From positions 1 to 28,259 of IMG/VR virus record IMGVR_UViG_3300025052_000105: a stretch of DNA of 28,259 nt; one strand, 5' to 3'. The DNA comes from a virus. The notes under the pieces were generated by a model. The model was not told where the DNA came from. It did not search any database and saw nothing but the letters and a program-made list of their open reading frames with translations. Position 1 is the first letter of the stretch. Each line of letters begins with the position of its first letter. The position numbers and the translations under genes were made by a program. This document shows, in pieces, positions 1 through 28,259 of this stretch.

Positions 1-255
1 TCAAATTGGAAATCTTATGTAGGATCGAGCAAACATCTATGTGAGGATATAAAAAAGATTGGTAAGAATAATTTTTCTTTTAAAATCTTAGCAGAATTTA
101 AGAATAAAAGAAGTCTACGATACTATGAATGTTACTATCAAATAAAATACAATGTATTAACTGCTACTCTAAAGGGAACAGAGGAAGCCGCCTTCTATAA
201 TAATTATGTAGGCGGTAAATTTTTTAGACCTGTTCAACACTATGATGAATGTTAA
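1..255 (+). CDS. SegE-like GIY-YIG endonuclease, C-terminal part (5' end outside window)
   Basis: The first reading frame is open from base 1 to a TAA at 253-255, giving 84 residues with no start in view. The text NWKSYVGSSKHL, then IKKIGKNNFSFKIL, then LRYYECYYQ and FYNNYVGGKF follows the layout of the SegE-like GIY-YIG family (freestanding phage homing nucleases), in which a 'W-x-x-Y-x-G/S-S-S' block precedes a 'K-x-G-K-x-N-F' block and a Y-Y-E motif. The GIY-YIG core tyrosines and arginine would lie before base 1, so activity cannot be judged. Such enzymes cut DNA and spread themselves between phages. The next gene starts inside its last codons (14-base overlap). Confidence 0.7.
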   Translation, partial: SNWKSYVGSSKHLCEDIKKIGKNNFSFKILAEFKNKRSLRYYECYYQIKYNVLTATLKGTEEAAFYNNYVGGKFFRPVQHYDEC

Positions 256-559
256 AGTATCAGCACGTTCTATCTACGATTCCACAGATAAAAATCCTCA
301 CAGAAGTTTATATGTAGCTGTTATAGTACAAGCTTTATTAGATGCTTCAAAGCCTAAAGAAGAACGTGAGTCTAATGAATCTAAAGAAATAAGAAACGAA
401 GCTCACTCTTGGTTCTTTTGTTCCTGCCAAGACTTTGATACTATCTGCGAGTATGCTGGCTTTGAATCAACAGAAATTAGAAAGTTTGCTTTTGAGATTA
501 TTAATTCAGGAGAATCTGAAGATGGAAAAAGAACAACTATTAGCTCCCTCATCTACTGA
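242..559 (+). CDS. Small conserved-type phage protein of unknown function
   Basis: A 105-residue protein begins at ATG 242 (a second ATG follows directly at 245) and ends at TGA 557-559. There is no clear Shine-Dalgarno site, so translation is probably coupled to the nuclease gene it overlaps. The central part, with EAHSWFFCS followed by DFDTICEYAGFESTEIRKFA, resembles a small helical protein common in phages (a W-F/L-x-S block followed by an 'F-x-x-I/V-C-x-x-x-G-x-x-x-x-x-V/I-R' block). I know no function for that group. The C-terminus overlaps the following DUF3310 gene by 38 bases. Confidence 0.6.
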   Translation: MMNVKVSARSIYDSTDKNPHRSLYVAVIVQALLDASKPKEERESNESKEIRNEAHSWFFCSCQDFDTICEYAGFESTEIRKFAFEIINSGESEDGKRTTISSLIY

Positions 560-818
560 TCCACTAGATAAACAAGTAGGAGGATCACACTATAAAAGTT
601 GTGGCATTCAACCTGTAGAATATATTTATGCAAATGATTTAAATTACTTTGAAGGAAATATTATTAAATATATAACTAGACATAGAACAAAAGGAGAGGG
701 TAGAAAAGATATTGAGAAAGTTATACATTATGCAGAATTAATATTACAATTAGAATACGAGGAAGTAGATAATAAAATGCTTCGTGATCTTATAAGTGAA
801 AGGGGAAGGCATGTTTAA
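522..818 (+). CDS. DUF3310 family protein
   Basis: A 98-residue protein. ATG 522 is chosen because AGGAGA at 508-513 lies 8 bases upstream; the longer frame from 435 has no such site. The sequence KQVGGSHYKSCGIQPVEYI, then NYFEGNIIKYITRH and GRKDIEKVIHYAELIL is the diagnostic pattern of DUF3310, a small phage family often labelled 'nucleotide kinase' without firm biochemical support. It usually sits near DNA-metabolism genes, as here, where its end overlaps the ribonucleotide reductase start by 8 bases. A role in nucleotide supply is inference only. Confidence 0.88.
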   Translation: MEKEQLLAPSSTDPLDKQVGGSHYKSCGIQPVEYIYANDLNYFEGNIIKYITRHRTKGEGRKDIEKVIHYAELILQLEYEEVDNKMLRDLISERGRHV

Positions 819-2487
819 ATCCAATAGGAATCCACAATTTAGATCCAAGTTTAGTGAGGATATATTCTATAATAAGTATTCTCATGAAGGTGCAGAAACA
901 TTTCATGAGTTGGCTTGTACATTGGTTGAGGATGTATGTCAAAATTATTTAACCAAGGATGAGAAAGAAGAATTAATAGATCACATATCTAATCTACGAT
1001 TCCTACCCGGAGGTAGGTATCTTTATTATGCTGGCAGAGAAAAGAAATTCTTTAACAATTGCTATTTATTAAAAGCTGAAGAAGATACCAGAGAAGACTG
1101 GGCTAATCTTTCTTGGAAATCAGAATCCTGTTTGATGACTGGGGGAGGTATTGGTGTAGACTATTCCACATACAGATCAGAGGGGCAGTCTTTAAAAGGG
1201 ACAGGGGGAGTTTCCTCTGGACCTATTCCTAAAATGGAAATGATTAATTCTATTGGACAAAAAGTTATACAAGGTGGTAGTCGAAGATCAGCTATCTATG
1301 CATCTCTGAATTGGAAACACGATGATATAGATAAATTTCTTACAGCCAAGAATTGGTCTGACATGCCAGTAGGAAGCACTGGTAAAACATTATTTGATAT
1401 TAAATTAGAAGACTTTAATTTCCCAGCGCCTCTTGATATGACAAACATATCTGTAAATTATGATACTGAATGGTTACTAAATTATTGGGAAACAGGAGAT
1501 ATAGGAGATGTCTTTAGGAATAATCTTAGTCAGGCTCTTAGAACAGGAGAACCAGGATTCTCGTTCAACTTCTTTGAGAAAGAAAACGAAACCCTTCGCA
1601 ATGCCTGTACTGAAGTTACTAGTGAAGATGATAGTGATGTGTGTAATCTTGGTAGTCTTAATTTTGCTAGGATCGAAAGTCTAAATCAGTTACAAGAAGT
1701 TGTACAACTAGCAACAAAGTTTCTTTTATGTGGGACAACCAGAGCCGAACTACCCTATCCTAAAATTTATCAGGTACGAGAAACCAATAGGCGGCTAGGT
1801 CTAGGCCTGATGGGATTACATGAATGGCTTATTGAACGTGGACATAAGTATCAAACTACTCCTGAATTACACAGATGGTTAAAGGTATACGAAGCCGAAT
1901 CAGATAAAACTGCTAGAGAGTTTGCTGATAAGTTATCTTTATCAAGACCAGTAGCAGTACGGGCGATTGCTCCTACTGGTACTATAGGTATTCTTGCAGG
2001 AACTTCCACCGGAGTAGAGCCTATCTTTGCAGTAGCCTATAAGAGACGATACCTTAAGAATAAAAGATGGCATCATCAGTATGTGGTGGATAGTGCGGCC
2101 CAAGAAATGATTGACATTTATAATGTAGATCCTAATAAAATTGAATCTGCCCTTGATCTAGCAACTGACTATGAAAGAAGGTTAAGCTTCCAAGCCAATG
2201 TACAAGAGTATGTAGACATGTCAATATCCAGCACCATTAATCTTCCAGAGTGGGGAACAGAACATAATAATGAAGACCTTGTTATTCCTTTTGCTAAGAC
2301 ACTGGCTAAATACTCTCATAGATTAAGAGGCTTTACCTGTTATCCTGATGGCTGTAGAGGAGGACAACCCCTTACCGTAGTTCCTTATACAGAAGCGATA
2401 GATAAATTAGGTGAGGAGTTTGAAGATAATATACAACCCCATGACATTTGTGAAATTAGTGGGGCAGGTGGAGTTTGTGGAGTTTAA
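811..2487 (+). CDS. nrdJ: Class II (adenosylcobalamin-dependent) ribonucleotide reductase
   Basis: This 558-residue enzyme reduces ribonucleotides to deoxyribonucleotides for phage DNA synthesis. ATG 811 is preferred over GTG 796 because AGGGGAAGG at 801-809 is just upstream. Seen: active-site NACTE at residues 264-268 (radical Cys266, Glu268); the redox cysteine pair Cys84 (FFNNCYLL) and Cys278 (DVCNLGSLNF); the phosphate-binding APTGTIGILAGTSTGVEP block near 387-404; and a C-terminal cysteine pair at 547 and 556 that could serve as the reducing shuttle. There is no ATP-cone, no C-terminal Tyr-Tyr pair and no small-subunit gene, which favours class II using B12 over class I. I see no cobalamin riboswitch. 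The gene is short for the family, as is common in phages. Confidence 0.92.
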   Translation: MFKSNRNPQFRSKFSEDIFYNKYSHEGAETFHELACTLVEDVCQNYLTKDEKEELIDHISNLRFLPGGRYLYYAGREKKFFNNCYLLKAEEDTREDWANLSWKSESCLMTGGGIGVDYSTYRSEGQSLKGTGGVSSGPIPKMEMINSIGQKVIQGGSRRSAIYASLNWKHDDIDKFLTAKNWSDMPVGSTGKTLFDIKLEDFNFPAPLDMTNISVNYDTEWLLNYWETGDIGDVFRNNLSQALRTGEPGFSFNFFEKENETLRNACTEVTSEDDSDVCNLGSLNFARIESLNQLQEVVQLATKFLLCGTTRAELPYPKIYQVRETNRRLGLGLMGLHEWLIERGHKYQTTPELHRWLKVYEAESDKTAREFADKLSLSRPVAVRAIAPTGTIGILAGTSTGVEPIFAVAYKRRYLKNKRWHHQYVVDSAAQEMIDIYNVDPNKIESALDLATDYERRLSFQANVQEYVDMSISSTINLPEWGTEHNNEDLVIPFAKTLAKYSHRLRGFTCYPDGCRGGQPLTVVPYTEAIDKLGEEFEDNIQPHDICEISGAGGVCGV

Positions 2488-2489
2488 GC

Positions 2490-2518
2490 TTGACAAGATG
2501 TATTTTATATACTATAAT
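2490..2518 (+). promoter_or_regulatory. Consensus sigma-70 promoter
   Basis: TTGACA at 2490-2495 and TATAAT at 2513-2518 match both hexamer consensus sequences exactly with a 17-base spacer. It lies in the only sizeable gap of the left arm (2488-2542), just after the reductase stop and before the glycosyltransferase ATG at 2543, with AAGGA at 2528-2532 as the ribosome site. It would let the host housekeeping polymerase transcribe the surface-sugar, lysis and KdsA genes separately from the reductase group. Confidence 0.82.
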
Positions 2519-2542
2519 ATATATATAAGGATAAAATAAATT

Positions 2543-3313
2543 ATGAAAAGAACTGAAAAAATAAATACTATTTTTATAGGATATGATCCTAGAGAAAAGA
2601 CAGCAGCCACTGTTCTAGAGTTTTTAATAAGAGAGAACTCTCCCAAACCAATTAATGTTAAGCTCTTAAGGAAAGATATCCTAGAGCAAATGGGATTGTA
2701 TTATAGAAAACATTCTACTGTAAATGAACAGGATATTGATTCGATAGATATGAGGCCATTCTCTACAGAATTTAGTTTCAGTAGGTTCTTGGTGCCAGCA
2801 CTTATGATGTACGAGGGCTGGGCCTTATATATGGACTGTGATATGTATTTGAGAACAGATATCAATGAACTCTTTGAAGAATATAACAATGACTTTTATC
2901 CAGTCTATTGTGTTAAGCATGATTATAATCCTGCCGATGCCTATAAAATGGATGGCAAGCAACAAACCAAATATCCTAGAAAGAACTGGTCTAGCTTTAT
3001 ACTTTGGAATTGTGGTCATGAGTTAAATAGAAAGCTCACACCTAAAGAAGTTAATACTCAGCCTGGATCTTTTCTTCATCAGTTTCAATGGCTTCCTGAT
3101 AAGGACAGTGCCTTGGGTACTATTCATGAGGAATGGAACTGGCTTGATGGTCACTCTGATGAGGAGATTAAACCAAAGAATGTTCACTTTACTACAGGTG
3201 GTCCTTGGTTTAGAGGCTGGAAACCTACCCGTGCTGCTGATGGTCTTTATGCTTCTGAATGGAATCAGGATTATTCTTTCTTACTATTGAGGGATAAAGT
3301 AGATGCCATATAA
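2543..3313 (+). CDS. Glycosyltransferase, GT8-like
   Basis: A 256-residue cytoplasmic protein with no signal peptide. Seen: an N-terminal strand INTIFIGYDPRE, the segment FSFSRFLVPALMMYEGWALY leading into DCD at residues 98-100 (the DxD motif that binds the metal and nucleotide-sugar phosphates), and HFTTGGPWF near the C-terminus, which resembles the acceptor-side histidine motif of GT-A enzymes. These match GT8-like and phage-encoded transferases of LPS sugars. The donor and acceptor cannot be read from sequence. It is the first gene after the consensus promoter and overlaps the next gene by 11 bases. With KdsA and the methyltransferases nearby, a role in host or phage surface glycan is the best guess. 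Confidence 0.85.
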   Translation: MKRTEKINTIFIGYDPREKTAATVLEFLIRENSPKPINVKLLRKDILEQMGLYYRKHSTVNEQDIDSIDMRPFSTEFSFSRFLVPALMMYEGWALYMDCDMYLRTDINELFEEYNNDFYPVYCVKHDYNPADAYKMDGKQQTKYPRKNWSSFILWNCGHELNRKLTPKEVNTQPGSFLHQFQWLPDKDSALGTIHEEWNWLDGHSDEEIKPKNVHFTTGGPWFRGWKPTRAADGLYASEWNQDYSFLLLRDKVDAI

Positions 3314-5681
3314 AGTAGTTACCGCCTTTAATGAAACCTTGCTACAACAAGGGACAATAAATCTATTAAATGAATTTAAAGACAATTGGGAATCTAGTAT
3401 AGATATACATTGCTATTATTATGATATAGATTTAAAAAATTATTCCCTACCTAAAGCTTCTAATATTTATTATCATAATCTTCTAGAGATACTAGAATAT
3501 AAAGAGTTCCTAGAAAATTTTTCCAAACACGATGGGACCGAAGATGGAACTATCATCTACAACGATGTCTTAAATCCATTAAAATTTATTCCAAAAGTTA
3601 TGGCTATATCAGAATGTGCCTTTAACTATACCGGGGGATGGTTGTTATGGCTTGATCCTTATATTATTAATCGTAAACCAATATCTGAAAAAGAGATAGC
3701 CTCTCTGTTCCCTGAATCTAATGCTATAGATTTGTTAATCTTAGAAGATAAATATTATTTTCATGCTCTTAATCTTGATCGTCAAACTCCTATTGATTTA
3801 CTAGGAGATTTAAGGGGAGCTTTTATTTCAGGAGAGTTTTTAAATTATAGAGAGTGGCATGATGTATTTATATTTAATAGGCTACGAACTATCTATGAAG
3901 CACATGGTATGGTCACACATACAATTACCGAAGAAGGTTCTCCCATATCCAATCTCATAGTAGATTTAAATGACCGTAAGAATTTAGGAGTTAGGGATAG
4001 CTCTGGGAATAGGATCATCCAGCTTTCAGATACAGAGACATCTCCAGATATCCTTCCCAATAGGTACAGGCAGCTTGCTGATATCGTTCGTTTCTATAAA
4101 CCTAAAACTATTCTAGAAACTGGAACTTGGAACGGTGGCCGTGCTATTGAGATGGCATTAGCATCCTTTGAACATAATGATTCAGTTCATTACATAGGCT
4201 ATGATCTCTTTGAAGATGCATCTGTAGAAACAGACCATGAAGAGTTCAATGTTAAACCTCACAATACCTTGGAAGCTGTTAATAAAAGATTTGAAGAGTT
4301 TACAGAACATGTAAAAGATAATGACAACAAAACATTTACATTTGAACTTACCAAAGGTAATGTTAGAGAAACCCTAGAAAAGATTTTAAAGACAGAAGTA
4401 ATAAGTGAAGTTGATTTTGCTTTGATAGGAAGTGGTAACAGTAAAGAAACTGTTGAGTGTGAATATAATACTCTAAAGAATGTAGATGTTGTAGTTGCTG
4501 ATCACTTCTTTACAGAGGAGGAAGAGGAAGAAGGCATTCCTCCTGAACGATATCAAGGAGTTAAGCATGTCTTTGATAAAGTAAAAATAAGAAAGGTAGA
4601 CGCCCAGGAAATAACAGAAGATGGCTGGACTAATTTTGACGAGAAAGCTACAACAAGAAAATACATACTACCTTCCGGTGATAGAGTTGCTGGCGGTGGT
4701 AATACTCACCTTGTAGTTTTTCTTCACAATCCAGATGTAGAAGATATTCCTGATGATTTAAAACGAGTACCTATAATTGTACACCCCAGAGATAGTGTTC
4801 CAAAAGATTATATTCAAAATAATATAAAATCAAACCTTACTTTGATAGATCCTAAACGATGGGTACAAAGACACGCCACACATAAAGATGTAGGAGTTAT
4901 TATTTCTGCTGGTCCTTATTTAGATTATCAAGAACTTAAAGACTTTATTAAAGATACTCCTAATGTAAAAACGATGGCTGTTAAACATGCCTATCCTACC
5001 TTATTAGAAAATAATATCAAACCTTGGGGCTGTGTAGTCTTAGACCCCCGTCCCATCACAGGAGTTTCCACCCACAATATTGTAAGAAAAGATTTATTTA
5101 AAACAATAGACCCTGATACTAGATTTTTTGTAGCATCCATGACTGATCCTTCAGTAACTAATTTTCTCATTGCTAATGAAGCAAAGATATGGGGATGGCA
5201 TGCCTTCACAGATTCTCTTCGTAATGAAGGTGATCAGGGTAAACAGATTATAAATCAACAGGTAAAGATATCAGAGGAGTTAGGCATTCCTCAAGGCTCT
5301 ACGTTAATTACTGGTGGTACTTGTGCAGCCATGAGGTCTATAGGTATCATGCATACAATGGGCTTTAGAGATATCCATCTCTTTGGTTTTGATTCTTGCA
5401 GAGAAGAACCTACCAAGGAAGAGCAGACTGAAACAACTGGCGATATAGAAGGAGGAGAGACTCCCAAACCCAAATATATCCAGGTTAATGTTAAAGACAA
5501 AGCCTACTGGACTACAGGAGAGCTTCTGGCAATGGCACAAGATTGTGAAAAAGTTTTTGCAGATGAAGCTCTTCAAGGTGTTCTTTCCTTTCATGGAAAG
5601 GATACAATGGTTGCTGATCTGTGGGAAATAAATAAGAAGAATGTTAAGGAGCCAGAGTTTAATGAATACTACAACGAATGA
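3303..5681 (+). CDS. Three-domain fusion: GT-like, SAM methyltransferase-like, MptE/DUF115-like
   Basis: A 792-residue protein. Residues about 1-225 resemble a glycosyltransferase fold (start YKVVTAFNETLL, later GGWLLWLDPYI at 111-121), but the expected DxD is D-P-Y, so this domain may be inactive. Residues about 250-400 resemble a class I methyltransferase (motif I LETGTWNGG at 271-279, acidic GYDLF at 299-303); the usual 'IDGGH' segment reads IGSGNS at 375-380. Residues about 500-770 match the DUF115/MptE-like family (ISAGPYLDY at 534-542, WGWHAFTDS at 630-638, TGGTCAAMRSIG at 670-681, LFGFDSC at 693-699), known for 6-hydroxymethylpterin diphosphokinase-type and Maf-type sugar transfer proteins. 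The enzyme's reaction is unknown; a surface-glycan role is inferred from neighbours. Confidence 0.8.
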   Translation: MPYKVVTAFNETLLQQGTINLLNEFKDNWESSIDIHCYYYDIDLKNYSLPKASNIYYHNLLEILEYKEFLENFSKHDGTEDGTIIYNDVLNPLKFIPKVMAISECAFNYTGGWLLWLDPYIINRKPISEKEIASLFPESNAIDLLILEDKYYFHALNLDRQTPIDLLGDLRGAFISGEFLNYREWHDVFIFNRLRTIYEAHGMVTHTITEEGSPISNLIVDLNDRKNLGVRDSSGNRIIQLSDTETSPDILPNRYRQLADIVRFYKPKTILETGTWNGGRAIEMALASFEHNDSVHYIGYDLFEDASVETDHEEFNVKPHNTLEAVNKRFEEFTEHVKDNDNKTFTFELTKGNVRETLEKILKTEVISEVDFALIGSGNSKETVECEYNTLKNVDVVVADHFFTEEEEEEGIPPERYQGVKHVFDKVKIRKVDAQEITEDGWTNFDEKATTRKYILPSGDRVAGGGNTHLVVFLHNPDVEDIPDDLKRVPIIVHPRDSVPKDYIQNNIKSNLTLIDPKRWVQRHATHKDVGVIISAGPYLDYQELKDFIKDTPNVKTMAVKHAYPTLLENNIKPWGCVVLDPRPITGVSTHNIVRKDLFKTIDPDTRFFVASMTDPSVTNFLIANEAKIWGWHAFTDSLRNEGDQGKQIINQQVKISEELGIPQGSTLITGGTCAAMRSIGIMHTMGFRDIHLFGFDSCREEPTKEEQTETTGDIEGGETPKPKYIQVNVKDKAYWTTGELLAMAQDCEKVFADEALQGVLSFHGKDTMVADLWEINKKNVKEPEFNEYYNE

Positions 5682-6378
5682 ACTTCTAAGAAAAGAAATT
5701 GAAGTAGATAATACTCTTCATAGAAAGAATCCTTCTGATAAATATACAGAGTTATTAGATGAGTATAGACGTTTACATTGTCAAGCAGAGAATATGTTTA
5801 ATGGCCGTAGCTTGGTTAAATTTGTAGATGTTATAAAAAGTTTTTTAGATAACAGAGATTCTAAGACTCTTCTAGACTATGGGTGTGGTAAAGGATTTCT
5901 TTATACAGATAAATTTAATACAGTAACAGAAGAAATAGATAAACCATTGCCGGAATTATGGGAGCTTGAAGACTATTATTTATTTGATCCTGGTTATCCA
6001 GAGCATGAAAAGCTTCCCTCTGGAAAGTTCGATGCAGTTATTTGTACTGATGTTCTGGAACACTTACCCGAATCAGATTTAATGTGGGTCATAGATGAGA
6101 TCTTATCTTACGCAGATAAGATGGTCTTTATAAATGTTGCCTGTCTGAAAGCATTAAAGATTTTATCTAGTGGTGAGAATGCACACATATCAGTCTTCCA
6201 TTATTTTGATTGGTTAGAACTTATGGCAGCAAGGTTAATGCATTTCAAGCATTTATCTTTGTATGCCTTCTTTGACATGTATGATGGAAACAATACGGTC
6301 GTTGAGAAAGGATTCAAAATGGTCTTTAGTGGTGATGATTTAAAGGCAATAGAATTACAGCCAAGGGAGAAAGAATAA
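5662..6378 (+). CDS. SAM-dependent methyltransferase (class I)
   Basis: A 238-residue protein. ATG 5662 is chosen over ATG 5641 because AAGGAG at 5646-5651 lies 10 bases upstream; this gives a 19-base overlap plus shared end with the fusion gene. Motif I LDYGCGKG is at residues 71-78, and FDAVICTDVLEHL at about 123-135 is the typical motif IV with downstream 'EHL' seen in Methyltransf_23-type enzymes. The substrate is unknown; in this gene order a sugar or lipid-linked glycan is plausible. The C-terminal third carries an aromatic stretch (HYFDWLELMAARLMHF) that is not diagnostic. The stop overlaps the holin start as TAATG at 6376-6380. Confidence 0.83.
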   Translation: MNTTTNELLRKEIEVDNTLHRKNPSDKYTELLDEYRRLHCQAENMFNGRSLVKFVDVIKSFLDNRDSKTLLDYGCGKGFLYTDKFNTVTEEIDKPLPELWELEDYYLFDPGYPEHEKLPSGKFDAVICTDVLEHLPESDLMWVIDEILSYADKMVFINVACLKALKILSSGENAHISVFHYFDWLELMAARLMHFKHLSLYAFFDMYDGNNTVVEKGFKMVFSGDDLKAIELQPREKE

Positions 6379-6782
6379 TGTTAGGGATAGTAGAATCAGT
6401 AGTAGGTGTAGCAGGAAAGGTTCTTGATAAGTTTGTAGAAGATAAAGATCTTAAACGAAAGCTTGAAACAGAACTAAAGTCACAGATTATCTCTCTTGAT
6501 CTGGCACAAGCACAAACAAACCTGGAGCAAGCTAAACATTCCAGTGTGTTTATAGCTGGGGCTAGACCAGCCATCATGTGGATATGTGCCTTTGGTCTGG
6601 GTTGGCAGTTTGTCTTTCAACCAGTAACCCTCTGGTTGTTTGCAGCCTTTGATTCTAATATAGTATTACCAATGTTAGAAACAGAAGGACTGATGCCGTT
6701 AACGCTTTCTCTTCTGGGTCTAGGTTCCATGAGATCCTTTGAGAAGTACAAGGGTATTCAAAGAAATAATATGAAGAGATGA
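6378..6782 (+). CDS. Holin of the 3-TM (gene transfer agent) type
   Basis: A 134-residue protein. The N-terminal half (about 1-52) is amphipathic and charged (LKRKLETELKSQI, then DLAQAQTNLEQAK). It is followed by VFIAGARPAIMWICAFGLGW at 57-76, a second hydrophobic stretch at about 77-91, and a third at 97-118 (VLPMLETEGLMPLTLSLLGL region). The 'AGARPAIMW' block followed by a C-terminal 'LGSMRSFEK' is the signature of the GTA_holin_3TM family, which forms holes in the inner membrane for lysis. It is coupled to the methyltransferase by TAATG, and its TGA overlaps a possible microprotein ATG as ATGA. Confidence 0.87.
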   Translation: MLGIVESVVGVAGKVLDKFVEDKDLKRKLETELKSQIISLDLAQAQTNLEQAKHSSVFIAGARPAIMWICAFGLGWQFVFQPVTLWLFAAFDSNIVLPMLETEGLMPLTLSLLGLGSMRSFEKYKGIQRNNMKR

Positions 6783-6877
6783 TTAAAAAATTCTTAGTTT
6801 GGTTAACTAAAAAGCTTGAAGGAAAACCAGAACTTCAATACTTATCAGGTAAAGGACATGATAAAACTAACAGATAA
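6779..6877 (+). CDS. Possible 32-residue microprotein
   Basis: ATG 6779 overlaps the holin TGA as ATGA, a common coupling form, and the frame runs to TAA 6875-6877. The product begins MIKKFLVWLTKKLEGK and is basic, with a short hydrophobic patch followed by charged residues. It overlaps the start of the Fe-S carrier gene. No proper Shine-Dalgarno spacing is present (AAGAG abuts the ATG), so expression would rely on reinitiation. I do not recognise it, and a chance frame is possible. Confidence 0.35.
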   Translation: MIKKFLVWLTKKLEGKPELQYLSGKGHDKTNR

Positions 6878-7196
6878 TGCTGACATACACTTATCTTCTA
6901 TTATAGTAGATAAGAATATCCCTGCTATTAAGTTATCTATTAATAGCGGAGGGTGTTCTGGATTTAACTATGACTGGCAGTTAGTATCTGAAGAAGAGTT
7001 AATAAACTTTACAGATGATTTCACTATGGATTTAGATACTGGTAAACTTATCATAGATAATCTTTCTCTTATGTATTTAACAGGAACAGTAGTTGATTAT
7101 AAGAAAGATATTTTTGGACAAAGACTAATGATAGAAAATCCAAATGTTAATTCCATGTGTGGATGCGGAGAAAGTTTCTCTGTGAAAGATACTTAA
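6858..7196 (+). CDS. A-type iron-sulfur cluster carrier (HesB/IscA/ErpA family)
   Basis: A 112-residue protein, the usual family length. ATG 6858 fits because the family typically begins with 'I-x-L-T-x-x-A', read here as MIKLTDNADIHL. An upstream TTG frame (6816) would add 14 unrelated residues. Seen: GGCSGFNY with Cys33 and MCGCGESF with Cys101 and Cys103, the three conserved ligands for a [2Fe-2S] or [4Fe-4S] cluster. Such proteins pass clusters to client enzymes in the cytoplasm. The AAAGGA at 6851-6856 is very close to the ATG, so initiation may be weak. It lies 2 bases before the terminase small subunit gene. The phage client is unknown. Confidence 0.9.
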   Translation: MIKLTDNADIHLSSIIVDKNIPAIKLSINSGGCSGFNYDWQLVSEEELINFTDDFTMDLDTGKLIIDNLSLMYLTGTVVDYKKDIFGQRLMIENPNVNSMCGCGESFSVKDT

Positions 7197-7198
7197 TT

Positions 7199-7636
7199 AT
7201 GCTTAATGATAAACAAGAAAAGTTTGCTCAATCTTATATCCTACACAGGAACGCTACCGAAGCAGCAAAGGCAGCAGGGTATGCGGCAGCATCTGCTTAT
7301 AATCAAGGATACCGCCTACTACAATCAGATGAAATAACTGAACGTATTAGAGAACTAGAGAATGAACTTGAAACACAAGTCAATGTGATTGAGGAACTTG
7401 AAAATCAGTATTCTTTTGCCAAGGCGAACGGACACACCAACAGTGCTATCAAAGCTCTGGAACTTTTATCTAGGGTCAGAGGTGCCAACACAGATGTCCA
7501 TACCAACATGGATGAGGAGACATTGGAGAGTGCTATTATAGGATGCTTGAATGTTCTGGGAGAAGAAAGAGTTTCTGCGTTGTTAGTGAAGTGTGACTTC
7601 TATGAAGAGGAAGAGGAAGATGATAGTCCAAGTTAG
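7199..7636 (+). CDS. terS: Terminase small subunit (Terminase_2-like)
   Basis: A 145-residue protein; ATG 7199 gives a start matching the family, whereas the longer frame from 7157 reads through the Fe-S carrier. The N-terminus LNDKQEKFAQSYI, then NATEAAKAAGY and AYNQGYRLLQSDEITERI is the classical helix-turn-helix DNA-recognition domain of Terminase_2, which selects phage DNA for packaging. Residues about 58-75 (LENELETQVNVIEELENQ) look coiled-coil, suited to ring assembly, and the C-terminus is strongly acidic (FYEEEEEDD). The large ATPase subunit, usually adjacent, is not in this window. Confidence 0.82.
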   Translation: MLNDKQEKFAQSYILHRNATEAAKAAGYAAASAYNQGYRLLQSDEITERIRELENELETQVNVIEELENQYSFAKANGHTNSAIKALELLSRVRGANTDVHTNMDEETLESAIIGCLNVLGEERVSALLVKCDFYEEEEEDDSPS

Positions 7637-8501
7637 AGACTTTATAATAGATAACGATCTACCCTTTACTTTAATTGCTGGTCCCTGTGCAATTGAGTCT
7701 GCTGACCATGCCTTGAAGATGCAAGAAGAAATTAAAGCCATTACCGACAGGCTAGGAATTAATTATATCTTTAAGTCTTCCTTTGATAAGGCGAACAGAA
7801 CATCTATTAAAGGACAACGAGGATTAGGATTAGACGATGCTGTTAAAGTTTTTGAAAGACTTAAAAAGAATACCCCTATTCTAACAGATGTTCATGAGAC
7901 ATGGCAGTGTGACATTATAAAGTATGTGGTGGATGTAGTTCAAATCCCTGCCTTCCTATGTAGACAGACTGATCTTCTCCTGGCTGCTGCTGATACTGGC
8001 TTGGTAGTCAATGTAAAGAAGGGCCAGTTCATATCACCCAATGACATGTTAAATATTATTGCCAAGATTGAGAGTGCTGGAAACAATCAGATACTTCTAA
8101 CAGAGAGAGGTACATTCTTTGGTTATGGAAATCTTGTTGTTGATTTTCGTTCTCTACCTATCATGGCTAAAACAGGATACCCAGTTGTGATGGATGTTAC
8201 CCATTCAGTTCAGAGACCTTCTGGTCAGGGAGACAGTTCAGGTGGTGAGAGAGAATTTATAGAACCTTTAGCTTGTGCTGCCATAGCAGTAGGAGTTGGT
8301 GCTATATTTATGGAGGTACATGATAACCCTGATCAGGCTATTAGTGATGGTCCTAGTCAACTTCATCTGAATGATCTTGAAAAATTACTTGTTAAATTAA
8401 AAGGTCTGGATCGAATAATAAAAGCTCCTCCAAAAAGAAAAAGGTTTAGCTTTGGATCGCTATTATTTACCGACAGAGAGCCGCTAGAGAGGGGTATCTA
8501 G
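7620..8501 (+). CDS. kdsA: KDO-8-phosphate synthase, metal-dependent type
   Basis: A 293-residue cytoplasmic enzyme that joins phosphoenolpyruvate and D-arabinose 5-phosphate into 3-deoxy-D-manno-octulosonate 8-phosphate, the precursor of the KDO sugar of LPS. ATG 7620 follows a purine-rich AGAGGAAGAGGAAG ribosome site and overlaps terS by 17 bases. Seen: AGPCAIES (20-27), FKSSFDKANRTS (51-62), FLCRQTDLLLAAA (112-124), VKKGQF (132-137), TERGTFFGYGN (161-171), DVTHSVQ (192-198), MEVHDNP (231-237), SDGPSQL (242-248). The metal ligand set Cys23, His195, Glu232, Asp243 is complete, as in the Aquifex-type enzyme and unlike E. coli, where the Cys is Asn. About 24 basic C-terminal residues (269-293) are extra. 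Confidence 0.95.
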   Translation: MIVQVRDFIIDNDLPFTLIAGPCAIESADHALKMQEEIKAITDRLGINYIFKSSFDKANRTSIKGQRGLGLDDAVKVFERLKKNTPILTDVHETWQCDIIKYVVDVVQIPAFLCRQTDLLLAAADTGLVVNVKKGQFISPNDMLNIIAKIESAGNNQILLTERGTFFGYGNLVVDFRSLPIMAKTGYPVVMDVTHSVQRPSGQGDSSGGEREFIEPLACAAIAVGVGAIFMEVHDNPDQAISDGPSQLHLNDLEKLLVKLKGLDRIIKAPPKRKRFSFGSLLFTDREPLERGI

Positions 8502-8503
8502 CC

Positions 8504-8574
8504 ATGCTCTGGGGGTACCCTACCCGACAGACCCTAATTCCTCTGTACGGGGCTTAAAACGCCACACAGAGCAT
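8504..8574. other. GC-rich nested inverted repeats between convergent operons
   Basis: The 77-base gap between kdsA and the endolysin gene holds an outer inverted repeat, ATGCTCTG at 8504-8511 with CAGAGCAT at 8567-8574. Inside it are a palindrome GGGTACCC at 8513-8520 and a hairpin CCCGACAGA (8523-8531) with TCTGTACGGG (8542-8551) containing one bulged A. By my count 44 of 80 bases in 8501-8580 are G or C, against a clearly AT-rich genome. No T-run follows on either strand, so it is not a textbook intrinsic terminator. It could be a bidirectional terminator, a structured RNA, or a DNA site for packaging, replication or recombination. Confidence 0.6.
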
Positions 8575-8578
8575 TTAG

Positions 8579-8956
8579 CTATTTATAGCTCCATATCCAA
8601 GGTCTGGGATGGATATTAGTATTATCCATTGTATCTAGATGTAAGAACCTCCCCTTATGTGGACCCTTCTGTGATACCCCTATACCAGTAAAGCCATGAT
8701 CCATAGATAATTTAATTAATCTATAGGCTGCTTTACCACTAACCAGAACATCAACAGCTTTTCCATACAGGTGAGGAGAACTTTTTGCTCCACCAATAAC
8801 TTGGTTGTAAGATAAGTGTCTGTACCCAGAGCTTATAACCATTGGCTCGTTAAACTCTTTGCGAAGACGAACCAGCTTATTCATGAAGTCTTCGTTCATA
8901 TCACATTCATCTGTACCCCCGCACTTTAACTCGTCAGTACTAAAGTATTCCCACAT
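8579..8956 (-). CDS. Endolysin, peptidase M15-type (L-Ala/D-Ala peptidase fold)
   Basis: A 125-residue protein without signal peptide, so a holin or similar is needed for access to the wall. Seen: SSGYRHLSYN at 42-51, SPHLYGKAVDV at 60-70 (zinc ligands His62 and Asp69), and GRFLHLDT at 102-109 (His106). These are the conserved zinc site of Peptidase_M15_3, enzymes that cleave peptide cross-links of peptidoglycan. ATG 8954-8956 is the only clear start. It is the last gene of the minus-strand operon and lies 2 bases downstream of the one-TM protein gene, so the two likely form a lysis pair. Confidence 0.87.
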   Translation of the reverse strand: MWEYFSTDELKCGGTDECDMNEDFMNKLVRLRKEFNEPMVISSGYRHLSYNQVIGGAKSSPHLYGKAVDVLVSGKAAYRLIKLSMDHGFTGIGVSQKGPHKGRFLHLDTMDNTNIHPRPWIWSYK

Positions 8957-8958
8957 AA

Positions 8959-9315
8959 TTAATCCTTACTACTTTTAACTGGTGGATGAGAACCGTTGTG
9001 CATATGTTGAAACATTCTCATGCTTTCTTCTAAATTTCTTAATCGCATTTCAGTAGCCCCATCCCTCTCACTTCTTTCTTTTAAAATCTGTGGAGATAGA
9101 ATATCTTTTCCCATTACGTCAATGCTATGCAGAGCTACTGCTTGGTTGGCTTCAAAGTGATCTAGTCTGGTATATATATCAATGATATCTTTCTTGTTAT
9201 CAGTCAGTCTTACTATGATAGATTTCAAGGTAGCCTTCAAGACTCCCCAAGTAGCTGCCAATCCTGCCAGTACCGTCCCTAGTGTGACAAGTTCCCTTGG
9301 TCCTAGTTCTAGCAT
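8959..9315 (-). CDS. One-TM lysis-type protein (holin or spanin-like), unknown
   Basis: A 118-residue protein: a short N-terminus, one hydrophobic segment at about residues 9-36 (LVTLGTVLAGLAATWGVLKA), then a charged helical tail (NKKDIIDIYTRLDHFEANQ, later ERDGATEMRLRNLEESM) with coiled-coil character. This plan fits an inner-membrane spanin-like or single-TM holin component. I do not recognise the family. It starts by TAATG coupling with the large upstream gene and sits 2 bases before the endolysin gene, so a lysis role is inferred from position. Confidence 0.6.
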   Translation of the reverse strand: MLELGPRELVTLGTVLAGLAATWGVLKATLKSIIVRLTDNKKDIIDIYTRLDHFEANQAVALHSIDVMGKDILSPQILKERSERDGATEMRLRNLEESMRMFQHMHNGSHPPVKSSKD

Positions 9316-12300
9316 TAACGTCTTCCTGTTATGCTACCTGCATAAGAACGATATATATTCATCAGTTCTCTTTGTGCTTCTTTAACAGGAGGCTTCTGTC
9401 CTGTAGTTCTTTCAGTAGAAATTCCCCACTTAAATACATCTCTCTCTAAAGGAGGTGGTGGTATAAATCTGCCAGTCTTAACAAGATTTACAATAAATTT
9501 CTTATCAAGTCTATTCATAAATAAACCATTATCTGTTATAGCTTTTATAATTTGTTGATTATTAAGACCAACACTCTTTGCTTTGGAAATATAATCAAAC
9601 ATTTCTGTAGCTAGACCAAACTGTTTTTCCATTGCTTGACTATAAGAATCTACTAATTCATCTACAGTTATGGGATCACGTTGTTGATAAGCCTCTTTAA
9701 AAATTTTATTTGTCTCTCCCATATCTTTTTTTAAACCAGATAATTTAAAAGCCAATGATTGCCCTATATCATATCGCTCTGGCTTTACTCCTGATAAAGA
9801 TATCCATGCATCCTCTTGATATCTTTTTCCTGCCTTACCATATACACCAAATTCTTTTCCCTGATCTTTAAGATTATAAGATTGAATAATATCTCTTATA
9901 CTCTTTACTCCCCCTGGTTGATATGCTTGTAAAAATACATTCATTCCATTAGTAATGTTTTTACCGGCAGCTTGATTGCTACTAAAAATAGGTCTTCCAT
10001 AATCATCAACATTATTCATAAACTGTGAAATTGCTTTGGCAACCATTGAAGGACTAAAAGCATCTAGTACAGGTTCTACAACAGACCTATGGAATGCCTC
10101 ATCGACTGCTCCATCCACTTGTTCTCCACGATTAAAGGCTCTGAATGCAGCTACAATAGGATCTTGAGTAGGAGACCAAGGATTCATATAACTTATATTT
10201 ATTCTTCTGCCCTTCCCTTTATCTGGTTTTCCCATGTACCAAAAAGCAGCGCCTTTATTATAGTCTCTTTCAAAAGCTTCTACTCCATCCTTTATTGTGT
10301 TGGTATTACCTTGTTCAACTTCATTCATTCCCCATACTTGTGCCGTAGTATAGGCCATTGCAGGTGCCGCACTTTGGGCAGCTATAAAAGATCCTAATCT
10401 TTTTATACCCAAGTTTCGCTGGGCAACTCCCTTCAAGGAGCCATCTGCATTTCTCTCCCCCCTCCCTATCATTGTACTACCCTCACCTATATCTTTAAAG
10501 GCAGACTTAATTATATTTTTTTGAGTTCGTAGGATTTCAGATTTAAAGGCAATGAAATCAGCAAAAGGAGCAAGCCTCATACGCTTAATAAATTTAGGAA
10601 CACCTGCATAATTTTGCATATGTTTATTTACAGCTTCAGCAGCAACCTCATCTAGTCTGGTAATATTAAATTCAAGACCATCTGCTGATCTAAGAGTTCT
10701 GGTAACTTCATCAGGCTTTATACCTTGATCTGTAAGTATCTGTCTAAAATTTCCCTTCTCATTCATAAAAGCAAACTGCTTCCACATATCATCCATTGAC
10801 TGATAGAATTTAGCAGCCGTAGTATTAGCTTTCTTGGCATGATCTATTAAACTCTTTTCTCCCTTATAAAGAGGAGATGTTAAATCCCAAAAAGTTTCTT
10901 GCCCAGCATCTTTCATGGCTCCTCTGAATGATCCTATATCTGTTCCACTCTGTAAGAAACCAAGATACAATCCCTTTTCCAGATCAATATTAAGAGCTTC
11001 ATTAGATTTAAGATACATTCCTTTAAAGATTTTAGGAACCTCTTTAAGATATTTAGGATTCATATATCCTGCTCCCAAAGCCATCCATCCAGCACTAAGA
11101 AAGTTTCTTGCTGTACCCGTAATACTCCAAATTGTTTTTGCTGCTCTAGAATGTCCTTGCAACATTAAATAAGCTTGCAAAGGTTTCGGTATTGTTCTTG
11201 ATAGCTCATTGCCATTGGCAATAAATGCGGCTACCTCTTTTGTACCATACATATTATCATACTTACCAGCTTTAAAAGGCTGGACCATACCTTCTATTTC
11301 TTCAAAGGGTTGGGTAACGCCTTGTGTGGATGGTAGATAAGATGAGAGTTTAGTTGTTACTCCTTCTGAAGGAAGCTTCTGAACAGCCGTCCCAGCTATC
11401 CTATCCCCCTCCATAATGGCATTTGCTATTTGTTTTTCATATTTAAAATCTTCAATAGTTTGAAATAATTTCATTGCTGTATTAGCATAATTTGAAATAG
11501 GATTATCATATTCTCCCATTAATGATCTTATTTCTTCTGGAATATCTTTCCTTCTTTTTAAAATATTAGAAGCATTATCATATAAACTTTGATATCCTTG
11601 CCGATCCTTTTCAAAGACAGAAATTAATTTGGATTCATCATCCATATTTAGAATATCACTAATTACATTATCAGCATATCCATCTGTTTTCATATAACTA
11701 TCATAGAGTTCCTGGTCTTCTCTTGTCCATAAACTTTTACTTTTATCTAGAATCTTACCTAAGTTCTTATCTCTAGTAGATGACTGAAGTAAAATAAATT
11801 CTTTAGCCTTTCTAACTATACCTTGACCTTCATCTGTTTTATTTAAAAACTTTGTCCATTTAGGATTATCATGCATTTGATACTTACGAGTTACATATAA
11901 AGTAGGTTTTCCAGTAGGAGTTTGAGAAGCTACAATTTTAGTTTCTAGTTGAGAACCTTCTTCAATAGCTTTACTTTTAAGAAGATCATCTTGAAGGCTT
12001 GTAATTTCCTGCCTTAATGATTGTATTTGTTCAGCAACTTCTGGAGCTTCCCTTACAACTGTAGCCATTGCTTCTGCATCGCCACGAAAGGCATCATCTA
12101 ATACCCTATTTAAATGTTTAGGAACTTCTTTAAAAGAATAACCATAATTATCTTTAATAGCTTTTGTATAATTTTTTAATCTAGTGCTAATATTATTTTC
12201 AATAACTCTAACAGCAGAATCTTTTCTGGTTCGTAACCTTCCCAAGAAATCATCAGGAGAATCAAAGAACTCTCCCTTAAGCGTTGCTAAAAGTTTCTGT

Positions 12301-13730
12301 GTGAATGGCCGTCTATCTCCTATTTCCGTAGTTTCTTCTACTACTTCATCTATTACCTTTGTTCCTGTATATTTTCCTTTCTGACCCTTCACAGGTTCTA
12401 ACTTAACTCCCACTCTATTAAATACTTCCTCTAAAGTTTTTTCTTTTTCTTTTAATCCTTCAAGATTTTTAGCTCTCCATTCCCTTTTTTGTTTAGGACT
12501 CATCTTCTTCCATTCATCTGTTTTTTTCATCTCTCTAAATTGATCAGCGAGATCTTTTCTTGATACAGACAAATCTATATTAACAGTACCATCTACCTCT
12601 ACTTCTTCTTGAACCCTTCTTGCCTGGGTTATAATATCATTCTTAGTATCTTTACCCCCAATAACAATTGAAGTCTCACTTACCTTTTCTATAACTTCAT
12701 CTGGCTCTACTTTTCTTAGAGCAGCCTTTCTTCCTATCTTTTCTCCAATCTTGGGAATGACACCCACTAATGCTCCACCCAAGAATAGTCCTGCACCTGC
12801 ATTAATTGCCATATCTATGTAATCGAAATCAGTTTTTTTAGCCTTTTCCATAGCCAGTTCATAGTCATCACCTTCATTAACAAATTCTATAAACTTATCT
12901 CTATCTACATCCAGACCAAGATCAACTGACTGATCTGCAATGTCTGCTGCCGTCATATATAAAGCACCTTCTGCTGCCCCATACATTCCTGCATATTTAG
13001 CAGTTGTATTAGCAGCTTCTTTCCTGGCTTCTTCTAAGACTTCTTTCTTTACTCCCTTAGCTGCTCCCTTTTTAACAACTTGCGAGGCTAGTTTTTCACT
13101 AACTTTTCTTTTTATTAAAGCGTCTTTCAGATTATTTTTAAAAAGAGTTTTACCTAGAAAGTTAAGTCCTGCACCAGCAGCTACCTTTCCACCAAATAAT
13201 AAAGGAGCGCCAATACCAGTTGCAATACTAAGAGCAGTAAGAGGATCTGTTATGGTATGATAAAAACCTCTTCCAAACTGTGACCAACTTCCCTTGGTAT
13301 TTGTATATTGGAGTTCAGATTCCAGCCAAGCTCTCTCCTGTTTATCAGTTAAATCCCTACTTCTATAGGCTGTTATACCCATATTAGTAATATCGAAATT
13401 ACGTTTTGAATGCCTATCTTTCATCCAATCAGAAAGATCTTTTTGAGAACCCTTCCAGTTCTCTCCTTCTTCAGAGTTATAAATTATGGCAGCATTCTTC
13501 AGCCACTGTTGATTAGTGTCAAGTACATCTTCATCCATTTTTTCTGGAGTTTCGACAGGTTGGGTTTCAAATGGATTATAATCAACAGGAACAGGAGCAG
13601 AAGAAGATACAGAAGGTTCACTTACTGTTTGACTATCTTCAAATGGATTATAATCAACAGGAACAGGAGCTTTGCTTTCCTTTTGATTGTCCTCAAATGG
13701 ATTATAATCTACTGGAGTAGGCTGTACCAT
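9315..13730 (-). CDS. Very large internal virion / DNA ejection-type protein (1471 aa)
   Basis: A 1471-residue protein. The N-terminus carries three copies of PVDYNPFE (residues 6-13, 24-31, 48-55) in a flexible, acidic, proline-rich region. Two glycine/alanine-rich hydrophobic segments follow (ALSIATGIGAPLLFGGKVAA and AINAGAGLFLGGALVGVIPK), then a long charged helical middle and a mixed C-terminal half (TIWSITGTARNFLSAGWMAL). Size, helix content, membrane-like segments and location next to the other structural genes fit proteins packed in the head and ejected through the host envelope. No transglycosylase motif is seen. The assignment is by context and general character; no family was identified with certainty. 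Confidence 0.6.
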   Translation of the reverse strand: MVQPTPVDYNPFEDNQKESKAPVPVDYNPFEDSQTVSEPSVSSSAPVPVDYNPFETQPVETPEKMDEDVLDTNQQWLKNAAIIYNSEEGENWKGSQKDLSDWMKDRHSKRNFDITNMGITAYRSRDLTDKQERAWLESELQYTNTKGSWSQFGRGFYHTITDPLTALSIATGIGAPLLFGGKVAAGAGLNFLGKTLFKNNLKDALIKRKVSEKLASQVVKKGAAKGVKKEVLEEARKEAANTTAKYAGMYGAAEGALYMTAADIADQSVDLGLDVDRDKFIEFVNEGDDYELAMEKAKKTDFDYIDMAINAGAGLFLGGALVGVIPKIGEKIGRKAALRKVEPDEVIEKVSETSIVIGGKDTKNDIITQARRVQEEVEVDGTVNIDLSVSRKDLADQFREMKKTDEWKKMSPKQKREWRAKNLEGLKEKEKTLEEVFNRVGVKLEPVKGQKGKYTGTKVIDEVVEETTEIGDRRPFTQKLLATLKGEFFDSPDDFLGRLRTRKDSAVRVIENNISTRLKNYTKAIKDNYGYSFKEVPKHLNRVLDDAFRGDAEAMATVVREAPEVAEQIQSLRQEITSLQDDLLKSKAIEEGSQLETKIVASQTPTGKPTLYVTRKYQMHDNPKWTKFLNKTDEGQGIVRKAKEFILLQSSTRDKNLGKILDKSKSLWTREDQELYDSYMKTDGYADNVISDILNMDDESKLISVFEKDRQGYQSLYDNASNILKRRKDIPEEIRSLMGEYDNPISNYANTAMKLFQTIEDFKYEKQIANAIMEGDRIAGTAVQKLPSEGVTTKLSSYLPSTQGVTQPFEEIEGMVQPFKAGKYDNMYGTKEVAAFIANGNELSRTIPKPLQAYLMLQGHSRAAKTIWSITGTARNFLSAGWMALGAGYMNPKYLKEVPKIFKGMYLKSNEALNIDLEKGLYLGFLQSGTDIGSFRGAMKDAGQETFWDLTSPLYKGEKSLIDHAKKANTTAAKFYQSMDDMWKQFAFMNEKGNFRQILTDQGIKPDEVTRTLRSADGLEFNITRLDEVAAEAVNKHMQNYAGVPKFIKRMRLAPFADFIAFKSEILRTQKNIIKSAFKDIGEGSTMIGRGERNADGSLKGVAQRNLGIKRLGSFIAAQSAAPAMAYTTAQVWGMNEVEQGNTNTIKDGVEAFERDYNKGAAFWYMGKPDKGKGRRINISYMNPWSPTQDPIVAAFRAFNRGEQVDGAVDEAFHRSVVEPVLDAFSPSMVAKAISQFMNNVDDYGRPIFSSNQAAGKNITNGMNVFLQAYQPGGVKSIRDIIQSYNLKDQGKEFGVYGKAGKRYQEDAWISLSGVKPERYDIGQSLAFKLSGLKKDMGETNKIFKEAYQQRDPITVDELVDSYSQAMEKQFGLATEMFDYISKAKSVGLNNQQIIKAITDNGLFMNRLDKKFIVNLVKTGRFIPPPPLERDVFKWGISTERTTGQKPPVKEAQRELMNIYRSYAGSITGRR
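13568..13720 (-). repeat. Three near-identical DNA repeats encoding PVDYNPFE
   Basis: Copies at about 13568-13596, 13640-13668 and 13693-13720 share CAAATGGATTATAATC followed by ACAGG or ACTGG on the plus strand. They encode the three PVDYNPFE units at the N-terminus of the large virion protein. The spacing of 24 and 18 residues between starts is uneven, so this is a dispersed short repeat rather than a strict tandem. Confidence 0.8.
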
Positions 13731-16120
13731 TAGTTAACCTTTAAAAATTTGCCTTGTCTTTTAGGATCAGGAATATACCAATTACCATCTGGAGCTTTTT
13801 TTGCATTAGAATAATTAGCTGGAGGTGTACCACCACCTGCTTGTGTACCACCACCTGCATTTACAACGCTTTCTATAGCTTTTTCTGCTTCCCTTTGAGC
13901 TTCAACTTGCGCCTGATAACTTGTTCCTAATTTACTTAAAGTATCCTTATAAACCTTTCTTCCTATACTCTGTGCTTTTGTTATTTTTTTAAATAATGCA
14001 GAGCTTCTATCAAGAGGTACATCACCAAGCATAATCCCATCTTCACTTAGCACTGCACCAAATTGATTTGCAGCAAAAGCATCTACTTGTTTTTCAGGTG
14101 CTGTAAAAGCCTTACCGCCTTTAAGACCAGCAGCTTTAGTAGCAGCGTCAGCCTTAACTACATCATGGAGTATTCCAATAACTTTGGCAGTCATTTGCTT
14201 CTCAGTAAGGTTTGCTTTAAGAACTGCATTTAACTGTGTCATAGCTGCTTGTTGTGCTTTTTCTGGAAGTCCAGCTATTTCCTTTGATAACTTTGCTTTA
14301 GCTGCTATTTTATTTAAACTACGAGCAGCCTTCTTTTCTAGATTTGCTAACTTATCAGTACGCTTACCCTTGCGTAACTCTTTTTCCATTTGGAATTGAT
14401 CTTTATTTAATTTTCTTAATTCTTTATTAATTTCTTTACTTCTTTTACCCAGTCCTTTAGAAGTTACACCAAGAGTTTTTGATAGCATTCTAACAATTCC
14501 ACGCTGCTCCATACCTTGATCTATAGCATCTCCAATAATATCACCAGGATATCCTCCTTGCTCATCTATAAATTTCTTATTTTTATTTAGATAATCTGTC
14601 ATAGCTTTAGACTCTTCAGCCCATCCCCCTTCTTGGATTGCTGTTCTTTCAGCCGTTGATGCTATGTTTGCTGCCTCAAGCTCTGCTGCTGTAGCTTCTC
14701 CTATTTTTCTTTGTACCGCTGGATCATATTTTGGCTCTTTAGATTTTAATTCAATTGCTTCTTTTATTCTTTGGTCCAGGGGAGTTTTAGCTTGCTCATC
14801 TTTTAACATCCCCTCTGCAAGACCTCTCATTGTTGTCCTAAAATTAGCAGGAGCATCTTTAGCTTGTGCTAATTTAGTTCCAGTCGTTCCAGCCAGACCT
14901 GTCATACCTCCTCTCCCCATTCCTTCATCAACACCAACTAGCCCCCCACCAATTATATCTATATCAATTTCGTCTGGACTGGGATGAGGATAGTCTCCCC
15001 CCTTCAATAGGTCTAATTCGTGTTGCTTCGACAAATCACGGTAAGAATAGCGTGGCACACTCTTCCTCTTTGGCACTATTCTTGGTCTTGCAGAGGATCG
15101 AAATTGCTTTCCACCTGTTTGCCTACGAACTACAGGAAGATCAGATAGACCACCGCCTTCTTTTTTTCCGAACATCTTAGCCCAACTAAAGTCACTTTGG
15201 AAGCCACCTGTTCCCTTACCATAAAGATTAAGACCTTGCATACCAAGACCTAGCAACTGTTGACCAGAACTTTGCTGATAAGGTTGTGGTCCTCCTGTAC
15301 TTGTCTTAGTTCCTGCGGGACCAACGAAAGGAGATGCACCATAGGTAGTTCCAGAATAACTAGCCAGAATATCTTGAGGATAAGCCTCTTCCTTTAAGAA
15401 TTTATAGTAAGCCTCATCCAATGCACCTTGAGCCATCTCTCTTTTCTGTTGCCCAATGTCTTGTAGAATGCCTTGCTCTGCTAAACCAGCTTGAAGCATG
15501 GCCGGTCCAGTCCTTCCTATATCTCCAGCCAACTGTGTTTCTCTGACTTTTTGAGCAGCAAAAAGTTTCTGGGCATCTGTATATGCTTTTTGTAATCCCT
15601 TGGCTTCTATGTCTCCCATCTGCTGCATTTGAGCCTGTCCCAACTGACCTGCCTGAATAGCTGCTCTGCTTCCCAGACCACTCATACCACCTGCCTGAAC
15701 AGCCTGTTGCTCAAACTTAGGCATAACATCACGTTCAAAGACTTTCTGTGCCTCTCTCTTTTCAATGTCAGTAACCGCTCTCTGGTAAGGAGACATATAT
15801 TCTTGGGCAGCTTCAGGTGTAAACTTCTCTGCCCCAGTCCTATACATTTCTAAAGCTTCTTCCAAGTAAGGAGTAGTTGTACCTACAAGACCTTTTAATC
15901 CTTCCTGTGCTTGTAACTCTTCAGGAGTAAGAGGAGCTATAGTCTCACCAGTATAAGGATTATATCCTCTCTCTTTCTGTGCTGCATATAATGTTTGAGC
16001 TTCACCCAAAATTTCCTTAACAAAAGGAGCCAGTTCTTCAGGTATTTTAGAAGTTTGCTGAACTACCGTAGGAGCAGCGGGTTTATCATCAAACCCAAAA
16101 AAACTTGATAACCATCCCAT
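13730..16120 (-). CDS. Structural protein, probable internal virion/ejection component (796 aa)
   Basis: A 796-residue protein beginning MGWLSSFFGFDDKPAAPT. The first 250 residues are rich in Gln, Ala and Glu helices (YMSPYQRAVTDIEKREAQK, then FEQQAVQAGGMSGLGSRAA), a pattern I associate with a common protein of marine podovirus-like phages. The middle is Gly/Ser-rich and low in complexity. The C-terminal half is Lys/Ala-rich helix (KLANLEKKAARSLNKIAAKA). There are no catalytic motifs. It is coupled by TAATG to the 1471-residue gene, and the pair probably forms an ejection complex. Function is inferred from order and composition. Confidence 0.6.
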   Translation of the reverse strand: MGWLSSFFGFDDKPAAPTVVQQTSKIPEELAPFVKEILGEAQTLYAAQKERGYNPYTGETIAPLTPEELQAQEGLKGLVGTTTPYLEEALEMYRTGAEKFTPEAAQEYMSPYQRAVTDIEKREAQKVFERDVMPKFEQQAVQAGGMSGLGSRAAIQAGQLGQAQMQQMGDIEAKGLQKAYTDAQKLFAAQKVRETQLAGDIGRTGPAMLQAGLAEQGILQDIGQQKREMAQGALDEAYYKFLKEEAYPQDILASYSGTTYGASPFVGPAGTKTSTGGPQPYQQSSGQQLLGLGMQGLNLYGKGTGGFQSDFSWAKMFGKKEGGGLSDLPVVRRQTGGKQFRSSARPRIVPKRKSVPRYSYRDLSKQHELDLLKGGDYPHPSPDEIDIDIIGGGLVGVDEGMGRGGMTGLAGTTGTKLAQAKDAPANFRTTMRGLAEGMLKDEQAKTPLDQRIKEAIELKSKEPKYDPAVQRKIGEATAAELEAANIASTAERTAIQEGGWAEESKAMTDYLNKNKKFIDEQGGYPGDIIGDAIDQGMEQRGIVRMLSKTLGVTSKGLGKRSKEINKELRKLNKDQFQMEKELRKGKRTDKLANLEKKAARSLNKIAAKAKLSKEIAGLPEKAQQAAMTQLNAVLKANLTEKQMTAKVIGILHDVVKADAATKAAGLKGGKAFTAPEKQVDAFAANQFGAVLSEDGIMLGDVPLDRSSALFKKITKAQSIGRKVYKDTLSKLGTSYQAQVEAQREAEKAIESVVNAGGGTQAGGGTPPANYSNAKKAPDGNWYIPDPKRQGKFLKVN

Positions 16121-16122
16121 TT

Positions 16123-16899
16123 TTACACCCTTTCTAACATTGGTCTAAGAGCAGCTAGACCATTAATTTCGTTGGGTTGTTTTCTATTGCCATATGCTCT
16201 TTCTCTGACACCTTCAACAACCTCATCCATTATTTCTGCACCTTCATCTGCATTACCATTACCAAGTGCAGCCATTGTATAACTATCAACTACATATTCA
16301 GAAGGACTAACAGCCAGTGTTCCTATCTCTTCTGATCCTTCTCTGATAGGCATATAAACATTATCTTCCATTCCATGCCCATCACCAGGAACTCTACCCA
16401 TGAACTCACCACCTGCTGCCATTCCAATCAATCCCCCATCAGCAGCAGTAGCCATTCTTGGATTAAATCCTAAAGCTCCTCCACCCATGTCTTGAAGAGA
16501 AGGAGCTTGCCTAGCCATTCTTTCTTGTTCATCCAGCCCCCTTTTTATTTCTGATCCTTTTGTAGCTTTCTCACCCAATACTGCTGCTGCAATTAGTCCC
16601 AATTTTTTTAATCCATCATTCAAAGAAGGAGGAGCTTCAGGTACTTGAGTACCAGCCGTAGAAGGAGGCATAGGACCAGCTTGAGGAGGAGCAGGTACAG
16701 GCATAGGACCAGCTTGAGGAGGAGGCATAGGACCGCCTCTAGGAGGTACTGGAGGACCACCTGTAGGACCAGCAGGTACAGGCATAGGAACAGGCGCTTG
16801 GCGTCCTCTTATAGCTTGCATAGCAGCCATAGGATTAGCTCTAGCATCATTCCTAAAATCCATAGCCTGACCAGTTCTTCCTATATCTTTAAGAGCCAT
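16123..16899 (-). CDS. Proline-rich structural protein with GGLIGMAAGG module
   Basis: A 258-residue protein. Residues about 36-92 are dense in proline, glycine and alanine, with repeats such as QAGPMPVPAPPQAGPMPP. The C-terminal part carries DGGLIGMAAGGEF followed by VPGDGHGMEDNV and then LAVSPSEYVVDSY with LGNGNADEGAEIMDE, a module I know from small structural genes of marine phages (glycine-rich hinge, then a 'SP/GEYVV' and 'LGNG-x-x-D-x-GA' block). Its function is unknown. The start overlaps the upstream small gene by 11 bases, and the stop is 2 bases before the next ATG. Confidence 0.65.
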   Translation of the reverse strand: MALKDIGRTGQAMDFRNDARANPMAAMQAIRGRQAPVPMPVPAGPTGGPPVPPRGGPMPPPQAGPMPVPAPPQAGPMPPSTAGTQVPEAPPSLNDGLKKLGLIAAAVLGEKATKGSEIKRGLDEQERMARQAPSLQDMGGGALGFNPRMATAADGGLIGMAAGGEFMGRVPGDGHGMEDNVYMPIREGSEEIGTLAVSPSEYVVDSYTMAALGNGNADEGAEIMDEVVEGVRERAYGNRKQPNEINGLAALRPMLERV

Positions 16900-17122
16900 A
16901 TTTATATCCTACCTGTCCCAATTGATTCGTTACAAAGTTACTCATATTCTCAAGATAGTCTATATTATTTTTATTGTTATAGTCTAACTTTAATTTCTTA
17001 AATTGATCTGGTATCTTTTGTTGCATAGAATACCGACTTTTATCAATCATCACTCCCCTATTTAAATTATTGAAATAAGTAGTATTATTAACCAAATCAA
17101 AATGCTCACCAATTTTAACCAT
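16889..17122 (-). CDS. Small unknown phage protein (77 aa)
   Basis: ATG at 17120-17122 is chosen because it forms TAATG with the stop of the upstream gene; the longer TTG frame to 17140 has no support. The product (MVKIGEHFDLVNN start, then YFNNLNRG and a Lys/Asn-rich middle) is 77 residues, basic and polar, without TM segments. I do not recognise it. Tight packing on both sides (1-base overlap before, 11-base overlap after) supports it as real. Confidence 0.6.
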   Translation of the reverse strand: MVKIGEHFDLVNNTTYFNNLNRGVMIDKSRYSMQQKIPDQFKKLKLDYNNKNNIDYLENMSNFVTNQLGQVGYKYGS

Positions 17123-17397
17123 TAATTTAAATTCTGCCAAGATGTTTCCGAACCCAAACTTACATATCCTTTAAACTTTCCTGAACTCGCAGAGTAAGCT
17201 ATATCTCCCTTGCGAGGTCTTTTAATACTTGTCACTGTCACTACCGTATAAATATTAGATGATGGTTTATTTAGATTTTGTTGTTCTCTGGAATCTAACT
17301 CTCTAACTAAAACTGATCCCCATCTTTGTATCTCTGTATAAACCGAATCAATATCTATATTTCTTAAAAACTCTGGCAAAGCAGGATATCTTGCCAT
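17122..17397 (-). CDS. Small phage structural-operon protein, unknown (91 aa)
   Basis: ATG at 17395-17397 is chosen because it makes a TAATG overlap with the stop of the gp10-like gene; the longer frame from 17448 lies inside that gene. The product begins MARYPALPEFLRNIDIDSVY and later reads RWGSVLVRELDSREQQ. This start, with a helix followed by a beta-rich end (IAYSASSGKFKGYVSLG), resembles a small phage protein seen beside gp10-like genes, possibly a tail or head completion factor. The function is unknown. Confidence 0.6.
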   Translation of the reverse strand: MARYPALPEFLRNIDIDSVYTEIQRWGSVLVRELDSREQQNLNKPSSNIYTVVTVTSIKRPRKGDIAYSASSGKFKGYVSLGSETSWQNLN

Positions 17398-19550
17398 TAC
17401 CTTCCCCCATCTCCCTGTAAGGCCAGACGGATAGATCCCCACCTCCAACTAGCATTATTAGAATCACAAGATACCCTTATCTTTGCTTGCCTTCCTCTAG
17501 CTCTAAAATCAACTTTCGTAGTATTACCGTAAATATCAAAATCTTTTGTTACTGCACTTACACTTTCAGGGAACTGCTTTGTTACAACATGAAGTTTAAT
17601 TTTACCTTGACTTAAATCAAAGTCAGGTATAATCCTATTCATGAACATAATAGCATTACCATCTTCAACATCAAAGTCAGCAGACTCTACAAAAGATATT
17701 AGTGTAGAACCATCTCCAGTAAAGACCTCTGCTGGTTCATTATTATAAAGATAGTTCCCAGTTGTAGATGCCCCTGTTGTTATAGTATTACCAAAGACTT
17801 CTCTATCCTTGAAGGTAGTATAGAAAGTATCTCCATATACCCAGTACCCTTCTTCAGGAGAAAATATAACATAACTATCACACTCTGTTGCACTATCAGA
17901 AACATACAACCATATAATTTCTTTAAACTCTGTATTAATTCCTGTATAAACCTTATCATAATAAGTTGTATTAAATCTATCAAAAACATACCTACGAACT
18001 GTACAATCAAGAACCTTTACCTGTCCTGTAAATGAATAGAAGTTATCATATCCCATCCAATATGTCACACCATTATAATCAATAGCTGCATGAGGACCAA
18101 CCAAACCACAGTTAGTTCCTGCCTGATCAAAGTGAAATGTAAAGGGAGGTCCAGCAAAAGCCATTAACCAAAGAGCATTATCAGTCCATATATTAATGGC
18201 ATTCTTTGATCTCTGCGCTCCTACAATTCTTGTACCGTCAGTTAGAACCACTTCACCAGATGTTGAACTCACAGAAGGAACCCAGTTAGAACGATCATCC
18301 TGATCAGACCATCGTACCAGCATAGGATTAAATGCTCCACTCACCGTAGCAGAAGCCTCATACTGATTTGCTCCCAGAGCTACCAAATGCCGGTCATTAG
18401 GTGATACAATAATACTAAGAACACTGACAGGAGAAGTTGTTACACTTGTTGCCCTTACCGGAGAAGTAGATGCAGCCGTATTAAAATAGAATATATTACT
18501 TCCTCTTCGATTTAAAACAATATCTGTTCCCCAGTTATCCAAAGACCATTGAGCAATATCCAAAGCAAGGTCTGTAGCATCTGCTGAAGCTGGAGTATCC
18601 CAGGCTCTACCTGATCCCCCTCCATCTGTTTGTTTATAAATCAAGGCAGTCATGTTTATATTACTTGTTACATCCTCACTTGCACTAGCATTAACTGCTG
18701 CACTTACAATTATCTGTGTACTGGCAACAGATACAACAGTAAACTCCGGTCCACCAGCAGCAGACTTAGTAAGATTAAGATTACCGCCAATTGTAGCAGC
18801 TACTGAATCTATAGACGTATTCTGAAATACTACAAAATCATTAGCCACAGCACCATGAGCGGAAGCACAAGAAACAGTAACCAGAGCATTCCCACTTGTT
18901 GCCGTTATCTTTGAAAGACCTACAGAAGTAGGATCAGCAGCATTATAAAGTGCTGCACCAAAACCCACTCCTTGCGTAGCAACTGAAGTACCAGTGGCAA
19001 TATAGTAATTAAAGGAAGCTGCACCAGATGTTGAAGAAGTTGCAGCAGCAGTATTAGTTACTGATATAGTATAGGAGTTACTATCTATAACAGATGTAAC
19101 AGCATAGACATTATTATTTAAAACAATGTTTGATCCTATTGTTGTACCAGCAGAAGTAAATAAAACATAATCGCCAACTGCCCTTCCATGAGAACCATCC
19201 GAACAACAAACTCTTGTTGATCCCACACTTGTTCCAAAGCAACTTGTTATGGTTACAATAGTTGTAACAGGAGTAATATCTGTTAGTCTGTCTTGATCAT
19301 GTACATAGACTTTATCTGGTGTTGCAAAGATAGCACGTTTCTTATTATCCACGCCCTTCCAGGCAAGTAGATCTCTAGCTGAACCATCAAAAGCGGTAGA
19401 TACTTTGGTAGTATATCCTCGCATATTCTCTGGACGGCCAGCACGAAACCTGACACGATTACCATCGTACCATTTTCCCTCTTCAGCATACTGGGTTGTC
19501 TCTCTATTAAACCCTTGCTGAAGATCAATCTTTGCTAACTTAGATGTCAT
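17397..19550 (-). CDS. P22 gp10-like tail/DNA stabilisation protein
   Basis: A 717-residue protein. The N-terminus LQQGFNRETTQYAEEGKW, then GNRVRFRAGRPENMRGYT is the hallmark start of a widespread phage family related to P22 gp10, which closes the portal and holds packaged DNA in place. The middle (about 120-310) is a Ser/Thr-rich stretch of beta-sandwich-like repeats (TITSCFGTSVGSTRV, SYTISVTNTAA, ITATSGNALVTVS), and the last third reads like a beta-propeller (YWMGYDNFYSFTGQ, WLYVSDSATECDSYVIF). The inserted repeats make it longer than P22 gp10 and may be a surface decoration. The assignment is strong for the ends and weaker for the middle. Confidence 0.7.
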   Translation of the reverse strand: MTSKLAKIDLQQGFNRETTQYAEEGKWYDGNRVRFRAGRPENMRGYTTKVSTAFDGSARDLLAWKGVDNKKRAIFATPDKVYVHDQDRLTDITPVTTIVTITSCFGTSVGSTRVCCSDGSHGRAVGDYVLFTSAGTTIGSNIVLNNNVYAVTSVIDSNSYTISVTNTAAATSSTSGAASFNYYIATGTSVATQGVGFGAALYNAADPTSVGLSKITATSGNALVTVSCASAHGAVANDFVVFQNTSIDSVAATIGGNLNLTKSAAGGPEFTVVSVASTQIIVSAAVNASASEDVTSNINMTALIYKQTDGGGSGRAWDTPASADATDLALDIAQWSLDNWGTDIVLNRRGSNIFYFNTAASTSPVRATSVTTSPVSVLSIIVSPNDRHLVALGANQYEASATVSGAFNPMLVRWSDQDDRSNWVPSVSSTSGEVVLTDGTRIVGAQRSKNAINIWTDNALWLMAFAGPPFTFHFDQAGTNCGLVGPHAAIDYNGVTYWMGYDNFYSFTGQVKVLDCTVRRYVFDRFNTTYYDKVYTGINTEFKEIIWLYVSDSATECDSYVIFSPEEGYWVYGDTFYTTFKDREVFGNTITTGASTTGNYLYNNEPAEVFTGDGSTLISFVESADFDVEDGNAIMFMNRIIPDFDLSQGKIKLHVVTKQFPESVSAVTKDFDIYGNTTKVDFRARGRQAKIRVSCDSNNASWRWGSIRLALQGDGGR

Positions 19551-19556
19551 TATTTA

Positions 19557-20489
19557 TTATCTCTTAAAGTCTTTCAACATTACAGCATCAACTACTGAAC
19601 CACTTCTTGCACTGTAAACTAGTATATCTACTGCTCCAACAGATGTGGTAGCAGAAGGTACTGATCCTTTTGGAAATTTATAAACCGCATTAAAACTTAT
19701 TGTTCTACTACCAGTATCATCTTGAATAAAATATATTTCTCCTGTCTGTCCTGCTGTTGCATTTGCAGGTGCTTTCAGAGTTCTATTTGCTCCTAGCGTT
19801 ACAACAAAATTATTTCCCACAGCAAAGTTAACAGTAATACAAGCACTAACTGATGTTAAAACTGTAATAGGATTATAAGCTCTGGCATTCGTACCTACTA
19901 CAATTCCTCCTGGTGTAGAAGCTGAGACACCTACAAAATGTTTATCGGCTGTAATAGTACTTGATACAGCAGCCTGTACATATCTAAGATCGGCCAGAGA
20001 TGTATCAGGAACATTTGTAGCACATACACCCACATCCCTATTAACAATATCCGTAAACCCAAGACCAGTAGCATTAAGTGTCATGACAGTTGCACCATCA
20101 GTAAAGTAGACACCATGAGACCCAGCAGGAATTGTTACTCCAGTATTTCCCGTAACCCGTAACATAAAGGTTCCTGAAGATGTGGAAGTCGAAACAGAAC
20201 TTCTAACTATATAGGCTTTAGGAACATTAGGAATAACAGCAAAGATAGATGTATGGCTCTCTCCAACACTTCCTGTAAAATGGAGCATGGAAGAACGAGA
20301 CTGATCTCCACTCCCCTGATTTTCAGTAAGGGCTACGGTAGCTGCACTTCCAACAGATACAGCGGTATAACCTGCCACAGCATTATCAACAAGATTCAAG
20401 ACACCATTCAATACTTCTCCCCAGGTATTGGGATTTTCTCCATCTCCTTGTTTGGTAAATCTTAGACTTGATGTATATGTACTCGCCAT
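19557..20489 (-). CDS. Tail fibre-like protein with shared C-terminal domain
   Basis: A 310-residue protein. N-terminal GDGENPNTWGEVLNGVLNLV resembles the start of many phage fibre proteins ('N-T-W-G-x-x-L-N'). The middle is Ser/Thr/Val-rich beta structure. The C-terminus (about 225-310), with VVTLGANRTLKAPANATAGQ, IYFIQDD and YKFPKGSVPS, matches the C-terminus of the repeat fibre at 23985-26591 (RPTNCRVGQTGSVFFIQ, CWKFPAGTDPT), so the two share a domain, likely a fibre tip or trimerisation cap. The start lies right after the secreted gene stop, with GGAG about 13 bases upstream. Confidence 0.68.
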   Translation of the reverse strand: MASTYTSSLRFTKQGDGENPNTWGEVLNGVLNLVDNAVAGYTAVSVGSAATVALTENQGSGDQSRSSMLHFTGSVGESHTSIFAVIPNVPKAYIVRSSVSTSTSSGTFMLRVTGNTGVTIPAGSHGVYFTDGATVMTLNATGLGFTDIVNRDVGVCATNVPDTSLADLRYVQAAVSSTITADKHFVGVSASTPGGIVVGTNARAYNPITVLTSVSACITVNFAVGNNFVVTLGANRTLKAPANATAGQTGEIYFIQDDTGSRTISFNAVYKFPKGSVPSATTSVGAVDILVYSARSGSVVDAVMLKDFKR

Positions 20490-20834
20490 TTATTTTACTC
20501 CAGCTTTAAAATATTTAATATTTTTTTTATTATTCGTAAGTATTCCAGGACTTCCACCATTCTGTATGCAAGACATTCCTCCAGAATTTTCTATAATAAT
20601 TGAATAACCATCATCTTTACCTATAAAAAGTTTTACTATATGTGAGTCATCTATAAAACCAGTAAATTTTAAATTTTCTTTTGGGAAGACTTTACTAAAA
20701 TTTTCTGTTGCTCCACAATATACAGCAGTAACTATATTAAATTGTGTTATCTGTAATCCTTTTCCATCCTCTTGAGAAAAAGCATAAAAGGGAATTAACA
20801 AAAGAAACATACTTAAAAATATAATTTTTTTCAT
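20490..20834 (-). CDS. Secreted/periplasmic phage protein, unknown
   Basis: A 114-residue protein starting MKKIIFLSMFLLLIPFYAFSQ: two lysines, a hydrophobic core and AFS before QE, a standard Sec signal peptide with likely cleavage near residue 20 or 21. The mature part has two cysteines (VYCGATENF and GMSCIQNGG) that could form a disulfide in the periplasm, plus a Gly/Asn-rich end. It lies among tail genes but is not virion-like. Phage-made secreted proteins of this plan can act in superinfection exclusion or envelope change. I do not recognise the family with certainty. Confidence 0.7.
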   Translation of the reverse strand: MKKIIFLSMFLLLIPFYAFSQEDGKGLQITQFNIVTAVYCGATENFSKVFPKENLKFTGFIDDSHIVKLFIGKDDGYSIIIENSGGMSCIQNGGSPGILTNNKKNIKYFKAGVK

Positions 20835-20839
20835 AACAA

Positions 20840-21373
20840 TTAACTTTCTAATTCGGGCCAGTCATAAAGTATGCCTGACTTTACTATTTTTCCTTCGTCA
20901 TCTTCTTTGTGAGTTACCCAAAGTTTTGCTATATCTTCTATACTAGAAGAAGCATCTATAGCATTCTCCATTTCAGTAGCCTTGGTACGAATAGCATCCC
21001 TCCATGTTTTAATATTAGCAGGAACTTCCTTGTCTATATCAGCCTTTCTAATAACAACCCAATCGGTCTGGGCGAGAAATGACCCTTGCTGTTTTTTTAC
21101 CACATTCTTTAAAGTAGATTTAAGGCCAAGAACCTTACTCTCTCCAGATCCAGAGTCATCTAGGCTCTTTGCTTTGGAGGTGATCTTACCATCACTATTC
21201 ATAGACCAATTATATAATCTAGAGTCAGGTGGAGTTTCAGGAATTATTTCTGTAATACCCATATTAGCTTTATAGTCAGCAGACCAGATATTCCAATTAC
21301 CAGGATGTAGTACTCCATTATCATCTCTCCAAGATTTTCCCGGTCTTATACTTCTGCCATTATATCTCCACAT
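20840..21373 (-). CDS. Tail assembly/chaperone-like protein
   Basis: A 177-residue protein. N-terminal MWRYNGRSIRPGKSWRDDNG and C-terminal part with GSFLAQTDWVVIRKADIDKE followed by IKTWRDAIRTKATEME match the 'L-A-Q-T-D-W-x-V-I-R-K' and 'W/Y-R-x-x-I/V-R' segments typical of phage tail fibre assembly proteins (DUF4376/XkdW-like). It lies immediately downstream of the fibre genes, as expected for a fibre chaperone. TGGAGA upstream gives a good ribosome site. The exact family is uncertain. Confidence 0.6.
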   Translation of the reverse strand: MWRYNGRSIRPGKSWRDDNGVLHPGNWNIWSADYKANMGITEIIPETPPDSRLYNWSMNSDGKITSKAKSLDDSGSGESKVLGLKSTLKNVVKKQQGSFLAQTDWVVIRKADIDKEVPANIKTWRDAIRTKATEMENAIDASSSIEDIAKLWVTHKEDDEGKIVKSGILYDWPELES

Positions 21374-21387
21374 ATCTTAATTCTCCA

Positions 21388-23985
21388 TTATCTTGCTGTA
21401 GCTGGTGCCACGCCACCACCAAATGTACCACCATGACCACCAAATGGATTTTCTGCCCAAGCCATTACAGAATACGTTACTCCATCATCATTCACACTTC
21501 CAGATGTTTGCCGAATTTTAAACCCATTACTTAATATATCCATATCTGTTTGATCAGCCTGATGAACAGTAGAACCCCATATAGTAGCCTGTGTGGAAGC
21601 AAGGTTATATTTATCTACGGTTATATCTATTTGCTTTAAAGAACTAGCACTATTCTGTGTAACCCATATTACGGAAGGTTTAAAATCTGTTATTATTAAA
21701 GGACCATCAGCATCACCATTTCCAATATAGGTTGTTTGTACAGAAAACCCTTCTACAGAATGAAATGCAATAAATTGAAAAGTTTCTCCATCAACTGAAT
21801 TACTTGTTCCTGCCGTAAAAACAGCATCAGTTGGAGCAGTATTATACCACCAATTTGCACTTGTTGATGGAGTAGTTCCTGGTTGATAGAAAGCCTTTGT
21901 CCATCCCAGCCCATTTGTCATACTATAGACATTCCATTCCGTTCCTTGTGTAAGATTAGCCAGAATTATCCATTCAGGAGCCGAATCAAGACCATGCCCA
22001 ACAGTTACAGCAGAACCATTTCCAGTATAAGTACCTAACGAAATCCCAGCATCGGTGTTTGCCGAAACTGTTGATGCTACTGTTGCCCCCGCACTAGTTG
22101 AAAATGTTAAAGCAACGTCATTACTCAATGATTGAGAGGAAGATAAGACAAGATTATTTTGGTCTGATAAAGATGCAACCGTAACAGTTCCACTAATCCC
22201 CGTACCCGCAACATACATTCCTGCCACGATTGTGCCTGAATTACCATCCACCACTAAAGTGGTTGTGCTGCTTATAGCCCCATTTACATTAGCGGTTGCT
22301 ACAGAATGTGCAGACCCTGTCGTTCCATCTGTATAACCAACCCATGAACTAAACTTTTCACTACTATCGTTCCAACCATTAGCACCTGAACCTAATGTAA
22401 ACGCATTAGAATCTCCCAATGATGTTACTGAATTAGCATTCGTGTTCTCACCATCATACGCACCGGCTGTTACATATTTAGTAGCAGTACGAATAATATT
22501 ATGTATATAAGGATAATCTGCGGCATCACGGTTCTTGATAAAGACAATATCACTTGAGGTAAGATCAGAATTACCAGTTAAAGTTTCGGTATGGGCAGAA
22601 CCAGTACCAGTATAGGCATGAGGCTGAACATGAACAGAACCATCAACAATCGTCGGAACGGCAAGATTGGTTGTACAAATATCAATGTGATCTGTACTTG
22701 GTGTTTTCGTGTATGAAGCCTGACCAAAGTTGAGTGTAACTGTTCTACTGCTGTTGCCATATAATCCAATACAAGGAATAAATCCATGTGTGTTAGAGAT
22801 ACCAGTTGATGTTGTTTCAACGCTCCCACCATTTTTGTACCATTTTATGGTCTGTGCGGAGTAATCTAGCTCACAGGTAATGACATCGCCACCAGTCCAC
22901 GTTGCCCCCTGAGAGGTAGTACTGACATTCAAATCATATCGTTCCTGATTATCAGACCAAACGTGACTCTTGGCGGCTGGCGTACCGGAACGTGCATCAT
23001 CCTGCGTGTACGGATGATCATCACGAAGAAATCCAATATAGGCATGACTGGCTAAAGTTCCTGTCCAGGTTGCTTCAAAAATCCATTTCCCAGACGTAAT
23101 CATTTGCGACCCACGATACAAAAGCCAAGAGGTGGTGACTGGAAGGGCATACAGATTCCCATCACCCAAGCCAAAACTAGATCCAGCAGGTGTAAGCCCG
23201 ATTGAGGAGAGGGTGGAATAATTATTCGTTGGCGTATCTGTCATCTGATCAGCAGTAGCTAATCCATCGGAATCAGTAAAATCATTATTCTTTCCAGAAA
23301 CATCGTTACCAAAATCACTATCAACTGCAAAGTCCAGCCAAACCCCGTTATCCCCAAAAGTCGCTGAAGAAGCATCCTTGGGTCGCCAAACCCCGTTGCT
23401 ATCAAATTCTGCGCTGTAAGGTGTTGAACTACTGTTACCATCACAATACAAGAAATTAGAAATGTACCCATCATAATAAGCCGCTGGTGAGTTGTTTGAT
23501 CCTATATTAAAATTTGTAGCAGTTCCTAAGCCCATAGCTTGGTTTTGACTAGGATAGGTCGCAGTATCAAAAGCCGTTACTGCAACACCATTTATTAATA
23601 ATCCCATAGAACTGGCACTTGGGGTTGATGGTGTAGTATCCAGATGTAGCGTAAGATGATACCAAGCATGAGGGTCTCTAAAGACCTGAGTAGTATGTAG
23701 TCTGAATAAGTAGCTACTTGTAAAATAGAAAATATTTAATTTATCATCTGCACCAAACGCTATCTGAAATGAATTGCTTTCGACTGAAAATATATATCTT
23801 TCTGTTGCCAAAAGACCACGCTTAAACCAGAACTCAATCTGTGAAATTTTATCACTTGTTCCTGCACCAAGATAGGTCTTGGATAAGGTAGCACTGTCAT
23901 CATCATTGAACCGGCATGAATAATCAACTTCATAGCCACCTGCTGAGATTGACGCTGCTCCCATTAATAAATTATTACTAAACAT
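21388..23985 (-). CDS. Tail fibre/adhesin with LamG-like and SPRY-like domains
   Basis: An 865-residue protein. It opens MFSNNLLMGAASISAGGYEV and CRFNDDDSATLSKTY, a common start of marine phage adhesins. Residues about 25-185 look like a concanavalin A/LamG jelly roll (EFWFKRGL, WYHLTLHLDTT, GLLINGVAV, DGYISNFLYCDG). Residues about 290-425 look like SPRY/B30.2 (SGKWIFEATW, YIGFLRD, VITCELDYSAQTIKWYKNG, VTLNFGQ). Residues about 569-634 are an apparent inserted module, and the C-terminus (from about 645, with YSVMAWAENPFGG) matches a DUF7483-like end. It probably binds host surface sugars. The start overlaps the upstream fibre stop as TAATG. Confidence 0.78.
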   Translation of the reverse strand: MFSNNLLMGAASISAGGYEVDYSCRFNDDDSATLSKTYLGAGTSDKISQIEFWFKRGLLATERYIFSVESNSFQIAFGADDKLNIFYFTSSYLFRLHTTQVFRDPHAWYHLTLHLDTTPSTPSASSMGLLINGVAVTAFDTATYPSQNQAMGLGTATNFNIGSNNSPAAYYDGYISNFLYCDGNSSSTPYSAEFDSNGVWRPKDASSATFGDNGVWLDFAVDSDFGNDVSGKNNDFTDSDGLATADQMTDTPTNNYSTLSSIGLTPAGSSFGLGDGNLYALPVTTSWLLYRGSQMITSGKWIFEATWTGTLASHAYIGFLRDDHPYTQDDARSGTPAAKSHVWSDNQERYDLNVSTTSQGATWTGGDVITCELDYSAQTIKWYKNGGSVETTSTGISNTHGFIPCIGLYGNSSRTVTLNFGQASYTKTPSTDHIDICTTNLAVPTIVDGSVHVQPHAYTGTGSAHTETLTGNSDLTSSDIVFIKNRDAADYPYIHNIIRTATKYVTAGAYDGENTNANSVTSLGDSNAFTLGSGANGWNDSSEKFSSWVGYTDGTTGSAHSVATANVNGAISSTTTLVVDGNSGTIVAGMYVAGTGISGTVTVASLSDQNNLVLSSSQSLSNDVALTFSTSAGATVASTVSANTDAGISLGTYTGNGSAVTVGHGLDSAPEWIILANLTQGTEWNVYSMTNGLGWTKAFYQPGTTPSTSANWWYNTAPTDAVFTAGTSNSVDGETFQFIAFHSVEGFSVQTTYIGNGDADGPLIITDFKPSVIWVTQNSASSLKQIDITVDKYNLASTQATIWGSTVHQADQTDMDILSNGFKIRQTSGSVNDDGVTYSVMAWAENPFGGHGGTFGGGVAPATAR

Positions 23986-26591
23986 TAACTATATTCCTGT
24001 GATAAGATTGCTTGTATATTCTCACCTGTATTATCGCTAGAAATAGAAGCAATAATATAATCTAATCTATCTACAGATCCATTAGAAGTTGAGAAGGTAG
24101 GATCAGTACCGGCTGGAAACTTCCAACAAGCATTCCAAGATAGTGTTCCACTACCTCCTGACTGTATAAAGAAGACACTTCCTGTTTGCCCTACTCTACA
24201 ATTGGTAGGTCTTGCCATTGTATGGGCTGCTGTAACTGTAGTTAAGAAATTCTGTCCTGTGGTAAAATTAAGTGAAACAGAAGCAATTCCATTAATTGCT
24301 GTAGTATGCACAGAAGCTGCTGCTGATTTAGATAAAGCAAATGTTCCAGCTACTGATGTATTACCACTAACTCTTACAGTTCCAAGAAAACCAGAGTTAC
24401 CTGTTATCGTAGCAGTACTTAAAAGATTAACAGCACCTCCCACACTTAATGTAGATGCTAAACTAACAGCACCTGTTATCGTAGCAGTACTTAAAAGATT
24501 AACAGCACCTCCCACACTTAATGTAGAAGCAAGACTAACGGCTCCTGCTACTGTGACAGTACCTCCAATATTAACATTTCCTGACACAGAGACATCGTCC
24601 TTAAATGTACCTATTCCTACTACAGTAACTGTACTTCCAAGTTGAGTAGCTCCTGCTACTGTAACTGTACTAAGAAGATTAGTAGCTCCACCTACACTTA
24701 GAGTAGACGCAAGACTAACTGCACCTGCTACAGTAACAGTACTAAGAAGATTAGTAGCACCGCCTACACTTAAAGTAGATGCAAGGCTAACTGCTCCAGC
24801 TACTGTAACAGTACTAAGAAGATTAGCAGCACCTCCCACACTTAATGTAGATGCTAAACTAACTGCTCCTGCTACTGTAACAGTACCTCCAATATTAACA
24901 TTTCCTGATACTGATACGTCATCTTTAAATGTACCTATTCCTACTACGGTAACAGTACTCCCAAGTTGTGTTGCTCCAGCTACAGTAACAGTGCTAAGAA
25001 GATTAGTAGCTCCCCCTACACTTAGAGTAGATGCAAGGCTCACAGCACCTGCTACTGTAACAGTACCTCCAACACCCAGATTAGCAGTAAGAGTCGTATT
25101 ACCAACAATAGTAACTGTACCACCTACATAAAGATTTCCACCTATTGTCGCATTATTAACAGATATATTTCCTGTAATGTTTGCAGGAACATTAGAAAGA
25201 TTAGATCCATCACCATAAAATGCTGAAGCACATACTTTAGCATTAGCAGCTTGTACATTGGCTCCAGCAATAGTTACTGTACCACCTATAGATACATTAC
25301 CAGCAGCATCAATATTACCACTTACTGAAACACTATCTTCAAAGATAGCTTTTCCTGCTACTGTAACAGTACTTCCTAAATGAGTAGCACCACCCACACT
25401 CAATGTAGAAGCAAGACTAACGGCTCCTGCTATTGTAACAGTACCACCAATATTAACATTACCAGATACAGATACATCGTCCTTAAATGTAGCAGCGCCT
25501 ACTGCTGTAACTGTGCTTCCAAGTTGTGTAGCTCCTGCTACTGTAACTGTACTAAGAAGATTAGTAGCTCCTCCTACACTTAAAGTAGATGCTAGACTAA
25601 CTGCACCTGCTACAGTAACAGTACCACTAAGATTAACATTACCAGATACAGAAACATCGTCTTTAAATGTAGCAGCACCTACAACATTTAAAGGTCCACT
25701 AACTGAAACACTTCCTCCTACATTAATATATCCTGATACTGAAATATTAGTAGCAATACCTAATTCTGCTTCTACATTAGTAAGATTAGAACCATCACCA
25801 TAAAAAGAAGAAGCACAAACTTTAAATCCTGCATCAGTACAACTTGCACGAATATTACCTGCAACAAAAAGATTAGCATTAGAATCACTAGAACCAATAG
25901 AAACAGCACTTCCAAAAGTAATTGCACCTGTACCAATTAATGTACCACCTATTGAAGTATTTCCTGCAATATTAACATTACCAGATATAGAAACTTCATT
26001 GTTAAATTCTGTCTTTGCCTTGAAAGTACCAGTACCTGTAACTAAAAGAGTACCACCTACTGAAACATTTTCACTTGCATTAATTGATCCAGTTACAGAT
26101 AAACCACTTTTAAATACACCAGCACCGGAAACAGAAAGAGTAGATTTAAGATGGGTTGCTCCAGTAATCGTTACAGTACCACCTACCGAAATATTCCCTG
26201 CCGTATCAATATTACCACTAACAGAAGCGGCTCCTTTAATAACAACATTACCACCAAAATTACCTGTATTAGCTACAGTAATAGAACTAACTGAAATATC
26301 TCCACCAACGGAAGCAGTAATACCAGTCAGATTAGACCCATCACCATAATAAGCAGAGGCACATACCGTATCATAAACAAGTAAACTTCCACTAACTGAA
26401 GCATTTCCTATAATACCAATATTACCAGAAACAATAACCCCTCCAGTTCCTATATTTAAAGCACTGGCAGTACCATCTCCAGACTGAACATTAGTAATAG
26501 ATGTTTTTACTCCGGTATTTGTAGTACTGGAATTAACCTGTAAAAGCTGCTTATATGTTCCTGATATAAGCTTTCCTGTTAAATCTGTCAT
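23985..26591 (-). CDS. Repeat-built tail fibre protein
   Basis: ATG 26589-26591 forms ATGA with the upstream stop, so it is preferred over TTG 26603; the product is 868 residues. After MTDLTGKLISGTYKQLLQV the protein is almost entirely 12-residue beta repeats of the form T-V-T-V-A-G-A-V-S-L-A-S and T-L-S-V-G-G-A-T-N-L-L-S, with interspersed KDDVSVSGNVNIGG units. This suggests a trimeric beta-helix shaft. Three copies of the VCAS-x-(Y/F)YGDGSNL module break the shaft. The C-terminal ~80 residues are shared with the fibre at 19557. It is rich in Ala, Gly, Ser, Val and Thr and nearly lacks Trp. A role as host-contact shaft is inferred. Confidence 0.8.
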   Translation of the reverse strand: MTDLTGKLISGTYKQLLQVNSSTTNTGVKTSITNVQSGDGTASALNIGTGGVIVSGNIGIIGNASVSGSLLVYDTVCASAYYGDGSNLTGITASVGGDISVSSITVANTGNFGGNVVIKGAASVSGNIDTAGNISVGGTVTITGATHLKSTLSVSGAGVFKSGLSVTGSINASENVSVGGTLLVTGTGTFKAKTEFNNEVSISGNVNIAGNTSIGGTLIGTGAITFGSAVSIGSSDSNANLFVAGNIRASCTDAGFKVCASSFYGDGSNLTNVEAELGIATNISVSGYINVGGSVSVSGPLNVVGAATFKDDVSVSGNVNLSGTVTVAGAVSLASTLSVGGATNLLSTVTVAGATQLGSTVTAVGAATFKDDVSVSGNVNIGGTVTIAGAVSLASTLSVGGATHLGSTVTVAGKAIFEDSVSVSGNIDAAGNVSIGGTVTIAGANVQAANAKVCASAFYGDGSNLSNVPANITGNISVNNATIGGNLYVGGTVTIVGNTTLTANLGVGGTVTVAGAVSLASTLSVGGATNLLSTVTVAGATQLGSTVTVVGIGTFKDDVSVSGNVNIGGTVTVAGAVSLASTLSVGGAANLLSTVTVAGAVSLASTLSVGGATNLLSTVTVAGAVSLASTLSVGGATNLLSTVTVAGATQLGSTVTVVGIGTFKDDVSVSGNVNIGGTVTVAGAVSLASTLSVGGAVNLLSTATITGAVSLASTLSVGGAVNLLSTATITGNSGFLGTVRVSGNTSVAGTFALSKSAAASVHTTAINGIASVSLNFTTGQNFLTTVTAAHTMARPTNCRVGQTGSVFFIQSGGSGTLSWNACWKFPAGTDPTFSTSNGSVDRLDYIIASISSDNTGENIQAILSQEYS
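24399..25680 (-). repeat. 72-base/36-base tandem repeats inside the fibre gene
   Basis: The DNA carries near-identical units of 72 bases, each made of two 36-base halves (12 residues each). A clear pair is at 24399-24470 and 24471-24542, sharing CCTGTTATCGTAGCAGTACT and AACAGCACCTCCCACACTTA. Longer blocks containing CATCGTCCTTAAATGTA recur around 24590, 24918, 25468 and 25660 with small differences. Such repeats can expand or contract by slippage or recombination. Confidence 0.85.
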
Positions 26592-27055
26592 ATTAAATTC
26601 CAACTTATACTAACATCATCATATTGTGTTATATGTTTTGTTTCTTCTAAAGTTGTAGGATCAACTGTTATCCAACTTGTTATATTAGGAAATGATCCTT
26701 CTAAAAGACCAAATTTTTCTGGTCGTGTAGTTTGTCTAGTTTGTTTTCCATAATTCGGATTGGGTACAAGCTGATCATCATCATTTTCAATCTCCTCATC
26801 TAAATCAATTTTAATATACATAGTACCATCATCCCATAATACTCCCCTTCCACCATCATCCGGTCTTGGATTTCTAATGGCAGGATCATCTTTTACATTC
26901 GGTACTTTGTTTTGAGGACTGTTTTTTAAATCATATTGTCCTTCAAAATCTTGTGGACAAACCAATAATCCATAACTATTAAGTCTCATTACTCTGTGTG
27001 GATACACAAAACCACAAGTATCACAAACAGCTAATGCTTTTTTTTGAGTTGCCAT
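26588..27055 (-). CDS. Small zinc-ribbon-like structural protein
   Basis: A 155-residue protein. N-terminal AVCDTCGFVYPHRVMRLNSY and LLVCPQDFEGQYD give a CxxC followed by a further cysteine, a partial zinc-ribbon; the family I associate with this ('C-D-x-C-G-F-x-Y ... G-L-x-V-C-x-x-C') usually has a fourth cysteine, here replaced by Asp-context residues (CPQDF). The later part is acidic and beta-rich. It lies between the gp4-like gene and the repeat fibre, so a minor virion role is likely. The start has AGGAG about 12 bases upstream. Confidence 0.65.
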   Translation of the reverse strand: MATQKKALAVCDTCGFVYPHRVMRLNSYGLLVCPQDFEGQYDLKNSPQNKVPNVKDDPAIRNPRPDDGGRGVLWDDGTMYIKIDLDEEIENDDDQLVPNPNYGKQTRQTTRPEKFGLLEGSFPNITSWITVDPTTLEETKHITQYDDVSISWNLI

Positions 27056-27070
27056 AAGATATAAAATCTC

Positions 27071-27748
27071 CTAAGTATAAAACGTCAGTCTTGGTAAGAG
27101 ATAAAGACTCGCTCTTTCTCTATCTTCTTCCATTGCTCTGGCAAGAGTTTCTTCATAGTTTGCTTTTAACATCGCAATCCTAGTATCAGCAACTCCAGGT
27201 CTTTTCATTGCCATGTAATAAGATAAACCACAGGTAAGAGGAGGGAGAAATCTTTTAGGCAAGTCTGCATTTTGTATGGCAGACTTATTAACATCTTGCA
27301 GTTCAGTTACTGTTTCAATTTTAAGTACATCCGTAGAGTTTTCTGGTATAGGCCATACCGACATTACTGGATTATCTCTTCCTCTACGAATACTATATTG
27401 ACTAGGTTTTCCTGTTTGAGTCTTGGCAGGTATAATTAAATACTCTTCTGGAGTAATACGAGTTAACTTAATATCTGTATTATCTCTGCTAATTACAACT
27501 TCTAAAGCATTAATAACATTACTACTCAAATCATATGCAGTAGTAGAAACAGAAACTGTTACCAAAGTTGTATTAGTAGTCCAGAGAAGAATGCCTCTAT
27601 TCTGCCAGTCCTTCAACATAAGATTAATTGAACGGCGAGCAGAGGCTGGCTCATGACCAAGCGTATCCTCACCACCAATCATTTCAGTAGCTTCTTGGAT
27701 TACCTCATCTATATCCAGATTAAAATTATATGTACCTGATACAGCCAT
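27071..27748 (-). CDS. P22 gp4-like tail accessory factor / head-tail adaptor
   Basis: A 225-residue protein. The start FNLDIDEVIQEATEMIGGED, followed by ARRSINLMLKDWQNRGILLW, is typical of the phage adaptor that binds the portal ring and carries the tail ('I-x-E-A-x-E-x-x-G' then 'R-x-S-L-N-x-M-L-x-x-W'). Mid-part SQYSIRRGRDNPVMSVWPIP and C-terminal PPLTCGLSYYMAMKRPG also fit. The domain is helical at both ends with a beta middle. Its position upstream of the fibre genes supports the call. Its ATG directly follows the upstream TAA. Confidence 0.7.
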   Translation of the reverse strand: MAVSGTYNFNLDIDEVIQEATEMIGGEDTLGHEPASARRSINLMLKDWQNRGILLWTTNTTLVTVSVSTTAYDLSSNVINALEVVISRDNTDIKLTRITPEEYLIIPAKTQTGKPSQYSIRRGRDNPVMSVWPIPENSTDVLKIETVTELQDVNKSAIQNADLPKRFLPPLTCGLSYYMAMKRPGVADTRIAMLKANYEETLARAMEEDRERASLYLLPRLTFYT

Positions 27749-27946
27749 TTATGTACCAATTTCTTTTATTCTTTTAGAAGCTTTCTCTATATAGGAAGAA
27801 AATATATTAGGAAGAATGAATGGAAATACTCCATGTATTAGTAATCCTATCATAACTACTATCCCTCTTACACTTTCAAACCATGTAAATCTAAAATGTT
27901 TGAAGTAAGATAATTTTATATTTTTTAAATGTTTTAAGTCAATCAT
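27749..27946 (-). CDS. Small membrane protein, DUF6356-like
   Basis: A 65-residue protein reading KLSYFKHFRFTWFESVRG, then a hydrophobic stretch at about residues 28-48 (GIVVMIGLLIHGVFPFILP), then a basic tail (YIEKASKRIKEIG). The 'Y-F-x-H-x-x-x-x-W/F' followed by 'G-x-x-I-H-x-x-x-P-x-x-x-P' order resembles the DUF6356 family of small phage/bacterial membrane proteins, whose function is unknown. AAAGGAG about 7 bases upstream of ATG 27944-27946 supports the start. Confidence 0.65.
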   Translation of the reverse strand: MIDLKHLKNIKLSYFKHFRFTWFESVRGIVVMIGLLIHGVFPFILPNIFSSYIEKASKRIKEIGT

Positions 27947-27961
27947 GTAATACTCCTTTTA

Positions 27962-28259
27962 TTAATCATATGAAGAAGCAACAAGAGCAGAACCAGAATT
28001 TCTATTGATCTTACCCCTACCTTTCTTACCGTAAGACTCATCCCTACTAGCCTTGAGTTGTTTCTTAGTACGTTTCTTCTTTACTCTCATGGCAATAGAT
28101 TCATCTTTACGAGCTTTGTAACCTTGCTTCTTCTTACCTACTTTACCACCTTTTTTCTTACCTACCTTACCACCTTTTTTATAAGATGCTTCTAACATTT
28201 CTCTTTCCCAAGGTTCTAATGTTTCTTCATAAGGTGTACTATCTACCTTTATATTTCCA
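27962..28259 (-). CDS. Lysine-rich basic phage protein, 5' end outside window
   Basis: The frame is open to the right edge of the window, so ATG 28196-28198 may be an internal Met; the extra upstream residues read VDSTPYEETLEPWERE. From that Met the product has 78 residues, of which I count 21 Lys and 6 Arg. Seen: KKGGKVGK given twice in tandem, then two related segments, YKARKDESIAMRVKKKR and LKASRDESYGKKGRG. No TM segments. A nucleic-acid-binding or head protein is a guess based on charge. The position upstream of the tail genes fits a structural operon. Confidence 0.6.
   Translation of the reverse strand, partial: GNIKVDSTPYEETLEPWEREMLEASYKKGGKVGKKKGGKVGKKKQGYKARKDESIAMRVKKKRTKKQLKASRDESYGKKGRGKINRNSGSALVASSYD

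Follow-up and report, generated by a model that had tools for sequence, protein, structure and literature searches.

The closest described counterparts of the locus analysed here, a junction of two converging operons in a 28-kb virus record (IMGVR_UViG_3300025052_000105, marine virus; 28,259 nucleotides, hereafter the window), are the bidirectional Rho-independent terminators of convergent bacterial genes. These share with it the location at convergent gene ends and the both-strand T-run hairpins, which are seen in the relatives L107, L162, and L060. Unlike them, the element described below has two separate outward hairpins that share a sequence-conserved core, which persists in copies with no predictable terminator and, in one clade, is encoded inside terS. 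In Rickettsia, an alphaproteobacterium, convergent gene pairs frequently show read-through or ends that are not site-specific (PMC3027695).

Phage pac and cos sites, located in or beside terS, offer a further comparison. The element is likewise present in single copy and lies inside or adjoining terS in several lineages, but in the L115 lineage it is far from terS, contigs continue across it, and no evidence of a cut was found. HMO-2011-type marine podoviruses, such as the roseophages CRP-3 and CRP-212, have a similar two-operon layout and B12-dependent ribonucleotide reductases 70-72% identical to that of the window; they differ in having another terS, and the first 50 kb of CRP-3 and CRP-212 contain no match to the element model. 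Among annotated or cultured phage records, the junction, terS, and the element had no match, except for one at chance level.

The operon junction and its inverted repeats

The rightward block of the window comprises ribonucleotide reductase, glycosyltransferase-like and methyltransferase-like ORFs, holin, an Fe-S protein, terS, and kdsA, and it meets a leftward block consisting of an M15 peptidase and then structural genes. The point of convergence lies between the kdsA stop at 8501 (+) and the peptidase stop at 8579 (-), and the initial annotation was right that both operons end at the patch 8504-8574. The features discussed below are, in window coordinates:

7190-7636, + strand: terS, terminase small subunit (Terminase_2; PF03592, 59.8 bits), with a truncated C-terminal tail that ends CDFYEEEEEDDSPS
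7593-8501, + strand: kdsA, KDO-8-phosphate synthase (NCBIfam NF003543 equivalog, residues 10-277 of 302), between terS and the former 3′ tail of terS
8469-8571, + strand: conserved operon-junction element, 103 alignment columns, near-gapless in relatives (window z 6.0 outside the searched motif, own lineage left out)
8474-8511, unstranded: alternative left stem P1, CAGAG 8474-8478 / CTCTG 8507-8511, its register matching that of terS-clade relatives
8480-8493, + strand: core A position by alignment, GCGTCACTGAGKGG in relatives, degenerate GCCGCTAGAGAGGG in the window
8504-8511/8567-8574, 8513-8520, and 8523-8531/8542-8551, unstranded: outer stem, palindrome, and inner hairpin of the initial annotation, present, pairing not conserved
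8511-8525, + strand: core B position by alignment, GGACCCTACCTACCC in relatives, GGGGGTACCCTACCC in the window
8541-8571, + strand: family 3′ hairpin, CTCTGT 8541-8546 / ACAGAG 8566-8571, a + strand terminator stem in relatives, covariation not shown
8542-8559, + strand: core C position by alignment and relatives' terS, TCTGTATGASGCTTAAAA in relatives, where it overlaps the terS stop codon, TCTGTACGGGGCTTAAAA in the window
8579-8956, - strand: M15 peptidase / endolysin (PF08291, 67.2 bits), last gene of the converging - operon

The inverted repeats reported for the patch are all present: the 8-bp outer stem is exact (ATGCTCTG at 8504-8511 and CAGAGCAT at 8567-8574), the 8-base palindrome GGGTACCC lies at 8513-8520, and the inner hairpin has nine pairs and one bulge (CCCG-ACAGA, 8523-8531, with TCTGT-(A)-CGGG, 8542-8551). 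The patch is GC-rich, as had been said, at 55% versus a mean of 37%, and 59 of 5638 segments of 71 nt in the same 28-kb stretch reach this value. There is indeed no T-run beside the stems, and the site is absent from the list of a standard terminator scan. No tRNA or tmRNA was found.

A 91-nt fold of the patch beats 200 shuffles on the + strand (z -3.6) and, more mildly, on the - strand (z -2.4). After GC correction it ranks 15 of 5638 on the + strand and 29 of 5638 on the - strand, and equally good folds occur in two coding segments, at about 5556 and 6891-6906; the patch belongs to the few best folds of the window and is not unique. Alternative folds lie within 3 kcal/mol of one another (-38.8 for the best, -38.1 with the outer and inner stems of the initial annotation, -35.8 for a family-like combination of P1 and the 3′ hairpin) because CAGAG and CTCTG are each present twice, giving four arms.

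Elsewhere in the window, an 872-aa ORF on the - strand (23985-26603) is built from many imperfect repeats (SVSGNVNIGGTVT...) and probably encodes a repetitive protein of fibre or structural type.

A junction element in marine phage lineages

Judged by alignment, the window patch is one copy of a DNA element of about 100 bp that is common to several uncultured marine phage lineages. Pattern scans and protein-based relatives together yielded 33 distinct copies, which align across 103 columns with almost no indels (rows L104, L105, L050, and L210 with single-base shifts). At least seven lineages are represented among them, namely the terS-coding clade, L051/L130/L139, L161/L163, L107/L162, L109/L114, L112/L118, and L104/L105, and most close relatives recovered through protein search contain the element.

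The invariance of core C is partly an artefact of its use as search key; in the homology test, the core C columns were removed and each lineage was scored against a profile built without that lineage. The copies scored z 3.0-7.5, values reached by at most 4 of 3000 own-shuffles, the exception being L008 (z 2.7, 23 of 3000). Of 17 phage contigs, several of them chosen without the motif, 16 contained a single copy according to a sequence-only model; two contigs gave an additional weak match on the reverse strand, overlapping the first. The element is placed between convergent genes in the window clade and in the L107, L109, and L112 lineages; in the L104 group it sits in a divergent region, ahead of the probable terS, and not between convergent genes.

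A weaker, more diverged match (15 bits) at 4657-4733 of L054, about 150 nt past terS, lies where the element would be expected and may represent an outlying copy. In a SAR116 single-cell genome, an element-like stretch (AAGAGCCACTGAGGGGTGTTA...CTGTGTGAGGC; L210 6757-6824) lies between a cytochrome c′ gene and the next ORF. We regard this chromosomal copy as chance: its leave-one-out score is -8.6 versus 29-91 for phage copies, 34 of 3000 own-shuffles reach its score, and 135 other genomes of the SAR116 order gave no convincing element match. The other matches in genome contigs show no visible relation, about 17 of them being one orthologous Stutzerimonas/Pseudomonas stretch. A short ORF starting from core C (MTLK/MRLK...) was also discarded; its length and sequence vary, and several copies contain stop codons.

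The terS tail and the kdsA insertion

The TerS proteins of relatives are about 40 aa longer than that of the window and end in ...SSV*. In relatives found through the peptidase, the DNA past the peptidase stop is homologous to window positions 8518-8578, and in several of them the same DNA encodes, on the opposite strand, the 3′ end of terS with this ending. DNA homology between the window and its relatives breaks off at about 7600-7623 and returns at about 8518, with kdsA in the gap. A relic terS frame at 8467-8576 (LPTESR*RGVSSHALGVPYPTDPNSSVRG...) is in register with that of L008 (ESLIQSDSEGTQHPSYLPDPNSSV*); it is interrupted by a stop codon and has lost the TerS stop. The homology gap filled by kdsA and the relic frame therefore identify the window element as an orphaned 3′ end of terS, and in the window clade the element is normally the coding 3′ end of that gene. 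The last 24 or so residues of kdsA extend beyond the KdsA model and reach into the element. Only three viral relatives of kdsA were found, all distant (55-57% identity).

Synonymous variation was compared between the element-overlapping tail and the upstream part of 16 non-redundant terS genes. The synonymous-codon difference was 0.13 in the tail versus 0.41 upstream, a threefold stronger conservation, whereas the amino-acid difference went the opposite way (0.48 versus 0.20); 2.3% of contiguous blocks were as low as the tail, with element-overlapping blocks counted among them. Since synonymous codons are conserved while amino acids vary more, the nucleotide sequence is under selection, a pattern that fits a nucleotide signal lying over a loosely constrained protein tail. 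The element is a clear case of a nucleotide signal kept inside coding sequence.

Termination, packaging, and other readings of the junction

Terminators were scored as a hairpin followed by a T-rich tail, with long stems allowed; the standard scan, which takes loops of 3-8 only, omits the element sites in L107 and L161. On the strand of the leftward operon, the best intrinsic terminator of the locus lies inside the element in L139, L060, L131, L130, L161, L163, L118, L107, and L162, and in L107, L162, and L060 the second-best is also inside it, on the other strand. In L064, terminators in the element rank 1, 2, and 4 and are good on both strands. A GC-rich stem-loop directly before a T-run, which defines an intrinsic terminator, is present in L139, L060, L131, L130, L107, L161, and L163, with AACGGG...CCCGTT plus TTTTTTACT and TCTTCTG...CAGAGGA plus TTTTACTTT as examples from L060. 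Several noncoding lineages are thus predicted to have the strongest intrinsic terminators of their locus at the element, with T-runs and on both strands, and the predicted anatomy of the relatives is that of two outward terminators around a shared core.

The window copy ranks 18 (+) and 49 (-) among 85 predicted terminator sites and is not an intrinsic terminator by the same definition, as the + stem is followed only by CTATTTATA and the - strand has nothing at the stems. Strong terminators are also absent from the element in L001 and L008, both terS-coding, and in the L104 group. The bidirectional terminator proposed for the patch is therefore partly supported for the family, where several relatives have predicted outward T-run terminators on both strands, and not for the window copy, with its low ranks. 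Because T-runs are missing in the window, termination there would be weak or factor-dependent. A termination signal for a T7-type RNA polymerase was set aside because no PF00940 match was found, a weak result since the control genomes gave none either.

We consider the most likely job of the element to be ending transcription from both sides at the meeting point of the operons, with a probability of roughly 0.5. It is placed where a rightward operon (replication, metabolism, terS) and a leftward one (structure, lysis) would run into each other. In relatives, the leftward transcript would form the left hairpin and then a T-run, and the rightward transcript the right hairpin and then a T-run, so that each RNA would cross the shared core and end beyond it; the core nucleotides are under selection even when they form part of the TerS coding tail. 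For the window and the terS-coding clade, which have no T-runs, the hairpins and core motif may slow or end convergent transcription less efficiently, through a factor or through head-on collision of polymerases. In the window, kdsA has parted terS from its 3′ end, leaving the element, partly degenerate, as a noncoding spacer. The nested hairpins are one form taken by the conserved junction element in a partly degenerate copy, and a hairpin cluster without T-runs is thereby explained as a lineage-specific version; that this copy itself terminates transcription is something we infer.

The convergent sites, the top terminator ranks, the single copy, the synonymous constraint, and the homology outside the searched motif all favour a role in ending transcription. 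Against it stand the window copy, without T-runs and low in rank, the equally weak copies of L001, L008, and the L104 group, and the divergent setting of the element in the latter. Moreover, the conserved part is a linear motif and not the stems, and terminators need no conserved loop.

An alternative is that the motif is a site for a DNA-binding protein, in packaging (cos/pac) or replication, to which terminators were added in some lineages at the same junction. We find this rather doubtful as an explanation. The initial annotation's suggestion of a DNA site is supported insofar as conservation affects a nucleotide motif whose register stays fixed, even within coding sequence. The protein-site alternative is favoured by conserved linear motifs that keep their spacing without a common RNA fold, by the single copy per genome, and by a position inside or adjoining terS in several lineages. 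It also agrees with the L104 element, which lies some 100 bp ahead of a probable terS (no Pfam match) that terL follows, and with the ends of several contigs no more than about 150 nt away from the element. However, Terminase_6C TerL was matched in window-type and L104 lineages, whereas in the L115/L109 lineage terS is 16-30 kb off and Terminase_6C gave no match, which would require one site to serve different terminases; contigs of 53-60 kb also pass through the element and end elsewhere, and contig ends are expected in any case where a conserved block meets variable flanks. An attP integration site is disfavoured, as no tyrosine integrase (PF00589) was matched in 13 contigs, with positive controls. 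We hold only tentatively a broader version, in which a previously undescribed single-copy cis-element of about 100 bp, shared by at least seven uncultured marine phage lineages and under synonymous-site selection in terS, would be read by a putative host or phage factor that sets operon boundaries or starts packaging independently of classical terminators. Finding the reader of the motif would reveal the way in which an uncultured marine phage group insulates, or packages, its convergent operons.

That the window patch is instead only a terS 3′ end in decay, which kdsA has orphaned, with functionless nested hairpins arising from chance combinations of CAGAG and CTCTG, is unlikely in our view. 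The split of terS by kdsA, the relic frame with its stop codon and lost TerS stop, the degenerate cores A and C, and the unconserved pairing speak for decay, but the remainder of the copy resembles the family no less than intact copies (z 6.0), a sign of retention or of a recent insertion. That the element is a conserved structured RNA with a regulatory role, structured RNA having also been raised initially, is very improbable. Single sequences show strong local folds, left hairpins occur in several lineages, and the lineage-weighted profile has its best inverted match at the core C hairpin, with a value attained in 3 of 400 column shuffles. RNAalifold nevertheless returned no consensus pairs, Rfam had no match at gathering score, and neither the stems of the patch (140 of 500 shuffles reach their covariation) nor the 3′ hairpin covary more than shuffles; the nested pairing is not conserved in relatives, whose stems, the left hairpins included, differ in register between lineages. 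The alignment thus supports a linear motif in fixed register and not a conserved RNA fold. Two further ideas were dropped: a long-range pairing of cores A and C (AGCGTCA/TGACGCT) forms in L064, L104, and L057 and is broken in many copies, and cores A and C as inverted copies of one motif are not among the best inverted matches.

Contigs L017, L047, L057, L064, L105, and L134 end about 0-135 nt from the element, apparently more frequently than expected; these ends are either assembly breaks between the conserved block and its variable flanks or real genome ends. Small ORFs beside or inside the element (L048 4529-4846, L062 931-1263) weakly resemble UPF0102 / PD-(D/E)XK endonucleases, below curated cut-offs, and the junction resembles a hot spot of insertion, perhaps by homing-type nucleases. 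With kdsA and small nucleases entering at the same place, it would mark where marine phages gain accessory cargo.
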